Positions 1 to 64,000 of a stretch of DNA of 64,000 nucleotides are shown in pieces. Source of the DNA: Hanstruepera neustonica (GTDB lineage Bacteria > Bacteroidota > Bacteroidia > Flavobacteriales > Flavobacteriaceae). Made by a program: the position numbers and the translations under genes. Position 1 is the stretch's first letter. The number at the start of each line of letters is the position of its first letter. Where the stretch lies: positions 124,001-188,000 of the forward strand of contig NZ_POWF01000004.1 of assembly GCF_002895005.1 (NCBI RefSeq). Reading direction: 5' to 3'. The notes under the pieces were generated by a model. That model was not told the origin of the DNA. It saw only the letters and a list, made by a program, of their open reading frames with translations, and did no database searches.

Positions 1-1984
1 CATTAGAAAATGGATTAGGATAAATACGAATACTATTCTCTGTAACGAATTCTTCAGTGCTTAATGTAGCATTAAAATATTGTTCTGCTAGAGTGTAAGC
101 CTCAACGCCAATTTCTGCTCCAATGATTCTTCCAGGAATATCATCAATGGGAGGGTGGATACCGCCCCAAATTCTGGACAAACTGGTTTGGTCTGAAGCA
201 TCACGATATGTGGCCCATTGTAATTGAAATGTTTCACTAGGTCCTTCTTCAAATACTAAAAATTCATTTTGAACCACATCAAAGGTTCCCATGCCTCCAG
301 GGAAAAATGCGTCTCCTGTCAGCAAGGTCAATACTTCTGCTGCTGCTCTAGAAAACGTTGAATGACCCGAAACATATCCTGCAAATGGAGGTGTGACGAA
401 TGTTGGACGCTGGTAAGGCCACCAATGCTCGCCTAATACCCAATCGACACCGGCAATATCGACATCTGGATCCGCTATAAAATCTGGTCCTTTCCATGCA
501 TAAATTTTCACTCTTCCTACGTTTTCATCAGAATCACCAGCTAAAGGATCTCCCGATTCAATGAGTTCTATACGACCTGGTACTAAAGGAATACCATGTG
601 GATCATAATTAGGCAATGACATATCCGAACTTTGGCCTTTTCCCGCCATATAGCGAATAGCCGAAATAGGTCTAATATAATCGTAATATCCTTTAATTCC
701 CCAAGTAGTGACAGCACAATCATGCATAGCACCACCTAAGGCCAAATAACATTTTACGTCCCATTCCAAATTACTTAAAACGGGCCCTTGACCATTTATT
801 CTTTTTTCAACTAAAGGATGATCACTAACATAATTCATAATGGTAAACCAATGTCCTGGTGGCGTTTCAGAGTCTGGTCCGTCGGCCCAAAATTCGGCTA
901 AAACTCTAGCGTAATCACCTCGTTTAACCATTTGAGGGGTGTAAGGCGCATTGGTGTATGGGTTTAAAGCATGTCCTGAACCTGGATCGCCACCTTCCAT
1001 ATAGTCATAAAACAATCGAAACTCCTCAAATGTTTGGGGTAAATCAACAAAATCAACATTTCCCAATCCATTCGGTGAAATATCGATTAATGTGTTATCA
1101 TCAGGATCTAAATGGGATGACCAAGAAGCCACTAGTGTAAAATACCATTTATAAGGATCATCAAATCCATCTTCGTTTGAATTTTGAATATATGCTGGAT
1201 CTCCTGGGTTATGATATAGATACGAATCAAATCCATTGTTCAAAATTTCCAATTCATCAGTTGTCAGACTAAAAGGTGCTACTTCACCCCATTCAGGGCT
1301 CACAAAATCTGGCGTGTTTAAAGGATATACATTACCACTTTGATCTATAAAAACATCAAATGCCAAAGGTTGCCAACGATTTGGATCAATACCCGTATTG
1401 TCTTCATATAATTCCAATACTAAAGGCTCATTTACGGAATTATAATATAAATTGTTATAGCCACTTTGTTCATGAGAACCATCCTGTAATCCAAAAGCAA
1501 TTATTTCACTTGCTAGATAGTTTCCTAAAGCTGCATATGATCCTGTGCTGTAATCGGTTGATGTAAAATTTTCATCATATCCCAATGAGGCTAAATAAGA
1601 ACTAAAGGAAGCGAGTGATTCAGTAGAGCCAGGTGAGTTTTGAAATCTATGGCTCAACAACCTAAACATGGCATAGCTAATGACTTCATGTCTTGCGGCA
1701 TCAACATCAGTTGGTGTATCGATACCAGAAAATGGACAATCAAAACCTCTAAAAGATTTACCTAAAAATACAGTTTCTGCTTGTTCATCAAAAATGGCCC
1801 AAGCATCATACATGAGCATCGATGTGTGAAACAAATTTCTGGCATGAACGGTCGGTCTGGCAAAATCAACACGAATGGCATCCAATAATTGCTCATTCCA
1901 TTCTCGAGCTATAGAATGCTGGGAATGACTTTGAATTGATAAAAAAGTGAATAGAAAAACGAGGAAATACGTAATTTTTTTCAT
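1..1984 (-). CDS. Vanadium-dependent haloperoxidase / PAP2-type secreted protein with T9SS sorting signal (3' end cut by window)
   Basis: The minus-strand frame opens at an ATG at 1984 and stays open to the left edge, giving 661 visible residues. The N-terminus is a Sec signal peptide ending near SHSQ. The vanadate/phosphate pocket is complete: K431 and R438 (KGYYDYIR), S539-G540-H541 (YVSGHS), and R604 with H610 (SRIWGGIHPP). The K/R and R/H spacings of 7 and 6 match the haloperoxidase/PAP2 superfamily. The last visible residues (IRIYPNPFSN) are the start of a Por-type C-terminal sorting domain, so the protein is probably exported by the type IX system to the cell surface or medium. Bromo-, iodo- or chloroperoxidase activity versus phosphatase activity cannot be decided from sequence. 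The true C-terminus lies outside the window. Confidence 0.9.
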   Translation of the reverse strand, partial: MKKITYFLVFLFTFLSIQSHSQHSIAREWNEQLLDAIRVDFARPTVHARNLFHTSMLMYDAWAIFDEQAETVFLGKSFRGFDCPFSGIDTPTDVDAARHEVISYAMFRLLSHRFQNSPGSTESLASFSSYLASLGYDENFTSTDYSTGSYAALGNYLASEIIAFGLQDGSHEQSGYNNLYYNSVNEPLVLELYEDNTGIDPNRWQPLAFDVFIDQSGNVYPLNTPDFVSPEWGEVAPFSLTTDELEILNNGFDSYLYHNPGDPAYIQNSNEDGFDDPYKWYFTLVASWSSHLDPDDNTLIDISPNGLGNVDFVDLPQTFEEFRLFYDYMEGGDPGSGHALNPYTNAPYTPQMVKRGDYARVLAEFWADGPDSETPPGHWFTIMNYVSDHPLVEKRINGQGPVLSNLEWDVKCYLALGGAMHDCAVTTWGIKGYYDYIRPISAIRYMAGKGQSSDMSLPNYDPHGIPLVPGRIELIESGDPLAGDSDENVGRVKIYAWKGPDFIADPDVDIAGVDWVLGEHWWPYQRPTFVTPPFAGYVSGHSTFSRAAAEVLTLLTGDAFFPGGMGTFDVVQNEFLVFEEGPSETFQLQWATYRDASDQTSLSRIWGGIHPPIDDIPGRIIGAEIGVEAYTLAEQYFNATLSTEEFVTENSIRIYPNPFSN

Positions 1985-2104
1985 GAACATTTGGTTTGTA
2001 TAAATGTATAAAAAAATGTTAATAATTGCCTTTTTTTTGTGATTCTATCTATAAATGCCTGAAATTTATAGATTAAGTTTTAATTCAATCAAAATTATTA
2101 AACC

Positions 2105-4945
2105 ATGCGTATTTTAAAATTATGTTTACTGGCTTTTTCAATTGTCGTAATTTCCTGTAAGGACGATAAAGAAAATGCACAAGCCGAAGTTGTTGAAAAG
2201 GAGTTTGCAATAGATTATGAAAAATTTACTCTGGGCAATGGACTAGAGGTTATACTCCATCAAGACAAAAGTGACCCAATTGTTGCCGTTGCAACCATCA
2301 TGCATGTGGGCTCCAATCGCGAAAAACCTGGTAAAACGGGTTTCGCTCACTTTTTTGAACATATGAGTTTTAATGACTCCGAAAATGTTCCCGTAGGCGC
2401 CAACAGAAAAATGATACCAGAATGGGGAGGAAGCCGAAACGGTGGAACTTCAAATGACTACACGGTGTATTATGAAGTAGTCCCCAAAGACGCTTTTGAG
2501 AAAATCATGTGGATTGATTCAGACAGATTTGGTTACATGATTAATACGGTCACTAAAGCAGCACTAGAACGTGAAAAACAAGTGGTAAAAAATGAAAAAC
2601 GCCAACGTGTGGATAATGCACCATATGGTTATACAGATGAAATAATCAGATCCAATTTATACCCTGAAGGACATCCATACAATTGGACTGTTATTGGTTC
2701 ATTGCCTGATTTACAAGCTGCTACCATTGATGATGTTAAGGAGTTTTACAATAAATACTATGGTGCATCAAATGCGACATTGGTTATTGCTGGTGATATT
2801 GATTTTGAAGAAACCAAAGCTTTAGTAAAACAATGGTTTGGAGAAATTCCTAGTGGTCCTGAAGTTGAAATTCAGAATCCGAAACCGGTTACTTTGCAGG
2901 AAACAAAATCATTGTACTTTGAAGATAACTTTGCAAAATTACCAGAACTACGCATGGTTTACCCGACTGTGGAAGAATATAATAATGATAGTTATGCCTT
3001 ACAGATCTTGGGTCAATTATTGAGTGGTAGCAAAAAGTCACCATTGTATCAAGTGGTTGTTGAAGAGGAAAAATTAGCACCCAATATTGGTACATACCAA
3101 TCTAGTAGTGAATTAGCTGGCGAATTTATATTTAGAGTTCGCGCCAATGCAGGTGTCGATTTGGATTCCCTTAAAATGGCTATAAACAAAGGTTTGGAAC
3201 GATTTGAAACCAATGGAGTGAATGAACGTGATTTAAAACGCATTAAGGCGGAATTGGAAACAAATCTGTATCAAGGTATTAGTACCGTTTTAAATAAAGC
3301 TTTTCAGTTGGGTATGGATAATGAATTTGGTGGAGATCCAAGTTATATTACCAAAACAGCTAAGTTAACCAATGCTGTTACCGCTTACGATGTAATGCGT
3401 GTCTATAATAAATACATCAAAGGTCAAAATTATGTAATGACCAGCGTCGTTCCTAAAGGGCAATTGGATTTAGCTGTTTCAAATGCCGAAGAAGCCAAAG
3501 TATGGATTGAAGAGGTAAAGCAAAATGTTGCCAATGAAGAAGTTAGTCAAGGCGAAGAAGCAGAATATGAAAAAACACCATCTAAATACGATAGAAGCGA
3601 GCCTCCTTTTGGAGATTTACCAAAGTTTACCATGCCTGAAATCTGGACTGCTGAATTGGAAAATGGCATGAAACTGTATGGTATTGAAAACAATGAGATT
3701 CCTTTAGTACAATTTGATATCACCATTCCTGGCGGGCATTTACTGGATCCTGAAAATAAAGCAGGTGTTGCTAATTTGGTTAGTGATTTAATGATGGAAG
3801 GCACTGCCAATAAAACACCAGCTGAATTGGAAGAAGCCATAGGTTTATTGGGTGCTAACATTAATATGTACAGTGCTAATGAAGATTTTCATATTACAGG
3901 CTCATGTTTAACCAAAAATTTTGATGAGACTATTGCTTTAGTTAAGGAAATCCTTTTGGAGCCTCGTTGGGATGAAACTGAATTTATTAGATTAAAACAA
4001 GCTTTGGAAACAGCCTTAAAAGATCGTGAAGCCAATCCAAATGCTATTGTAGGTTTGGTGTATGATAAAATTCTGTACGGTGATAACCATCCGTTTGCAG
4101 TACCTGCGAGTGGAACCTTGAATACAGTTCAGGATATCAGTATAGAAGATTTAAAGGCATATTATACCAATTTAGTTCCGGCGAAAGCATCATTCCATAT
4201 AGCTGGTAGTATCACTCCAGAACAAACAAAATCTGTTTTAGCAACGCTCAATGATTGGAAAGGAGAAGCAGTTGCTATTCCTGAATATACTATAAATGGT
4301 AATACGCAAAAGGATCTATTGTTTTTCATTGACGTTCCTGATTCCAAGCAATCCGTATTAAATATTGGTAAGCTAGCACTTTCTGCAACCAATCCCGACG
4401 CCAATAACCTAGACTTTGCCAATGAAATTATAGGAGGTGGTTCCAGTGGTCGTTTATTCCAAACATTGCGGATTGAAAAAGGCTACACTTACGGTGCTTA
4501 TTCGGGTGTTAGTAACAGTTTAGAAATGGCACCTTACACCGTTCGTTCCAGTGTTCGTGCTAATGCCACATTAAAATCTCTAGAGATTATAGAAGACATG
4601 TTGGCTACTTACGCTGAAAGTTTTGGTGAGGATGAAGTCACCTTGACTAGAGAAAAATTATTGAAGGCCAATACACGTGCCTACGAAAGTTTGGGAGCTA
4701 AATTGAGCATATTACGTAATATTAGTAAATATGGCTATTCTCAAGATTATATTGAAAAAGATCAGGAAGAATTGATAGCTATGACGGTTGAAGATTATAA
4801 AAACATCATCCAAAAATATCTAACAGAAGATGATATGATTTATGTGGTTGTTGGTGACAAAGCAACGCAATGGGATGAAGTTCAAAAATTAGGAAAAACA
4901 GTAATAGAACTCGATATTTTTGGAAATCGAGTAGTCTCTCAATAA
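2105..4945 (+). CDS. M16 family zinc metalloprotease, double-module, lipoprotein
   Basis: 946 residues, a full-length tandem M16 (pitrilysin/insulinase) protein. The signal peptide ends in a lipobox (VVISC, Cys18), so it is probably a periplasmic or outer-membrane lipoprotein. The active first module carries the inverted zinc motif HFFEH (H82, E85, H86), with the third ligand probably E164 in VVKNEKRQ. The second module, after a linker at about 500-530, lacks HxxEH but keeps the Arg/Tyr substrate-binding element near EKGYTYGAYSG, as is usual in active/inactive M16 pairs. It likely degrades peptides in the envelope. It stands alone, transcribed away from the haloperoxidase gene and closed by a strong terminator at 4966. 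Confidence 0.93.
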   Translation: MRILKLCLLAFSIVVISCKDDKENAQAEVVEKEFAIDYEKFTLGNGLEVILHQDKSDPIVAVATIMHVGSNREKPGKTGFAHFFEHMSFNDSENVPVGANRKMIPEWGGSRNGGTSNDYTVYYEVVPKDAFEKIMWIDSDRFGYMINTVTKAALEREKQVVKNEKRQRVDNAPYGYTDEIIRSNLYPEGHPYNWTVIGSLPDLQAATIDDVKEFYNKYYGASNATLVIAGDIDFEETKALVKQWFGEIPSGPEVEIQNPKPVTLQETKSLYFEDNFAKLPELRMVYPTVEEYNNDSYALQILGQLLSGSKKSPLYQVVVEEEKLAPNIGTYQSSSELAGEFIFRVRANAGVDLDSLKMAINKGLERFETNGVNERDLKRIKAELETNLYQGISTVLNKAFQLGMDNEFGGDPSYITKTAKLTNAVTAYDVMRVYNKYIKGQNYVMTSVVPKGQLDLAVSNAEEAKVWIEEVKQNVANEEVSQGEEAEYEKTPSKYDRSEPPFGDLPKFTMPEIWTAELENGMKLYGIENNEIPLVQFDITIPGGHLLDPENKAGVANLVSDLMMEGTANKTPAELEEAIGLLGANINMYSANEDFHITGSCLTKNFDETIALVKEILLEPRWDETEFIRLKQALETALKDREANPNAIVGLVYDKILYGDNHPFAVPASGTLNTVQDISIEDLKAYYTNLVPAKASFHIAGSITPEQTKSVLATLNDWKGEAVAIPEYTINGNTQKDLLFFIDVPDSKQSVLNIGKLALSATNPDANNLDFANEIIGGGSSGRLFQTLRIEKGYTYGAYSGVSNSLEMAPYTVRSSVRANATLKSLEIIEDMLATYAESFGEDEVTLTREKLLKANTRAYESLGAKLSILRNISKYGYSQDYIEKDQEELIAMTVEDYKNIIQKYLTEDDMIYVVVGDKATQWDEVQKLGKTVIELDIFGNRVVSQ

Positions 4946-4965
4946 AAGAAAATGAAATAATTTAC

Positions 4966-5006
4966 AATGCACAGCGATATTCTTGCTGTGCATTTTTTAT
5001 TTTTAC
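4966..5006 (+). terminator. Rho-independent terminator after the M16 protease gene
   Basis: Perfect 10-bp stem (AATGCACAGC at 4966-4975 with GCTGTGCATT at 4985-4994), a 9-nt loop and a T-rich tail to about 5006. It lies 20 bases after the M16 stop codon. It also argues against a TTG start at 4983 for the next gene, because that codon falls inside the hairpin. Confidence 0.9.
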
Positions 5007-5012
5007 ATACTT

Positions 5013-5693
5013 ATGAATAAAATAAATCTAATACTGTTATTTGCCTTTATCTTTAGTAAAGGATTGTCTCAAAACAATGGTTTAATTTATCCTGATTTTA
5101 TTGGAGAAACATTAGAATCCATTCATAATAACTTACAGTGGAAAGTACTTGTAAAAGCAACAGGTGACTTAAACGATGACCACCTTATCGATTATGCGTT
5201 AGTTCTTGAATCAAAGGATAGCATTCTTGAAAAAAGATGCCCCAGTTGTAAGCTATCAAAACAAAAGCCAAGAATAATCTTGGTTCTCATTAATGAAAAT
5301 AATACTGCAAAAGTGATGGTTCAAAATAATAAGTTCATAGCCAGAGGGGATGAAGGTGGTATGTCTCCATATATCGAACCTGAATTATTGATTGAAAATA
5401 ATTTGTTAACAATTTTCTATCAATTTACACGCTCTAATCAGTCCTATGTTTTTGAATTCAATAAAAGTGATTTTATAATAAAAAGTGCAAAAAGTGTGGG
5501 TGTTCATGCAGCAAGTGGAAACTTTAGTTGTGACCTTTATGATTTTAAAGCAAATATTATAACCTGCACAACAGGCCATATATCTAACGATATGGAGAAC
5601 ACAAAATTGATTGAAATAAAAACCAAGCCTAAAAAACTTTCTGAATTTGGAGAAATGTATGAATGGGAGGTTGTAGAAAACAAGTACTTATAA
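5013..5693 (+). CDS. Secreted hypothetical protein
   Basis: 226 residues from the ATG at 5013, chosen because it begins directly with a signal peptide (MNKINLILLFAFIFSKGLSQ) and lies clear of the terminator upstream. The mature part starts with a segment resembling one FG-GAP/VCBS-like calcium loop (GDLNDDHLIDYALVLE), followed by a CPSC pair and a beta-rich remainder. No family is recognised with confidence. It is probably periplasmic or surface-exposed. The next gene follows after 16 bases, so the two may share a transcript. Confidence 0.75.
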   Translation: MNKINLILLFAFIFSKGLSQNNGLIYPDFIGETLESIHNNLQWKVLVKATGDLNDDHLIDYALVLESKDSILEKRCPSCKLSKQKPRIILVLINENNTAKVMVQNNKFIARGDEGGMSPYIEPELLIENNLLTIFYQFTRSNQSYVFEFNKSDFIIKSAKSVGVHAASGNFSCDLYDFKANIITCTTGHISNDMENTKLIEIKTKPKKLSEFGEMYEWEVVENKYL

Positions 5694-5709
5694 TTCAAAA
5701 GCAAAAAAA

Positions 5710-6933
5710 TTGTCCAACTCTTTAAACATTCCCGACTATAACAAACCCATTTCCCGATTGGCTGTTAAGCTCAATAGTAATGGCGAGCGCAGTGTTTTAC
5801 AAGGGCATCCGTGGGTATTTGAAAACAGTATTGTTAAACAGAACAAAGAAGGACATTCAGGAGATATCTGTATTATTTTTAGAAAGCGCGATGATGCTGT
5901 TATAGGTATTGGCTTGTTGGATAAGTCATCACCAATTCGTATCAAGATGTTGCATCATGGTGGTCCTCAAAAAATGGACGATACCTTCTTCACTAATGCC
6001 ATTCAAGATGCTTATTCCAAAAGACGCCATTTATTAAAAACCAATACCAATAGTTATCGGTTGTTATTCGGTGAAAATGATGGTTTTCCAGGTCTGATAG
6101 CAGATGTTTATGCTAATGTATTGGTGGTGAAACTCTATTCTGAAATTTGGTATCCTTATTTAAAAGTTATTATATCCAGCTTGATTACTGTTTCCAAAGC
6201 AGAAACGGTTGTTTTACGCTTAAGTAGAAATTTGCAACAAGCTGATTCAGATTTTTTAGATGGACAAGTCATTTATGGTACATTAGATCATGAAGTCGTT
6301 CAATTTGTTGAGCATGGTGTACATTTTTCGGCTAACGTCATAAAAGGACATAAAACGGGTTATTTTTTAGACCACAGACATAACCGAAAGCTTGTAGGTG
6401 AGTTGAGCAAAGGTAAAACGGTATTGGATGTTTTTGCTTATGCAGGTGGTTTTTCGGTTCACACCTTGGCCAATCAAGCTAAAGAAGTTACCAGTTTGGA
6501 TATTAGTCAGCAGGCTTTGGCAATTGCTTTGGAAAATGGTAAACGTAATGCCTATTCTGGAAAGCACCATATTATATGTGGTGATGCGTTTGAAGAAATG
6601 GAAAAACTCATTCGAGAAGAAAGGACTTATGATGTGGTTGTCATAGATCCACCAAGCTTTGCCAAACAGCAATCTGAAATAACATTGGCTAAAAAGAAAT
6701 ATGCACAATTGGCCAAACTAGGAGAGAAGCTTACAGCTAAAAAAGGAATATTGGTTTTAGCATCTTGTTCATCTCGTGTGAGATCAGATTCGTTTTTTGA
6801 TATTAATCAGCAAGTATTACAGGCGACTAATCGCCCGTTTAAAGTGATTTTAAAAACCGAACATGATGACGATCATCCCATTGGTTTTCCAGAAGGCGCT
6901 TATCTGAAATGTGGGTATTATAGATTGGATTAA
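5710..6933 (+). CDS. Class I SAM-dependent rRNA methyltransferase, RlmI-like (PUA + Rossmann)
   Basis: 407 residues. An N-terminal PUA-like domain (about 15-95, with the GHPWVFENSI segment) precedes a Rossmann methyltransferase domain. SAM motif I is VLDVFAYAGGFSVH and motif IV is VVIDPPSFAK, with LASCSSRV after it; this is the COG1092/RlmI arrangement of a 23S rRNA (cytosine-5) methyltransferase. The start is TTG: no in-frame ATG occurs before the PUA core, and the TTG lies 16 bases after the previous stop. Function is inferred from the family; the target nucleotide is not shown by the sequence. Confidence 0.88.
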   Translation: MSNSLNIPDYNKPISRLAVKLNSNGERSVLQGHPWVFENSIVKQNKEGHSGDICIIFRKRDDAVIGIGLLDKSSPIRIKMLHHGGPQKMDDTFFTNAIQDAYSKRRHLLKTNTNSYRLLFGENDGFPGLIADVYANVLVVKLYSEIWYPYLKVIISSLITVSKAETVVLRLSRNLQQADSDFLDGQVIYGTLDHEVVQFVEHGVHFSANVIKGHKTGYFLDHRHNRKLVGELSKGKTVLDVFAYAGGFSVHTLANQAKEVTSLDISQQALAIALENGKRNAYSGKHHIICGDAFEEMEKLIREERTYDVVVIDPPSFAKQQSEITLAKKKYAQLAKLGEKLTAKKGILVLASCSSRVRSDSFFDINQQVLQATNRPFKVILKTEHDDDHPIGFPEGAYLKCGYYRLD

Positions 6934-6943
6934 CTATTTAAGC

Positions 6944-7879
6944 ATGAAACAAATTCCAAGATATAAACTACTCATCATTCTGTCCTTCTTTGCTATTTAT
7001 GTTATATGGGGTTCTACCTATTTATTGAATAAAATTGCTGTATCTGAAATTGCCCCATTGTTATTGGCAGCATATCGATTCATTAGTGCTGGTTTACTCG
7101 TAATTATTATTGCCCTAATTCTGAAACTCAATCTTAAAATCAGCAAAAAACAAATGCTCAATTCAGCGATTGCTGGGTTTTTATTTCTGACTTATGGAAA
7201 TGGAATTTTTGTTTGGGCTCTCAAGTATGTAGATAGTGGGTTTGCAGCATTAGAAGCAGCTACACAACCCTTGTTCGTTATTTTATTAATGCGCATACTG
7301 TATGGGGTTAAAATGGCAGTTAAATCCATTCTAGGCGTCTTTTTAGGAATATTGGGTATGTTTTTACTAGTTCATCAAGACGGATTAGATTTAAATAGTC
7401 ATAGCATCATTGGCATGTTGATGATTTTATCGGCAGTATTAAGTTGGAGCTATGGTAGTATTTTTGTTTCGAAAGCTGATTTGCCGTCCAATTTTTTTGT
7501 CAGTACCGCTTACCAAATGATTTTTGGTGGTTTGATGCTCTTTATCTTAAGTTTTGGGCTCAATGAAACATGGACAACGCCAGAATTTTGGAGTTATAAA
7601 GTTCAAACGGCTATGGTTCTTTTGGTTATTTTTGGAAGTATCGTTGCTTTTACGGCTTTTAATTATTTACTAAAAGTGGTTTCTACTGAAAAAGTGTCAA
7701 CTTCAGCATATGTCAATCCAGTTATTGCGCTGATTCTCGGATGGTACTTTTTGAATGAAACGATTACACTGCAATCCATTGTTGCTGCAATTGTACTGTT
7801 ACTCGGCGTGTACTTTATTAATTCTAGAAAAGCAACGATTCCTAAAAAGATTAAATTGGTAAAACGGCCAAAATATTAA
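6944..7879 (+). CDS. EamA/DMT family transporter
   Basis: 311 residues from the ATG at 6944 (MKQIPRYK), 10 bases after the methyltransferase stop. A GTG at 6911 would overlap the upstream gene and adds nothing hydrophobic. About ten transmembrane segments form two EamA repeats. The first begins IYVIWGSTYLLNKIAVSEI, a typical DMT entry motif, and the C-terminal repeat ends with ILGWYFLNE. It is an inner-membrane metabolite exporter of unknown substrate. Its 3' end overlaps the convergent TolC-like gene by 29 bases, with no terminator visible between them. Confidence 0.88.
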   Translation: MKQIPRYKLLIILSFFAIYVIWGSTYLLNKIAVSEIAPLLLAAYRFISAGLLVIIIALILKLNLKISKKQMLNSAIAGFLFLTYGNGIFVWALKYVDSGFAALEAATQPLFVILLMRILYGVKMAVKSILGVFLGILGMFLLVHQDGLDLNSHSIIGMLMILSAVLSWSYGSIFVSKADLPSNFFVSTAYQMIFGGLMLFILSFGLNETWTTPEFWSYKVQTAMVLLVIFGSIVAFTAFNYLLKVVSTEKVSTSAYVNPVIALILGWYFLNETITLQSIVAAIVLLLGVYFINSRKATIPKKIKLVKRPKY

Positions 7880-9248
7880 ACAGTTTAGCCTTGGTTTCAA
7901 AAAACTTATACTCTAAATCTATAGCTTTTAATTTGGCATCAATAAGTTTGGATTCGCGACTGTTAACCAAAAATATAGAACTCTCACCAATGAAGAACTT
8001 GCGCTCTTCAGCAGACAGTAAGGTTTCATAATCACTTACAATACTGGTATTGTATTCATTTTGGACAGTAAACGAACTTAACTCTTGATTAATGGCAGAA
8101 ATTTTATTCTTAAGCGTGACTTTAGTCGCTTCAATTTCAAATTCCGTATCCAACATTTTAAGTTTGGCTAATTTCAAATCGGCACGTTCTTTCCTTAAAA
8201 ACAATGGCAAACTCACATTCACCCCACTTTTATAATTACTGGTGTTGAATGAATTTATGACTTCAGGAGTTTGAGATAAAAAATTATACTCCAGATTTAT
8301 TTTTGGTAATAAATTATTGGCAGCCAAACGTCTATTAATATTCAAGCCTTCATATTTATATTCCAATGACAGCATTTTTGGATGTGTTGCGATGTCAAAA
8401 CTGGCTAGATCAAATTCTGATGTGCTAAAAACAGCATCAATATTCAATAATGTATTGGTATCTGGAATAATATTATCCTGAAGTTCAATAGGTATATTGT
8501 TTTCCAACCATAAATAGTTGGAGAGCTCTAAACTGGCTTTAATATAAGTAATTCGCGATTTTTCATAGTTCAAGCGTCTGTCATTTAAAGCAATTCTGGC
8601 CTCTGTGGTGTCAATAGCCGCACGCTCGCCAACTTGATAGCTTTTTTTAACACCTTCAAATCGCAGATTGGCATTCTCAACAAAATCCTGATAAACTTGT
8701 TTTTGGTTGTAAGCTCGTAGCCAGTTAAAATAGGTAACCGAAGCTTGATATAAAATGTCGTTTACCAATAATTGTCGGTCCATGGCAGCTTGTTGAGTAA
8801 ACAACTTGGCCTGTTTTAACATGGACATACGCTCATTCATAATCAAACCTCTAGCAATATCAATAGATACACCAACACTGTATAAACCCTCTTCAGGAAT
8901 CGTAGCTTCTGGATTGAGGTAAACGCCTTCGTTTTCTTCAAAATTACCTTTAAACTCAACACCATACCATGTGGGTATTTTAAAAGTGGCGTTCAATTTA
9001 TCGTAATATTCTGTGTTTTTGAATTTTTTTCGATCATAATCCACTTCCAATTTTGGGTCAAAGGCGCCACGTGATTTAAGCAGCTTGAGCTCACCTTCAT
9101 CTACAATTAAATTGGCCTGCTTAACTATAGGGTGAAAGGATTTTACAAATCCCAAATATTCAGATAATGTCATGATGCTATCTGTTGTCTGCTGTGCATT
9201 TAACATACTACAACAGGAAATGAACATGACCAATACAAAATATTTCAT
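7851..9248 (-). CDS. TolC-family outer-membrane efflux protein
   Basis: 465 residues from the ATG at 9248, chosen because it starts directly with a signal peptide (MKYFVLVMFISCCSMLNAQ) and follows the upstream stop by 4 bases; an upstream start at 9278 would overlap the HlyD gene. The protein shows two long alpha-helical repeats typical of TolC channels (for example the YQVGERAAIDTTEARIAL helix and the C-terminal IFLVNSRESKLIDAKLKAID). It is the last gene of a four-gene export operon and likely forms the outer-membrane duct for the HlyD-ABC pair before it. Confidence 0.88.
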   Translation of the reverse strand: MKYFVLVMFISCCSMLNAQQTTDSIMTLSEYLGFVKSFHPIVKQANLIVDEGELKLLKSRGAFDPKLEVDYDRKKFKNTEYYDKLNATFKIPTWYGVEFKGNFEENEGVYLNPEATIPEEGLYSVGVSIDIARGLIMNERMSMLKQAKLFTQQAAMDRQLLVNDILYQASVTYFNWLRAYNQKQVYQDFVENANLRFEGVKKSYQVGERAAIDTTEARIALNDRRLNYEKSRITYIKASLELSNYLWLENNIPIELQDNIIPDTNTLLNIDAVFSTSEFDLASFDIATHPKMLSLEYKYEGLNINRRLAANNLLPKINLEYNFLSQTPEVINSFNTSNYKSGVNVSLPLFLRKERADLKLAKLKMLDTEFEIEATKVTLKNKISAINQELSSFTVQNEYNTSIVSDYETLLSAEERKFFIGESSIFLVNSRESKLIDAKLKAIDLEYKFFETKAKLFNILAVLPI

Positions 9249-9252
9249 GGTT

Positions 9253-10605
9253 TTATTTGCTTTTATCTTCTGATCCATTTTTTTGTGGTGTATAATATTC
9301 AGCTGGAAAACTATTTAATTGTCTCCATATTTCATACCAAATAGGCACATCATTTAATAAGGCAATGGTTCTGGCTCCAGAGCCTACTCGTATACCTTTT
9401 GGCCATTTATAATCGGTTTCATCTGGTGCTAATAACACGCGATATTTACCATTGGCACTAATAAAGTTTTCAATAGCCACAATTTTGGCACCATAAGTTC
9501 CATAAGAGGCATTGGGCCAACCACTAAAGACAATGGCAGGCCAACCATCAAATTGAACCCTTACTTTTTCCCCAATATGGAGTAGCGGTAAATCAATGGG
9601 TCTAACATAGGTTTCAACCGCCAGTTCAAATTCAGCAGGCATAATACCAACCAATTCTTCACCTTCTTTAAACGTCACACCAATTCCACCTCTCAAGGCC
9701 TTATTGATAAAACCATTTTGTGGGGCCGTTACATAAAGCAAATCATTTCGCTTTTTATAATTAGTGTAGTTATTTTCCAATTTGGTGACTTGTGCTTTAG
9801 CATCAAACTGATTGGATTGCGCCGTAAACTTATCACTTTCAGCCTTCGATATTTTATCGGAATATTCAGCATTGGTGCGCGTTATTTCCATTTCTGCATT
9901 AAAAACGTCATTGATGCTTGCCAATAATTTATTTTCCTGCGAAATCAATTTAGCCTGATTTTCTTGCAGTTTCAAGCGTTTTTCTTCAACATCCTTTACG
10001 GCCTTTAAACCTTCTTCCTGTAAAGTAAGTGTACGATTATATTGCCTTTCAGCAATTTCTAAATTGGTATTAGCAGCCTTAAAATCTATGCTATCACTTT
10101 TAACCTTAAGCTTGGCTTGTAACAATTTGTTTTCGGCTTGTTTTAGTTTTAACTGGCGTTCTTGTTGTAAGGCTACTATCTGTCTGTTTAAGGCTTCAAC
10201 TTTGCCTTCATATGCAGTAACCGATGAAGCTTTGGCGCTAATTTGATCACCCGTACGCTCCACCAAACGCTCATCAAAGTATTCACTTTTGACTTCAGAA
10301 ATTCTTAATATAGTATCACCTTTTTTGACATAGTCACCTTCTTGTACAAACCATTCTTCAATTCGGCCAGGAATTTGCGATTGGATGGTTTGTGGTCTGT
10401 GATTAGGTTTTAAGGTCGTCACTAGTCCTTGACCGGTAATATTTTGAGTCCATGGTAAGAACAATATGACGATTAGAATGATTGAAAAGACGATTAAAAA
10501 CCGATTTAAAATTTTAAAATAGTTTTTATCCAATACCATTTTACCTGATTGAAAATCAGTTAATGGTATTTTTTTATTTAATTCGTTCTTGGATATATTT
10601 AACAT
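9253..10605 (-). CDS. HlyD-family periplasmic adaptor (membrane fusion protein)
   Basis: 450 residues with one N-terminal membrane anchor (about 32-50, FLIVFSIILIVILFLPW). It continues with a biotinyl/lipoyl-like hairpin half (IPGRIEEWFVQEGDYVKKGD), a long coiled coil (about 120-290) and a C-terminal beta barrel containing the second lipoyl half. This is the adaptor layout of type I secretion and efflux systems. It sits 2 bases after the ABC gene and 4 bases before the TolC gene, so the three are co-transcribed and probably form one trans-envelope machine. Confidence 0.9.
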   Translation of the reverse strand: MLNISKNELNKKIPLTDFQSGKMVLDKNYFKILNRFLIVFSIILIVILFLPWTQNITGQGLVTTLKPNHRPQTIQSQIPGRIEEWFVQEGDYVKKGDTILRISEVKSEYFDERLVERTGDQISAKASSVTAYEGKVEALNRQIVALQQERQLKLKQAENKLLQAKLKVKSDSIDFKAANTNLEIAERQYNRTLTLQEEGLKAVKDVEEKRLKLQENQAKLISQENKLLASINDVFNAEMEITRTNAEYSDKISKAESDKFTAQSNQFDAKAQVTKLENNYTNYKKRNDLLYVTAPQNGFINKALRGGIGVTFKEGEELVGIMPAEFELAVETYVRPIDLPLLHIGEKVRVQFDGWPAIVFSGWPNASYGTYGAKIVAIENFISANGKYRVLLAPDETDYKWPKGIRVGSGARTIALLNDVPIWYEIWRQLNSFPAEYYTPQKNGSEDKSK

Positions 10606-10607
10606 GA

Positions 10608-12275
10608 CTACTTGGTGTTACTTTTAATATTTCCGTTTTCTAACTCAATAATCTGATTACAGCATTTTTTCCACTCGTCATTTCTACTAACAACAATCAA
10701 TGACCAAGGATTTTCTGCAGCTGTCAAAAAATTAATGATCTTGGTCGTTTCGGTTTGACTGAATTGATCTAATGGATCTTCTAGGATGAGCACTTTGGGT
10801 TTGTTGACAATGGCTCTGGCTAAAATGATTTTTTTTGAGGTTGTATAAGACATTTGTCTGCCTTCAGGATGTAAAATGGTTTGTAAACCGTGATCCTGCT
10901 CCTTTATAAAGTTCGATAACCCGACTTGGTCCAATGCCCAATAAATAGTTTTATCAGAAATGTTTGGATTGCCAAAAGTGATGTTTTCACGTATGGTTCC
11001 AATAAAAGGGGTTTCCTCTGAAAGTGACATCCCTAAATGCGACCGATAATGATTTAGATTAATACTTTTTAAAGATTGGTTATTAACAATAACTTTTCCA
11101 GTCGTTGGTTTGATAATACCTGATATTAAGCGAAGTAGGGTCGATTTGCCTGAACTACTTTCACCGCGAACCAAAATTCTGCTCTTGGGCTTAATAGTGA
11201 TATTAATATCATTTAAAATGGGTTGTTCTCTGTTTTTAACACTATAGCTAACCTGATCAATTTCAATAGTTAAATCATCTTCCAACAGAGGCTTTTCACC
11301 TTCTTGGGATTCCAATGTTTTATCTACCACTTGCCCTAATTTTTCCAAAGAGGTCAAGGCGTCATAAAAAGATTCCAATCCTAAAATAAGTTTTTCAACC
11401 GAAGCAATAACCAAGAGAATAATGATTTCCGCAGCCACAAACTGTCCGATATTCATTTCTTGGTTAAGCACCAGGGCACCACCTATAGTTAAAAGCCCTG
11501 CAGTAACAATAACTTTAAAACTAACCATTTGAATGAATTGGGTAACTAAAACCCTAAAGTGACTTTCCCTGGCTTTTAGGTAATCGGATACATAGGTGTC
11601 GTTTTTGGTAACTGCCAAGCTCGTGTTTCCAGAAAGTTTAAAACTCACCACAGCTCTGGCGACTTCTTGAATCCAGTGGGCAACCATATACTTGTGTTTA
11701 GACTCCTCCAAACTGGTTTCCAAGCCCTTTTTGGCGGTAAACTTAAATACGATATAGACTAATAGTAACAGAAAGAGTCCGAATACAATAAAAAACGGAT
11801 GATAGAATGACAGCAATATTAAGGCAAATAAAATTTGCAATAAAGCGGCTGGCACATCAATTAGAATCTTAGACAAACTTTTTTGAATAGTAAGCGTGTC
11901 AAAAAACCTATTGGCTAATTCTGGCGGATAATAATCACGTAATTCGGTCATTCTAATTTTAGGAAACCGATAACTAAACTCAAAGGAAGCTCTAGTAAAT
12001 ATGCGCTGTTGAATGGTCTCAATAATGCGTAGTTGCATCAATTGTAAAGCTCCAGAAAACACAACGCCTAGAGTCACCAAAATAACCAAAACAATCCAGG
12101 ATGTGGAGACTTGGGCACCTTGAATTAAATTAATGATAGCCTGAATACCCAATGGCAATGACAGTCCTACAATACCAGAAAAGATAGCATAGTAAAATAT
12201 TTGAAAAATATCTTTCCGGTCTAATTGCAGAAGTCCCAAAAAACGGTTCCAAGGGGTTAAGTTTTTATTTTTCAT
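10608..12275 (-). CDS. Type I ABC exporter-like protein with divergent nucleotide-binding domain
   Basis: 555 residues: an exporter transmembrane domain (about 20-310, some six helices) followed by an NBD. Walker A is intact (GESSSGKST, about 370-378). The other ATPase motifs depart from consensus: the Q-loop Gln is replaced (MSLSEETPF), the LSGGQ signature reads MSYTT (near 473), the Walker B Asp-Glu is inverted to ED (VLILEDP, near 496), and the H-loop His is missing (IVVSRNDEW). There is no N-terminal peptidase domain. It may bind ATP but hydrolyse it poorly, or use ATP structurally. Its neighbours suggest export together with the HlyD and TolC proteins; the substrate is unknown. Confidence 0.87.
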   Translation of the reverse strand: MKNKNLTPWNRFLGLLQLDRKDIFQIFYYAIFSGIVGLSLPLGIQAIINLIQGAQVSTSWIVLVILVTLGVVFSGALQLMQLRIIETIQQRIFTRASFEFSYRFPKIRMTELRDYYPPELANRFFDTLTIQKSLSKILIDVPAALLQILFALILLSFYHPFFIVFGLFLLLLVYIVFKFTAKKGLETSLEESKHKYMVAHWIQEVARAVVSFKLSGNTSLAVTKNDTYVSDYLKARESHFRVLVTQFIQMVSFKVIVTAGLLTIGGALVLNQEMNIGQFVAAEIIILLVIASVEKLILGLESFYDALTSLEKLGQVVDKTLESQEGEKPLLEDDLTIEIDQVSYSVKNREQPILNDINITIKPKSRILVRGESSSGKSTLLRLISGIIKPTTGKVIVNNQSLKSINLNHYRSHLGMSLSEETPFIGTIRENITFGNPNISDKTIYWALDQVGLSNFIKEQDHGLQTILHPEGRQMSYTTSKKIILARAIVNKPKVLILEDPLDQFSQTETTKIINFLTAAENPWSLIVVSRNDEWKKCCNQIIELENGNIKSNTK

Positions 12276-12280
12276 AGTAT

Positions 12281-12952
12281 TTATTTTATGGCATTAAGGG
12301 TTAATTCAATAAAGAATTTAGAAGGTGAACTCGTTTTACTAATATTGGTCAATGATGAAAAATGATCCTTTAAAAAATGTTGATAAAGAGCACCTTCCGT
12401 GATATTACTGGCTAGACTTAACGGGTATTTATAATGCGGGTTGATAGCCAATATAATATCATTTAATCTAGATATGATGCGCTTGTAAGCTACAAAATAA
12501 CCTTCTTTATTTTCTTGATCCACTTGTTTGGTCAAAAATGACTTTGAGTTTTCATTAATGATTATGCGGTGCAGCACAATCTCATTAATATGGGTATATG
12601 TGGTGTCTTCTGTTACGCTGCGCGTCAGTACTTCTATGGCTTTTTGAAGTTTTTCTTTTGGATCAGAAATACTATGGGTTTCAAAAACCAATTGATATTC
12701 CAACCACGCCCAATACCATGATGATAAATAGAGTAGGAGTTTATGCTTACTCTCAAAGTATCGGTATATAGAACTTTCATTAGATTTAATTTGACTGCCT
12801 AATTTTTTAAAGGTGAAATCATCAAATCCAATCTCATCAATCAATAGAATACTATGCTTAATGATCCGTTTACCCAATTCAGAGGTTTCCGGGTCTTTCA
12901 GATATATTTTTTCTGGAACTACAATTTTAATATTTGAAAACAGCCTATCCAT
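12281..12952 (-). CDS. TetR/AcrR family transcriptional regulator
   Basis: 223 residues from the ATG at 12952 (MDRLFSN); a TTG at 12973 would lie inside the promoter box. The N-terminal HTH is recognisable (FKKLGSQIKSNESSIYRYFE, the typical S-x-x-Y-x-Y/H-F-x-x-K recognition helix), followed by an all-helical ligand domain of unknown specificity. It is the first gene of the operon TetR-ABC-HlyD-TolC, and a perfect palindrome sits on its own promoter, so it probably represses the operon. Confidence 0.88.
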   Translation of the reverse strand: MDRLFSNIKIVVPEKIYLKDPETSELGKRIIKHSILLIDEIGFDDFTFKKLGSQIKSNESSIYRYFESKHKLLLYLSSWYWAWLEYQLVFETHSISDPKEKLQKAIEVLTRSVTEDTTYTHINEIVLHRIIINENSKSFLTKQVDQENKEGYFVAYKRIISRLNDIILAINPHYKYPLSLASNITEGALYQHFLKDHFSSLTNISKTSSPSKFFIELTLNAIK

Positions 12953-12970
12953 ATATTTTAATTTTAATTG

Positions 12971-12978
12971 CAAATATA
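12971..12978 (-). promoter_or_regulatory. -7 promoter box of the TetR-ABC-HlyD-TolC operon
   Basis: On the minus strand this reads TATATTTG, an exact fit to the Bacteroidetes -7 consensus TAnnTTTG, 18 bases before the TetR start codon. No clear -33 TTG was found. Confidence 0.55.
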
Positions 12979-12993
12979 ATAGTATTACTATTA
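12977..12993. promoter_or_regulatory. Perfect palindrome, putative TetR operator
   Basis: Perfect 8-1-8 palindrome (TAATAGTA, central T, TACTATTA) abutting and overlapping the -7 box of the tetR operon. Size, symmetry and position fit a TetR-dimer operator for autorepression. Binding is inferred. Confidence 0.6.
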
Positions 12994-13058
12994 AAAAAGA
13001 AATATTAACTTTTATTTAATAAAAAATAATACAAATCATTAGTTAGGAAACTATATTA

Positions 13059-13074
13059 ATCGTAATATTGCAAT
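13059..13074 (+). promoter_or_regulatory. Putative ArsR operator, copy 1
   Basis: ATCGTAATATTGCAAT, an imperfect palindrome 14 bases before the arsR start. It is nearly the same as a second element before the next gene (13442). Position and symmetry suggest an ArsR-dimer site. Confidence 0.5.
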
Positions 13075-13087
13075 ATATAAATACAGC

Positions 13088-13423
13088 ATGGGTATTACGA
13101 AATCTGAAATATTCACAGAAACTCAAAATGAAATTGCTTTACTGGCCAAAGCATTTGGGCATCCAGCTCGAGTGGCTATAATCCAGTACTTATTTAAAAT
13201 CAATGCCTGTGTGTGTGGCGATTTGGTCAATGAAATTGGTTTGGCGCAACCAACTATCTCGCAACATTTAAAAGAGTTAAAGCAATTGGGTATCATTAAA
13301 GGAACAGTTGAGGGAACCAGCGTGTGTTATTGTATAGATCAAACTAAATGGCAAACTATCAAAGAGGTATTGGGGAGTTTTTTGGATATGGACAACTGTA
13401 ATGCCAACACATCTTGTTGCTAA
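13088..13423 (+). CDS. arsR: ArsR-family arsenic-responsive repressor
   Basis: 111 residues. A winged helix (about 20-95) has the recognition region LAQPTISQHLKELKQLGII. A CVCGDLV motif at the start of the alpha-3 region gives the Cys-x-Cys arsenite-sensing pair of classical ArsR proteins, and the C-terminus adds more cysteines (CNANTSCC). It heads an operon with an ArsC-type phosphatase and an ACR3 pump, which fixes the arsenic context. It is probably a repressor released by As(III), acting at the two ATCGTwATATTrCAAT elements. Confidence 0.92.
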   Translation: MGITKSEIFTETQNEIALLAKAFGHPARVAIIQYLFKINACVCGDLVNEIGLAQPTISQHLKELKQLGIIKGTVEGTSVCYCIDQTKWQTIKEVLGSFLDMDNCNANTSCC

Positions 13424-13441
13424 AAAAATTTAAATGTATTC

Positions 13442-13457
13442 ATCGTTATATTACAAT
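13442..13457 (+). promoter_or_regulatory. Putative ArsR operator, copy 2
   Basis: ATCGTTATATTACAAT, 14 of 16 bases identical to the element at 13059, placed 16 bases before the second gene of the arsenic operon. It may allow a second regulated promoter. Confidence 0.45.
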
Positions 13458-13472
13458 TAAACTATTGAAATT

Positions 13473-13940
13473 ATGAAACTATCAGAAATAAAAAAGCATT
13501 TGGGACAATTAGAAACCATTTCGTTTAAACTACCCAATGGGTCTTTGGTGCCCAGTCACTTTCATGTAACAGAAATAGGTAAAATCAATAAGCATTTTAT
13601 AGACTGTGGTGGCACCGTTAGGGAAGAGGAGGTCATTAACTTCCAACTCTGGAATGCCAATGATTATAACCATCGTTTGCACCCTGAAAAGCTTGTACAC
13701 ATTATTAATTTATCAGAAAAAACCTTAGGGCTAAATGATTCTGACATTGAAGTGGAGTACCAAGGTGAGACTATTCAAAAATTTGCTCTAGAATTTGATG
13801 GCATCAATTTCCTTTTGACTTCAAAACACACGGATTGTTTAGCAAAGGATAATTGTGGAATACCAAAAAGTAAACCAAAAGTAAGATTGTCTGAACTGCA
13901 AAATGAGCCTTGCTGCTCGCCTGATGGGAATTGCTGTTAA
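13473..13940 (+). CDS. DUF6428-like protein of the arsenic operon
   Basis: 155 residues, cytoplasmic, no signal peptide. The N-terminal half (LPNGSLVPSHFHVTEIG) resembles a family I recall as DUF6428, found next to arsR in flavobacteria; the DUF number is from memory. The C-terminus ends in a cysteine cluster (CCSPDGNCC), echoing the CC at the end of ArsR. A metal-binding or redox role in arsenic handling is plausible but not shown. Confidence 0.75.
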   Translation: MKLSEIKKHLGQLETISFKLPNGSLVPSHFHVTEIGKINKHFIDCGGTVREEEVINFQLWNANDYNHRLHPEKLVHIINLSEKTLGLNDSDIEVEYQGETIQKFALEFDGINFLLTSKHTDCLAKDNCGIPKSKPKVRLSELQNEPCCSPDGNCC

Positions 13941-13957
13941 ATCCATATAAAATTATC

Positions 13958-14575
13958 ATGTACACAACATTGTTAGATACCATAGGGCATTTAGATACTA
14001 AATCTATTTCAAAAGAACGTCAGTTGGTTTTAAAACCTTTAATTGATTTTATTCAATCAAAAGTAAATGCAAATCAAGAGATACGCCTAAACTTTATTTG
14101 TACGCATAATTCCAGAAGAAGCCATTTGTCACAAGTTTGGGCGCAAACTATGGCAAATTACTTCAATATTAAAAACGTGTTTTGTTATTCAGGAGGAACA
14201 GAGGAAACAGCTCTTTTTCCAATGGTTGCAGAAACATTGATAAATTCAGGGTTTCAAATAAAGACCATTTCAAAAGACGATAATCCTGTTTACAGCATCA
14301 AATACTCTGACAACGAACATCCAATTATTGGATTTTCTAAAAAATTAGATGATGCTTTTAATCCAAAATCTGAATTTGCAGCCATTATGACTTGCGATTC
14401 AGCCAATGAGGCCTGTCCGTTTGTACCAGGAGCAGAAAAACGTATCCCTATAACTTTTGAAGATCCTAAAGTATTTGACAATACACCACAACAAGCTTCA
14501 AAATATAAGGAACGGAGTCTGCAAATAGCAACGGAACTCAAATATATGTTCTCACAAATTAAACAGGTATCGTAA
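13958..14575 (+). CDS. arsC: ArsC-type low-molecular-weight phosphatase / arsenate reductase
   Basis: 205 residues from the ATG at 13958; a TTG at 13931 would overlap the preceding gene. The P-loop CTHNSRRS gives the C-x5-R active site (C48, R54) of LMW protein tyrosine phosphatases and thioredoxin-type arsenate reductases. More cysteines occur downstream ([11 protein letters not shown]), near where resolving cysteines act in the thioredoxin-linked family. It lies one base before the ACR3 gene. Reduction of arsenate to arsenite for export is inferred from motif plus operon. Confidence 0.87.
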
Positions 14576-14576
14576 T

Positions 14577-15602
14577 ATGAAGAAATTAAGTTTTTTAAAT
14601 CGAAACCTGACCCTTTGGATTTTCTTGGCTATGATACTAGGTGTAGGTTTAGGTTATTTCATTCCAGCATTACCAAACATTATAAATACGATGGCTTCAG
14701 GGTCTACCAATATTCCTATTGCTATCGGGTTGATTGTTATGATGTATCCACCATTGGCAAAAGTTGATTACAGTCTGTTGCCCAAAGTATTTAAAAATGT
14801 AAAAATATTATCCATTTCTTTAATACTCAATTGGATCATTGGACCAATTCTCATGTTTGTATTAGCCCTCATTTTTTTAAGTGATTACCCCGAATATATG
14901 GTGGGCTTAATCTTAATAGGCTTGGCAAGATGCATCGCTATGGTTTTGGTATGGAATGATCTGGCGGAGGGAAGCAGTGAATATGGTGCAGGATTAGTAG
15001 CGCTCAATAGTATTTTTCAAGTATTTGCCTATAGCTTTTACGCATGGCTATTCATTACCAAATTACCACCACTTTTCGGTTATGAAGGTGCCATTGTCGA
15101 TATTTCTATTGAAACTATTGCTGAAAGTGTGGCTATTTACCTAGGCATTCCTTTTTTATTGGGAATTATGAGTCGTATTATATTGTTAAGTTTAAAAGGT
15201 GAACATTGGTATAATAATACGTTTATACCTACCATTTCACCATTAACATTAGTAGCTTTGTTATTTACCATTGTCATTATGTTCTCCTTAAAAGGTGAAC
15301 TTATTGTAAATATCCCTATGGACGTGTTATTAATTGCCATACCGTTGTTGATTTACTTTACGGTCATGTTCATTATAGGTTTCTTTTTTACGAAAGCACT
15401 AGGAGGGGAATATGACAAGACCACAGCTGTCGCTTTTACAGCAGCAGGCAACAATTTTGAATTGGCTATTGCGGTTGCCATTGCTGTGTTCGGACTGAAC
15501 TCTGGCCAGGCGTTCACTGGAGTTATTGGCCCTTTGGTTGAAGTGCCTGCTCTAATACTTCTGGTTAGAGTAGCTTTTTGGTTTCGAAAAAAATATTATT
15601 AA
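14577..15602 (+). CDS. acr3: ACR3-family arsenite efflux permease
   Basis: 341 residues, about ten transmembrane helices. The conserved ACR3 cysteine lies in [16 protein letters not shown] (C119), and the late motif [19 protein letters not shown] with [10 protein letters not shown] is typical of the family. It exports As(III) across the inner membrane. It is the last gene of the arsenic operon and converges on the M23 peptidase gene with one base between the stops. Confidence 0.93.
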
Positions 15603-15603
15603 T

Positions 15604-16524
15604 CTATAACGTTTTTTCAATGACAAGTTTTTGCCCGATGCGAAGCGTCGAGTTTTTACGAATATGATTGGTTTGGCACAAGGCCGTAATACTCACATTA
15701 TTTCGAGCAGAAATCCTGGACAGTGTATCACCTTTGCGCACAACGTATACCTCTGTTGGTCTTTCCAGATAAGCTTCCAATTCCTCTTCAGTCGTTAGCA
15801 AATCCAATTTACTTCTTCGCTTGCTGCTATGTAATTCTGGTCGGGTCCATTTTTTAGTGACCCACAATTCGGAAGCATTAACGTCATTATTTTCATCGAA
15901 CTTCAAAAGATATTCGGGATTGATATGAACACCTTGATAGGTCATTTCTAAATGCAAATGGCTACCACGCGCGTTCCCTGAACGACCTCCTTTTCCTAAA
16001 AAATCACCCGCTTTAACGGTATCATTGGCTTTAACACCATAACTGGATAAATGGGCATAAAGAGTTTCTAGACCATTATAATGTCTCACAACCACGGTAC
16101 GACCGTGTCCTGAAGAATAATTTGCAAAACGTACAATACCATCAAACATGGCATATAAACTATCTCCCGTAATTAAATCAATGTCAATGCCTCTGTGAGC
16201 ACGACCCCAACGCCAACCAAAACGAGAAGTAATGACTTTGTCTCTTCCTATTGGTGAAAAGTAAACCGAATCTTGAAATGTCAGTTGAAGTGGAAAGTCA
16301 ACGGGGCTATCATAGTCAATCTTAACATGTTCTGTATCCCAGTTTTCTGCTGTAATATCATAGGTAGCAGCATGCTGATTATAATCAACTTTTACATCCA
16401 TGGGCTCATAATCCATATCTTCAAACAGGTCCAATATTTTATGAGCTTGCTTCAGTTCTGGGCTACTTTGGGCAAATCCAGATAGCACAAAACCTGCGAA
16501 CAGTAGGCTAAATAATGATTTCAT
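15604..16524 (-). CDS. M23 metallopeptidase with C-terminal LysM domain
   Basis: 306 residues with a signal peptide (MKSLFSLLFAGFVLSGFAQ). An LytM/M23 domain covers about 95-205, with zinc ligands H110 and D114 (HRGIDID) and H191 in SHLHLE. A LysM domain (about 258-304, YVVRKGDTLSRISARNN) binds peptidoglycan. The active-site set is complete, so it is probably a working cell-wall endopeptidase rather than an EnvC-like activator. It is monocistronic. Confidence 0.92.
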   Translation of the reverse strand: MKSLFSLLFAGFVLSGFAQSSPELKQAHKILDLFEDMDYEPMDVKVDYNQHAATYDITAENWDTEHVKIDYDSPVDFPLQLTFQDSVYFSPIGRDKVITSRFGWRWGRAHRGIDIDLITGDSLYAMFDGIVRFANYSSGHGRTVVVRHYNGLETLYAHLSSYGVKANDTVKAGDFLGKGGRSGNARGSHLHLEMTYQGVHINPEYLLKFDENNDVNASELWVTKKWTRPELHSSKRRSKLDLLTTEEELEAYLERPTEVYVVRKGDTLSRISARNNVSITALCQTNHIRKNSTLRIGQKLVIEKTL

Positions 16525-16603
16525 TTGCTATTAATCCTTTTAATTTAATTGATTGATGATTCTTGGTTGCTTTAATTTTTAGTCGACGAAAATAATAAAA
16601 AAT

Positions 16604-16685
16604 TCGATAAAGTGTGTTAAAATACTGTTAGAGTTTATGGTTTTTTAAAATTTTAACAATCTTTTGTCAACACGCATTTTATCGA
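16604..16685. repeat. Nested inverted repeats in the divergent intergenic region 16525-16797
   Basis: TCGATAAAGTGTGTT (16604-16618) is an imperfect inverse of AACACGCATTTTATCGA (16669-16685). Inside, GTTAAAAT (16616-16623) pairs perfectly with ATTTTAAC (16650-16657). The spacer is AT-rich. The rest of the 273-base gap shows no ORF or tRNA. It may be a structured leader of the downstream gene or a protein-binding region. Confidence 0.35.
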
Positions 16686-16797
16686 TGATTTTAACTTCTA
16701 TTTTCTATTTAACGAAAATATTTAGTGTTCATAAGGTTTTTTATCACATAACAAGTTGGATGACATAGTTTTACATGAATTAAAAACCTACTGTACC

Positions 16798-17415
16798 ATG
16801 AAAAATCTTATTCGCCTCCTAGTATGCATGCTTGTTTCTCTAGCTTTTCATACGCTTAATGCCCAAGATTCTGCCAATGTTTTAGAAGAAGTTCCATTTG
16901 ATTACCTAACAAGAAACCCAATCTATGACTACGATGCTGAAATGTTAAGTAATACGGATACGATTCCAGATTTCGAAAGTCAAGAATCCAAATTAAAAAT
17001 TACGGGTACTGTTTACCAAAGTGATGGTGTCACACCAGCCAAAGATGTCATTCTGTATATCTGGCACCAAGATGCCAATGGTTACTACGATATGAAAACG
17101 GATAATCATAAGCGTTATGTCAATCACAGAGGTTGGATAAAAACGGATGCTGATGGTCAATATACTTTTTATACATTTTTCCCTGGCTCATATCCTCATA
17201 GTAAAGAAAAGCGCCATATTCATGTAGAAGTTAAAGAAGCTGGTAAAGTGGATTATGCTTTAAATGGATTCCTGTTTGAAGACGATCCATTTTTATCGAA
17301 AATCTGCCGTAAACGTCTTGCAAAAAAGGGAATCAATAACATCCTGTCAACACCTAAAAAAGGTGATTTGCACGTGGCTAACCATGACATCATCTTGAAA
17401 GCTGATAACCAATAA
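16798..17415 (+). CDS. Intradiol ring-cleavage dioxygenase-like secreted protein
   Basis: 205 residues from the ATG at 16798, which begins the signal peptide (MKNLIRLLVCMLVSLAFHTLNAQ). The fold segment GTVYQSDGVTPAKDVILYIWHQDANGYY is cut here only as an indication of the protocatechuate-dioxygenase C-terminal-like domain. Candidate iron ligands are Y96/Y97, Y132 (PGSYPH) and H140/H142 (RHIH), the two-Tyr two-His set of intradiol dioxygenases. Export to the periplasm is unusual for classical catechol dioxygenases, so the natural substrate is uncertain. Confidence 0.8.
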   Translation: MKNLIRLLVCMLVSLAFHTLNAQDSANVLEEVPFDYLTRNPIYDYDAEMLSNTDTIPDFESQESKLKITGTVYQSDGVTPAKDVILYIWHQDANGYYDMKTDNHKRYVNHRGWIKTDADGQYTFYTFFPGSYPHSKEKRHIHVEVKEAGKVDYALNGFLFEDDPFLSKICRKRLAKKGINNILSTPKKGDLHVANHDIILKADNQ

Positions 17416-17418
17416 TTT

Positions 17419-18882
17419 TTATAGTTTCTCCAGTTTTTTAAGCATTTCAACAGCGTTGCGATTATTCGGATTAAGTTCCAAAGACTTTTTATAGTTTTCT
17501 ATGGCCTCTTGATTTCTTCCTAACGCCATAAGCGCTTCGGCATAGCTGTCATAAGGATTATCCTTATCAGGAAAAGCGTCAATACTCAATTCAAATACGT
17601 TGGCTGCAATACGGGCTTGACCTTCTTCTAAATACCGATAGCCTGCAACAATCAGTTCTTGTTCACTCAAATAATAATCGGTATTATCTCGATTCATTTT
17701 AAAAAATGAAATGCCCGCTTCAATTCCATTTTGGTCGATGGTTTCCGTTAGAAACTTGGCTAAAGGCATTTTAGGAAAGTCATAAGGCTCATCATACAAG
17801 ATGCCTGCAATGGCTGTTGTCATACTGTTCAAAAAAGCACGCCGTGTATTGTTCAAAAAAATAATGGTTGTATCACTTGAGGGAATATACGTATATAACG
17901 AGCAAAATCCATCAATAGCACCACTATGTCCAACGGTTTCTATTAGTTTTCCCATATTGCCTATAGGTTTTTCCAAAAGCTCCCAACCATATCCATAATA
18001 ACCGCCATATCCCGAGTCTGGTATCTGCTTGTCAAACATAACCTTTAATTGTTCTTCGGACAGTAAAGTTCCATCATGCAACGACTGATTAAATAGAAAT
18101 AAATCTTCCACTGTGGCATATAAACCACCAGAGGCATAGGCTGTTGATTTGTTGGAAAGCTCAATATTAAAATAATCTCCAAAGCCTTTATAGTAACCTG
18201 AAGCCATATTTTTAATAATAGGTCTATTCCTAAAGTAACCCGAGCTTTCCATTCCAGCTGGATCAAATATCCGTTCTTGTAAGGCTTCCTCATAGGTTAA
18301 TCCCGTTACAGTTTCGACTAGGTAACCCAAAATATCGTAGCCAGCATTGCTGTATTCAAACTTGTCGCCAGGTTGGAAGTCCATGGGCATAGCAGCAATA
18401 TCACGAATGATATCTTTCGGTCGGTTACTTTGGCTAGTATTATTAAAATCACGTGATAAACCAGCAGAATGGGTTAGAAGGTGATGTGTGGTAATAAATT
18501 CTGCATATTGATTGTCAAAATCTGGTAAATAAGTAGAAATGGGTTCATGTAAATCCAGTTTACTTTCAGCCACCAATTGCATGATCAAAGTAGCCGTAAA
18601 CGGCTTGGATAGAGAAGCAATTTGAAATTTGGTTTCTGGTGTATTCGGAATTTCCCAAGAACGGTTGGCCAAACCATAACCCTTTTTAAAAACAACCGTT
18701 CCTTCATGGGCTACCAATACCGAGCCATTAAAGCCATCATAATCAGCATATAAACCAACTAACGAATCAATCTTATGGGCTTTTGTATCGGATACTGAAA
18801 TTGAAGATGGTTCCTGACCGCATGATAAGCTCATAGCAATCAAACCAATCGCTATGAGCATCATGAATTGTTTTTTAATCAT
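17419..18882 (-). CDS. Serine beta-lactamase-like hydrolase lipoprotein with TPR tail
   Basis: 487 residues. The signal peptide has a lipobox (AMSLSC, Cys21). The class C / PBP4*-like domain shows all three motifs: S90-x-x-K93 (SLSK), Y177-S-N179, and H319-S-G321. A C-terminal TPR (about 440-485, NPYDSYAEALMALGRNQEA) is a combination common in Bacteroidetes serine hydrolases. It is probably an envelope D-aminopeptidase or esterase rather than an antibiotic-resistance enzyme. Its stop is 3 bases from the convergent dioxygenase stop. Confidence 0.9.
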   Translation of the reverse strand: MIKKQFMMLIAIGLIAMSLSCGQEPSSISVSDTKAHKIDSLVGLYADYDGFNGSVLVAHEGTVVFKKGYGLANRSWEIPNTPETKFQIASLSKPFTATLIMQLVAESKLDLHEPISTYLPDFDNQYAEFITTHHLLTHSAGLSRDFNNTSQSNRPKDIIRDIAAMPMDFQPGDKFEYSNAGYDILGYLVETVTGLTYEEALQERIFDPAGMESSGYFRNRPIIKNMASGYYKGFGDYFNIELSNKSTAYASGGLYATVEDLFLFNQSLHDGTLLSEEQLKVMFDKQIPDSGYGGYYGYGWELLEKPIGNMGKLIETVGHSGAIDGFCSLYTYIPSSDTTIIFLNNTRRAFLNSMTTAIAGILYDEPYDFPKMPLAKFLTETIDQNGIEAGISFFKMNRDNTDYYLSEQELIVAGYRYLEEGQARIAANVFELSIDAFPDKDNPYDSYAEALMALGRNQEAIENYKKSLELNPNNRNAVEMLKKLEKL

Positions 18883-18902
18883 AAGTAAGTAATTATTTCA
18901 GC

Positions 18903-19493
18903 TTAACAACCAAAGAATTCAAATTTGAGAACACCATCATTCTGCTTGATTATAAAAGGAATCTTTTCGAGGGTACAGGCTGGTTCAATAGTGAATTGAA
19001 TATAACCATGAACTTCAAATGAGTTTTCGGTATTCAATTGAATTTGTTGCGTGTAGGTGGTATTCTCACGAACCCAGTTTACAGGACCATTAATAAAAGG
19101 ATGCAAATCTAGTTCTTCTTTGGTTAAGGGATTTTCAATGAGTTTGCCAATAACTTCAAAGGCATCCGTATCATCTATTACCATGGTAAATTTACCAGAG
19201 AAATAACCGGTAGCATTGGGTGATACAAAATGCCCACCATCTTTCAAACGCATATCCACAATTAAATTGTAAAGGGAATGACTTTGTGCTTCGGCACGAA
19301 ACGCTACAGCAAAAAGTTCCCGGTTTAAATCGGGTTGATCAAACAAAGAGTATTCAAGAGGTCCTTTTTTGCAGGTAAGTACTGTTTCACTCTTGGTTTC
19401 AGTCATAGCTAAAGCCAAATCCTGTGAAGTCATCGGCTGGTTTTGGCAACTCAACATGGTGAGTAGGCAAAAGGTTAAAATAAATCTAGTCAT
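18903..19493 (-). CDS. Hypothetical lipoprotein, divergent from the ToxR-like regulator
   Basis: 196 residues, signal peptide with lipobox (LTMLSC, Cys16). The mature part is beta-rich with no recognised family; a cysteine is the last residue (KFEFFGC) and others sit mid-protein (LTCKKG, EPACTLE). It lies 20 bases upstream of the beta-lactamase-like lipoprotein gene on the same strand, so the two may be one transcript. Its promoter region is shared with the divergent membrane regulator at 19617, which may control it. Confidence 0.7.
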   Translation of the reverse strand: MTRFILTFCLLTMLSCQNQPMTSQDLALAMTETKSETVLTCKKGPLEYSLFDQPDLNRELFAVAFRAEAQSHSLYNLIVDMRLKDGGHFVSPNATGYFSGKFTMVIDDTDAFEVIGKLIENPLTKEELDLHPFINGPVNWVRENTTYTQQIQLNTENSFEVHGYIQFTIEPACTLEKIPFIIKQNDGVLKFEFFGC

Positions 19494-19535
19494 AATGTTC
19501 GTTTTTTTAATTCATCATAAAACTAGGTCTATCAA

Positions 19536-19611
19536 GTGTTTAAAGTGTCAAAAAAATGTAAAAGAAGTGCAAACAGTTTCAAAAAGTCCTAAAAATGTGT
19601 GTAATTTACAC
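19536..19611 (+). promoter_or_regulatory. Helically phased GTgtnAAA repeats and a palindrome before the ToxR-like gene
   Basis: Related short blocks (GTGTTTAAA, GTGTCAAAA, TGTAAAAG, GTGCAAAC, GTTTCAAAA, GTCCTAAAA, TGTGTGTAA) start near 19536, 19545, 19557, 19567, 19576, 19586 and 19597, about every 9-12 bases. A perfect 6-1-6 palindrome (GTGTAA T TTACAC, 19599-19611) follows, 5 bases before the start codon. Phased direct repeats are the usual binding pattern of OmpR/PhoB-type winged helices, so this is a candidate autoregulatory array. Confidence 0.45.
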
Positions 19612-19616
19612 CTGTT

Positions 19617-20480
19617 ATGAATAAAAAAGTTATTTATAGTACTGTTGGATTGCTTTTGGCTATCATTTCAGTGATTAATTTACTGCGTCCCGAATCTCAT
19701 ACCGATAATTTTCCTGAAAAGGTTAAAATAGCGTTGCGTGATGCTGGCAATCAATTGCTGTTGGCCAATCAAGATTCTACCTCGCGAATTCTTCCAATAA
19801 AGGAATTGGAACCTTTAAAATATGAATTGTCTTTTGAAAGACCCCTTAAAATAGAGCCCGACAGCCTCGTTAGCATATTGGATAACAGTTTAAAAAAAAC
19901 GGAACTCCCCAATGAGTATCTTACCGAGGTGTTGCAATGTATCGATAATGAAGTGGCTTATAGCTTTGATATGAAGAAAAGCGTTGATACTGATGTGATT
20001 CCTTGTCGTGGTCGCGACTTACCCAGCAATTGCTATACCATTACAGTGCTTTTTACAGCTGCACAAATGGCTGAAAGTAACAGCTATTTATGGTACTTAT
20101 TGTTGGTATTGGGTTTTATATTGATAGCATTCGGCTTCTTCAATAACAAAACAACCACTATAAAAGGGCAGTCCACAGGTGAACACTTGGAACTTGGAAG
20201 CTTTTATTTTTATCCAGAGCAGAACAAACTGGTCAAGCAAGCCACTGAAATCAACCTATCCAAAAAGGAATGTGAAATATTAGCATTGTTTGTTGAGCGT
20301 CCCAATCAAATCATTAAACGCGATGAGCTCACCAAAACGGTTTGGGAAGATAATGGTGTGTTTGTGGGACGCAGTTTAGATACCTATATTTCCAAACTCC
20401 GTAAGAAACTTAAGAGCGATAAGTCTATTAAGTTAACCAATGTACATGGTGTAGGCTATAAGCTGGAAGTCAACCAGTAA
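19617..20480 (+). CDS. Membrane-bound ToxR-like winged-helix regulator
   Basis: 287 residues in an unusual order: N-terminal membrane segment (about 6-22), periplasmic domain (about 25-150) with three cysteines, a second membrane segment (about 158-176, YLWYLLLVLGFILIAFGFF), then a cytoplasmic OmpR/PhoB-type winged helix (about 190-287). The helix shows KRDELTKTVW, the GRSLDTYISKLRKKL recognition region and the HGVGYKL wing. It is a one-component sensor that could pass an envelope signal straight to DNA. Genes divergent from it (18903, 17419) are possible targets. Confidence 0.85.
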   Translation: MNKKVIYSTVGLLLAIISVINLLRPESHTDNFPEKVKIALRDAGNQLLLANQDSTSRILPIKELEPLKYELSFERPLKIEPDSLVSILDNSLKKTELPNEYLTEVLQCIDNEVAYSFDMKKSVDTDVIPCRGRDLPSNCYTITVLFTAAQMAESNSYLWYLLLVLGFILIAFGFFNNKTTTIKGQSTGEHLELGSFYFYPEQNKLVKQATEINLSKKECEILALFVERPNQIIKRDELTKTVWEDNGVFVGRSLDTYISKLRKKLKSDKSIKLTNVHGVGYKLEVNQ

Positions 20481-20509
20481 TTTGTTTATATTTACCTAAA
20501 AACCACCTA

Positions 20510-21145
20510 ATGGATCCACGCGTTGACGATTACATAAATCAACAAGAGCATTGGCAAGACGAGCTCCGTTTGTTGCGCCAAATAGCATTAGACTGCGAAC
20601 TTTCTGAAACTATTAAATGGAAACAACCTTGCTATATGCATAATGGCAAAAACGTGCTATTGTTGGGTGCATTCAAAGCCCATGCTTTTATGAGCTTTCT
20701 CAAAGGGGCATTGATTGATGATGTTCATAATATCTTAACCAAACCGGGTGAAAATACCCGTAGCGGTCGCATAGCCGCATTTACTAAAGTTACAGATATC
20801 AAGAAACAAACTCCTGCGCTTAAAGACTATATTTTTCAGGCAATAGAATTGGAAAACAAGGGAATGAGCATTCCTGCGGCATCAGAATCTGTGGAAATCC
20901 CAGACGAGCTGGAAGCTGTTTTTGATTCAGATTCAGATTTTAAAGAAGCCTTCTTGGCCTTAACACCGGGTCGACAAAGAGGCTATGTACTTAACTTTAC
21001 AGCGCCCAAACAATCCAAAACCCGTACAACACGAATTAATAAGTATCGCGACCGTATTTTAAAGGGCAAAGGCATTCATGATTGTGTTTGCGGGCATTCC
21101 AAGAAAATGCCTAATTGCGATGGTTCCCATAAGTTTTTGAATTGA
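20510..21145 (+). CDS. YdeI/OmpD-associated family protein with C-terminal CDGSH iron-sulfur motif
   Basis: 211 residues. The N-terminal DUF1801-like domain (ETIKWKQPCYMHNGKNVLLLGAF) leads into a YdeI helical region (FKEAFLALTPGRQRGYVLNF, about 145-165). The last 20 residues contain CVCGHSKKMPNCDGSH, an exact match to the C-x-C-x2-S-x3-P-x-C-D-G-S-H pattern of mitoNEET-type 2Fe-2S proteins. A 2Fe-2S cluster bound by three Cys and one His is therefore likely. The function of the fusion is unknown. It follows the ToxR-like gene by 29 bases. Confidence 0.85.
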   Translation: MDPRVDDYINQQEHWQDELRLLRQIALDCELSETIKWKQPCYMHNGKNVLLLGAFKAHAFMSFLKGALIDDVHNILTKPGENTRSGRIAAFTKVTDIKKQTPALKDYIFQAIELENKGMSIPAASESVEIPDELEAVFDSDSDFKEAFLALTPGRQRGYVLNFTAPKQSKTRTTRINKYRDRILKGKGIHDCVCGHSKKMPNCDGSHKFLN

Positions 21146-21196
21146 GTCCACCTATTTACAGGACTTTCTTATATTTATGATTCGAAACAAAAACAG

Positions 21197-21784
21197 ATGA
21201 AAACCTTACTGTGCTTGCTGCTAGTTTCAAGCGTATGGATTGCGAACAGCCAGACCACAACCCGTAATTTTGAGGTGTTGCACGACAGTCGCCATTTGGG
21301 CACACTGCATGCCACCAAAACGGTTACGGGAGATCAGGTGGTGTATACCAGTCACACAGAAATTGCCTATCAGCTCATGGTTAATATTGAAGTAACCTAT
21401 GACTATGACGTCACCTTTGTAAAAGGTGAACTCCAAGAAGCCAAAGCCCATATCACAGTGCGTGGAAACGATAAAACCAAAGTCAATACTGTAAAAAAGG
21501 GTAGTGGTTATGAATTTTATTCCGAAGGTGAGTTAGTCAAAACCATTAAAGGCTCTATTACCCATAGCATCATCCAGTTGTTGTTTGATGAGCCTATAGG
21601 TGTCACCCGTATTTATGCTGAAGAACACGGCGAATACCATGAATTACGGGAACTAGCCGATCACACCTATCTTAAAACAGCACCCAGCGGCAAAAAGAAT
21701 ACCTATTTCTATAGAAATGGGGAACTTTATAAATCGGATGTCAATGCGGGTATCATTAAGTTTTCCATAGTCAAAAAAGACTAA
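21197..21784 (+). CDS. Secreted DUF6134-like protein
   Basis: 195 residues with a signal peptide (MKTLLCLLLVSSVWIANSQ). The mature protein is an all-beta pattern, beginning FEVLHDSRHLGTLHATK, that I associate with DUF6134 (from memory). No catalytic motif is visible. Probably periplasmic. A TATATTTA -7-like box lies about 20 bases upstream of the start. Confidence 0.72.
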   Translation: MKTLLCLLLVSSVWIANSQTTTRNFEVLHDSRHLGTLHATKTVTGDQVVYTSHTEIAYQLMVNIEVTYDYDVTFVKGELQEAKAHITVRGNDKTKVNTVKKGSGYEFYSEGELVKTIKGSITHSIIQLLFDEPIGVTRIYAEEHGEYHELRELADHTYLKTAPSGKKNTYFYRNGELYKSDVNAGIIKFSIVKKD

Positions 21785-21879
21785 CAGTTTCATAACATAA
21801 ATCATCATTTTTTTCTGTACCTTTAGGATTCTAGGTTTCAAAATGGAACCAGCTGTGCAACCAAAAACGATTAATCCTA

Positions 21880-22938
21880 ATGAATACTAAAAGTGTCAAG
21901 GCTTACGGAACGGAGTCTCCCGAAGCCGATTTAAAACAATTACACATAGACCGTCGTACGGTTTTACCAAAAGACGTTGAAATTGATATCCTATACTGTG
22001 GTGTATGTCACTCCGATTTACACTTCGCCCGAAACGATTGGGGCATGACCGAATATCCAGTAGTACCTGGCCACGAAATCGTGGGTCGTGTGACCCAAGT
22101 AGGTGGTGAGGTATCCAAATACAAAGTAGGCGACTTGGTAGCTGTGGGCTGTCTGGTAGATTCCTGTCGTACCTGTAGTAACTGCGAAGCCGATTTAGAA
22201 CAATACTGTACTGGTGGCTGGGTAGGCACCTACGGTGGTTACGACAAACATTTGGACACTAACACCCATGGAGGCTATTCCGAAACCATTGTGGTTGATG
22301 AGGAATTTGTCCTTCGCGTCCCTGAAAATTTAGATAAAGCGGGTATTGCACCCGTACTCTGTGCTGGTATCACCACATGGTCACCCTTGCGTTACAGGAA
22401 TGTGGGTAAGGACAGCAAAGTGGCTGTAGTGGGTCTTGGTGGTTTGGGCCACATGGCTATCAAATTGGCATCAGCTTTAGGTGCTCATGTAACCTTGTTT
22501 TCACGTTCTACCAATAAAATAGATGACGCCAAACAACTAGGTGCTAATGAGGTGATTATCTCAACAGATGAATCTGCCATGGAAGCTGCCGCAGGACGCT
22601 TTGATGTCATTTTAGATACGGTGCCCTATGCACATGATTTTAATCCATACATTGCAACCTTGAATACCAATGGAACCTTGGTAGTATTAGGCTATTTAGG
22701 ACCTTTAGAGCCACCTGTGGTTACCGTACCCATGATTATGGGCCGTAAATCTGTAGCAGGTTCTCTCATTGGTGGTATTGCTGAAACCCAAGAATTGTTA
22801 GACTTCTGTGGTAAGCATAATATTGTGTCTGATATTGAGGTTATCAATATGCAGGATATCAACAACGCCTATGAGCGCATGCTTAAAAGTGATGTCAAGT
22901 ACAGGTTTGTAATTGATATGAAGTCGCTAAAGGGTTAG
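21880..22938 (+). CDS. Zinc-dependent NAD(P) alcohol dehydrogenase, cinnamyl-alcohol-dehydrogenase type
   Basis: 352 residues. Catalytic zinc ligands are C43 (CGVCHSD), H65-E66 (PGHE) and C161; the structural zinc cluster is C96, C99, C102 and C110. The Rossmann motif is VVGLGGLGHMAIKLA (about 184-198). This set fits the YahK/CAD branch of medium-chain dehydrogenases, which reduce aldehydes. Length is normal. It is monocistronic. Confidence 0.92.
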   Translation: MNTKSVKAYGTESPEADLKQLHIDRRTVLPKDVEIDILYCGVCHSDLHFARNDWGMTEYPVVPGHEIVGRVTQVGGEVSKYKVGDLVAVGCLVDSCRTCSNCEADLEQYCTGGWVGTYGGYDKHLDTNTHGGYSETIVVDEEFVLRVPENLDKAGIAPVLCAGITTWSPLRYRNVGKDSKVAVVGLGGLGHMAIKLASALGAHVTLFSRSTNKIDDAKQLGANEVIISTDESAMEAAAGRFDVILDTVPYAHDFNPYIATLNTNGTLVVLGYLGPLEPPVVTVPMIMGRKSVAGSLIGGIAETQELLDFCGKHNIVSDIEVINMQDINNAYERMLKSDVKYRFVIDMKSLKG

Positions 22939-22998
22939 CGCATAGTCATTTGGAAAAAAAAGCATAAAAAAGTTAAAAACTTTTCAGGAGTTTTTAGG

Positions 22999-23029
22999 TA
23001 TTGGTTGTTATATAACTATACAACCAATA
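22999..23029 (+). promoter_or_regulatory. Perfect 10-bp inverted repeat directly upstream of the 23040 gene
   Basis: TATTGGTTGT (22999-23008) and ACAACCAATA (23020-23029) are exact inverse copies separated by an 11-base AT-rich spacer, ending 10 bases before the start codon. It is either an operator for a dimeric regulator or an mRNA hairpin masking the start. No T-tract follows, so it is not a terminator. Confidence 0.5.
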
Positions 23030-23039
23030 AATAGACAAC

Positions 23040-23717
23040 ATGAAAAAGTTACTTTTAATGCTTGGGGCAGTAGCATTGTTCAACTGCTCATCCGATGACA
23101 ACATCATTCAAAACCCACCTGTAGACCAAACCCGTTACAATCCTGATCTCACTATTGTAGAGAATCTAGACAATGGGGTAGCGGTATTGGATATTACGGC
23201 CGAACTAGGCGTAGAAGCCTTATACGGTATTGAGTATGGTGGTGGTTATATTTTCCATGTGGATGAAGCCGATGGTAAACTCATGGTGGCCACCGATTAT
23301 TCCTCCATAGGGCAAACCTCTTGGGGCGATCATTTCGATTTAACCAACAGTGCCGAAATAGGAGCCGGGCGTGACAATACCCAACAGATTGTAGATGGCA
23401 ACCTAGCCGATAACAGCGGTGTACCCAACGGATTGGAGTTTGGCAGTGATGACTATGCCTTTAAGATTGTCTGGGATTTAGAATATGCCGGTTATGATGA
23501 TTGGTTTGTACCTAGCAAAGGTGCTATGGAGGCTATTTTTGATAATGTACACATGCGTGGCATGGGTAATTTTGATGAAGCCCAGTTCTACTGGACATCA
23601 ACTAAAGAGGGGTATCAGCCGTATGTCATGACTTTTAACCCCAACACCTTTAATGGCGATTGCTTTTTAGGCACTTGTTTTGCCTCTAATGCGGTGGTGA
23701 TTGTAAGGACGTTTTAG
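23040..23717 (+). CDS. Lcl/DUF1566-type lipoprotein
   Basis: 225 residues, lipobox ALFNC (Cys16). The C-terminal two-thirds reads like a Legionella-collagen-like C-terminal (DUF1566) domain, with GYIFHVDEADGK, DDWFVPSKGAMEAI and FYWTSTKEG as landmark segments, a C-type-lectin-like fold used for surface binding in many Bacteroidetes. The gene stands alone between an inverted repeat and a terminator, so it is probably regulated by itself. Confidence 0.82.
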   Translation: MKKLLLMLGAVALFNCSSDDNIIQNPPVDQTRYNPDLTIVENLDNGVAVLDITAELGVEALYGIEYGGGYIFHVDEADGKLMVATDYSSIGQTSWGDHFDLTNSAEIGAGRDNTQQIVDGNLADNSGVPNGLEFGSDDYAFKIVWDLEYAGYDDWFVPSKGAMEAIFDNVHMRGMGNFDEAQFYWTSTKEGYQPYVMTFNPNTFNGDCFLGTCFASNAVVIVRTF

Positions 23718-23760
23718 AATATACGACCATTGAAAAAGAAATAGTTAGTAAGTTAGTCTG

Positions 23761-23800
23761 AAATGGTGTTCAAGCAATGTGTTTGAGCACCATTTTTTGT
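23761..23800 (+). terminator. Rho-independent terminator after the DUF1566 lipoprotein gene
   Basis: AATGGTGTTCAA (23762-23773) pairs with TTGAGCACCATT (23783-23794) over 12 bp with one G-U, 9-base loop, then a run of six T. Confidence 0.88.
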
Positions 23801-24026
23801 ACTGGAAACCTACCAGCAGCAAGACTTAAGGGACATTAAAATATTTATATAACGGTGTTTTTTGAATGGGTTTTTTATATACTTTTGATATAGAAAATAA
23901 ATCATATAAGGACCTAGTCCATAAGGGAATGATAACCGTATATACGTTTTAATTTTAACTACAATATAAAACCTTTGGGCTACCGATACCTTTTTAAATA
24001 TTAGTGATGATAACATCTGTTTCAAA
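23801..24026. other. AT-rich intergenic stretch
   Basis: Together with the terminator this makes a 309-base gap. No plausible ORF, tRNA or strong repeat is visible; short AT-rich stretches near 23990 may hold the promoter of the ATP-grasp gene, but no clean TAnnTTTG box is seen. Confidence 0.4.
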
Positions 24027-25322
24027 TTGAAAAAAACAGCACCCGGAAAACTAAAAATCCTTTTGGTTTCCAAATATGGCGAAACATTAGATATCGCAAA
24101 CGCTATGCAGGCAGAAGGGCATAGCCTTAAAATGTATATTGAAGAAAAAGGCTGCAAGGAAATTGGCTTTGGCTTTTGTACCAAAGTAACCGATTGGCAA
24201 AAGCATACCGATTGGGCCGACCTCATTATTTTCGACTATACGGGATATGGTGAGATATGTGAACAACTACGCAACCAAGGCAAACGGGTTATCGGTGGAT
24301 CGAAGTACACCGACTTGCTAGAAATGGACCGCAACTTTGGCCATCAACAGCTCAAGCTTCACAAAATAAAGGTATTGCCATCCTATGAGTTTGCAAACTT
24401 TCAAGAAGCTATTCGGTTTATTGAAAAGCATCCGGACGCCTATGTTATTAAACCCTCTGGGGAAACCCAGGAGTTTAAACAATTGCTATTTGTAGGCAGT
24501 GATGATGAAGGCTTGGATGTCATTCGCGTGCTCAAGGCCTATGAAAAATCATGGGGAAATGATTTTGGGGACTTTCAGTTACAGAAAAAGGTCAAAGGGG
24601 TAGAAATATCCATTGCGGCTTTCTTTAATGGCAAACAGTTTATCAAACCCGTCAACATCACCTTCGAACATAAAAAGTTATTCCCAAAGGAATTAGGGGT
24701 TTCTACGGGTGAAATGGGAACTAGCATGTTCTGGACCCACGATTCGCCTTTGTTTGACGCCACACTTAAGAAGTTTGAAGCCTCATTGGCTAAAGCCAAC
24801 TTTATTGGGCATATCGATATCAACTGTATTGTGAATGGTAATGGTATTTATCCGCTAGAGTTCACCTCCCGATTCGGATACCCACAAATTATGATTCAGC
24901 GGGCAGGTATTACGGAGCCTATGGGCGATTTCTTCTACAAGCTGGCTTCCGGGCAACACTTTGACATCAAGGTAAAAAAAGGCTTTCAAGTGGGTGTGTT
25001 TATTGTGGTGCCACCATTTCCGTATGAGGACAAGAAAACCTTTAAATTGTTCTCTAAAGATGCCGTGGTTATTTTTAAAAAGAACAACAAAGAAGGCATC
25101 CATCCCATGCATCTCAAAAACATCAATAACGAGTGGCTCATCACGGGAGATACGGGTATTGCCCTGTTGGTGAGTGGCACGGGACTGACCATGAAAGATG
25201 CCCAACGCAACATGTACAATCGTGTGCAAAACGTTATTGTGAATAACAGCTACTACCGTACCGATATTGGCGATCGTTGGCTGGAAGATTCTGATAAATT
25301 ATGGTCCTGGGGACTGCTGTAA
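24027..25322 (+). CDS. ATP-grasp protein, PurD-like
   Basis: 431 residues. The N-terminal Rossmann-like segment (KILLVSKYGETLDIANAMQ) must be included, so the TTG at 24027 is the likely start; the next ATG would cut into it. The ATP-grasp core includes YVIKPSGE (nucleotide-binding Lys), the acidic GHIDINCIV segment and LEFTSRFGYPQ, the metal-binding Glu/Arg region of PurD-like ligases. Glycinamide ribonucleotide synthetase activity itself is doubtful, because genome context is non-purine. It more likely ligates an unknown carboxylate and amine. A GNAT gene follows after 6 bases. Confidence 0.78.
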   Translation: MKKTAPGKLKILLVSKYGETLDIANAMQAEGHSLKMYIEEKGCKEIGFGFCTKVTDWQKHTDWADLIIFDYTGYGEICEQLRNQGKRVIGGSKYTDLLEMDRNFGHQQLKLHKIKVLPSYEFANFQEAIRFIEKHPDAYVIKPSGETQEFKQLLFVGSDDEGLDVIRVLKAYEKSWGNDFGDFQLQKKVKGVEISIAAFFNGKQFIKPVNITFEHKKLFPKELGVSTGEMGTSMFWTHDSPLFDATLKKFEASLAKANFIGHIDINCIVNGNGIYPLEFTSRFGYPQIMIQRAGITEPMGDFFYKLASGQHFDIKVKKGFQVGVFIVVPPFPYEDKKTFKLFSKDAVVIFKKNNKEGIHPMHLKNINNEWLITGDTGIALLVSGTGLTMKDAQRNMYNRVQNVIVNNSYYRTDIGDRWLEDSDKLWSWGLL

Positions 25323-25328
25323 CGAACC

Positions 25329-25775
25329 ATGATAACATTTAAACGGCTTACAGATGCCAAACGGTTCTTTGAATTATTACCTTTAGATTGGCAAGACAAC
25401 ATACTCCCACAATGGCCACAAATACAGGAAAGATCTACTATTTATGTGTTAGCGTCTGAAGAGGATATACTGGCTGGTGGTATCGTGTTTTCGGAAATCA
25501 TTCCCGAAATGGAAGCCTATAAAACTGAAGCCCAGTATTGGTTTTCTCAACATTATGCCTACATAGGCTATGTGTGGGTGCCTTTGGAAAAACGCCATAA
25601 TAACTATGGTACCCTGTGGCTTAAAAACCTGTTGGCATTAGATACGCAGCAAGGCTACTGGCTCACTACCGAAGAACCCCAGTTACAGTACTTTTATGAG
25701 AAGGCTGGTTTTCAGTGGGTTAAAACTCTGCGTTATGATGGGGTGGAAGAGAACCTCTTTGTATCAAGAATCTGA
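25329..25775 (+). CDS. GNAT-like acetyltransferase domain protein
   Basis: 148 residues, cytoplasmic. The pattern is GNAT-like: a beta strand with AYIGYVWVPLEKRHNNYGT standing in for the acetyl-CoA pyrophosphate loop, and QYFYEKAGFQWV as motif B. The loop is not a canonical Q/RxxGxG/A, so catalytic competence is uncertain. It is co-transcribed with the ATP-grasp gene 6 bases upstream, suggesting joint action on one small molecule. Confidence 0.7.
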   Translation: MITFKRLTDAKRFFELLPLDWQDNILPQWPQIQERSTIYVLASEEDILAGGIVFSEIIPEMEAYKTEAQYWFSQHYAYIGYVWVPLEKRHNNYGTLWLKNLLALDTQQGYWLTTEEPQLQYFYEKAGFQWVKTLRYDGVEENLFVSRI

Positions 25776-25787
25776 AATCAAAGATAC

Positions 25788-25864
25788 CTTGTCATTCCGC
25801 ACTTGATGCGGAATCTATGTAAGGTAGTATCTGATGGATCCTGCGTCAAGCGCAGGATGACAAG
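25788..25864. repeat. REP-like palindromic element, three-stem
   Basis: An outer 8-bp stem (CTTGTCAT 25788-25795 with ATGACAAG 25857-25864) encloses two hairpins: ATTCCGC/GCGGAAT (25794-25800 and 25808-25814; its first two bases overlap the outer stem) and ATCCTGCG/CGCAGGAT (25838-25845 and 25851-25858). It resembles dispersed TGTCATTCC-type intergenic repeats of flavobacteria. Confidence 0.65.
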
Positions 25865-25899
25865 ATTATTGTCCATTCTTAGGAACAGTAATAAAGCAA

Positions 25900-25920
25900 T
25901 TTAAGACAACTTTAAGACAA
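25900..25920 (+). repeat. Tandem 10-mer upstream of ohr
   Basis: TTTAAGACAA occurs at 25900-25909 and 25911-25920, an 11-base period. A TATCTTTA -7-like box lies further on, near 25951. This may be an operator or an upstream promoter element of ohr. Confidence 0.4.
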
Positions 25921-25980
25921 ATCCCTTTACTAACAAACCAGAGCTTATTATCTTTAGCTTATAACCATAAATAAAAAAAC

Positions 25981-26409
25981 ATGAAAACATTATATGAAGC
26001 TACCACCGAAGCGGTTGGTGGGCGTAAAGGCCACGTAAAATCTGAAAACAGTCCGATTGACTTTAGCTTGTCTGTGCCTAAATCTATGGGTGGTGATGGC
26101 GGTAATGGTGCCAACCCGGAACAATTGTTTGGTGCAGCTTATGGCGCCTGTTTTGGAGGAGCCATACAAGCTATTGCCCAACAGCAAGGTCTGGATATTG
26201 ATGAGGAGTCTTTAAGTGTAACAGCTATTATTGGATTCTGTAAGGACGAGGATGGCTTTTGCCTGGAAGCCACGCTGGACTGCTATATCCCAGGTGTGGA
26301 TTTGGAAACCGGTGAGGATCTGGTTGAAAAAGCCCATGAAATCTGCCCCTTTAGTAAAGCAACCCGTGATAATATTACGGTGACCTTAAACTTGTTATTG
26401 GACGAGTAA
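25981..26409 (+). CDS. ohr: Organic hydroperoxide resistance protein Ohr
   Basis: 142 residues, normal for the OsmC/Ohr family. Peroxidatic Cys57 lies in YGACFGGA and resolving Cys122 in HEICPFSKATR, the diagnostic Ohr pair. It reduces organic hydroperoxides with lipoylated-protein reductants (family knowledge). The gene is monocistronic and ends in a clear terminator. No OhrR gene is seen in the window. Confidence 0.95.
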   Translation: MKTLYEATTEAVGGRKGHVKSENSPIDFSLSVPKSMGGDGGNGANPEQLFGAAYGACFGGAIQAIAQQQGLDIDEESLSVTAIIGFCKDEDGFCLEATLDCYIPGVDLETGEDLVEKAHEICPFSKATRDNITVTLNLLLDE

Positions 26410-26436
26410 GGCTTTATAGCTTTTTGAAGATAATAT

Positions 26437-26470
26437 GGTGTCTAAATTTTAGGTTTAGGCACCTTTTTTT
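26437..26470 (+). terminator. Rho-independent terminator after ohr
   Basis: GGTGTCTAAA (26437-26446) pairs with TTTAGGCACC (26454-26463) with one G-U, 7-base loop, then seven T. Confidence 0.88.
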
Positions 26471-26492
26471 ATTCTCAAAAGTTTCAAAAGGC

Positions 26493-26500
26493 TATATTTG
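26493..26500 (+). promoter_or_regulatory. -7 promoter box of the 26528 gene
   Basis: TATATTTG matches TAnnTTTG exactly, 27 bases before the start codon. Confidence 0.55.
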
Positions 26501-26527
26501 TCACACTAGCAAACCAAATAATTAAGC

Positions 26528-27331
26528 ATGACAGATAACGCTATTCTACCTGAAACCGAAAACCTATCAGAAGACATTAAACTCTATTCAATCCGTGCCA
26601 TAGGAGGTGCCACTTTTTTAGGAGGGCCATTGGCAGGTGGCTTTATGATTAGCGAAAACTTTAGAGCCATTAATAAACCAGTTCAAGGGCGCAATGCCTT
26701 ATTGATGGCTATTTTGGTAGCTATAGCGGTGTTTTCAATGGTGTTTTTTGTTCCAGAAACCATTTTGGATAAGATACCTAATGTCATAATTCCCAGCTTA
26801 TATACAGTCATCGGATTGGGAATAGTGGAATGGCAAATGGGCGACCTGCTCAAGAACCATAAAGCTGCCAATAAGCCATTTTACTCTGGGTGGCGTGCCG
26901 CCGGTATTGGGCTCATATCCCTAATAATTACCTTTGCTATTCTGCTTGCTGGTATTTTTTTATTGGGTAATGATGCTGTTTACGAGGAATATGATACACA
27001 AATGGAACCATATTTCGAGAACGAAAACAATACTTTAGGGTTTTATGATCGTTTAGAAACGGCTAGTGTCAATGAATTATTATATGAATTGGACTCCAAT
27101 GCTATTCCCAAGTGGATAGAGAATGTGGCTATTATAAAAAAAGTAAACACCCTAGAAGATTTACCACCAGAACTCGTAAAGCAAAACACAGTGCTATTGG
27201 AATATGCCGAACTACGTGTCGAAACCTTTAAGCTCTTTAGAAAAGCTATTGAAGAAAACACGACGTATTATGATAATGAACTGGAACAACTACATCTAAA
27301 AATAGAAAACACGATTAATACGTTGGAATAG
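26528..27331 (+). CDS. Hypothetical inner-membrane protein
   Basis: 267 residues with three transmembrane segments (about 56-75, 82-100 and 121-145) followed by a hydrophilic, acidic C-terminal half of about 120 residues, probably cytoplasmic or periplasmic and helical. No signal peptide. I do not recognise the family. The gene has its own TAnnTTTG promoter and follows the ohr terminator, so it is monocistronic. Confidence 0.7.
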   Translation: MTDNAILPETENLSEDIKLYSIRAIGGATFLGGPLAGGFMISENFRAINKPVQGRNALLMAILVAIAVFSMVFFVPETILDKIPNVIIPSLYTVIGLGIVEWQMGDLLKNHKAANKPFYSGWRAAGIGLISLIITFAILLAGIFLLGNDAVYEEYDTQMEPYFENENNTLGFYDRLETASVNELLYELDSNAIPKWIENVAIIKKVNTLEDLPPELVKQNTVLLEYAELRVETFKLFRKAIEENTTYYDNELEQLHLKIENTINTLE

Positions 27332-27412
27332 CAGTCACGTTTTGGATAGAGCCCATCAGGCCTTCATATCCTGTATAGTCTCTACTGAAGCGTCGGGAGT
27401 TTCAACATCTAA

Positions 27413-27434
27413 AAATACGTACATGTACGTATTT
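27413..27434. promoter_or_regulatory. Perfect 22-bp palindrome upstream of the patatin gene
   Basis: Eleven-base arms with no spacer, centred on ACATGT (left arm AAATACGTACA). It lies 53 bases before the patatin start and is not followed by a T-tract, so a dimeric-regulator operator is more likely than a terminator. Confidence 0.5.
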
Positions 27435-27486
27435 GTTATTAGCAAAGAATGTTTTAGCTTGTAGCTACTAATCAACCTAATAATAC

Positions 27487-29037
27487 ATGTCAAACATCAA
27501 ATCCTTATTTCTAGTAGGTTTCCTATTAGCACTAAGTTCATGTACCGTTTACAAAAAAGTAGATTTACCAAGTCAAAATACTATACAGGGTTATCAAGGT
27601 GACAATCCAGAGGAAGCCAAACAAGTAGCCCAAGAAAATGCCAAAAGACTAGAAGTCTACAATGCCGAAAAACCATTTATCAAAAACAGCGATAATCTAG
27701 AGTGGGGTCTGGCCATGTCTGGTGGAGGTGTCCGTTCGGCAACCTATAACTTTGGTGCACTTAAAGCACTCTATGATATGGGGTGGTTGCAAAAAATGCA
27801 AATAATATCCAGTGTATCGGGTGGCGGCTATCAGTCATATGCACTATACACCAACTTTTATATGCATAATTCAGATTCCGTTAAACCCTTTGGCTATTTT
27901 ACATTTAGTGATGATTATTTCCTTCAAAATGTCTGTAAGCAACAAGGCTTGGCAAATTTTGTCAATAACTGGAAATATGTTCAAGCTATTGTAAGCCCTC
28001 CCAAAGGGGCCTTCAATATTTATAAAAATCAAATTCAACGTTCTTATGGCAACGAAGCACCTAGCACTTTAAAAATAACAGACCTTAACCAAGAAATCAA
28101 AAGGGGAGAAGCTCCCTATTTCATAATCAACACAACACTTACCAGTACAAAAGAATCAGATTGGGCAAGTAGTTTGGTAGAGTTTACGCCAGCATTCTAT
28201 GGCAATCCTGAATTGGGCTTTTACTCTTATAATGCGAATAATCCTATTTACTGGAGTGAAGCCACAACTATTTCCGCCGCAGCACTTAAGTTTAAGCTCT
28301 TGCACAAAGTACCATATTTAGGCAATGCCATAACTTTAGACTATCTCGCTTTATCAGATGGAGGTCATTCTGAGAACTTGGCAGCCATAGCCCTCATTCG
28401 TCGTCGTGTTAAAAATATTGTAATAATAGATGCCGAACATAACGACAACTACAGTTTCGATGGGTACAAAATCTTAAAAACCAAATTGCAAAATGAGTTA
28501 AACCTAAACCTGAATATTAAAACCATTGATGACTATCTCATGCAACGTGAGGTAGATTCTACTAGCATTCTTAAAACAGCAGTACATTATGGCACAATTA
28601 GTAAAATACCTATGTCAACAGAACAACAGGATGGTCTAGAAATCAATATCTATTACATTAAAATGAGTATGCCACAAAACATGTTAGCACAACGGCGAAA
28701 CTTACATATGATTGAAGATGGAAGAGAATTAAACAACCTATTTAAAAACACCACCTGTAAACAATATAAACCAAATGGTAATTGTAAAACAAATCATGAT
28801 TGTAGCGCATGGCAGGAAACGAAATCCATTAATTTAAATAACCTAGCTCTCTTTTGGATAGAGACCTATGCCACTTTTTTAAACAATAAAAAGAAATGGA
28901 AACGACTAGGCTATACTTTTCCACATACTACCACAGCAGACCAAAGTTTTTACCGAGATCAATTGGCTGCCTTCATAGGACTGGGATATTTGCAAGGGTT
29001 AGAATTAAAAAAGTCATTTGGTCTAGTACCTGATTAA
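27487..29037 (+). CDS. Patatin-like phospholipase lipoprotein
   Basis: 516 residues. Signal peptide with lipobox (ALSSC, Cys19). The patatin oxyanion motif is GGGVR (79-83). The nucleophile Ser111 sits in SVSGG, where the usual first Gly of GxSxG is Ser. The catalytic Asp is D291 in SDGGHSENL. The Ser-Asp dyad is thus present. As a lipoprotein it should act on envelope lipids, which argues against a cytoplasmic CBASS-type effector. A perfect palindrome precedes it. The C-terminal 150 residues, with a CKQYKPNGNCKTNHDC cysteine patch, are unassigned. Confidence 0.85.
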   Translation: MSNIKSLFLVGFLLALSSCTVYKKVDLPSQNTIQGYQGDNPEEAKQVAQENAKRLEVYNAEKPFIKNSDNLEWGLAMSGGGVRSATYNFGALKALYDMGWLQKMQIISSVSGGGYQSYALYTNFYMHNSDSVKPFGYFTFSDDYFLQNVCKQQGLANFVNNWKYVQAIVSPPKGAFNIYKNQIQRSYGNEAPSTLKITDLNQEIKRGEAPYFIINTTLTSTKESDWASSLVEFTPAFYGNPELGFYSYNANNPIYWSEATTISAAALKFKLLHKVPYLGNAITLDYLALSDGGHSENLAAIALIRRRVKNIVIIDAEHNDNYSFDGYKILKTKLQNELNLNLNIKTIDDYLMQREVDSTSILKTAVHYGTISKIPMSTEQQDGLEINIYYIKMSMPQNMLAQRRNLHMIEDGRELNNLFKNTTCKQYKPNGNCKTNHDCSAWQETKSINLNNLALFWIETYATFLNNKKKWKRLGYTFPHTTTADQSFYRDQLAAFIGLGYLQGLELKKSFGLVPD

Positions 29038-29059
29038 GTGAAATCGAGTTAATGTATGT

Positions 29060-29707
29060 ATGAGTACTTTAATTGTTTTAGGGTCTGCTCATTCTGAAGG
29101 AGGAGCATGTACATCCGAAGAATTATATAATATTATTCAGGAAATAAAACCTGAAGTCGTTTTTTGCGAGGTTTCACCTGAAAAGCTACCTCAGTTTTTA
29201 AAAAGAACTGATGTTAGTTCAACTGAAATGGAGGCTATTAAAAGATTAATTAATGAAGAATCTATTAATGTTGTTCCTGTTGACGTGAATGAAGATCCAT
29301 TCGACCAACGCCTTGAGGCAATGTTTTCATTATTCAAACGAAAAATGAAAGTATACATTAATGCGCATAATATGAGTTTAAATGAGACATATTTAAAAGG
29401 GTTCAAATTTTTAAATAGTGTCGACAGCGACAAAATATTCAGAGATAAAAATGATATGGAGCGGTATTTCATTGAAACAGTAAATAATCAAGAGTTATCA
29501 AATTTTTATAGCGATTGGTTAAAATGGAATGATAAACGAGAAAACCAATGGATTAATCTTGTTCATAACTACTTTAAAATAAATAAACCTAAAGTTGGAG
29601 TTTTTCTTGTTGGGGCAGGTCACAGATTTCGATTGATAGATAAGATTGAAAATGTAAAAAATAGAAATAAACTTTTAGTGAGCTGGGATTTTTTTCATTT
29701 CAAGTGA
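29060..29707 (+). CDS. TraB/GumN-like (TIKI superfamily) protein
   Basis: 215 residues, no signal peptide. N-terminal GSAHSEGGACTSEELY, followed by EIKPEVVFCEV and C-terminal VFLVGAGHRFRL, match the paired G-x-x-H motifs and mid Glu of the TraB/PrgY/GumN/Tiki superfamily of putative metalloproteases. The protein is short and lacks a membrane anchor. It lies 22 bases after the patatin gene and may be co-transcribed. Base composition is AT-rich. Activity is unproven. Confidence 0.6.
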   Translation: MSTLIVLGSAHSEGGACTSEELYNIIQEIKPEVVFCEVSPEKLPQFLKRTDVSSTEMEAIKRLINEESINVVPVDVNEDPFDQRLEAMFSLFKRKMKVYINAHNMSLNETYLKGFKFLNSVDSDKIFRDKNDMERYFIETVNNQELSNFYSDWLKWNDKRENQWINLVHNYFKINKPKVGVFLVGAGHRFRLIDKIENVKNRNKLLVSWDFFHFK

Positions 29708-29878
29708 AGCATGTTACATGTAGGTAGGCACATTATGTTTGAAGAATGATCATTATAATGTTAAAAACTTTGATTACTTTACGGTTTTCCCTCACATACT
29801 TTCCTACAAAATTTAGTATATTTATTGTCTCCCTAAAATAATTTAATCAAAGATTTTTTTTTGAACTATCCATTTATG

Positions 29879-29896
29879 TGATTCTTTTTAGAATCA
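29879..29896 (+). promoter_or_regulatory. Hairpin / inverted repeat before the RloC-like gene
   Basis: TGATTCT TTTT AGAATCA, a perfect 7-4-7 inverted repeat 28 bases before the start codon. It could be an operator or leader hairpin. A TATATTTA -7-like box lies near 29815-29822. Confidence 0.4.
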
Positions 29897-29924
29897 TTTA
29901 TTAAATCATTGAATTTTTAAAAAT

Positions 29925-32489
29925 ATGTCAAAGGCAAACACACAGAGAGAATTAATAGACTACTTATGGGAATGGGCTGAATCTAAAGGCATTTGGGCAA
30001 AACTCCTAGTGCAAAAAATAACAACAACACAGGCTCCTTTGGTACAATCTGAAAAACAAGAAATTTTTAATTACTATATACAGGGAATAGGGTTTCAATT
30101 TGACCCTCCATTACCATCGATAAACATAAACAAACCCACTTTTACACCACCAACCAAGGAAGTTTCACTTACAAAATTATCTGAAATTAAAGGGGTTAAT
30201 ATGTTGGCTGAAGACCAAGTAATGGATTTTAGCCCGAATATAACTGTAATATATGGAAATAATGGTGTTGGAAAAACAGGCTACAGCCGTGTTCTAAAGG
30301 CTCAAGGCTATAGTTTTGATAGTAATATTGACATTCTTTCTAATGTTCATGAAACACAAGTTGGACAACAAGCAAAAATAGAATTTACATCAGATGGAAA
30401 ACCATACAGCATTTATTGGAAAGGTGAAATTCTTTCATCAGATTTAAATGCCGTTTCGGTTTTCAATAGTGATTGTGTGAATATATCACTATCAAATACT
30501 CGTGAATTATTAGTTACTCCAAAAGGATTTTATCTTTTTTCTTTAATAACAAATGAGTTAGGAGCATTAAGTACAATGCATACACAACAGTATACTATAT
30601 ATCCAATAAGTCTGCCTTGGGTTGATCAGCTTCATGAAGGAAGTCCGCAGAAAACGTATATTGACTCTTTAGCCCATAATTCTGATAAGCAAAAACTTGA
30701 GGAACTTTCTTTGTTTACTGATGAGAATCAGGTTAATCTAATGAATAAAGAAGAAGAGCTAAAAAGGCTTAATAAATCAACACTTGAAGCTCAAATAAAG
30801 AATATCGACCTTATTCTGTCTGAATTATCAAGAATAATTACACTTGTAAAATACACACAATCCAACCTAACTAAAAATGATTGGGATAATATAATTAATT
30901 ATAATGCTGCATTAAAAGTATTAAGAGCTAAAACCCAGAAAGGTATTGCAGAGTTGGCAGAAGTAAATGGTTTGCAGCAATTTAACACTATAGAGTTTAA
31001 AGAGTTTTTGAAGTCTGCTGATTCATATATTAAACTAATTGCTAAAGAAAATTATCCCAATAATGAAGATGATACATGTGTTTATTGCAAACAGGATTTG
31101 AAAGATGAAAAAGCAAGAAACTTGGTTGAAAGCTACAGTAAAATATTGAATGACACTACAGAAGACGAAATTGCTAAATTTGAAAAACTTAAGAATATTA
31201 TCGTTGAAAGAGTTAATTTATTGGCTGATACAATTGTGTTTCACCAACCGGCTTTTGGTTTAAAAGAAGATAATTCAATTATACAACCTAAAGAAATTGT
31301 CGAACTTAATTCAAAAGTTAAATTGTATAAAGGTCATATAGTCAATAACACAGTTAATACAGATATTGATTTTGAAATAAACTACGTTTCGACAATTAAA
31401 TTTTTAGAGAATAAACAAACAGAGTTTATCTCTTCCAAAACATTATTGATTAAAGCATTAACAAATTTAGAGACGTTTGAGTCAAAGCTGAAAAAAGAAA
31501 TAGCTGAATTAAAGGATAGAAAACTCTTGTTCGCACATAAAAAGGAAGTAATTACTTGTATATCAAATTTATTTGCTAAAAAATTACTGGATGACAATAA
31601 AATTCAATTTAATACAGCTTCATTAAGTGCAAAAACAACTCAAGCTCGTGAAGAACTTGTGGCACAAGACTTTCAAGATAAGTTTGCAGCTGAATTGACG
31701 GCATTTAGAAAGCAACATCTCGGTGTGAGTATTGGTTTTTTTTCTCAACAAGGAAGTTCAAGAATAAGACAAAATATTGGACAATATGACATTAATAAAG
31801 TGTTAAGTGAAGGAGAACAAAAAACTATAGCTCTTTGTGAATTTTTAACCGAGTTACAACTTGACACAACAGTAGCTCCCGTTGTTTTTGACGACCCAGT
31901 AAATTCTTTAGACCACAATATTATGCAGGATGTGGCAAAGAGATTAGTTGATTTGTCTAAAGAAAGACAAGTTATTGTATTTACTCATAATGTACTTTTT
32001 TACAATGCGTTTTTTTCTTTAGAAGGACACGTTTTATATAAAAGCAACACTAATTTTAAGTTTTACAAAGTAAATACTAATGGTGTCAATACTGGTATTT
32101 TGTCTGATGGTACACCAATAAATAAATTGAGAGCATATACCAGTAAACTTAATTCTATATGTAATAATGGATTAGATGGTCGTAATGAAAACGATGTAGC
32201 AGCTGAAGGCTATGACTATTTGCGAACAGGATTAGAACTATTAGTCTCGAATTCAATTTTTCAAGAAATAGTTGGGAGATATAGAAATAACATTATGATG
32301 ACAAAATTTCCAGCAGTAAAAGGCGATATGATAGAAAAGCATAAAGCTGAAATTGACGGAATGTTTTCGCGTGCGAGTGGATTTATAAGAGCCCATAGTC
32401 ATCCAGAAGAACATCACGCGCCACCAACAATGAATGATTTAATAGCCGATTACGAACGATTTAAGGTTATAGAAAATGATTTCAAATAA
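29925..32489 (+). CDS. RloC/PrrC-like AAA_13 ATPase, candidate anticodon nuclease
   Basis: 854 residues. Walker A GNNGVGKT (111-118). A long coiled coil is broken at mid-length by C385-V-Y-C388, a zinc-hook-like CxxC. ABC-type signature LSEGEQK (about 627) and Walker B VVFDDP (D656, D657), then FTHN H-loop (about 688). The C-terminal domain has R767-x3-E771 (LRTGLE) and FIRAHSH (H824, H826), fitting the R-x3-E...H triad of PrrC/RloC anticodon nucleases. Rad50-like ATPase plus hook plus nuclease is the RloC layout, but no type I restriction genes accompany it. A DUF2130 gene follows after 28 bases. Very AT-rich, suggesting acquisition. Nuclease activity is inferred. Confidence 0.75.
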   Translation: MSKANTQRELIDYLWEWAESKGIWAKLLVQKITTTQAPLVQSEKQEIFNYYIQGIGFQFDPPLPSININKPTFTPPTKEVSLTKLSEIKGVNMLAEDQVMDFSPNITVIYGNNGVGKTGYSRVLKAQGYSFDSNIDILSNVHETQVGQQAKIEFTSDGKPYSIYWKGEILSSDLNAVSVFNSDCVNISLSNTRELLVTPKGFYLFSLITNELGALSTMHTQQYTIYPISLPWVDQLHEGSPQKTYIDSLAHNSDKQKLEELSLFTDENQVNLMNKEEELKRLNKSTLEAQIKNIDLILSELSRIITLVKYTQSNLTKNDWDNIINYNAALKVLRAKTQKGIAELAEVNGLQQFNTIEFKEFLKSADSYIKLIAKENYPNNEDDTCVYCKQDLKDEKARNLVESYSKILNDTTEDEIAKFEKLKNIIVERVNLLADTIVFHQPAFGLKEDNSIIQPKEIVELNSKVKLYKGHIVNNTVNTDIDFEINYVSTIKFLENKQTEFISSKTLLIKALTNLETFESKLKKEIAELKDRKLLFAHKKEVITCISNLFAKKLLDDNKIQFNTASLSAKTTQAREELVAQDFQDKFAAELTAFRKQHLGVSIGFFSQQGSSRIRQNIGQYDINKVLSEGEQKTIALCEFLTELQLDTTVAPVVFDDPVNSLDHNIMQDVAKRLVDLSKERQVIVFTHNVLFYNAFFSLEGHVLYKSNTNFKFYKVNTNGVNTGILSDGTPINKLRAYTSKLNSICNNGLDGRNENDVAAEGYDYLRTGLELLVSNSIFQEIVGRYRNNIMMTKFPAVKGDMIEKHKAEIDGMFSRASGFIRAHSHPEEHHAPPTMNDLIADYERFKVIENDFK

Positions 32490-32517
32490 AAGAAACTAAT
32501 TAATAATTATATTAATA

Positions 32518-33786
32518 ATGAAAAATGAAACTCAAATAAAATGTCCTAATTGTGGAACTTCAATTGATGTTCAGGATATTTTGGCTCATCAATTAGAGGA
32601 AGAAATAAAACAAAAATATCAATCTCAAATTGCTGAAGAAAAAAAGAAATATGAAGCAGAACAAAAAAAGTTAAATGAAGATAAACTTGAGTTTGAAAAA
32701 AAGAAAAAACAAGAAAATGAGCTATTTCAAGAACGATTAGAAAATCAGTTAAAAGAAGAAAAGAAAGAAATAGAATTAAAACTAAAACTTAAATTAAAAG
32801 AAGAACAATCTGAACAATTTGATGCCTTACAAAAAGAATTGAATGAAAAGTCAGATCAAGTAAAAGAATTGAATCGTTCTAAAGCAGAGATTGAAAAGTT
32901 AAAGCGTGAAAAAAATGAACTAAAAGAAGCCGCTGAAGCAGAAGCACAAAAGAAGCTAAATGAAATACTAATTGCTGAAAAGGAGAAGATTAAAAAATCT
33001 GAAGAAGAAAAGAATGAATTACGTTTCAAAGAAATGCAAAAGCAACTGGAAGACCAGAAAAAGCTTACTGAAGAGATGAAACGTAAGCAGGAGCAAGGTT
33101 CTATGCAACTTCAAGGAGAAGTTCAAGAACTAGCAATAGAGGAGTGGTTAGCATCAAAGTTTCCCATAGACACTATTGAAGAAATAAAAAAAGGTGCTAG
33201 AGGAGGAGATTGTATCCAAATTGTGCACACAAGAACTGAACAAAACTGTGGATCAATTTACTACGAAAGTAAAAGAACAAAAGATTTTCAACCCAGTTGG
33301 ATTGAAAAATTTAAAGCAGATATAAGAGATAGAGGAGCAAATATAGGTGTTTTGGTAACAGAAGTAATGCCATCTGATATGGATAGAATGGGATTAAAAG
33401 ATGGTATTTGGATATGCAATTATGAAGAATTTAAAGGACTATGTGTAGTTTTAAGAGAAGGTATTATACAGGTAAACAATGCTGTTATAACTCAAGAAAA
33501 TAAAGGAGATAAAATGGATTTACTTTATGACTATCTAACTAGTAGTACATTCAGAATGCAAATAGAAGCTATTGTTGAAGGGTTTACTCAAATGAAATCA
33601 GATTTAGATAGTGAAAAACGTTCAATGCAAAGAATTTGGAAACAAAGAGAAAAGCAAATTGAAAAGGTTGTAACAAACACAATTGATATGTATGGTTCAA
33701 TAAAAGGAATAGCTGGAAATGCTATACAATCAGTAAAAGCATTAGAGTTGCCTGGAATCGGTGATGAGTTAGAATTAGATTTGTAG
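32518..33786 (+). CDS. DUF2130 protein with coiled coil and PD-(D/E)XK-like domain
   Basis: 422 residues. A short N-terminal CPNCG zinc-knuckle half-site is followed by a long, highly charged coiled coil (about 20-195) and a globular domain (about 200-330). That domain carries D231 (GGDCIQIV) and E250-S-K252 (YYESKR), the spacing of a PD-(D/E)XK nuclease core, with GVLVTEVMP and DGIWICNYEEF as later strands. A helical tail (about 340-422) follows. DUF2130 has no settled function that I know. Its pairing with the RloC-like gene, same strand and 28-base gap, suggests one operon. Nuclease activity is an inference from three residues. Confidence 0.78.
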   Translation: MKNETQIKCPNCGTSIDVQDILAHQLEEEIKQKYQSQIAEEKKKYEAEQKKLNEDKLEFEKKKKQENELFQERLENQLKEEKKEIELKLKLKLKEEQSEQFDALQKELNEKSDQVKELNRSKAEIEKLKREKNELKEAAEAEAQKKLNEILIAEKEKIKKSEEEKNELRFKEMQKQLEDQKKLTEEMKRKQEQGSMQLQGEVQELAIEEWLASKFPIDTIEEIKKGARGGDCIQIVHTRTEQNCGSIYYESKRTKDFQPSWIEKFKADIRDRGANIGVLVTEVMPSDMDRMGLKDGIWICNYEEFKGLCVVLREGIIQVNNAVITQENKGDKMDLLYDYLTSSTFRMQIEAIVEGFTQMKSDLDSEKRSMQRIWKQREKQIEKVVTNTIDMYGSIKGIAGNAIQSVKALELPGIGDELELDL

Positions 33787-33850
33787 CGTAATAGAAATCG
33801 CTAAAACATTTATGCTTATATTGATTGATCTTGGAATCCCAAAATTTCTC

Positions 33851-33927
33851 AAATGCCCAACCAAACAATCAAAAAAATGCTTATATTTATATTATAACCT
33901 ACTTATAATCAAATGCCTAAACAAACA
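33851..33927 (+). repeat. Short imperfect direct repeat spanning the start of the 33913 gene
   Basis: AAATGCCCAACCAAACA (33851-33867) and AAATGCCTAAACAAACA (33911-33927) match at 15 of 17 bases, exactly 60 bases apart; the second includes the start codon of the downstream gene. The first could encode the start of a decayed copy that stops after about 14 codons. Confidence 0.4.
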
Positions 33928-34707
33928 GGGTTCATAAAAATAAAGGGTACCTTAAACGGGGTGTGTTACTACCCACTCAAAGGAGCGTACATTTACCGTA
34001 CAGCGGTGGGCCCTTCCAAAGAGCGCATCTACAACGATCCCGCATTCAAACCCGTCAAGGCAAACTTATTGGAGTTCGGTGGAGCTTCCAAACTAGCAAA
34101 AGCCATTTGTACAGGCTTGAAGCAAAATGTAGCCGCGTTTAAAGACAGCTACATGACAAGCAGGTTATCGGGTTGTTGCCGTAAAATCATTCAAAAGGGT
34201 AGTGGGGAGCCAGGGCAACGGGAGGCAAACCTCTTCAATCAGCCAGAATTACTAATAGGCTTTCAACTCAATAAAACAAAAGTATTCAGCCAAATATATA
34301 CCGTAAAACCCATAATAACAAGCAATACAGCACGTTCTGTAGTCAATATCAGTATTCCAAAAAGTGACAAATACCACCTCAAACAAGCACCCAAAACAGC
34401 CACACATTTCAGGCTAACTGCTGCCTTAAGTATCGTATCCAATTACAAATGGTCAGATACCGTACAAGGCTATCAACCACAACATCCAAATAGTAATGGT
34501 TTAGGTGTCACTAGCCAATCTAGTCCATTATTATGTAAAATAGAGCATCAAAACATCTATTTACAGCTCATCAATCCCATAAGCACAGGCATACCGGCAA
34601 ATACGGCCATTACGGTCTGGTTGGGCATCCAATACGGCAACATGGTCCAAAATGAGTTTAGTCCCTTTAAAACCGCACAGGCTATGGCGTGTGTCGCAGT
34701 GCTTTAG
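33913..34707 (+). CDS. Hypothetical protein
   Basis: 264 residues, basic, no signal peptide and no membrane segment. The N-terminus (MPKQTGFIKIKGTLNGVCYY) and a CCRK pair near residue 82 are the only notable features; the C-terminal half looks beta-rich. I do not recognise the family and no catalytic motif is visible. Its GC content is clearly higher than that of the RloC-DUF2130 pair upstream, which marks a composition boundary near 33800. Confidence 0.65.
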   Translation: MPKQTGFIKIKGTLNGVCYYPLKGAYIYRTAVGPSKERIYNDPAFKPVKANLLEFGGASKLAKAICTGLKQNVAAFKDSYMTSRLSGCCRKIIQKGSGEPGQREANLFNQPELLIGFQLNKTKVFSQIYTVKPIITSNTARSVVNISIPKSDKYHLKQAPKTATHFRLTAALSIVSNYKWSDTVQGYQPQHPNSNGLGVTSQSSPLLCKIEHQNIYLQLINPISTGIPANTAITVWLGIQYGNMVQNEFSPFKTAQAMACVAVL

Positions 34708-35089
34708 CCATATTCTAGTCATAAAAACCACATAGCATCGTCATAGCTACTAGGAGGTTCACCCGTGCTTACGTCGTATCAAAGCCGTAGTTACTTCGGG
34801 TCAGCTTCAGGTAAACGCCATATCAGTTTCGGGTAAATCTTATATAAGTATGCAATCTCCCATAATTTTCAAATCCGTGAGATATGCTTAAAATATTTTT
34901 TTGTGAGTATTTTATCGAATACGTGATTTTTAGAATCTAGGCATAAATAGGAATTACTTTGACAAATTGGACTATTCATAAGATAGTATGAATTATCTAT
35001 TTGTTCTATAATTTATATTATGTAAAATAGAACTTTTTCAGAACACACCTATTCCGTGAGTATAACACATTCGTGAGAATCATCTAGAA
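34708..35089. other. 382-base intergenic region without a gene
   Basis: No convincing ORF or tRNA. The first 130 bases are GC-richer and hold a 16-base direct repeat with 3 mismatches (34801-34816 and 34823-34838). Four G/T-GTGAG-type hexamers (34876, 34902, 35055, 35072) occur in the AT-rich remainder. Nothing more can be assigned. Confidence 0.35.
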
Positions 35090-35938
35090 ATGGTATCTTT
35101 AATCCATTCTATGGATACGCTCACCTCACAGCAACAACAATTGCAATTACAATATCAGGGTTTTATTCAAACGCAGCCATTATGGTTTGGTCAGCTAAAT
35201 AATAACTTACAGCAATTTGGTTTGATGGCTTTACAGGATTCGGTACCATTGCATCCACAAGATGCGCCCAAACGTTTGGGCAACCGTGTAGAATATTTTG
35301 TGTTCCAGAGTTTGGCACAGCAAGCACATATTAAAATTCTGGAGACTAACTTGCAAATACAGCAAGATAAACAAACCTTGGGTGAATTGGATGCCTTACT
35401 CTTGGTAAATAACCAACCCATTCATTTGGAGATAATCTATAAGTTCTATGTGTACGATCCGTTGGTTGGTACCACCGATCTGGAACATTGGATTGGACCT
35501 AACCGAAAAGATAGTCTGGTCTATAAACTGGATAAATTACGGAACAAGCAACTACCCTTGCTACAGGCCCCAGAAACACAGCCTTATTTAGAACGCCACA
35601 GGTTGGATTCAGCATCTATAAAGCAAGAAGTGTTGTTTCTGGCACAGTTGTTTGTACCGAGAGCTACGGCTACTGCTGTACCATTCGAGCAACTGAATGC
35701 CAAAGCCGTTATGGGAACCTATGTGCGTTTACCGGATTTAGAAACCTATACCACCTGTAGTTTATACATACCCAACAAACTGGATTGGCTGGTGTTGGCA
35801 CATAATACGGTGAGCTGGCAACCCTATACCCTGATTAAATCCCAGTTGGAAGCACTCCTGCAAACCAAACGGGCACCATTAATATGGATGCGCCATCCTG
35901 ATGGTCAATTGGAACGCCTATTTGTGGTCTGGTGGTAA
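35090..35938 (+). CDS. DUF1853 family protein
   Basis: 282 residues, cytoplasmic. The segment GELDALLLVNNQPIHLEI with IYKFYVYDPL and the following WIGPNRKDSL are the hallmark of DUF1853. D101 with E114 and K118 resembles a PD-(D/E)XK arrangement (E-x3-K), though the family's function is unknown. Two in-frame ATGs, 35090 and 35111, are possible starts. It is convergent with the small secreted-protein gene 3 bases away. Confidence 0.8.
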   Translation: MVSLIHSMDTLTSQQQQLQLQYQGFIQTQPLWFGQLNNNLQQFGLMALQDSVPLHPQDAPKRLGNRVEYFVFQSLAQQAHIKILETNLQIQQDKQTLGELDALLLVNNQPIHLEIIYKFYVYDPLVGTTDLEHWIGPNRKDSLVYKLDKLRNKQLPLLQAPETQPYLERHRLDSASIKQEVLFLAQLFVPRATATAVPFEQLNAKAVMGTYVRLPDLETYTTCSLYIPNKLDWLVLAHNTVSWQPYTLIKSQLEALLQTKRAPLIWMRHPDGQLERLFVVWW

Positions 35939-35941
35939 ACC

Positions 35942-36325
35942 TTACAGGGCTGTAATCACCCGATTATCAATACGAATGGGTTGCAAACGTTGTTTCAGTT
36001 TGACATAAGCATCTAACTGATTAACATTTAAGAATTGCTGCATCTCCATGATTTCCTGGTTACGCACTTCATACAAGGCTTCTAACAGCGCCCTGCCGTT
36101 CATGGTTTCCTGCATGTAGTTTCGTCGGTTCAAAAAGTCTTGTATCTTCATTTCGAATACAAAGTATTGATCATCAGACAAGGCTAATGCACTATTATAT
36201 GCTTGAGCCAGATCTTTGGCTTCATTGGTTATGGGCACTTCCATGGGAATAAACATGAAACTACGCTCCTGCCCAAATGACTGAAATGATAAAATTGTAA
36301 TGAGTGTTATGAGTATTGTTTTCAT
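35942..36325 (-). CDS. Small secreted helical protein, Spy-like paralog A
   Basis: 127 residues with signal peptide (MKTILITLITILSFQSFGQ). The mature part is helical with LSDDQYFVFEMKIQDFLNRR and a second repeat-like segment, resembling LTxxQ (Spy/CpxP) proteins. It is clearly related to the protein at 36937: shared pattern AK-L---Y---L-L--DQ...FE-K---FL-R, R--LEAL--R-QE--EMQ. Periplasmic chaperone or stress role is a guess. Confidence 0.7.
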   Translation of the reverse strand: MKTILITLITILSFQSFGQERSFMFIPMEVPITNEAKDLAQAYNSALALSDDQYFVFEMKIQDFLNRRNYMQETMNGRALLEALYEVRNQEIMEMQQFLNVNQLDAYVKLKQRLQPIRIDNRVITAL

Positions 36326-36665
36326 GGCTAAAAGTTTTACCTTAAGTTACCATATTTTAGCCTCATTTGCAAGAAATTTAGAATATTTTAACAGTGTAAC
36401 TTATTGAATAACAATAGCTTATAATATATATAAATAATGTTTATGGATATACATCAGTCTATAAATGCTTGCGTTTTTATAGTGATAACCATAGAAATTC
36501 CCACTGGCTGTGAAGCGACTTCCATAAAACCATCGACGAACGGTAAGTTGTGGTTATTCAACGAAAAAAACGGGAATATATCAGAATTTTTAGTACCTGA
36601 TTCCCCTTCCATGGTATCTTCATATTCTATTAACGAGGTCCCCAAACCTATTAAATAACAGACTT
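36326..36665. other. 340-base region without a confident gene
   Basis: Two short mutually overlapping ORFs on opposite strands (36437-36658 plus, 73 codons; 36454-36645 minus, 63 codons) cannot be separated by codon pattern and neither resembles a known protein. An AT-rich run near 36420-36436 may contain a promoter. Confidence 0.4.
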
Positions 36666-36935
36666 ATGGAAACGAATCTTTCCCTTTTCAATCAGATTAA
36701 CAGTTTGTCTTATTGGTTCTTATTAGAGAGCAACTATAAAAGTTCGGTGATATTGGATGCCGAAAAAGACACCTATTTTGTGACCATAAAAAAAGGTAGC
36801 AAACCATTGTATACCCACATTATCAATCATTTCAGTAAAAAGAACAAGAATTTCTTAAAGTTTGAATTGATTGCTGTGGTTAACAGTTTACTACACATTA
36901 AAGAAACGGTTACCCAACGCCAAATGAGTGCCTAG
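36666..36935 (+). CDS. Small hypothetical protein
   Basis: 89 residues, no signal peptide, mixed alpha/beta, with a short hydrophilic lysine-rich stretch (HFSKKNKNFLKF). No family recognised. It is bracketed by the two Spy-like paralogs on the other strand and its stop lies one base from the stop of the second. It has reasonable codon usage, so it is probably real. Confidence 0.5.
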   Translation: METNLSLFNQINSLSYWFLLESNYKSSVILDAEKDTYFVTIKKGSKPLYTHIINHFSKKNKNFLKFELIAVVNSLLHIKETVTQRQMSA

Positions 36936-36936
36936 G

Positions 36937-37308
36937 TTATTTCTTGGGTTTTTCTACCACATCCAGTGGTTGGATACTGGGTCTTATCCGTTTGTACACG
37001 TTTAATTGTGGTTGCGTAAGGATGTTTTGCATCTCAACATACTCCTGCTCACGCAAGACTGCTAGGGCTTCGAGCTTTTCACGGCCTTCTAGCCTATTTT
37101 CAATTTTCTCTTTGCGAATCAGGAATTCCTCAACCTTGATTTCAAAAGGTACCAATTGATCGCTGGTTAGTCCCAGCTGGGCATCATATTCTTTAGTAAG
37201 TGTTTTAGCTTGTTCATCTAATGCCAAATCAGGTTTTTGCAACATCGGGTCCTGCCCCATGACCTGAAAGGTGATTAGACAAATAGCCATATAAATAAGT
37301 GATTTCAT
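36937..37308 (-). CDS. Small secreted helical protein, Spy-like paralog B
   Basis: 123 residues with signal peptide (MKSLIYMAICLITFQVMGQ). The mature part contains LTSDQLVPFEIKVEEFLIRK and REKLEALAVLREQEYVEMQ, aligning along its length with the protein at 35942. Both lie on the same strand about 1 kb apart, which suggests tandem duplication followed by an insertion between them. Periplasmic location inferred. Confidence 0.7.
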   Translation of the reverse strand: MKSLIYMAICLITFQVMGQDPMLQKPDLALDEQAKTLTKEYDAQLGLTSDQLVPFEIKVEEFLIRKEKIENRLEGREKLEALAVLREQEYVEMQNILTQPQLNVYKRIRPSIQPLDVVEKPKK

Positions 37309-37397
37309 TGTTATAATATGTTTTGGTTATACCATAACATACAGACTAAACGGCTTGTTGTCAAGGAGTTTAACAGGATTTAACAGTTGAAAATGGT

Positions 37398-37835
37398 CTA
37401 AAGCTTTTCGAGATAGTCTTTTAATGTCTTGAGCGCTTGTGGCCAGGCTTCCTTAACAGCTTCGTAATACCAATCCCAATCGGCTCCCTTTTGATAGCCT
37501 TCCTGACAGAGGTATAACACCGTATGGTTTTCATTGTGTTTGGCAATAACCGTTAGGGTCATATTACCCAAAATAGGTTTTTCGGGATTCATGTAAGTGA
37601 AATTATCTACCACCAATTGCATATTAGGATTGTAGGTTTTAATAGTACCTACCGATACATATCCAAAGCCTTTATCGGTAACCTGCCAGGTCAGGGCATA
37701 CATACCATCGACTTCGCGATCAATATAAGCACGATCGACCTGCCACCATCCTTTTAGCATATCGGGATTGGTAAATGCCTTAATAACCATTTCGGGCTTA
37801 CAGGCAATACTGATGGTTGCTTCTACTTTTCTCAT
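37398..37835 (-). CDS. SRPBCC / AHSA1-like domain protein
   Basis: 145 residues. The pattern ISIACKPEMVIKAFTNPDML and GWWQVDRAYID, a beta grip, then a C-terminal helix (EAWPQALKTLKDYLEKL) is that of START/AHSA1-type SRPBCC proteins, which bind hydrophobic ligands. No catalytic residues predicted; ligand unknown. Monocistronic. Confidence 0.85.
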   Translation of the reverse strand: MRKVEATISIACKPEMVIKAFTNPDMLKGWWQVDRAYIDREVDGMYALTWQVTDKGFGYVSVGTIKTYNPNMQLVVDNFTYMNPEKPILGNMTLTVIAKHNENHTVLYLCQEGYQKGADWDWYYEAVKEAWPQALKTLKDYLEKL

Positions 37836-37988
37836 TTAGCATTTACGGGTTGGTAGTATAAATATAACTAAAGTTGTGATGCGGTAGTACAATTGTTAAA
37901 AAAAATATAAAAGTGGTCGTTCAACGTCTAAAAGATGTTTTTCAGCGTAGATACTCATATAACCATAAATAAAAACTAATAAACAATT

Positions 37989-38825
37989 ATGAAGAAAATT
38001 TCAATCCTTGTAGTAACCGGACTGTTTGTAATGTCATGTGTATCGAAAAAGAAATATGTTGCCCTACAGCAGGAAAATGGTGAAATTAAAAGCGAACTGA
38101 CCAAGACTAAAGTTGAGAAAGAAGACCTAGAGGCTAAATTTGCTGAAATTCAAGCCCGTATTGATACTTACAATGCCAAAATCAATTCCCTTACTGAAGA
38201 AAATGACGCCCAATTAGTAACTGTTGGAGATGACCTGGTAATCTCTAATGATGTACGTAATAAAATGAATGAAACTCTTAAGAATGTAGATCCAGCGGCA
38301 TTGGCTGAAGCTAAAACTTTAAAGGATTCTATGAACCTGGCTGTTGGTTACAACTTACGCAAATCCATGGATACCAGTGATATGAACGAAGATGAAGATA
38401 TTGCCATTAATATTGATGAGACTGTGGTCATGATTTCTATTTCAGATAAAATGTTATTTAAGTCTGGTAGCTATTATGTGAGTAACAAAGCAGATGGTAT
38501 TTTACAGAAGTTAGCAGATGTCATTAATTCTGAAGAAAGTTTGGAAGTGATGGTTGAAGGTCACACCGATAATAAAACCATGGTGCCAGGTGCTGCTGTA
38601 AAAGACAATTGGGATTTGAGTGTTTTGCGTGCGACTTCAGTTGTTAAGAAATTACAAGAAGATTTTAATGTAGCTCCTGAAAAACTGATTGCTGCCGGTA
38701 GAAGTTTTTACCAACCATTGGTTGACAACGATACCAAAGAAAACCGTTCTAAAAACAGACGCACACGTATTGTGATCTTACCAAACATCAATAAGTTTTT
38801 TGCGATGATGGAAAGTAATCAATAA
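37989..38825 (+). CDS. OmpA-family peptidoglycan-anchoring lipoprotein
   Basis: 278 residues with lipobox (FVMSC, Cys17). A coiled coil (about 23-70) precedes the OmpA C-terminal domain (about 150-265), with VEGHTDNK, the DNWDLSVLRA helix and RSKNRRTRI, where the Asp and Arg that bind diaminopimelate in the family lie. It links the outer membrane to peptidoglycan, as Pal-type proteins do. A bidirectional terminator follows. Confidence 0.92.
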   Translation: MKKISILVVTGLFVMSCVSKKKYVALQQENGEIKSELTKTKVEKEDLEAKFAEIQARIDTYNAKINSLTEENDAQLVTVGDDLVISNDVRNKMNETLKNVDPAALAEAKTLKDSMNLAVGYNLRKSMDTSDMNEDEDIAINIDETVVMISISDKMLFKSGSYYVSNKADGILQKLADVINSEESLEVMVEGHTDNKTMVPGAAVKDNWDLSVLRATSVVKKLQEDFNVAPEKLIAAGRSFYQPLVDNDTKENRSKNRRTRIVILPNINKFFAMMESNQ

Positions 38826-38858
38826 TAACAACATCATATTATTAATTAATCCCTCAAT

Positions 38859-38897
38859 AAAAAACGCTCTAACCATTTTAGTTAGAGCGTTTTTTTA
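38859..38897. terminator. Bidirectional terminator between the OmpA and UspA genes
   Basis: Stem ACGCTCTAAC (38864-38873) with GTTAGAGCGT (38881-38890), 7-base loop, A-tract before and T-tract after, so it can end both convergent transcripts. Confidence 0.9.
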
Positions 38898-38919
38898 TGT
38901 TTGATACTATTTGGTTATT

Positions 38920-39771
38920 CTAAAATCTTCTTTGGTCAAAGACAATTAAGGGCACATCTAAATTATGACTGATGGCCTTACTGTGGCTGCGGGTTGTGAG
39001 CTTTTGAAAAAAGGTTCGTTTTTTGGTAATCAATGCCAACATCCCCAGTTTTCGACTCTCGCTAAATACATGAATACCCATTTCAACCGATACATCGGTT
39101 AGGGTGAAATAATTCAATGACAATGGTTTTAAAGCATTTTCCAACAGTCTCTTTTTAATATCCAATCCAGAAACATCTCCTGAACTTTTATTAACCACGT
39201 TCACCACCGATATACTAGCCTTGTTGGTTTGTGCAATTTCTTTTAAAAGATTCATACCATCACCATATTTCTCAATGGTAAAATCGGTGGCAAAGCCTAT
39301 CTCTTTGAGATTACTGGCATCGGCTGTTTCGGGTACCGCAATAATGGGGCAGGATAATTTTAAAATCAGCTGCGCAGCATTACTACCAAAAGTAGCCTTT
39401 TGAATGGCACTGGCGCCTTTGTTTCCTATGACAACCAAATCAACTTTTAAATCTTCAGTGATAGCCATAACCGATTCTAACAAGGATCCATTAACTAATT
39501 TGGTTTTAAAAGTATGTTTATCACTACTAGCCGATTTCTGAGCCTGCTTTAAGGCATTGGCCAAATCGCTATCGGTTGATTTTGTTCTGGATTCATGAAT
39601 GGCTTGATAAGCGCGTTTGGAAGTCACACCTGTTGAGGGTGCCGATGCCTGTAACTCCAGTGCGTGCATGATATAGAATGTACATGCCTCATTCTTAAAA
39701 AGTTGCGAGGCATACTGGGCTGCTTTTGCGGCATTACTGGAAAAATCCGTTGGTAATAATATGGTCTTCAT
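38920..39771 (-). CDS. Tandem-domain universal stress protein (UspA family)
   Basis: 283 residues made of two Usp domains. The first begins MKTILLPTDFSSNAAKAAQYA and contains the ATP-binding-type loop GNKGASAIQKATFGSNA (G-x2-G-x9-GS). The second, from about 155, starts with EIGFATDF and lacks a clear loop. Cytoplasmic; probably stress- or ATP-responsive by family. Monocistronic. Confidence 0.92.
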   Translation of the reverse strand: MKTILLPTDFSSNAAKAAQYASQLFKNEACTFYIMHALELQASAPSTGVTSKRAYQAIHESRTKSTDSDLANALKQAQKSASSDKHTFKTKLVNGSLLESVMAITEDLKVDLVVIGNKGASAIQKATFGSNAAQLILKLSCPIIAVPETADASNLKEIGFATDFTIEKYGDGMNLLKEIAQTNKASISVVNVVNKSSGDVSGLDIKKRLLENALKPLSLNYFTLTDVSVEMGIHVFSESRKLGMLALITKKRTFFQKLTTRSHSKAISHNLDVPLIVFDQRRF

Positions 39772-39809
39772 GGATGATTTTTGCTTAAAATTACTAATTA
39801 TAATTAAAA

Positions 39810-40808
39810 CTAGTCTATGACTTTCAACAATAGTTTACCCAATTTCTCACCTGTAAACAATCGTTTAAAGGTTTCCTGAAAATTCTCGATGCCCTCAAAG
39901 ACGCTTTCGTTACTTTGTAATTTACCAGCCAGCATCCAACCAGCCATTTCTTGCATGGCCTGTGGATATTTTTCAGCATAGTCCATTACCACCATACCTT
40001 GCATGGTTGCCCGATTGACCAACAACGCCATATAATTACGAGGGCCTTTCATGTTTTCTAAATTATTGTACTGGGAAATGGCGCCGCATATAACAATGCG
40101 TGCATGCCTACGTAAACGGGATAATGCGGCTTCCAGGATCTCCCCTCCTACGTTATCAAAATAGACATCCAAGCCTTTTGGACAAGTTTCCTTGATAGCC
40201 TCAAAGACATTTTGGGATTTATAATCTATGGCTGCATCAAATCCTAATGTGTTTACAAGGTAATCGCACTTCTGCTTCCCTCCTGCTATACCAACCACAT
40301 GACAGCCTTTAATTTTGGCTATTTGCCCCACTACACTACCTACAGCTCCAGCGGCTCCAGAGACTACGACGACATCGCCTTCCTGAACTTTACCTACTTC
40401 CATTAATCCAAAATAGGCGGTCATACCAGGCATACCCAGTACACCCAGGAATTTGGTCATGGGTACCTGACTGTCATCAACTGGATAGCTGTTTTCCCCA
40501 TTGGAAACGGCATATTGTTGTACACCATGCCAGCCTGTTACCGTTTGTCCCACTTGAAACTTCGGATGTTTAGACTCAATCACTTTGCCGATGGCTCCTG
40601 CACGCATGACATCGCCAATTTGTACAGGTTCGATATAAGATTTGGAATCGTTCATCCAGCCTCGCATGGCAGGATCTAATGAGATATAATGATTTTGGAT
40701 GAGGAACTCCCCTTCATGAATTTCGGGTATGGGAGACTCTTTAAGAATCCAAGTATGGTCATCTGGCATTCCTTTGGGTCGCTGTTTTAGGATAAGTTGT
40801 TTGTTCAT
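39810..40808 (-). CDS. NADP-dependent medium-chain oxidoreductase (PTGR/CurA-like)
   Basis: 332 residues, zinc-free MDR type. N-terminal segment LKQRPKGMP with YISLDPAMRGWM is typical of leukotriene-B4 / prostaglandin reductase-like enzymes. The Rossmann motif is VVSGAAGAVGSVVGQIAK (about 146-163) and the core VYFDNVGGEIL follows. They reduce alkenal/one double bonds with NADPH; substrate unknown. It lies 31 bases downstream of the helicase gene on the same strand, so it may be co-transcribed with it. Confidence 0.9.
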   Translation of the reverse strand: MNKQLILKQRPKGMPDDHTWILKESPIPEIHEGEFLIQNHYISLDPAMRGWMNDSKSYIEPVQIGDVMRAGAIGKVIESKHPKFQVGQTVTGWHGVQQYAVSNGENSYPVDDSQVPMTKFLGVLGMPGMTAYFGLMEVGKVQEGDVVVVSGAAGAVGSVVGQIAKIKGCHVVGIAGGKQKCDYLVNTLGFDAAIDYKSQNVFEAIKETCPKGLDVYFDNVGGEILEAALSRLRRHARIVICGAISQYNNLENMKGPRNYMALLVNRATMQGMVVMDYAEKYPQAMQEMAGWMLAGKLQSNESVFEGIENFQETFKRLFTGEKLGKLLLKVID

Positions 40809-40839
40809 ACCCTAAATTTACAATTAAAAAACGAGATGG

Positions 40840-42396
40840 TTACTCGGCTGGTCTACCATGTATTTCCGAGAAGACATCATCAAAATTACTGCGTAGGTAA
40901 GCACGTAGCTTTTTACGATAATCATCCTTAAGCCACTCCACAAAATTGAAGGTACTCTTACTGATACACTTGGTGTAACGCTGAATACGATAATCGATAT
41001 CATCTCCCAATAGTTTCGCTAAATCGAGTGCGTCATATACGTCTTCACTGTTTTCAATGCATATTTTGGCGTGATGCGCAATGGAACGTTCCAAAACAAC
41101 TTTTGAAGATTCACCAGCACGCACGGCATCGACATAGGTCTTTTTGATATCGAAATACACATCTTCAGAATTGGCAAATGACAGTCGTAAATCTTCCGGC
41201 ATTTCATAGCGGAAGTTTTCCTCGATTTCTTCATCACCCAAAATACCATCCAAATAGAAATTAGGGGTTCTAAAAATGCGGTGCCAATCTAGATCAGCTC
41301 CCCAAGGCCCAAAACGGTGTAAATTATTTCCTAAATCAATGACCGTGAATGAGTTTTTGTTCTTAAGAATTCTGGAACCACGACCAATCATTTGATAATA
41401 TAAGGTCAATGATTTGGTAGCTCTGTTTAAGATAATAGATTCAACTGTGGGTTCGTCAAAACCAGTGGTTAAGATACTTACCGATGTTAAGATCGCATCC
41501 GGCGTATCCTTGAACCACTTTAATATTTTCTTACGCTCTTTTTTTGAGTTGGTATTATCTAAATGCGCAATAGGATAACCGGCTCTTCTAAAGGTATCAT
41601 AAACATGCAACGAGGTGTTGATACCATTATTAAAAATAAGGGTCTTTTTACCTTTGGAACGCTCTTCATAGGCCATGATAAGCTTTGAAAGCATATCATT
41701 ATTGGTATAAAGATCTTCGGAAGACTTTACGGTATAATCGCCATTGGCACCAACCACCAAAGATGTTAACCCGACATTGTAAGAGTAAATATCGGCACTA
41801 GCCAAAAACTCATTCTTAATAAGTGATTCAATGCTTTCACCAACAATCAGTTCATCATAATTATCCTTCATAGGTAATTTGATGTTGGAACTCAATGGTG
41901 TTGCCGTAACCCCAAGAATGAATGACTTTTCAAAAAACTTAAAGAGTTTGGTAAAGGAGTTATAATGCGCCTCATCAATAATAACCAGACCTATATCTGA
42001 AATATCCAGTTTATCTTCATTCAGACGGTTATTGAGGGTTTCGACCATAGCCACAAAGCAGCTGTACTGACCTTGGTCATCTAAATTGGCTTTACTATTG
42101 ACCACTTTATTTTCTACACCAAACTCCGTAAGCATAGCCGATGTTTGACGGCACAACTCAATACGGTGCGTCATGACCAACACCTTTTTTTGGTGATGCT
42201 TGAGATACTGCCTGACGATTTCTGAGAAAATAACAGTTTTCCCACCTCCAGTTGGTAATTGATATAGTAAATGATAATCTTCAGGAGCTTCCTCAAAGCT
42301 CTTGAATATCTTGTTAATGGCACCTTTTTGATAACTATAGAGGTCCTTCCCTACCTTTCTATCTTCTAACTCTAATGTTGAAATAGTTTGACTCAT
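40840..42396 (-). CDS. SF2 DEAD-like helicase
   Basis: 518 residues from the ATG at 42396 (MSQTIS); a TTG at 42408 would extend it by four residues. Walker A PTGGGKT, motif II DEAH (VIIDEAHYNS), motif III ATPLSS, motif V SILTTGFDEP, motif VI MIGRGSRI. This is an SF2 type III-restriction/UvrB-like helicase without an added nuclease domain. C-terminal 140 residues are helical and unassigned. DNA or RNA specificity not visible. Confidence 0.88.
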   Translation of the reverse strand: MSQTISTLELEDRKVGKDLYSYQKGAINKIFKSFEEAPEDYHLLYQLPTGGGKTVIFSEIVRQYLKHHQKKVLVMTHRIELCRQTSAMLTEFGVENKVVNSKANLDDQGQYSCFVAMVETLNNRLNEDKLDISDIGLVIIDEAHYNSFTKLFKFFEKSFILGVTATPLSSNIKLPMKDNYDELIVGESIESLIKNEFLASADIYSYNVGLTSLVVGANGDYTVKSSEDLYTNNDMLSKLIMAYEERSKGKKTLIFNNGINTSLHVYDTFRRAGYPIAHLDNTNSKKERKKILKWFKDTPDAILTSVSILTTGFDEPTVESIILNRATKSLTLYYQMIGRGSRILKNKNSFTVIDLGNNLHRFGPWGADLDWHRIFRTPNFYLDGILGDEEIEENFRYEMPEDLRLSFANSEDVYFDIKKTYVDAVRAGESSKVVLERSIAHHAKICIENSEDVYDALDLAKLLGDDIDYRIQRYTKCISKSTFNFVEWLKDDYRKKLRAYLRSNFDDVFSEIHGRPAE

Positions 42397-42495
42397 AAAA
42401 TTTTCCAATGTGCAAAAATAAGGTCTTTTCTAGGTTTTTGAAGTATATTTTAAAATTAAAATTCAGACTTTTTCAACAGGTCATCGTTTAAAACT

Positions 42496-42503
42496 TAATT
42501 TTG
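42496..42503 (+). promoter_or_regulatory. -7 promoter box of the pseudouridine synthase gene
   Basis: TAATTTTG fits TAnnTTTG, 25 bases before the start codon. Confidence 0.5.
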
Positions 42504-42528
42504 TACACTTGTTGACATTTATTATTTT

Positions 42529-43119
42529 ATGTTGAGCCAAAAAAATAGTATCCACAGACATTTCAAACTCTATAAACCCTATGGTTACATTAGTCAATTC
42601 GTGATTAATGGTCGTCAAAAACGTCAAAAAAAGCTATTGGGTGAATTGTATGATTTTCCTGAAGGCACGATGGCTATTGGTCGGTTGGATGAAAAATCGG
42701 AAGGATTATTATTACTCACCACTGACGGTAAAACCAGTACCCTTATTACCAGTGGAGGTATTGAAAAAGAATACTATGTGCAGGTGGATGGTAGCTTATC
42801 ATCTGACAGTATGGAAACAATGAGACAAGGGGTTACCATAGGCTTTGATGGTAAGAAATATCAAACCCAACCCTGTATAGTCGAGTTATTACCTGAAATA
42901 CCTGACTTGCCAGAACGTTCCAAAAAAATACGGGATTCCAGACATGGCCCAACTACTTGGATAAAAATTGTGATTACTGAAGGTAAATTTAGACAGGTGC
43001 GTAAAATGACATCAGCCGTTGGGCATCCAACTTTGCGTTTGGTGCGTGTTCGCATTGGAAATATCCATCTAGGTGATTTGGCAGTAGGTATGGTTGAAGA
43101 ACTGGTGTCTATTCCTTAA
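42529..43119 (+). CDS. 23S rRNA pseudouridine synthase, RsuA/RluE family
   Basis: 196 residues, no S4 domain, as in RluE. Motif I region KLYKPYGYIS; catalytic Asp54 in IGRLDEKSEGLLLLT; the C-terminal KFRQVRKMTSAVGHP and LRLVRVRIG segments are typical of the RsuA branch. It isomerises a uridine in rRNA; position unknown. Its 3' end overlaps the convergent secreted-protein gene by 11 bases. Confidence 0.92.
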   Translation: MLSQKNSIHRHFKLYKPYGYISQFVINGRQKRQKKLLGELYDFPEGTMAIGRLDEKSEGLLLLTTDGKTSTLITSGGIEKEYYVQVDGSLSSDSMETMRQGVTIGFDGKKYQTQPCIVELLPEIPDLPERSKKIRDSRHGPTTWIKIVITEGKFRQVRKMTSAVGHPTLRLVRVRIGNIHLGDLAVGMVEELVSIP

Positions 43120-43792
43120 CCACAATAATGGTGGCTTTTACGCCTGTACGTAATGCCCAATATTCCTGTGCAATCACATTACCGCCTTCATCTAACACCA
43201 ACAGTTCTGCAGTGTTTGGTGCGCTTTCTCCCATATTTAATGCCTGAAAATCCAGTTTATTGAAGCCTTCTTTTAACTCCATTTCAAAACCACTCAATCT
43301 AGAGCCCAGTAAAACTTGTCCGCGCAGCACCACATCATCCGCAATAATTCTAATGAGATCACCATCTGTAGCGCCATAATCTCGATAGGCAATGGTTATT
43401 TTCTTTCCATTGGTTTTAAAATCACCTAAATATTGATCTTCTGTATCTCCTAAAACCTCACCTTCAATGACTTTTTCAAATCCTTTTTCTTGCCTTTCAA
43501 ATCGTTCCTTATACTGTTCGGCAGGATTTCCAAATTTTTCTTTTGGAAACATAGAGAATTCATTGTTGGTGGTCGATCTGGTCTTGGGAACAGACATCCC
43601 ATTTATTTTGTTGGAATTTGGGTTGCTTAAGCCTTTGCTATCAATAGGTTTAATATCCAAAGCCCCTGAATTAGCATCATTATTGGTTTCGGCCGGAATA
43701 ATGGTTGATGGATTGGAGCTATCATCTATCTGGGCAACTACTGGGTTACCCAATAAACTTAATAAACAGATGATAAAAAATAGGTGTCTCAT
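43109..43792 (-). CDS. Hypothetical secreted protein
   Basis: 227 residues with signal peptide (MRHLFFIICLLSLLGNPVVAQ). A low-complexity Ser/Asn/Pro-rich linker (about 22-75) precedes a charged helix (KEKFGNPAEQYKERFERQEK) and a beta-rich domain, from about 115. It reads like a secreted Ig-like or jelly-roll domain, family not recognised. The last residues AQEYWALRTGVKATIIVVK continue the beta pattern. Confidence 0.72.
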   Translation of the reverse strand: MRHLFFIICLLSLLGNPVVAQIDDSSNPSTIIPAETNNDANSGALDIKPIDSKGLSNPNSNKINGMSVPKTRSTTNNEFSMFPKEKFGNPAEQYKERFERQEKGFEKVIEGEVLGDTEDQYLGDFKTNGKKITIAYRDYGATDGDLIRIIADDVVLRGQVLLGSRLSGFEMELKEGFNKLDFQALNMGESAPNTAELLVLDEGGNVIAQEYWALRTGVKATIIVVKE

Positions 43793-43870
43793 TTTAAGGA
43801 GCAGGCTATTGGTTTGCGTTTTGTAATTACAAAAACCATACCTTTTAATTTTTGAATCAAATATAAATGA

Positions 43871-43904
43871 AAAAAGAGAAACGCTGAGCGCTTCTCTTTT
43901 TTTT
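43871..43904 (-). terminator. Terminator downstream of hsp20
   Basis: On the minus strand an AAAAAGAGAA arm pairs with TTCTCTTTTT, with an inner CGC/GCG pair and 3-base loop and one A/C mismatch, followed by a T-tract. It lies directly after the hsp20 stop. Confidence 0.8.
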
Positions 43905-43932
43905 AAGAATAAATTATCATTCCCAAATTGAC

Positions 43933-44421
43933 TTAAGAAATGTCAATTCGTTTAGCTGGTTTTCTTTTGGCTTCTTCACGTTTTGGAATGTGGACACTTA
44001 AGATACCATCTTCATAGCCTGCTTTGATGTTTTCTGATTCTACTGTATCAGGCAATGTGAAGGTTCTTTTGAAAGAAGAATAGCCAAACTCTCGTCTGGT
44101 GTAGTTTTCTTCATCCACTTCATTTTTTGTTTTGGTATGAGCTGAAATGGTTAAAATATCATTATCCACTTCTACTTCAAAATCACCTTTTTTCAAACCT
44201 GGTACGGCCACATCTAAATGATAGTTTTCGTTGTCTTCTTTTATATTAACTGCTGGCAAGGTCATACCTGTATTGAAATTAGATAATAAACCAGTTCCTA
44301 AATCGGTGTCGAAAAAGTTGTCTAACCAAGATGAAAAACTTGGTAAACCAGTGACATTCTCTTTTTTTGCTAGTCTGTTGCCATTTTTTGGCATTGTTAC
44401 TAAATTATTCATGTTGTTCAA
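43933..44421 (-). CDS. Small heat-shock protein, Hsp20/alpha-crystallin family
   Basis: 162 residues. The alpha-crystallin domain covers about 50-145 (VAVPGLKKGDFEVEVDND, REFGYSSFKRTFTLP, KAGYEDGILSVHIPK, with the A-x-x-x-G-V/I-L-type signature), followed by a short C-terminal tail with PAKRIDI, the I-x-I/V-like oligomerisation site. ATP-independent holdase chaperone, cytoplasmic. An inverted repeat and a possible sigma-54-like element lie upstream. Confidence 0.93.
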   Translation of the reverse strand: MNNMNNLVTMPKNGNRLAKKENVTGLPSFSSWLDNFFDTDLGTGLLSNFNTGMTLPAVNIKEDNENYHLDVAVPGLKKGDFEVEVDNDILTISAHTKTKNEVDEENYTRREFGYSSFKRTFTLPDTVESENIKAGYEDGILSVHIPKREEAKRKPAKRIDIS

Positions 44422-44447
44422 AATTTATTAGTTAAACTTCTATTATA

Positions 44448-44480
44448 TGTTCAATATGCTATGAACAAATTAAATGCCAA
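44448..44480 (-). promoter_or_regulatory. Inverted repeat and sigma-54-like element upstream of hsp20
   Basis: TGTTCA (44448-44453) and TGAACA (44462-44467) form a perfect 6-8-6 inverted repeat. On the minus strand TTGGCA at 44480-44475 is followed by 10 bases and GT, close to the -24/-12 GG-N10-GC pattern but with GC replaced by GT. Regulatory meaning inferred. Confidence 0.35.
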
Positions 44481-44681
44481 GTGGTTTTTAATCTATTTTT
44501 CTGCCAAAATTTCTCCCCTACTCGTCATTTTGTCATTTTTTTGTTCCAAATCAAACACTTGATAGTAAGCTGTTTAAATGTTAAAAAATGTTAAATCATT
44601 ACTTTGTATTACATAGTACTGTAACAAATCTATTTTATGGTCGTCTATATAGTACATCAATCAATTAAAAGAATTAAAATT

Positions 44682-44771
44682 ATGAGAACTTTAGACAACA
44701 ATCAATTAACAGGAACATTCAGTACTACAAGAAGTAATACTTGGAACAGTAAAAGACGTTACAGATCGTAA
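44682..44771 (+). CDS. Tiny basic ORF (29 aa)
   Basis: ATG at 44682, stop at 44771, 29 residues, rich in Ser, Thr, Asn and Arg with a basic end (SKRRYRS). It is followed by the 44-codon ORF and a strong terminator, so the region is transcribed. No family recognised. It could be a small regulatory protein or a leader peptide; a chance ORF is not excluded. Confidence 0.4.
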   Translation: MRTLDNNQLTGTFSTTRSNTWNSKRRYRS

Positions 44772-44810
44772 AATCTGAAAAAATCAATTAATCAATCAAA
44801 AAAACGAATT

Positions 44811-44945
44811 ATGGAGGCAGTACATAAAATATCGAGAGACCATAGCGAATTCTTAAAGAAACCTTTTAAAAGAAGTTGTGAATCCGTATCATTCTCTAGC
44901 TGCCACAATACACTTTGGAAAGGTATAAAGCGATATTTACATTAG
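44811..44945 (+). CDS. Small basic ORF (44 aa)
   Basis: ATG at 44811, stop at 44945, 44 residues, basic, with two cysteines (RSCESV, SSCHNT). It ends 21 bases before a strong terminator, and lies 39 bases after the 29-codon ORF. A gene-like placement but no recognised homologue; could be a genuine small protein. Confidence 0.45.
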   Translation: MEAVHKISRDHSEFLKKPFKRSCESVSFSSCHNTLWKGIKRYLH

Positions 44946-44965
44946 TTTGAATTAGTTAAAAAATC

Positions 44966-44997
44966 AAGGCCAACGTGTTTCCGTTGGCCTTTTTTTA
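44966..44997 (+). terminator. Strong terminator of the small-ORF transcript
   Basis: Perfect 10-bp stem AAGGCCAACG (44966-44975) with CGTTGGCCTT (44982-44991), 6-base loop, T-tract. No longer gene lies between it and the hsp20 start, so it must end a transcript beginning in 44430-44680. Confidence 0.92.
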
Positions 44998-45067
44998 TGT
45001 TCAATTTTTATTGGTATTGTTTTTGTGTTATAGCTAATACGCTCAATATCAATTTAATTCTATACTC

Positions 45068-45625
45068 ATGAAAAACTATCGCAATTCCGAAAAAGTGAAT
45101 GCTGGTTCTATGGCCGACATTGCATTCTTATTACTCATTTTCTTTTTGGTCACGACTACCATAGCTACCGATATAGGTATTAACAGGCAACTTCCGGATA
45201 AGTGTCCGGATCATATGGACTGTACTAAAACCATTGCTGAACAAAATATTTTAAGAATTGTATTGAACAGTAATCAGGATATTTTATTGAACGATGAATT
45301 AACCGCTCTTGACCAATTGAAAGAAAATATCATAAAACATATTGATAATAATGGTGATAAAACCTGCACCTATTGTCAGGGAGCATCTGTTGATTACCAT
45401 TCAGACAACCCCAAAAAGGCCTTTGTAAATATTCAACATAGCCGAGATACCTCCTACGAATTGTTTGTTTCCGTTCAAGATGAAATATCTAAAGCTTATA
45501 ATGATTTAAGAACTCAATATGCTCAAAGCCTATTTCGAAAACCGCTATCAGAATTAACATACAGCGAATTGAAACAGGTGCAAGATGCTTATCCGATTCA
45601 AATGGGAGAACAAGTAAGCAACTAG
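45068..45625 (+). CDS. exbD: ExbD/TolR-family biopolymer transport protein (lone)
   Basis: 185 residues. A short cytoplasmic start is followed by one membrane segment (about 15-35, SMADIAFLLLIFFLVTTTIA), with the conserved membrane Asp at D17 that couples proton flow in ExbB-ExbD. The periplasmic part contains two cysteine pairs (CPDHMDC, CTYC). No exbB or tonB neighbour is present, so partners must lie elsewhere. The 3' end overlaps the convergent peptidase gene by 4 bases. Confidence 0.88.
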   Translation: MKNYRNSEKVNAGSMADIAFLLLIFFLVTTTIATDIGINRQLPDKCPDHMDCTKTIAEQNILRIVLNSNQDILLNDELTALDQLKENIIKHIDNNGDKTCTYCQGASVDYHSDNPKKAFVNIQHSRDTSYELFVSVQDEISKAYNDLRTQYAQSLFRKPLSELTYSELKQVQDAYPIQMGEQVSN

Positions 45626-47775
45626 TCCTCTATGCCTTCTAAATGAAATAGAAATGCATAATAAAGAGCTGTTCGCTTATATCTCTCGAAACGTCCGGAA
45701 GCACCACCATGACCTGTTTCCATGTTGCAGTCCATGATTAAGAGATTATCATCTGTTTTTAAATCTCTTAGTTTGGCGACCCATTTTGCGGGTTCCCAAT
45801 ATTGTACTTGGCTATCCCAATAGCCTGTTGTTACGAGCATATTAGGATAATCTTGAGCTGTAACGTTGTCATAAGGTGAATAAGATTTTATGTAATCATA
45901 ATAGACTTTATCATTTGGGTTGCCCCATTCATCATACTCAAAAGTTGTTAATGGGATACTTTCGTCCAGCATGGTAGTTACCACATCCACAAAAGGTACA
46001 GCCGCTATGACACCATTCCATAAACTTGGTTCCATATTTACCACTGCTCCCATGAGTAAACCACCAGCACTGCCACCCATAGCATATAAGTGTTCAGGAC
46101 TGGAATAGCCTTTGTCAACCAAATATTTTCCAGCATCAATAAAGTCGGTAAACGTATTTTTCTTATTCAATAATTTACCATTTTCATACCATTGGCGTCC
46201 CATTTCCTGACCACCACGAACATGGGCAATGGCATAAACGAATCCGCGATCCAGCAAGCTTAAACGATCTGATCTAAAGCTTGGGTCGGAACTATTTCCA
46301 TACGAACCATATCCATACAATAATAACGGTGTATCCGAACCAATAGCAATGCCTTTTTTATAAACCATGGAGATGGGAATTTTTGTTCCATCGGTAGCCG
46401 TAGATTCCAACCGCTCTGACGTATAATCATTGGCATTAAATCCTCCAAGTACAGCTTCTTGTTTTAATAACACCTGCTCTTTAGTATCCATATTATACTC
46501 ATAAGTGCTAAAAGGTGTCGTTAATGACGAATAGCCATATCGTAATATATTAGTGTCAAAATCCAAATTGGATGTTGGAAAGGCTGTATATGCAGGGTCT
46601 TTAAATTCCATATAAAAGTCTTCACCTTCCCATGGCATAATGCGAATGGTCCGCAATCCATTAAGACGCTCATTAATCACCAAATGATTTTTAAACAAAT
46701 CAAAATTTTCCAATAAAACGGTTTCCCGATGCGGAATGACATCTTCCCAATTGTCTTTAGTGGGTGATTTGATGGGCGTTTTTACTAATTTGAAATTTGT
46801 AGCATGGTCATTAGTGCGTATATAAAAGTCATCACCAAAATGATCGGCATAGTACAATAAATCAGATTCTCGAGGTTGTAAAACTTGCCAATTGCCATCA
46901 GGTTTGTTCGCATCTAAAAAACGATATTCCGATGACAGTGTTTGAAAGCTGCCAATGAAAATAAATGCTTTGGAATTTGTTTTAAATACACCAGTGCGGT
47001 AGGTATCGTCTTTTTCTTCATATACCATAACATCATCAGTTTGATCTGTACCCAAAACATGTTTGTAAACCTTATTTTGACGTAGTGTTTGTGGATCTTT
47101 AGTCGAGTAAAACACCGTTTTGTTATCATTGGCCCAAGTAGCACTACCACCCGTATTACTTAATTTATCAGATAACAACTCCCCTGTTTCCAAATTCTTA
47201 AAGTAAATGGTGTACTGACGCCTGGAAATAGTATCTATTCCAAAAGCCATTAATTTATTATCTGGACTAACATCCCTACTGCCAATTCCAAAATATGAGA
47301 ACCCTTTTGCCATTTCTGGGCCATTTAAAATAACTTCCTCACTAGCATTGTCTTCCAACTTTTTTCGGCAATACAAAGCATATTCACCACCTTCTTCAAA
47401 TCGTGTATAATAGGAATAACCATTGTCGTTTACAGGAACCGATTGATCATCTTTTTTTATTCTGCCTACCATTTCATTGAATAACCTATCTTGAAAAGCA
47501 TCGGTATGTTGCATGACTTCATTTAAATAGTTGTTCTCCTCATTGAGATAATTTACAACATCCTGTGTCTGTTCATCTGGGTTTTCAGCACTCTTTTGCT
47601 CATCAGTCAAACGCATCCAAAAATAGTTATCCAATCGCGTATCATCATGAATAACATGATTCACAGGAAATTTTTTGGCTACTGGAGCCTTAATAGTTTC
47701 TGATGATTCTTTCTTTGAATTGGATTGACAGCCAATAATAAGAAGCAATAGGATTGATAAAGGACGTAATTTCAT
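45622..47775 (-). CDS. S9 prolyl-oligopeptidase family lipoprotein (protease II-like)
   Basis: 717 residues with lipobox (LLLIIGC, Cys16). The N-terminal beta-propeller (about 60-430) precedes the alpha/beta hydrolase domain. The triad is S569 (GGSAGG), D654 (GYWDSQ) and H689 (GHGGASG). The YGSYG oxyanion segment and a full length fit oligopeptidase B/PtrB. Likely cleaves short basic peptides in the envelope. Orphan transcription unit. Confidence 0.92.
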   Translation of the reverse strand: MKLRPLSILLLLIIGCQSNSKKESSETIKAPVAKKFPVNHVIHDDTRLDNYFWMRLTDEQKSAENPDEQTQDVVNYLNEENNYLNEVMQHTDAFQDRLFNEMVGRIKKDDQSVPVNDNGYSYYTRFEEGGEYALYCRKKLEDNASEEVILNGPEMAKGFSYFGIGSRDVSPDNKLMAFGIDTISRRQYTIYFKNLETGELLSDKLSNTGGSATWANDNKTVFYSTKDPQTLRQNKVYKHVLGTDQTDDVMVYEEKDDTYRTGVFKTNSKAFIFIGSFQTLSSEYRFLDANKPDGNWQVLQPRESDLLYYADHFGDDFYIRTNDHATNFKLVKTPIKSPTKDNWEDVIPHRETVLLENFDLFKNHLVINERLNGLRTIRIMPWEGEDFYMEFKDPAYTAFPTSNLDFDTNILRYGYSSLTTPFSTYEYNMDTKEQVLLKQEAVLGGFNANDYTSERLESTATDGTKIPISMVYKKGIAIGSDTPLLLYGYGSYGNSSDPSFRSDRLSLLDRGFVYAIAHVRGGQEMGRQWYENGKLLNKKNTFTDFIDAGKYLVDKGYSSPEHLYAMGGSAGGLLMGAVVNMEPSLWNGVIAAVPFVDVVTTMLDESIPLTTFEYDEWGNPNDKVYYDYIKSYSPYDNVTAQDYPNMLVTTGYWDSQVQYWEPAKWVAKLRDLKTDDNLLIMDCNMETGHGGASGRFERYKRTALYYAFLFHLEGIED

Positions 47776-47827
47776 GGTTTGGTTTGTTATGATTAAACAA
47801 TAAAGTAACGAAAAAAAAAGAACTTTT

Positions 47828-48235
47828 TTAGTCTACGGATTCTTCCGATTCTAGAACGCCATAAGCAATCTCAACTTTTTTTCTTCCCCAATTTTTGGCA
47901 GCTTTAACATCTGTACCCATATAAATATCAATACGTTTTTTCCAACGATAATGCATTTTATCTTTTACATAATACAGCCCTTCCATGCCCTCGATAGCCA
48001 CTGGCGTGTTATGCTTTAATCCTAAAGATAATAAATCGCGAGAAACAGCTATGTATTTCATGCCAGGTTTAAGGCTATCTCCAAAGGCTGTAATATGAGG
48101 ATTACTGTTGGTTTGATAGGCTAATGAATTATAGGCAGTGGCAGTAACCTGAAGGGTTTTCCATGTGTAATTATCTTCTGGATTGTCTTTACAAGCTAGA
48201 AATAGTATTAAGAACAGTATAATAAAACGATACAT
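47828..48235 (-). CDS. 3D-domain lipoprotein
   Basis: 135 residues, lipobox LFLAC (Cys15). The 3D (three Asp) double-psi barrel is recognisable: VTATAYNS, AFGDSLKPGMKYIAVSRD, with DKMHYRWKKRIDIYMG, the segment holding the second and third Asp. It resembles RlpA/MltA-type lytic-transglycosylase domains, so a cell-wall role is likely. Activity not shown. Confidence 0.85.
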   Translation of the reverse strand: MYRFIILFLILFLACKDNPEDNYTWKTLQVTATAYNSLAYQTNSNPHITAFGDSLKPGMKYIAVSRDLLSLGLKHNTPVAIEGMEGLYYVKDKMHYRWKKRIDIYMGTDVKAAKNWGRKKVEIAYGVLESEESVD

Positions 48236-48308
48236 GTCAAATGGCTAATTGACCTAAATATACGTTTCTTTTTAATGCCATGAAAGATTTTAACTTAAGG
48301 CCAATAAA

Positions 48309-50285
48309 CTAATAGGCCAACAAATCCTTCAGTGCTGCTTCAAATTGTCCTTTTGCTAAATATTGTTGTTCAAGCTGACCAATAAATGGAATAGGCGTCT
48401 CCATACTGGCAACCCGTTTTACGGGAGCATCCAGTTGTTCAAAGCAATTTTCCATGATTATTGCTGCAATATCAGATGCTATACCACCAAATAATGAGTC
48501 TTCCTGTAATATAATTGCACGTCCAGTCTTTCTAACAGATTCAAAAATAGCATCAACATCCAAAGGTTGTAATGTTCGCAAATCAATCAAATCGGCTTTA
48601 ATGTCAGCATTGTTATCCAATGTTTCTATGGCCCAGTGCACAGCCGCACCATAGGAAATGATGGTTACGTCGTCACCTTCGCGTAACAGAGAGGCTTTCC
48701 CAAAAGGTAAAGTGTAATAGTCCTTAGGGACTTTTTGACGAACGCTACGATATAAGGCTTTATGCTCAAAAAACAATACGGGATTTGGGTCATTAATGGC
48801 TGTAGCCAATAAACCTTTGGCATCAAAGGGGAAAGCCGGGTATACTACCTTTAATCCGGGAGTTTTAGTAAACCAGGCCTCATTGGTTTGCGAATGGAAT
48901 GGACCAGCTGCAACACCAGCTCCACAAGGCATCCTCACCACAACATCAGCCTCTTGGGACCAACGATAATGCGATTTAGCTAAATAATTGACAATGGGAT
49001 TAAATCCAGAAGACACGAAATCAGCAAACTGCATTTCAACAACTGCTTTCATACCTGCAATTGATAGCCCCATACCAGCTTCAACAATTGCCGATTCGCA
49101 GATGGGCGTATTTCGAACGCGATCACGACCAAATTGTTCGACAAAGCCTTCTGTTATTTTGAAAACACCACCATATTCGGCTATATCCTGTCCCATAATA
49201 ACCAAATCAGGATGTTGCTCCATAGATTGTTTTAAACCTTCCGAAATAGCATCAATCAAACGAAGTTCTACCGTTTTAGAATCCGTATTAATATCCTGAT
49301 ATTGAAATGGTTTATAGACATCATGTAACTCATTACTTTCATTTGGAATAATGGGTTCTTCATCAAAAGCCATTTGAAGATGTTCATTAATTTCATGAAC
49401 AATATCTTCTTTTAGAGCGACTTCAACAGGTTCGGTCAATATCCCTGAATCTCTTAAAAATGCTTGATAATTTTCAACAGGGTCTTTTTTTGCCCAAGCA
49501 TCCATAAGTTCTTGTGGTACATATTTTGTACCACTAGCCTCTTCGTGACCTCGCATTCTAAATGTTTTGAATTCCAATAAAACAGGTCTCGGATTATTTC
49601 GGATACTTTCAGCAATTTCGTTTACTTTAGTGTATACTTCAACAATATTGTTGCCATCAATAATATGAGATTCCATACCATAGCCCAATCCTCTATCAGC
49701 AATATTTTCACAGCGATACTGCTCGGAAGTTGGTGTTGATAGTCCATAGCCATTGTTTTCAACACAAAACATAACAGGCAGCTCCCAAACTGATGCCACA
49801 TTTAATGCCTCATGGAAATCCCCTTCGCTAGTACCTCCTTCACCTGTAAACACAGCAGTTACTTGATTTTTGTTCTTTAGCTTGCTAGCCAATGCAATAC
49901 CATCGGCAACACCCATTTGAGGACCTAAATGGGAAATCATCCCCACGATTTTAAACTCCTGAGTGCCAAAATGAAATGACCTATCACGCCCTTTTGTAAA
50001 TCCATTGGACTTACCCTGCCATTGACTAAACAAGCGATATAAAGGAATTTCACGTGTCGTGAATACGCCTAAATTTCTATGCATCGGTAAAATATACTCA
50101 TCAGTGTGCATGGCCATAGTGACACCAACCGCAATGGCTTCTTGACCAATTCCAGAAAACCATTTCGAGATTTTACCTTGTCTAAGAAGAATTAACATCT
50201 TTTCTTCAATCAACCTGGGCTTCAACATATTTTTGTATAATTCCAGTAGTTTGTTGTTATCCAGGTTCGAAATTTGGTAATCCAT
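48309..50285 (-). CDS. Alpha-ketoacid dehydrogenase E1, fused alpha and beta subunits
   Basis: 658 residues from the ATG at 50285, chosen because the -7 box at 50329 leaves almost no leader for the ATG at 50315. The N-terminal half is E1 alpha: thiamine-diphosphate GGTSEGDFHEALNVASVW with ENNGYGLSTP. The C-terminal half is E1 beta: EAGMGLSIAGMKAVVEMQFADF and MPCGAGVAAGPFHSQ. The fusion is common in Bacteroidetes branched-chain or acetoin-type E1. Needs E2 and E3 encoded elsewhere. Substrate not decided. Confidence 0.9.
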   Translation of the reverse strand: MDYQISNLDNNKLLELYKNMLKPRLIEEKMLILLRQGKISKWFSGIGQEAIAVGVTMAMHTDEYILPMHRNLGVFTTREIPLYRLFSQWQGKSNGFTKGRDRSFHFGTQEFKIVGMISHLGPQMGVADGIALASKLKNKNQVTAVFTGEGGTSEGDFHEALNVASVWELPVMFCVENNGYGLSTPTSEQYRCENIADRGLGYGMESHIIDGNNIVEVYTKVNEIAESIRNNPRPVLLEFKTFRMRGHEEASGTKYVPQELMDAWAKKDPVENYQAFLRDSGILTEPVEVALKEDIVHEINEHLQMAFDEEPIIPNESNELHDVYKPFQYQDINTDSKTVELRLIDAISEGLKQSMEQHPDLVIMGQDIAEYGGVFKITEGFVEQFGRDRVRNTPICESAIVEAGMGLSIAGMKAVVEMQFADFVSSGFNPIVNYLAKSHYRWSQEADVVVRMPCGAGVAAGPFHSQTNEAWFTKTPGLKVVYPAFPFDAKGLLATAINDPNPVLFFEHKALYRSVRQKVPKDYYTLPFGKASLLREGDDVTIISYGAAVHWAIETLDNNADIKADLIDLRTLQPLDVDAIFESVRKTGRAIILQEDSLFGGIASDIAAIIMENCFEQLDAPVKRVASMETPIPFIGQLEQQYLAKGQFEAALKDLLAY

Positions 50286-50328
50286 ATTGTTTAGTGTAGA
50301 CACGTTTGAGATCATAAAATTTGTTTGT

Positions 50329-50336
50329 CAAATATA
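50329..50336 (-). promoter_or_regulatory. -7 promoter box of the E1 gene
   Basis: On the minus strand TATATTTG, an exact TAnnTTTG, 13 bases before the ATG at 50315 and 43 before the ATG at 50285. It supports the downstream start. Confidence 0.5.
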
Positions 50337-50404
50337 GTATAATTTGATATTTGGTATTAAAAATGAATGAATAATTAAGTGTTCTAAACTTTGTAATGTT
50401 TTCG

Positions 50405-50412
50405 TACATTTG
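50405..50412 (+). promoter_or_regulatory. -7 promoter box of the 50440 operon
   Basis: TACATTTG fits TAnnTTTG, 27 bases before the first start codon of a five-gene operon. Confidence 0.55.
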
Positions 50413-50439
50413 TAATACATTCCTTTAAAATTTTATATA

Positions 50440-51390
50440 ATGAATAGTATACCCAGTGTAAATTTGAACGATTTCATATCAGGTGATCCTGTTAGAAAAC
50501 AAAAGTTTGTTGACGAAATTGGCAAGGCCTACGAAGAAATTGGTTTTGTTGCTCTCAAAGGGCATTTTTTAGACGATGCATTAGTCGACAAATTATATGA
50601 TGAGGTCAAAAATTTCTTTGCTTTACCGTTGGAAACAAAGCAAAAATATGAGATTCCTGGTATTGGTGGTCAACGCGGTTACATTTCATTTGGAAAAGAA
50701 AGTGCCAAAGGTAAAAAGGAAGGCGATTTAAAAGAATTTTGGCATTTTGGACAATATGTTGAGGATAATCCTAAATTAGAAAAAGAATACCCGAAAAATG
50801 TTGAGGTTGAAGAGTTACCTGAATTCAATAGAATTGGTAAAGAAACCTATCGCATGTTGGAGAAAACAGCAAAATATGTTTTAAGGGCATTGGCATTGCA
50901 CTTGGGACTGGAAGAAACTTATTTTGACAACTACATTCACAATGGTAATAGTATTTTAAGACCTATACACTATCCTCCTATTTTGGAAGAGCCTAAAAAT
51001 GCGGTTCGTGCTGCTGCGCATGGCGATATTAACTTAATCACCTTGTTGATGGGCGCACAAGGTCGCGGACTTCAAGTACAAAACCATAACGGTGAATGGT
51101 TAGACGCCATTGCAGAGCCTGATGAGTTGATGATAAATGTTGGTGATATGTTATCACGCCACACTAATAATAAATTAAAATCCACCATTCACAGGGTTAT
51201 CAATCCGCCAAGGGAACTTTGGGGGACATCTAGATATTCCATTCCATTTTTTATGCACCCAATTAGTGACATGAAATTAAATGTACTAGAAAGCTGTGTC
51301 GATGCGGACAACCCAAAACAATTTGAGGATATAACCGCAGGTGAATTCCTCAATGAGCGTCTGATTGAATTAGGCCTTATCAAAAAGTAA
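50440..51390 (+). CDS. Isopenicillin-N-synthase-like 2-oxoglutarate/Fe(II) oxygenase
   Basis: 316 residues. N-terminal DIOX_N region (IPSVNLNDF) and the 2OG-FeII core with H194-G-D196 and H251 as iron ligands and R265-Y-S267 as the 2-oxoglutarate clamp. Length and motifs are complete, so it is probably active. Soluble cytoplasmic oxygenase, substrate unknown. First gene of a tightly packed operon with SUI1, DUF1835, a nucleoside phosphorylase and a binding protein. Confidence 0.92.
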   Translation: MNSIPSVNLNDFISGDPVRKQKFVDEIGKAYEEIGFVALKGHFLDDALVDKLYDEVKNFFALPLETKQKYEIPGIGGQRGYISFGKESAKGKKEGDLKEFWHFGQYVEDNPKLEKEYPKNVEVEELPEFNRIGKETYRMLEKTAKYVLRALALHLGLEETYFDNYIHNGNSILRPIHYPPILEEPKNAVRAAAHGDINLITLLMGAQGRGLQVQNHNGEWLDAIAEPDELMINVGDMLSRHTNNKLKSTIHRVINPPRELWGTSRYSIPFFMHPISDMKLNVLESCVDADNPKQFEDITAGEFLNERLIELGLIKK

Positions 51391-51394
51391 ATTG

Positions 51395-51724
51395 ATGGAT
51401 TTACAAGATCAATTAAAAAATCTGTTTCCCGATCATGTATCTGAAAATGATGATTCCAATGATAAGGAAGGGTCTAATATTTGGCTACAGGACGATCCCA
51501 TCATTTGTAAATATGAAAAGCGTAAGGGTAAACCCATAACCATATTAGAAGGTTATACGGGGGCTACTGAAGATTTTAAGCAATTGGCAAAAGAACTAAA
51601 AACAACCTTAAGTGTTGGTGGTAGCTTTAAGGACGATAAGATTATTATACAAGGTGATTATCGGGATAAAATTATGGAAATCTTAAAAGATAAAGGCTTT
51701 GCGGTCAAACGTGTAGGCGGCTAA
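51395..51724 (+). CDS. SUI1/YciH translation-initiation-factor-like protein
   Basis: 109 residues from the ATG at 51395. The SUI1 fold covers about 38-108 (KRKGKPITILEGYTGATEDF, TTLSVGGSFKD, KIMEILKDKGFAVKRVGG). Acidic N-terminal extension as in bacterial YciH. It binds the ribosomal small subunit and may proofread start codons (family). Its stop is adjacent to the next start codon, so the genes are translationally linked. Confidence 0.93.
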   Translation: MDLQDQLKNLFPDHVSENDDSNDKEGSNIWLQDDPIICKYEKRKGKPITILEGYTGATEDFKQLAKELKTTLSVGGSFKDDKIIIQGDYRDKIMEILKDKGFAVKRVGG

Positions 51725-52687
51725 ATGGAAAATACCATACTCCATATTACCAATGGCGGAAGCCTAACGGACTATCTAAAAGAATTGGATTTTAAAGGTC
51801 ATATTCTAACTTGGCATGAAATGCTCTGCGAAGGAAGTACTACATCACAAATAGATACAACAACTTTTCTAAACTTAAGAAAGGCTTTTTTGAGCACGTA
51901 TTATGATATTGAAATTGATGAGTATCAATTTCACAATGAATTATCAGTTTTAGATGATGTATCTTCTTTTTCCAAAATTGTCCTCTGGTTTGAGTACGAT
52001 TTATTCTGTCACATCAATCTTTTGGCCGTTATCAGTCTACTCAAAGAAAAAGCTATTTCATTACCAATATATTTAGTGTGCAGTGGCCATATTGAAGGCG
52101 AACGTAACTTAAAAGGATTAAGTGAATTGAATCAAAAGCAACTTTTTGACCACTTTGATTCCAAAATTCTTTTGACTGAAGAAGATATCGATTTAGCCAT
52201 AACTATTTGGCGAATCTACTGTGGTAAAGACCATAATTTATTGAAACCTTATGTCACAAAAAAATCATCTTTCAAATACTTAAACAATTGTATTAAAGCT
52301 CATTTTGGAAGATTTCCGGATATTAAAAGTGGTTTATCAATTTTAGAAAAAAACATCTTAAGCATAATCAAGGATAACGACATTAATTCCAGACATCATT
52401 TATTAGGTTATATTTTAAACTATCAAGGTTATTACGGATATGGTGATACTCAAATTAATAGATTGATAGATAATTTAGTTATTTTCTTTAATGAAACTGA
52501 AACTGGGATTACCTTAAACAGAAAGGGTCACGAAGCACTTTTAAGTTCCCATAATTTTGCTCTAGAAATCAATAACAATATATCCTATGGAGGAATAAAC
52601 CGATTGGATTACTATTATAGTGAAGAAAGAAAAATACTCGTAAAAAACCCAGTACCATGCCCATTAAAGAATCTGAACTTATACTAA
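51725..52687 (+). CDS. DUF1835 family protein
   Basis: 320 residues, cytoplasmic. The N-terminal LHITNGGSLTDYLKELDF with ILTWHEMLCEG is the DUF1835 signature. Function unknown; the fold may be nucleotide-handling. Start directly follows the SUI1 stop; its 3' end overlaps the phosphorylase gene by 31 bases, as expected in a compact operon. Confidence 0.85.
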   Translation: MENTILHITNGGSLTDYLKELDFKGHILTWHEMLCEGSTTSQIDTTTFLNLRKAFLSTYYDIEIDEYQFHNELSVLDDVSSFSKIVLWFEYDLFCHINLLAVISLLKEKAISLPIYLVCSGHIEGERNLKGLSELNQKQLFDHFDSKILLTEEDIDLAITIWRIYCGKDHNLLKPYVTKKSSFKYLNNCIKAHFGRFPDIKSGLSILEKNILSIIKDNDINSRHHLLGYILNYQGYYGYGDTQINRLIDNLVIFFNETETGITLNRKGHEALLSSHNFALEINNNISYGGINRLDYYYSEERKILVKNPVPCPLKNLNLY

Positions 52688-53529
52688 ATCCAGACGGTAG
52701 TGTTTACCACTTAAATTTAAAGCCTGAACACCTAGCAGATAAAATCATATTTGTTGGCGATCAGGATAGGGTTGAACGTATTACAAAACATTTTGATTCT
52801 ATTGAATTCACCATTCAAAAACGGGAATTTAAAACCCAAACGGGATATTATAAAGGCAACCATATTACGGTTATATCAACTGGTATTGGCCCGGACAATA
52901 TTGATATTGTTATGAATGAATTGGATGCTCTAGCCAACATTGATTTAAAAACACGTTTGCCAAAAGCTCAACATAAGTCCCTGCAGATAGTGAGAGTTGG
53001 AACTTCAGGATCCTTACAGAAGGATATTCCTATTGATTCATTTCTTTGTAGCTCACATGGTTTAGATTTAAATGGCATGCTCTATGCCTATAAACTGGAT
53101 GGTATTGGAAATCCAAAAATGGAGGACGCCTTCATCGCACACACCAATTGGCACAGTCATAAATCCAGACCGCTTGTTATTGAAAACAGTAAACGATTGG
53201 AAGAGCAATTTAAAGGATCCAACATGCATTTAGGTATGACAGCAACAGCTGGTGGGTTTTACGGACCTCAAGGACGTGTTTTAAGACTCCAACTTCAAGA
53301 TGACCAATTGAATTCTAAAATAGATTCTTTTGAATTTCAAGGCATTCGAGTTACCAATCTTGAAATGGAAACCTCGGCTATTTATGGTCTATCCAAGCTA
53401 TTGGGGCATGAGGCTTTATCATTAAATGCCATAATTGCCAATAGAGCTACTGGGGAGTTTAGTGCCAATCCAAAGCAAATAGTTAATGAATTAATAATTT
53501 ATGCTCTAGATAAAATTGCAGGCCGATGA
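52657..53529 (+). CDS. Nucleoside phosphorylase, uridine-phosphorylase-like
   Basis: 290 residues. Phosphate-binding loop (FVGDQDRV, near 32), STGIGPDNID, RVGTSGSLQ and the late EMETSAIYGL, which holds the ribose-binding Glu-Met-Glu, are the PNP/UDP-family core. It likely splits a purine or pyrimidine nucleoside with phosphate. It has the usual length. It overlaps the neighbours at both ends (31 and 4 bases). Confidence 0.9.
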   Translation: MPIKESELILNPDGSVYHLNLKPEHLADKIIFVGDQDRVERITKHFDSIEFTIQKREFKTQTGYYKGNHITVISTGIGPDNIDIVMNELDALANIDLKTRLPKAQHKSLQIVRVGTSGSLQKDIPIDSFLCSSHGLDLNGMLYAYKLDGIGNPKMEDAFIAHTNWHSHKSRPLVIENSKRLEEQFKGSNMHLGMTATAGGFYGPQGRVLRLQLQDDQLNSKIDSFEFQGIRVTNLEMETSAIYGLSKLLGHEALSLNAIIANRATGEFSANPKQIVNELIIYALDKIAGR

Positions 53530-54383
53530 AGACAGTTAAAATAGGTGGTGTTCCAGAACATTTTAATTTACCCTGGTATTTAACTTTAAAAAATGGTGAA
53601 TATAAAGCCGAAGATATTAATCTTCGTTGGCATGACTATTATGATGGTACTGGTGCCATGTGTAAAGGTTTACGCAATGGAGATATTGATATAGCTGTCA
53701 TTCTTACAGAAGGCATTATAAAAGATATCATTGAAGGGAACCCCTCAAAAATTGTTCAAACCTTTGTCCAATCGCCTTTAATCTGGGGGATTCATGTGGG
53801 ACATGAATCAAAATACAACACAATAGATGACTTAAAAGGTACTAAAGCTGCTATTAGTCGTTATGGTTCTGGCTCCCATCTCATGGCTTATATTAATGCT
53901 GAAAACAATCAATGGGATTTAGAAAAAGACTTGCATTTTGAAGTCATCAAAAATTTAAATGGCGCTATTGAAGGTTTGACCAATGGTATTGCCGATTACT
54001 TCATGTGGGAAAAATTTACGACTAAGCCCATTGTTGATGAAGGCGTATTCAGACGTGTTGGGGAATGTCCATCACCCTGGCCCTGCTTTGTCATTGCAGT
54101 AAGTGATCAGTTTATTGAAAATAGTGAATCAGATTTGAAAACTATTTTGGATATCATCAATAATACCACCAAAGATTTTAAAGCAATTCCGAGTATTGAT
54201 AAAACCATTGCCAACAGGTATGAACAACAATTAGAGGATGTCCAAGAATGGTTATCTATAACCGAATGGTCTCAAAAAGCACTATCTGAATCTATTGTCA
54301 GCAAGATTCAAAAAGAGTTACTGGCCTTGCAGATTATACCTAAAACAGTGGACTACCCATCTTTAGTTCACAGGGTATTATAA
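53526..54383 (+). CDS. NMT1/TauT-type substrate-binding-like protein, no signal peptide
   Basis: 285 residues of the thiamine/nitrate/taurine (NMT1-type) periplasmic-binding fold: VKIGGVPEHFNLPWYLTLKN, the KGLRNGDIDIAVILTEG segment and LKGTKAAISRYGSGSH. No signal peptide or lipobox is present, so it is probably cytoplasmic, perhaps a biosynthetic enzyme of the THI5 kind or a sensor. Overlaps the phosphorylase stop by 4 bases (ATGA). Last gene of the operon. Confidence 0.85.
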   Translation: MKTVKIGGVPEHFNLPWYLTLKNGEYKAEDINLRWHDYYDGTGAMCKGLRNGDIDIAVILTEGIIKDIIEGNPSKIVQTFVQSPLIWGIHVGHESKYNTIDDLKGTKAAISRYGSGSHLMAYINAENNQWDLEKDLHFEVIKNLNGAIEGLTNGIADYFMWEKFTTKPIVDEGVFRRVGECPSPWPCFVIAVSDQFIENSESDLKTILDIINNTTKDFKAIPSIDKTIANRYEQQLEDVQEWLSITEWSQKALSESIVSKIQKELLALQIIPKTVDYPSLVHRVL

Positions 54384-54503
54384 AACAGTATTTGGCACAA
54401 AAACACTTTGTATAAATTCTGAAAATGCTAATAATCATCATGTTAAATTCAACATATTGTATGAGAAATGTTAAAAATTATTTAATTTTTAACACAAAAA
54501 GTT

Positions 54504-54511
54504 TATATTTG
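54504..54511 (+). promoter_or_regulatory. -7 promoter box of the small 54546 gene
   Basis: TATATTTG, exact TAnnTTTG, 35 bases before the ATG at 54546. A GTG at 54522 would leave only about 4 bases of leader, so the ATG is preferred. Confidence 0.5.
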
Positions 54512-54545
54512 TTTTTATAGAGTGTTTAACAAACCCAAATTGCTT

Positions 54546-54728
54546 ATGCTATTAACAATATCTCTAGTACTTTCCGTTTTAATTGCCATCAACTTTTTAT
54601 TACTTATATTTAGTTGTAACAAAACAACAAAACGTACTAAAGCTGTTGATAAAGCGCCAACTTTCATAGTTACCAAAAACACTACCAAGCCACAGACTTC
54701 AACCCAGCTTGCTCCAACAGGGAGTTAG
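54546..54728 (+). CDS. Small membrane protein or lipoprotein
   Basis: 60 residues from the ATG at 54546 (MLLTISLVLSVLIAINFLLLIFSC). One hydrophobic segment ends in a lipobox-like FSC, then a short Lys/Thr-rich tail. It is probably a tiny inner-membrane protein or lipoprotein; no family recognised. Its 3' end overlaps ung on the other strand by 47 bases. Confidence 0.55.
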   Translation: MLLTISLVLSVLIAINFLLLIFSCNKTTKRTKAVDKAPTFIVTKNTTKPQTSTQLAPTGS

Positions 54729-55347
54729 TTTTACTAAAGTGTTTATTTCCAAACCAATATCCTCTATTCGCACTTAATGGTGATGGATGCCCTGATTGTA
54801 AAATGTGATGCTTACTGGCATCAATTAATTTAGATTTTCTTTTGGCATAACCTCCCCAAAGTAAAAACACGACATTACTTTTATGATCATTGATGGTTTT
54901 AATTACAGAATCGGTGAATGTTTCCCAACCTTTGTTTTGATGGCTACCCGCTTGATGGGCTCTGACCGTCAAGGTTGCATTTAACAATAAAACACCTTGA
55001 TCGGCCCAACGCTCCAAATTGCCACTTTTGGGATAATTGATATGTAGGTCCTGTTCAATTTCTTTAAATATATTGATCAATGATGGTGGATGCGGAATAC
55101 CATCGGCAACACTGAAACACAAACCATTGGCCTGGTTTGGACCATGATACGGGTCTTGACCAATGATGACAACTTTTAAATCATTAAAATGACAATGATT
55201 AAAGGCATTGAATATTTTTTTACCGGGAGGATAACAGGTGTGTTCGTGATATTCCTTTTTAACAAAATTTACCAAATCAAAAAAATAAGGTTTATCAAAT
55301 TCTTTTTCCAGATAAGGCTTCCAGCTTGCGTGTATATCGACCTGCAT
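54682..55347 (-). CDS. ung: Uracil-DNA glycosylase, family 1
   Basis: 221 residues. The water-activating motif GQDPYHGP (D65), uracil-binding GLCFSV, LLLNATLTV and the minor-groove HPSPLS loop (near 187) are all intact. It removes uracil from DNA. Family-1 length. The start lies 21 bases inside the frame of the divergent carrier gene, so the two promoters overlap. Confidence 0.96.
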   Translation of the reverse strand: MQVDIHASWKPYLEKEFDKPYFFDLVNFVKKEYHEHTCYPPGKKIFNAFNHCHFNDLKVVIIGQDPYHGPNQANGLCFSVADGIPHPPSLINIFKEIEQDLHINYPKSGNLERWADQGVLLLNATLTVRAHQAGSHQNKGWETFTDSVIKTINDHKSNVVFLLWGGYAKRKSKLIDASKHHILQSGHPSPLSANRGYWFGNKHFSKTNSLLEQAGLKSVAW

Positions 55348-55386
55348 TTTTTTTTAGCGATTGTTTAGAGACTTCTAAATTAATAC

Positions 55387-55395
55387 TATCTTTAG
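55387..55395 (+). promoter_or_regulatory. -7-like promoter box of the YfcC-like gene
   Basis: TATCTTTAG, a one-base variant of TAnnTTTG, 21 bases before the TTG at 55416 and therefore in support of this start. Confidence 0.4.
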
Positions 55396-55415
55396 TTTTA
55401 TTAAAATGTACATCT

Positions 55416-56909
55416 TTGAAAAAATTAAAATTCCCTTCAGCTCAAACTATCTTATTAATAATTGCTGGACTTGTTGCCATTTTAACCTTTTTTGTGCCTG
55501 CAGGCAAATTTGATACACTACTCTACGACAGTGCCTCCAATACCTTTGTCAGGACTGGTGAAGGCTCCACAGAAAGTTTACCAGCAAACCAAGAAACCTT
55601 AGAAAGTCTAAATGTCATTATACCTATAGAGAAATTTACTAGCGGTGACATTTACAAAGCCATTAACATCCCGAATACCTATAAAACTTTGGAGGCAAAA
55701 CCACAAGGCTTGGTTGCCTTTTTAAAATCACCCATTAAAGGGATAATTGATGCTGCTGATATTATATTTTTGGTTTTGATCATTGGAGGCCTTATAGGAA
55801 TTATGAATCATTCTGGAGCCTTTGATGCTGGTATTGCTTGGTTGGCCAAAACACTTCACGGACGTGAATTCATACTCATTATTTTAGTGACTGTTTTGGT
55901 TGCGGCTGGGGGAACCACCTTTGGGTTTGCTGAAGAAACTATAGCCTTCTTCCCCATTTTAATCCCAGTGTTTTTAGCTGCTAAATACGATGCCTTGGTT
56001 GCCATTGCTTGTATTTTTATAGGGTCGTCTATTGGAACTATGTGCTCGACCATTAATCCGTTTAGCACTATTATTGCCTCTGATGCCGCAGGAATTAATT
56101 GGACAACAGGATTAACTGGACGCGCTGTTATGTTAGGAATGACATTACTAATCAGTATTATTTATTTGTTACGTTATGCTAATCAAGTTAAAAAAGACCC
56201 TTCAAAATCCATTGTTTTTAGTCAGAAATCAGAAATTGAAAGTTTGTTCCATCAGGAATCGGTTAAGGTTACGGGATTTAATTGGCGTTTACGTTTAGCT
56301 TTATTAGTATTTTCCGCTTGTTTTATTGTGATGATTATTGGTGTTTCACTTTTGGGCTGGTGGTTTTTAGAAATGACGACTACATTTTTAGTTGGTGCTA
56401 TTATTATTGGATTCATAACTCAAATCCATGAAGCTAAATTCATTGAAATATTTGTTAAAGGCGCTGGTGACTTACTGGGAGTCGCACTAATTATTGGCAT
56501 CGCGCGAGGCGTTACTGTAATCATGTCCGATGGACTCATTAGTGATACCATGCTATTTTATGCCAGCGATGTGACTTCAGGAATGAACAAAGGCTTATTT
56601 GCCAGTGTCATGACTGCCACCTATGCTGGTCTCTCCTTTTTCATACCTAGTTCATCCGGTATGGCTGTATTAACCATGCCTATTATGGCACCATTGGCCG
56701 ATACCGTTGGTGTGGGTCGAGAAATTGTTGTTAATGCCTATCAATACGGTATGGGGCTGTTATATTTTATCAGTCCAACAGGATTGATATTACCATCTTT
56801 GGCTATCGCTAAAATTGGTTATGATAAATGGCTCAAGTTCGTTATGCCTTTGTTTGTCATTTTGGTTATTTTCACCCTGGCGGTTATGACCCTATCTGTT
56901 TATCTGTAA
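55416..56909 (+). CDS. YfcC-like C4-dicarboxylate/basic-amino-acid carrier
   Basis: 497 residues from the TTG at 55416. It is chosen because the frame upstream reads into ung and carries no hydrophobic start, while a promoter box lies at 55387. About twelve membrane segments; the paired half-repeats around GGTTFGFAEETIAFFPILIP and SSGMAVLTMPIMAPLAD are typical of YfcC/DcuC-like (COG1288) carriers. The ion and substrate are unknown. It is convergent with parC, 6 bases between the stops. Confidence 0.82.
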   Translation: MKKLKFPSAQTILLIIAGLVAILTFFVPAGKFDTLLYDSASNTFVRTGEGSTESLPANQETLESLNVIIPIEKFTSGDIYKAINIPNTYKTLEAKPQGLVAFLKSPIKGIIDAADIIFLVLIIGGLIGIMNHSGAFDAGIAWLAKTLHGREFILIILVTVLVAAGGTTFGFAEETIAFFPILIPVFLAAKYDALVAIACIFIGSSIGTMCSTINPFSTIIASDAAGINWTTGLTGRAVMLGMTLLISIIYLLRYANQVKKDPSKSIVFSQKSEIESLFHQESVKVTGFNWRLRLALLVFSACFIVMIIGVSLLGWWFLEMTTTFLVGAIIIGFITQIHEAKFIEIFVKGAGDLLGVALIIGIARGVTVIMSDGLISDTMLFYASDVTSGMNKGLFASVMTATYAGLSFFIPSSSGMAVLTMPIMAPLADTVGVGREIVVNAYQYGMGLLYFISPTGLILPSLAIAKIGYDKWLKFVMPLFVILVIFTLAVMTLSVYL

Positions 56910-56915
56910 GCTATA

Positions 56916-59585
56916 TTAAAATAAGGTTATTTGTCCTTTGTCATCCAATCCGGCAGGTGGCTCTTCGCTGTCATTTGATTCAGATTTAGTTGATGTTTCT
57001 GGTTTGGATTCCTCTGTAGTTTCATCTGAAACATCTGTTTCATCAACCACTTCAATCTCTTCCGCTGGCACTTCTTCTGGAGCCTCATAAGGTAATGGAT
57101 CCAATAAACTGACTTGATTGATTTTATCTTTTGTCAATTGATTACCTAATGCGCCAATACCTTTTATAGCTATAAACTCTTCTAAATTCACCTCCATATT
57201 GTCCTTGCGGTCCTTGCCACGCTCTTTAGTGAACTCAACTTCTGCCATAGGTCGCCAATCGGTTGAAACAATCTCGAGTTGCGAATTGGGATGATCTGAA
57301 ATAAAGCTTTCTTCCTTACTTTCGTTTTCTACCAAGAAACGTTTTACAAAATAACGTTCCTTTTCGCCATCATAGTAAATGGCAGAAATAGGCTTTTTAG
57401 GAATCCATTTTTCCATGACTATCATATCTTCATCAAAATGGGTTGTCACTTCTGGAATAATGGTTTTAACTAAACCAGACTGTCTGATAATTAAAATGCG
57501 GTCCTCACCTCTAAATTCACCAACCAGTTCCCCTCTACCATCTACATTCAAGCGTTGAACGGTATCATCAAACCAAATCTTTCTAGGTTTTAAGGTAGAA
57601 ACGCCTTTTTCCTTTAATTCAATTTTCTTAACGGCATATTTAGTGACCAAATTACCTTTGGATGCTCGCCCTTTTATTAAGATTTCAGCAAAGTCAATAT
57701 CCCATTTCAATTTTTTAATACTACCAACCTGTCTTAAGAAAATAGTCACCACTTCGGCTTCTCCATTTGGATTGGCAGAAAAATACCATACCACTGAATT
57801 CTTATTGCCATTGGTCAAGTCGTACTCACGGTCTCGTGTAATGGAAGTCACAGCAAAACGTTTCACATAGGTTGGACCACCTTTACCGTCACGATACATC
57901 ATATTGTAAATGGTACGTTTGTCTTTTTTCTTGAAAACGGCTACATGAATAATATCCTTACCAATGAAGGTTTTACTATCTACTTTGGTTACCATCATGA
58001 TACCTTCTCTCGTAAATACAATGATATCATCAATATCACTACAATCACAGACGTATTCATCCTTACGAAGCGAAGTACCCACAAAGCCCTCTTCCCTATT
58101 GACATAGAGCTTGGTGTTTCTAATAACCACTTTGGTAGCATCTACATCGTCAAAAGTGCGGATTTCGGTCTTACGTTCTTTGCCGGCACCATATTCTTTT
58201 TTAAGACGCTCAAAATAAGCAATAGCATAATCAATCAAATTGGCTAAATGATGTTTCACTTCCGCTATTTGATCTTCTAGAGCATCAATCTTTTGCTGGG
58301 CTTTATCTATATCAAACTTTGAAATACGCTTGATTCGGATTTCTGTTAAACGCACAATATCCTCTTCGGTTATGGCACGTTTTAAATGTTTGATATGTGG
58401 CTGCAATCCTTTATCGATAGCTTGGATAACACCTTCCCAAGTTTCTTCTTCTTCAATATCTCGGTAAATTCTATTTTCAATGAAAATGCGCTCTAAAGAT
58501 GCAAAATGCCATTGTTCTTCAAACTCACCTAATTTAATCTCCAGCTCACTCTTTAAAAGCTGAACGGTATTATCAGTGGAGCGACGCAGCATTTCGGAAA
58601 CACCAATAAATAATGGTTTGTTGTCTTCAATCACACAGCCCAATGGTGAAATGGATGTTTCACAATTGGTAAATGCATACAAAGCATCAATAGTCTTATC
58701 AGGAGAAATACCAGACGGTAAATGCACCAAAATCTCTACATCGGCAGCCGTGTTGTCTTCAATTTTCTTGATTTTTATTTTGCCCTTATCATTTGCTTTT
58801 AGAATCGAATCAATTAAAGACGACGTATTGGTAGCAAACGGAATTTCGGTAATGACTAATGTATTCTTATCGAGCTGTGAAATCTTGGCGCGAATGCGAA
58901 CACGACCACCACGCATACCATCTTTATAATCTGTAAAATCAGCAATACCCGCAGTTGGAAAATCGGGAACCAGTTTAAATCGCTTGCCTTGTAAATGCTT
59001 AACTGAAGCGTCAATTAGTTCAATGAAGTTGTGTGGTAATATTTTAGTTGATAAACCTACTGCAATACCCTCACCTCCTTGTGCAAGGAGCAATGGAAAC
59101 ATGACAGGTAAATTTACGGGTTCTTTGCGTCTGCCGTCATAAGATGCTTGCCATTCGGTTATTTTCGGATTGTAAACAACGTCTAAAGCAAACTTGGATA
59201 GTCTGGCTTCAATATAACGCGAAGCAGCAGCACTATCACCTGTCAATATATTTCCCCAGTTACCTTGGGTATCAATCAGTAAATCTTTTTGGCCAATCTG
59301 AACCATGGCATCGGCAATACTGGCATCACCATGTGGATGGTATTGCATGGTATGACCCACAATGTTTGCCACCTTGTTGTAACGACCATCATCCAAGTCT
59401 TTCATAGAATGCATAATCCGGCGTTGGACGGGTTTAAATCCGTCTTCAATGGCAGGTACTGCACGTTCTAAAATAACATATGATGCATAATCTAGAAACC
59501 AATCTTTGTACATACCAGTAACTCTGGTAATGGTTTCGTTATTGTCTTCCTGTTCATTTAACAAATCGTCGTTCTCTTCGCTCAT
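56916..59585 (-). CDS. parC: DNA topoisomerase IV subunit A
   Basis: 889 residues. The breakage-reunion domain shows active-site Tyr124 in AAASRYIEARLS, preceded by VGHTMQYHPHGDASI. A beta-pinwheel C-terminal domain follows, and then a Glu/Ser/Thr-rich tail. Distinguished from GyrA by the missing GyrA box and by pairing with parE. It decatenates daughter chromosomes. The start overlaps the stop of the membrane-protein gene by one base. Confidence 0.95.
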   Translation of the reverse strand: MSEENDDLLNEQEDNNETITRVTGMYKDWFLDYASYVILERAVPAIEDGFKPVQRRIMHSMKDLDDGRYNKVANIVGHTMQYHPHGDASIADAMVQIGQKDLLIDTQGNWGNILTGDSAAASRYIEARLSKFALDVVYNPKITEWQASYDGRRKEPVNLPVMFPLLLAQGGEGIAVGLSTKILPHNFIELIDASVKHLQGKRFKLVPDFPTAGIADFTDYKDGMRGGRVRIRAKISQLDKNTLVITEIPFATNTSSLIDSILKANDKGKIKIKKIEDNTAADVEILVHLPSGISPDKTIDALYAFTNCETSISPLGCVIEDNKPLFIGVSEMLRRSTDNTVQLLKSELEIKLGEFEEQWHFASLERIFIENRIYRDIEEEETWEGVIQAIDKGLQPHIKHLKRAITEEDIVRLTEIRIKRISKFDIDKAQQKIDALEDQIAEVKHHLANLIDYAIAYFERLKKEYGAGKERKTEIRTFDDVDATKVVIRNTKLYVNREEGFVGTSLRKDEYVCDCSDIDDIIVFTREGIMMVTKVDSKTFIGKDIIHVAVFKKKDKRTIYNMMYRDGKGGPTYVKRFAVTSITRDREYDLTNGNKNSVVWYFSANPNGEAEVVTIFLRQVGSIKKLKWDIDFAEILIKGRASKGNLVTKYAVKKIELKEKGVSTLKPRKIWFDDTVQRLNVDGRGELVGEFRGEDRILIIRQSGLVKTIIPEVTTHFDEDMIVMEKWIPKKPISAIYYDGEKERYFVKRFLVENESKEESFISDHPNSQLEIVSTDWRPMAEVEFTKERGKDRKDNMEVNLEEFIAIKGIGALGNQLTKDKINQVSLLDPLPYEAPEEVPAEEIEVVDETDVSDETTEESKPETSTKSESNDSEEPPAGLDDKGQITLF

Positions 59586-60070
59586 TAACTATTTGCTCTT
59601 TTATTTAATTTAACCATTTTGCTCAATGACTGCTTCATGTATTTACGCTTTTTCTTTGCCACCAAAGTGATGTTAAAGCGGTATCTCTTTATAGTTTCAT
59701 GACCTTCCCATTTAATCAATAGTACCAACTCCTTATAGATGAAAAAGTTGTACATCTTAAAGCCAACTAACTCTGTTTTATCACATTCCAACTTATGCTC
59801 ACGATAGTTGAATCGTTCTGATAACAATAAGCCTTTGTTGATGACAATCAATTTGGCACCATCACTATCATACTCAAAATATTTGGCAACCCGATGTACT
59901 ATAAAAAATAACACGCCAAAAATACCAACAACTACCAAGAAGAGAATTAGTGGATTAACCTCCATTCCCGTGATGGCATTGAATACAAATATGGATGTGA
60001 TAGCCAAGACTATCATAATAAAATATACGCCAATAATAACGCCTTTTACTTTTTCGTTATTGGTTCTCAT
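59585..60070 (-). CDS. Two-helix membrane protein between parE and parC
   Basis: 161 residues. Two membrane segments (about 10-30 and 40-60) are followed by a basic cytoplasmic domain ([21 protein letters not shown]). Family not recognised. It overlaps parE by 4 bases (ATGA) and parC by 1 base, so it is translationally coupled to both topoisomerase IV subunits. A link of chromosome decatenation to the membrane is possible but only inferred. Confidence 0.72.
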
Positions 60071-61926
60071 GAAGCTTCGTCTACTAAATCCAGTTCAACT
60101 TTGAGGTTATTGATAATAAACTCTTGCCTGTCAGGCGTATTCTTACCCATGTAGAATTCCAAAAGCTCTTCAATAGACATATCATCATCCAACATCACAG
60201 GATCCAAGCGAATATCCTCGCCTATAAAATGCTTAAACTCATCGGGTGATATTTCACCCAATCCTTTAAATCGGGTGATTTCTGGTTTGGGTTTTAACTC
60301 TTCTATGGCATTGATACGCTCTTCATCCGAATAGCAGTAAATGGTTTTCTTTTTGTTTCGAACCCTGAATAAAGGCGTTTGCAAAATATACAAATGGCCT
60401 TCTTTTATGAGTTCTGGGAAAAATTGCAAGAAGAAGGTAATCAAAAGCAAACGAATGTGCATACCATCTACATCAGCATCTGTGGCGATTACCACATTGT
60501 TGTAGCGTAAATCTTCTAACGATTCCTCAATGTTTAATGCGGCCTGCAATAAATTGAACTCTTCATTTTCATACACAATTTTCTTGCTCAACCCGTAACA
60601 GTTTAAAGGCTTTCCTTTTAAACTAAATACCGCTTGTGTGTTCACATCACGAGACTTGGTGATACTACCAGAAGCCGAATCACCCTCGGTGATGAACAAG
60701 GTCGTTTCCAGATTGCGCTCGTTTTTGGTATCACCAAAATGTACCCGACAATCACGTAATTTTTTATTGTGAAGACTTGCCTTCTTGGCCCTGTCTTTTG
60801 CTAGCTTTCTAATACCTGATAACTCTTTACGCTCCCGTTCTGCCTGTAATATTTTTCGCTGAATCTTTTCAGCAGCATCTGGGTTTTTGTGTAGATAGTT
60901 ATCGAGGTGTGTTTTTAAAAAATCATTCACATAAGTCCGTACGGTTGGCAAATCGCCACCCATGTCGGTGGAGCCTAACTTGGTTTTAGTCTGACTTTCA
61001 AAAACGGGTTCCATGACTTTAATGGAAACGGCTGCAACCACAGATTTACGAACATCAGATGCATCGTAATTCTTTCCGTAGAATTCTCGTATGGTTTTTA
61101 CTAAAGCTTCACGAAAAGCAGCTAAATGCGTACCGCCTTGTGTGGTATTCTGACCGTTTACAAAGGAATGATACTCTTCAGAATACTGTGTTTTACTATG
61201 CGTAATGGCCACTTCAATATCATCTCCTTTTAAGTGAATAATCGGATACAGCAAATCAGAATCCTTGATGTTTTCACTCAATAAATCTTTTAGGCCGTTT
61301 TCACTGTAATACTTTTCACCATTGAACACGATGGTCAAACCCGGATTCAAATACACATAGTTCTTGAGCATTTTAACGACATACTCATTACGGTATTTGT
61401 AATTTTTAAAGATGGTATCGTCTGGTACGAAAGACACCTTGGTTCCCTTTCTACGTGAGGTATCATCCAACAACTCTTCATTGGTGAGGTTTCCTTGTTC
61501 AAATTCGGCTGAAGCTGATTTGTTGTCTCTTGTCGATTCTACTCGGAAATAACTAGATAAGGCATTCACCGCTTTGGTACCAACACCATTAAGTCCAACC
61601 GACTTTTTAAAAGCCTTACTGTCGTACTTACCACCGGTGTTCATTTTAGACACCACATCTACCACTTTTCCCAAAGGAATACCACGACCATAATCGCGAA
61701 CGGTGACTTTGTTGCCATGTACCGAAATCTCAATGGTCTTCCCTGCTCCCATCACGTATTCGTCAATGGAGTTATCCAGAACCTCTTTTAGAAGTATGTA
61801 AATACCATCATCGGCCGAAGAACCATCACCCAGTTTCCCGATGTACATACCGGGACGCATGCGGATGTGTTCCTTCCAGTCGAGTGAGCGTATATTTTCT
61901 TCAGTATATTTGGTTTCTTGGGCCAT
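60067..61926 (-). CDS. parE: DNA topoisomerase IV subunit B
   Basis: 619 residues. GHKL ATPase (DNSIDEY and [12 protein letters not shown]), transducer, then Toprim with [12 protein letters not shown] and [10 protein letters not shown]. Length fits ParE rather than GyrB because the long GyrB insertion is missing. With ParC it forms a heterotetramer that separates linked chromosomes. First gene of the three-gene operon. Confidence 0.95.
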
Positions 61927-62005
61927 TGTGATGCGGATTTTTTTGAGACGTTGCTAATATACATTTTCACATTAAAAAATGAAACCGCAATACCGTAAAG
62001 TAATT

Positions 62006-62045
62006 AACAAAAAAAAGCCAATATTGTTGAGAACATTGGCTTTTT
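62006..62045 (-). terminator. Terminator downstream of ychF
   Basis: AAAAAGCCAAT (62012-62022) pairs with ATTGGCTTTTT (62035-62045), 12-base loop. Read on the minus strand it is followed by a T-tract, so it ends the ychF transcript 21 bases after its stop. Confidence 0.85.
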
Positions 62046-62065
62046 GAGTCGTATTTTTTTGATTG

Positions 62066-63160
62066 TTACACGTTAAACAGAAAATGCATGACATCGCCAT
62101 CTTTTACGATGTAATTTTTTCCTTCTACACGCATTTTACCAGCTTCTTTTACTTTGCTTTCGCTACCGTATTGCACGTAATCATTATAGGCAATAACTTC
62201 GGCACGGATAAAGCCTTTTTCAAAATCGGAGTGGATAACACCTGCAGCTTGTGGTGCCGTGGCTCCCACATCAACCGTCCAAGCACGAACTTCCTTCACA
62301 CCTGCCGTAAAATAGGTTTGCTGATTCAATAGTTTATAGGCACCACGAATCAGTTTGGCTGAACCTGGTTCATCTAATCCAATATCCGCCAAAAACATCT
62401 GGCGCTCTTCGTAGTCGTCCAATTCATTAATATCGGCTTCGGTACCAACGGCCAACACCAATACTTCGGCTTGTTCGTCCTTAACGGCTTCGCGAACGGT
62501 TTCTACATAGCTGTTGCCAGACACTGCCGAACCTTCATCTACATTACACACATACATAACGGGCTTATCGGTAATGAACTGTGCTGGTTTTACAAAGTCT
62601 CTATCATCATCTTCTGAAAACTCCAACGAACGAACCGATTTCCCAGCTTCTAAACCGGCTTTTATTTGTAACAACAACGCTTCTTCCTTCTGGGCATCTT
62701 TATTACCTGTTTTGGCAGCGCGTTTTACCTTGTCTAATTTCTTGTCTACGGTTTCCAAATCCTTTAACTGGAGTTCCATGTCAATGGTTTCCTTGTCGCG
62801 TATGGGGTTTACGCTACCATCTACATGCACAATATTGTCGTTATCAAAGCAACGCAACACATGTAGAATGGCATCGGTTTCGCGGATGTTTGCCAAGAAC
62901 TGATTGCCTAGCCCCTCGCCTTTACTGGCACCTTTTACCAAACCGGCAATATCAACAATCTCTACGGTTGCAGGGATTACACGCTCTGGTTTGACCAGTT
63001 CTTCCAGTTTTTGAAGTCTGGGGTCTGGCACGTTTACCACCCCAATATTGGGCTCAATGGTACAAAACGGAAAGTTGGCACTTTGCGCTTTAGCATTGCT
63101 TAAACAATTGAACAATGTGGACTTTCCCACGTTTGGTAACCCGACAATACCTGCTTTCAT
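62066..63160 (-). CDS. ychF: Ribosome-associated OBG-type ATPase YchF/OLA1
   Basis: 364 residues. G1 loop GLPNVGKST (7-15), switch-II DIAGLVKGASKGEGLGNQFL, a coiled coil (about 130-190) and a C-terminal TGS-like domain ending EGKNYIVKDGDVMHFLFNV. YchF prefers ATP over GTP and binds ribosomes and the proteasome/oxidative-stress machinery in other species (family). Standard length. Confidence 0.96.
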   Translation of the reverse strand: MKAGIVGLPNVGKSTLFNCLSNAKAQSANFPFCTIEPNIGVVNVPDPRLQKLEELVKPERVIPATVEIVDIAGLVKGASKGEGLGNQFLANIRETDAILHVLRCFDNDNIVHVDGSVNPIRDKETIDMELQLKDLETVDKKLDKVKRAAKTGNKDAQKEEALLLQIKAGLEAGKSVRSLEFSEDDDRDFVKPAQFITDKPVMYVCNVDEGSAVSGNSYVETVREAVKDEQAEVLVLAVGTEADINELDDYEERQMFLADIGLDEPGSAKLIRGAYKLLNQQTYFTAGVKEVRAWTVDVGATAPQAAGVIHSDFEKGFIRAEVIAYNDYVQYGSESKVKEAGKMRVEGKNYIVKDGDVMHFLFNV

Positions 63161-63475
63161 ATCTATTTCCCGTGAAAACGGGAATCTTTTTAATTAAACA
63201 TCATTTCCCGATAAATAACGGGAATTTTTAGAGACCTTTCGACTACCGCTCAAGGTGACAAGTAAACGACTATATCATGCGTTTAACAGGGTGCAAATAT
63301 AATTATAGTTACCGTTAGTGGAAACAAAAAGTTTAGTTTTTAAGTGAAGACCGAAGAATGATGACGGATGACGGGAAACTGTTGATTTGGTTATTTTGAA
63401 ATGTGTAAATTATTACTTGATTTTTTTTTAATTATATTTAATGTTAATTATCTAACCACCATTAATATTAAAAAC
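63161..63475. other. 315-base intergenic region upstream of the last gene
   Basis: Holds tandem hairpins and a dispersed-type repeat (listed separately) and, from 63300, AT-rich sequence with a TATATTTA box at 63433-63440, 36 bases before the 63476 start codon. No ORF of note. Confidence 0.4.
63167..63262. repeat. Tandem CCCG/CGGG hairpins plus flavobacterial intergenic repeat
   Basis: TTCCCG/CGGGAA hairpins occur twice (63167-63184 and 63205-63224, 38 bases apart). They are followed by a CCTTTCGACTACCGC...AAGGTGACA block (63231-63262), whose sense resembles dispersed TGTCACCTTGAG...GTCGAAAGG intergenic repeats seen in flavobacteria. It shares the CTTGTCA end of the repeat at 25788. Confidence 0.5.
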
Positions 63476-64000
63476 ATGAGCTACTTGAAAACATTACAAA
63501 CGAAACCTTTACTGCTGACCCTAGTTTTATTTTTATCATTTGGATTTATGATTGAAGTAAATGCCCAAGACAAGGTAATCATGCTAAACGGCGAAGAAAA
63601 AATTGGTAAAATTTTAGGTCTAGACGATAGCACCATAAAATTTGTTCATAGTGGAGAAGATTTAGAATATACATTAAAGAAATCAGAGATTGAAAAAATA
63701 ATCTTTTCTAGCGGCAGAACAGAGGTTGTTAATCAAAAGGTAGCACCAGTAGACCCTTTAAAGACAGCGGCAGATAAACGTAACAAAATTGCCGTGATGC
63801 CATTTACTGTAAACACCAATGATGCTGACGTGGATCCAACCAGTATGGGTAAACAAATGCAAAATGATTGTGTATTTATTTTAAGAGATGTAAAGGCTGG
63901 AATGTATACCATTCAAGACCCAATGACTACAGATGCGTTATTAAGTCAGCATGGCATTTCACTAGATCAAGTAAGAACTATTCCTCCTGCTGATATGGCA
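63476..64000 (+). CDS. Secreted hypothetical protein, LpoB/CsgG-like start (3' end cut by window)
   Basis: The frame opens at an ATG at 63476 and runs off the right edge with 175 residues. A signal peptide (ending FMIEVNAQ) is followed by a GEEKIGKILGLDDSTIKFVH beta hairpin repeat (about 40-75) and then by NKIAVMPFTVNTNDA. That last segment resembles the start of the CsgG/LpoB alpha/beta domain, but the rest is missing. Location is probably the periplasm. Too little remains to assign a function. Confidence 0.75.
   Translation, partial: MSYLKTLQTKPLLLTLVLFLSFGFMIEVNAQDKVIMLNGEEKIGKILGLDDSTIKFVHSGEDLEYTLKKSEIEKIIFSSGRTEVVNQKVAPVDPLKTAADKRNKIAVMPFTVNTNDADVDPTSMGKQMQNDCVFILRDVKAGMYTIQDPMTTDALLSQHGISLDQVRTIPPADMA

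Follow-up and report, generated by a model that had tools for sequence, protein, structure and literature searches.

Two adjacent genes on the same strand make up the locus, which lies in a 64-kb stretch of DNA that we call the window (Table 1). The first, gene 1, encodes a candidate tRNase of the RloC type, and the second a protein of the DUF2130 family. Their reading frames (854 and 422 aa, 28 bases apart) agree with those given in the initial annotation of this DNA. The short gap and the shared strand make it likely that the two genes are co-transcribed. Since the gene pair contains 12 promoter-like sites, fewer than its shuffled versions (mean 21.2), we claim no promoter for it. The pair had also been described as much more AT-rich than its neighbours. 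Its GC content is indeed low (31.2% in gene 1 and 30.4% in the DUF2130 gene, compared with 43.0% in the next gene and 36.6% in the window), but the AT-rich stretch starts one gene earlier, at 29060, with a gene of 30.4% GC.

Table 1. Positions in the window of the two genes and their motifs, with conservation in the alignments of gene 1 (15 sequences) and DUF2130 (11 sequences).
Feature	Coordinates	Strand	Conservation
Gene 1, RloC-type ABC-ATPase / C-terminal tRNase candidate, 854 aa (PADLOC PDC-S06)	29925..32489	+	
Gene 1 Walker A, GNNGVGKT, residues 111-118	30255..30278	+	kept in 15/15
Gene 1 zinc-hook motif C385-V-Y-C388, in coiled-coil insert	31077..31088	+	kept in 15/15
Gene 1 ABC signature LSEGEQ, residues 627-632	31803..31820	+	kept in 15/15
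Gene 1 Walker B, residues 652-657 (PVVFDD)	31878..31895	+	kept in 15/15
Gene 1 R767-x3-E771, putative catalytic triad	32223..32237	+	kept in 15/15
Gene 1 H824, third putative triad residue, 52 residues after E771	32394..32396	+	kept in 15/15
DUF2130 (PF09903) protein, 422 aa: N-terminal CPxC, long coiled coil, PD-(D/E)XK-like core	32518..33786	+	
DUF2130 single zinc-knuckle-like CPNC, residues 9-12	32542..32553	+	C9, P10, C12 invariant 11/11
DUF2130 D231, nuclease-like core	33208..33210	+	invariant 11/11
DUF2130 E250-S-K252, nuclease-like core, third strand of model	33265..33273	+	E250, K252 invariant 11/11

The motifs first read in gene 1, from Walker A to H824, are all retained when the window's own sequence is aligned with 14 relatives (849-855 aa across the alignment). 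The switch His of the Rad50-like head is likewise present in all 15, and the spacer between Glu and His is exactly 52 residues in every one. The exception is H826, which had been listed with the motif residues and is not conserved: it occurs only in the window copy and its 80%-identical relative (2/15). In nine more distant relatives R767, E771 and the aligned CxxC hook are kept throughout and the aligned H824 in eight, which brings the wider family to 24/24 for R and E and 23/24 for the aligned H.

The same split Rad50-like ATPase, CxxC zinc hook and size, and the same C-terminal R-x3-E-x36-52-H, are described for RloC of Geobacillus kaustophilus (Davidov and Kaufmann, 2008; PMC2610378), and gene 1 falls within the ranges published there for length (658-897 aa) and Glu-His spacing. 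The likeness is to that published description, from which gene 1 differs in its DUF2130 neighbour. Its 52-residue spacing is the top of the published range of 36-52. PADLOC model PDLC04888 (phage-defence candidate PDC-S06) matches gene 1 over its full length (residues 2-853, 1262.6 bits); the PDC systems are presented as unpublished candidates (PMC11811056), and the name PDC-S06 carries no statement on DUF2130. Taken together, the defining features and the PADLOC match bear out the initial reading of gene 1 as RloC-like: judged by its sequence it is clearly of the RloC type, showing all the sequence hallmarks that have been published, and it is now tied to PDC-S06. The EcoprrI-linked anticodon nuclease PrrC shares with gene 1 the ABC ATPase and the C-terminal R...E...H triad, but according to Davidov and Kaufmann (PMC2610378) it has 341-416 aa, no zinc-hook insert and a constant linkage to type Ic restriction-modification (R-M). 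Membership of gene 1 in PrrC is ruled out by its 854 aa, the presence of the hook and the lack of an N6_Mtase match in the window.

In the structural model of gene 1 the head resembles SMC, RecF, Rad50 and related heads (Z 13.4-16.2 among the 50 matches listed), and long helices flank the CxxC hook on either side. The C-terminal part is all-helical in the model, at mostly low confidence (pLDDT 36-81 in blocks from residue 731 on). None of the PDB structures listed covers this domain, their ranges lying within residues 74-737, an absence that argues against no particular fold, and its profile gave nothing of use against PDB sequences, with no solved relative matched; a PDB sequence search with gene 1 returned weak AriA, ABC and SMC matches alone. 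The RNase domains of PrrC and RloC have been placed in HEPN (PMC3710099). The matches of the head to RecF, SMC and Rad50, and the resemblance of the DUF2130 core (see below) to Holliday resolvases among other PD-(D/E)XK folds, could be taken to mean that gene 1 is a Rad50/RecN-type DNA-repair ATPase devoid of RNase activity and that the pair is a repair module. We consider this very improbable, because R-x3-E...H is invariant in the 15 sequences and, by the account of Davidov and Kaufmann (PMC2610378), lacks an equivalent in Rad50 and SbcC, and because gene 1 is rare and accessory, with a close copy in the window genome alone among 395 genomes of the phylum and 299 of the family.

The distribution of the two genes marks the locus as accessory. 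Neither gene 1 nor DUF2130 was found in any of the four congeners, which excludes housekeeping conservation; the same gene 1 query does recover the window's own genome. In the class, 122 of 395 genomes have DUF2130 and 2 have a close gene 1. Four proteins, those of gene 1 and DUF2130 included, were without a PHROGs match at E ≤ 0.01, and 0 of 60 candidate stretches in a scan of viral contigs encode a gene 1 relative; a phage origin of gene 1 is thus unsupported.

Type I restriction genes are absent from the locus, as had been noted: the 64-kb window holds no N6_Mtase-family methylase gene, and a helicase gene with a ResIII domain 7 kb downstream (40840-42408) has no visible R-M partners. It had also been assumed that type I restriction genes are the usual neighbours of RloC, which is incorrect. 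Davidov and Kaufmann (PMC2610378) place RloC near type I or III R-M in 8 of 73 cases, so that a locus free of R-M is normal for RloC, and gene 1 shares this weak linkage. The same genome does carry a type I R-M operon on another contig (C13), with HsdM, HsdR and, by eye, HsdS.

The second gene matches Pfam family DUF2130 (PF09903) with 265.7 bits against a cut-off of 26.7 (E 4.7e-79), and the residues marked invariant in Table 1 come from 11 members drawn from two deep clades. Its predicted core is alpha-beta-beta-beta-alpha-beta, and neighbouring strands carry D and ExK (pLDDT 72.6). Fold comparison of the core gave moderate scores, the best for the R.BspD6I small subunit (8.5), CRISPR ancillary nuclease 2 (8.4), Tk-TIP26 (8.4), McrBC (8.4) and Hjc (8.1), and most other matches were nucleases of the PD-(D/E)XK kind. 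Foldseek returned nothing at E ≤ 0.001 for the core, the top match being human Rep15 (5.8e-3), with SPARDA and MspJI nucleases next. The core profile yielded nothing of use against PDB sequences, and a bL20 match in the PDB sequence search (E 0.0012) was taken as chance. None of the papers listed in literature searches for DUF2130, PF09903 and COG4487 has the family in its title or abstract. The Pfam family, the invariant D..ExK and the moderate fold similarity support the earlier suggestion of a PD-(D/E)XK-like nuclease, which the gene, as predicted, probably encodes. DUF2130 genes of R-M operons belong to the same family and have the same CPxC, coiled coil and PD-(D/E)XK-like core; unlike them, the copy in the window has no adjoining R-M genes.

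The initial annotation took the two genes to form a module. Of 14 other full-length loci, 2 have a DUF2130 gene next to gene 1. This count derives from a flank check of 16 loci covering at most 10 kb per side (676 bases upstream at L069, 2.3 kb at L076 and 4.9 kb downstream at L079); L083, which ends inside the gene, and L084, an internal-deletion remnant, stand outside the 14, and neither has a DUF2130. Because members of the other clade escape a search with the window's DUF2130, clade-I proteins served as queries in a second round, and no further paired locus emerged. The two paired loci have gene 1 relatives at about 40% protein identity. DUF2130 lies upstream in both, 93 bases away at L058/L076 and at the end of a type I R-M operon at L071, whereas it lies downstream in the window. 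Near the 80%-identical Winogradskyella copy of gene 1 no DUF2130 was found in the stretch covered, and none is annotated around the five distant plasmid relatives that were read. Seen from the other gene, no relative of gene 1 reaches E ≤ 1e-5 in the stretch read at any of 23 further clade-II DUF2130 loci; these include L139, whose DUF2130 (84%) is the nearest in the tree. Pairing requires three changes on the gene 1 tree and three on the DUF2130 tree and does not cluster; the well-supported branches force three and two changes respectively, and the three changes may represent one gain and two losses. Several sequences, including L071 and the G662 DUF2130, form long branches, and their places in the trees are therefore unsure. 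A regular pairing across genomes was thus not found, and an obligate two-gene module is ruled out by the 2/14 count, the 80% relative, unpaired in the stretch covered, and the three changes per tree. Rad50-Mre11 and SbcCD likewise combine a zinc-hook ABC ATPase with a neighbouring nuclease gene, but there the nuclease is of another family, the neighbour of gene 1 being a DUF2130 with no Mre11-type phosphoesterase among its Pfam matches, and the pairing here is not conserved.

By a rough estimate, which assumes a mean genome of 3.6 Mb and uses 138 copies, the three adjacencies exceed random placement: the probability of 2 pairings in 14 is <1e-5, or about 0.006 if DUF2130 is 30-fold enriched in such islands. 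This excess would fit a facultative two-gene system, in which DUF2130 would be a DNA-cutting or tethering partner of the RloC-type ATPase, like Mre11/SbcD for Rad50/SbcC, gained or lost around a self-sufficient RloC-type core. The adjacency in divergent loci and in both orders points the same way, as do the presence of the pair in both class genomes that carry a close copy of gene 1, a weakly matching gene-1-like ATPase (20.2 bits) divergent beside a DUF2130 of the other clade at L120, and the coiled coils and CxxC motif common to the two proteins. With no DUF2130 around 12 of the 14 full-length relatives, the 80%-identical copy included, no clustering on either tree and no gene 1 relative at E ≤ 1e-5 in the stretch read at the other 23 clade-II loci, we nevertheless regard such a system as unlikely.

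We lean somewhat towards an explanation that overlaps our preferred one, namely that two independent accessory genes meet through R-M operons and variable islands and have no joint function. Relatives of gene 1 do occur in R-M settings, between methylase and restriction genes at L073, in R-M-like operons at L061 and L063 (by eye), and in another such operon on a Chryseobacterium plasmid. As for DUF2130, annotated R-M genes lie next to it in 3 of the 4 plasmid loci that were read, and R-M genes also adjoin it, by eye, in 2 of 5 viral contigs; at L071 it and the gene 1 relative both follow one type I operon. However, the neighbours of clade-II DUF2130 genes give a different picture. For this survey 40 of about 135 matches were fetched, 17 set aside (16 of clade I, and L115, where an antisense frame had been picked) and 23 scanned. 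Among their 137 neighbour proteins no defence model had more than 2 matches (25 commonest of 147) and no Pfam family more than 4 (25 commonest of 193), so that any general association with R-M or islands is weak for chromosomal DUF2130.

Our best reading is that gene 1 sits in a variable island as a stand-alone tRNase candidate of the RloC type, with DUF2130 as an occasional partner or mere neighbour. Specifically, we think it likely that gene 1 encodes a self-contained defence protein and that DUF2130 is a separate, widespread gene for a probable nuclease. The anatomy of gene 1 is conserved and its locus accessory; its function in tRNA cleavage, the triggering and the defence would follow those known from work on RloC and PrrC. 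The Rad50/SMC-like ATPase head and zinc-hook coiled coil would keep a C-terminal HEPN-type RNase, with R767, E771 and H824 as its putative triad, silent until a signal of DNA damage or phage led the ATPase to free it. The freed RNase would then cut a tRNA anticodon, halting translation and blocking phage growth. The type I R-M enzyme of the same genome, encoded on the other contig, could work with the gene 1 protein in trans, a mode of action reportedly already proposed for other RloCs. The DUF2130 gene would come to adjoin RloC-type genes now and then; its recurrence beside them in three divergent loci means that it may matter more than our best reading allows.

It is conceivable, if quite unlikely, that RloC-type ATPases are able to take on DUF2130 as a nuclease or tether for DNA ends, forming a Rad50-Mre11-like complex that would cut phage DNA and, on failure, free the tRNase. 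Such a complex would be a two-step defence that dispenses with an R-M enzyme, and DUF2130 would serve R-M and RloC-type systems alike as a general, exchangeable nuclease module. The present model lends evidence for a nuclease-like fold to a family found in 122 of the 395 sampled genomes of the class. If its occasional pairing with gene 1 is functional, DUF2130 would be the partner of RloC on the DNA side, where Davidov and Kaufmann had suspected an R-M enzyme (PMC2610378).

The adjacency of gene 1, an RloC-type candidate, and the DUF2130 gene that follows it is recurrent and facultative. The initial annotation was right about the two reading frames themselves, which lie head to tail on the same strand with 28 bases between them, each being the only copy of its kind in the genome.

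Positions of the paired genes in the window
Feature	Position	Strand	Description
Gene 1	29925-32489	+	ORF, 854 aa
Gene 2 (DUF2130)	32518-33786	+	ORF, 422 aa

GC content is 31.2% in gene 1 and 30.4% in gene 2; the window as a whole has 36.6% and the gene after the pair 43.0%. Among 3.86-kb windows (100-base steps), 2.5% fall below the pair. The AT-rich run starts at 29060, one gene before gene 1. The stretch ahead of gene 1 (27487-29707) holds a patatin-like gene (26.1 bits, slightly below the cut-off of Pfam) and an AT-rich, by eye TraB-like gene.

The RloC group, as described in PMC2610378, comprises proteins of 658-897 aa with a Rad50-like split ATPase, a CxxC hook and a C-terminal Arg-X3-Glu-X36-52-His; a later analysis assigned the RNase domains of these proteins to HEPN (PMC3710099). 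Replacing R692, E696 or H737 in the Geobacillus RloC abolished activity, and mutating the hook raised it strongly (PMC2610378). Since gene 1, an AAA_13 protein (Pfam, 58.8 bits; cut-off 36), has every sequence feature of the published group, in line with the RloC-like layout initially described, it is best filed as an RloC-type protein with a presumed cleavage target.

Searching the contigs of GTDB genomes with two queries, the window protein and a relative, returned 16 gene-1 loci, from Bacteroidota plus one Desulfosporosinus, 14 of them full length (L069-L082). Walker A, C-x2-C, LSEGEQ, Walker B and the switch His are kept in the window protein and all 14 full-length relatives, and so are R767-x3-E771 and H824, with an E771-H824 spacer of exactly 52 residues; H826, initially listed as a motif residue, is unconserved in this set. 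Nine more distant relatives (~23-30% identical where a figure is given) all keep the R, the E and the aligned hook, and eight of them keep the aligned His; the ninth is a shorter protein from a Staphylococcus plasmid. In an AlphaFold2 model (15 sequences, mean pLDDT 72.8, pTM 0.44) the ATPase head resembles SMC, RecF and Rad50 heads (Z 13.4-16.2 among the matches listed); the C-terminal region, where confidence is mostly low, is helical, with R767 and E771 sharing helix 755-777 and H824 directly past helix 801-819. A 154-aa ORF in Labilibaculum (L084, 9911-10375) joins the first ~25 and last ~120 residues of a gene-1 relative, with the R-x3-E...H part intact; it is either what an internal deletion left behind or a free-standing RNase domain.

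Gene 2 is a DUF2130 protein (Pfam, 265.7 bits) and probably a PD-(D/E)XK nuclease. Residues C9, P10, C12, D231, E250 and K252 are invariant in 11/11 members spanning two deep clades. The core model (7 sequences, pLDDT 72.6, pTM 0.57) runs helix, three strands, helix, strand; D231 begins the second strand and E250 and K252 sit on the third. The best VIA-align rows were the R.BspD6I small subunit (Z 8.5), CRISPR ancillary nuclease 2, Tk-TIP26 and McrBC (8.4 each) and a Holliday resolvase (8.1), followed mostly by more nucleases of the same fold and by some unrelated proteins, e.g., RNA polymerase subunits, at Z <6. Foldseek gave weak E-values, the best (5.8e-3) to a non-nuclease protein. The two clades (FEMKN and mostly ESKRT motifs; loci L116-L131 versus L132-L154) are so distant that the window's DUF2130, used as the sole query, did not recover the clade to which it does not belong.

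The initial annotation had taken the pair for a two-gene module, which as a rule is unsupported: DUF2130 is nearby in two of the 14 full-length relatives (L076 and L071), and repeating the neighbour check with the other clade added no locus among the 14. It was not found at L069 of Winogradskyella marina, the nearest gene-1 relative (79% of bases identical), in the 10 kb downstream and 676 bases upstream examined. Downstream of gene 1 there, DUF6642 and DUF302 genes come first, ahead of a homologue of the gene that follows DUF2130 in the window; the slot taken by DUF2130 is thus variable. The pairing label requires three changes on both trees, the same as shuffled labels, and a DUF2130 with 84% identity to the window's comes from a locus that lacks a gene-1 relative. 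DUF2130 occurs in 122/395 genomes of the class; the 23 clade-II loci examined contained no gene-1 relative at E <= 1e-5, nor was any neighbour family common among them.

In favour of a pairing, the class survey showed a close gene 1 in only two genomes, the window's and G662, and DUF2130 adjoins it in both; by a rough estimate, random placement would give far fewer adjacencies than 2/14, and the excess is smaller if both genes favour islands. At L076, on the G662 contig that also holds L058, DUF2130 precedes gene 1 by 93 bases, and the two proteins share 41% and 39% identity with their window counterparts. The order at L071 is HsdM-like, HsdS-like (both by eye), 217-aa gene, HsdR, YgjP-like, 274-aa gene, DUF2130, gene 1. 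Directly 3' of the G662 pair is a 214-aa gene (L058, 4871-5515) with an R-x4-H stretch (RCGILHNAE, by eye), perhaps another HEPN protein. Also on the side of a pairing, a clade-I DUF2130 gene at L120 (3800-7855) has a divergently oriented neighbour that encodes an ATPase of 779 aa matching gene 1 weakly (20.2 bits).

Neither gene 1 nor DUF2130 (E <= 1e-20) was found in four congeners. The interval from the OsmC-like gene (25981) to DUF1853 (35090) is variable: other genes occupy it in the two congeners with both flanks in the fetched stretch, and the other two extend ~15 kb past DUF1853 without OsmC, gene 1 or DUF2130. With gene content that varies in this way, 25981-35938 is a gene-exchange hot spot.

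Type I or III R-M linkage is given for 8/73 RloCs in PMC2610378, which also gives 5/36 for Bacteroidetes. The window has no N6_Mtase methylase; it has a helicase gene with a ResIII domain at 40840-42408, for which no R-M partner was seen among the ORFs listed. Since HsdM, HsdR and (by eye) HsdS genes are present on another contig of the same genome, C13, the gene-1 protein could possibly act in trans with that type I R-M enzyme, by analogy with the trans action suggested for RloC in PMC2610378. Between the HsdS-like and HsdR genes there (L179, C13 146000-162000; 6321-8077) lie two class III cyclase-like genes, one with a match to PF00211 (E 1.5e-6) and one recognized by eye, with a small membrane-like protein alongside, possibly a cyclic-nucleotide defence unit within the type I R-M operon.

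Elsewhere, gene-1 relatives have a DNA methylase on one side and a restriction helicase on the other (L073), lie within R-M-like operons (L061 and L063, by eye) or sit inside an annotated R-M operon (Chryseobacterium plasmid L064); on four other plasmids they have no adjoining R-M genes. DUF2130 adjoins annotated R-M genes on three of four plasmids examined, the exception being a Sulfurimonas plasmid, and stands beside R-M genes on 2/5 viral contigs (by eye). Gene 1 itself matches model PDLC04888 of the PADLOC family PDC-S06 over residues 2-853 (1262.6 bits), PDC systems being described as unpublished candidates (PMC11811056). It makes a good candidate for an RloC-type protein, and its kind is already catalogued.
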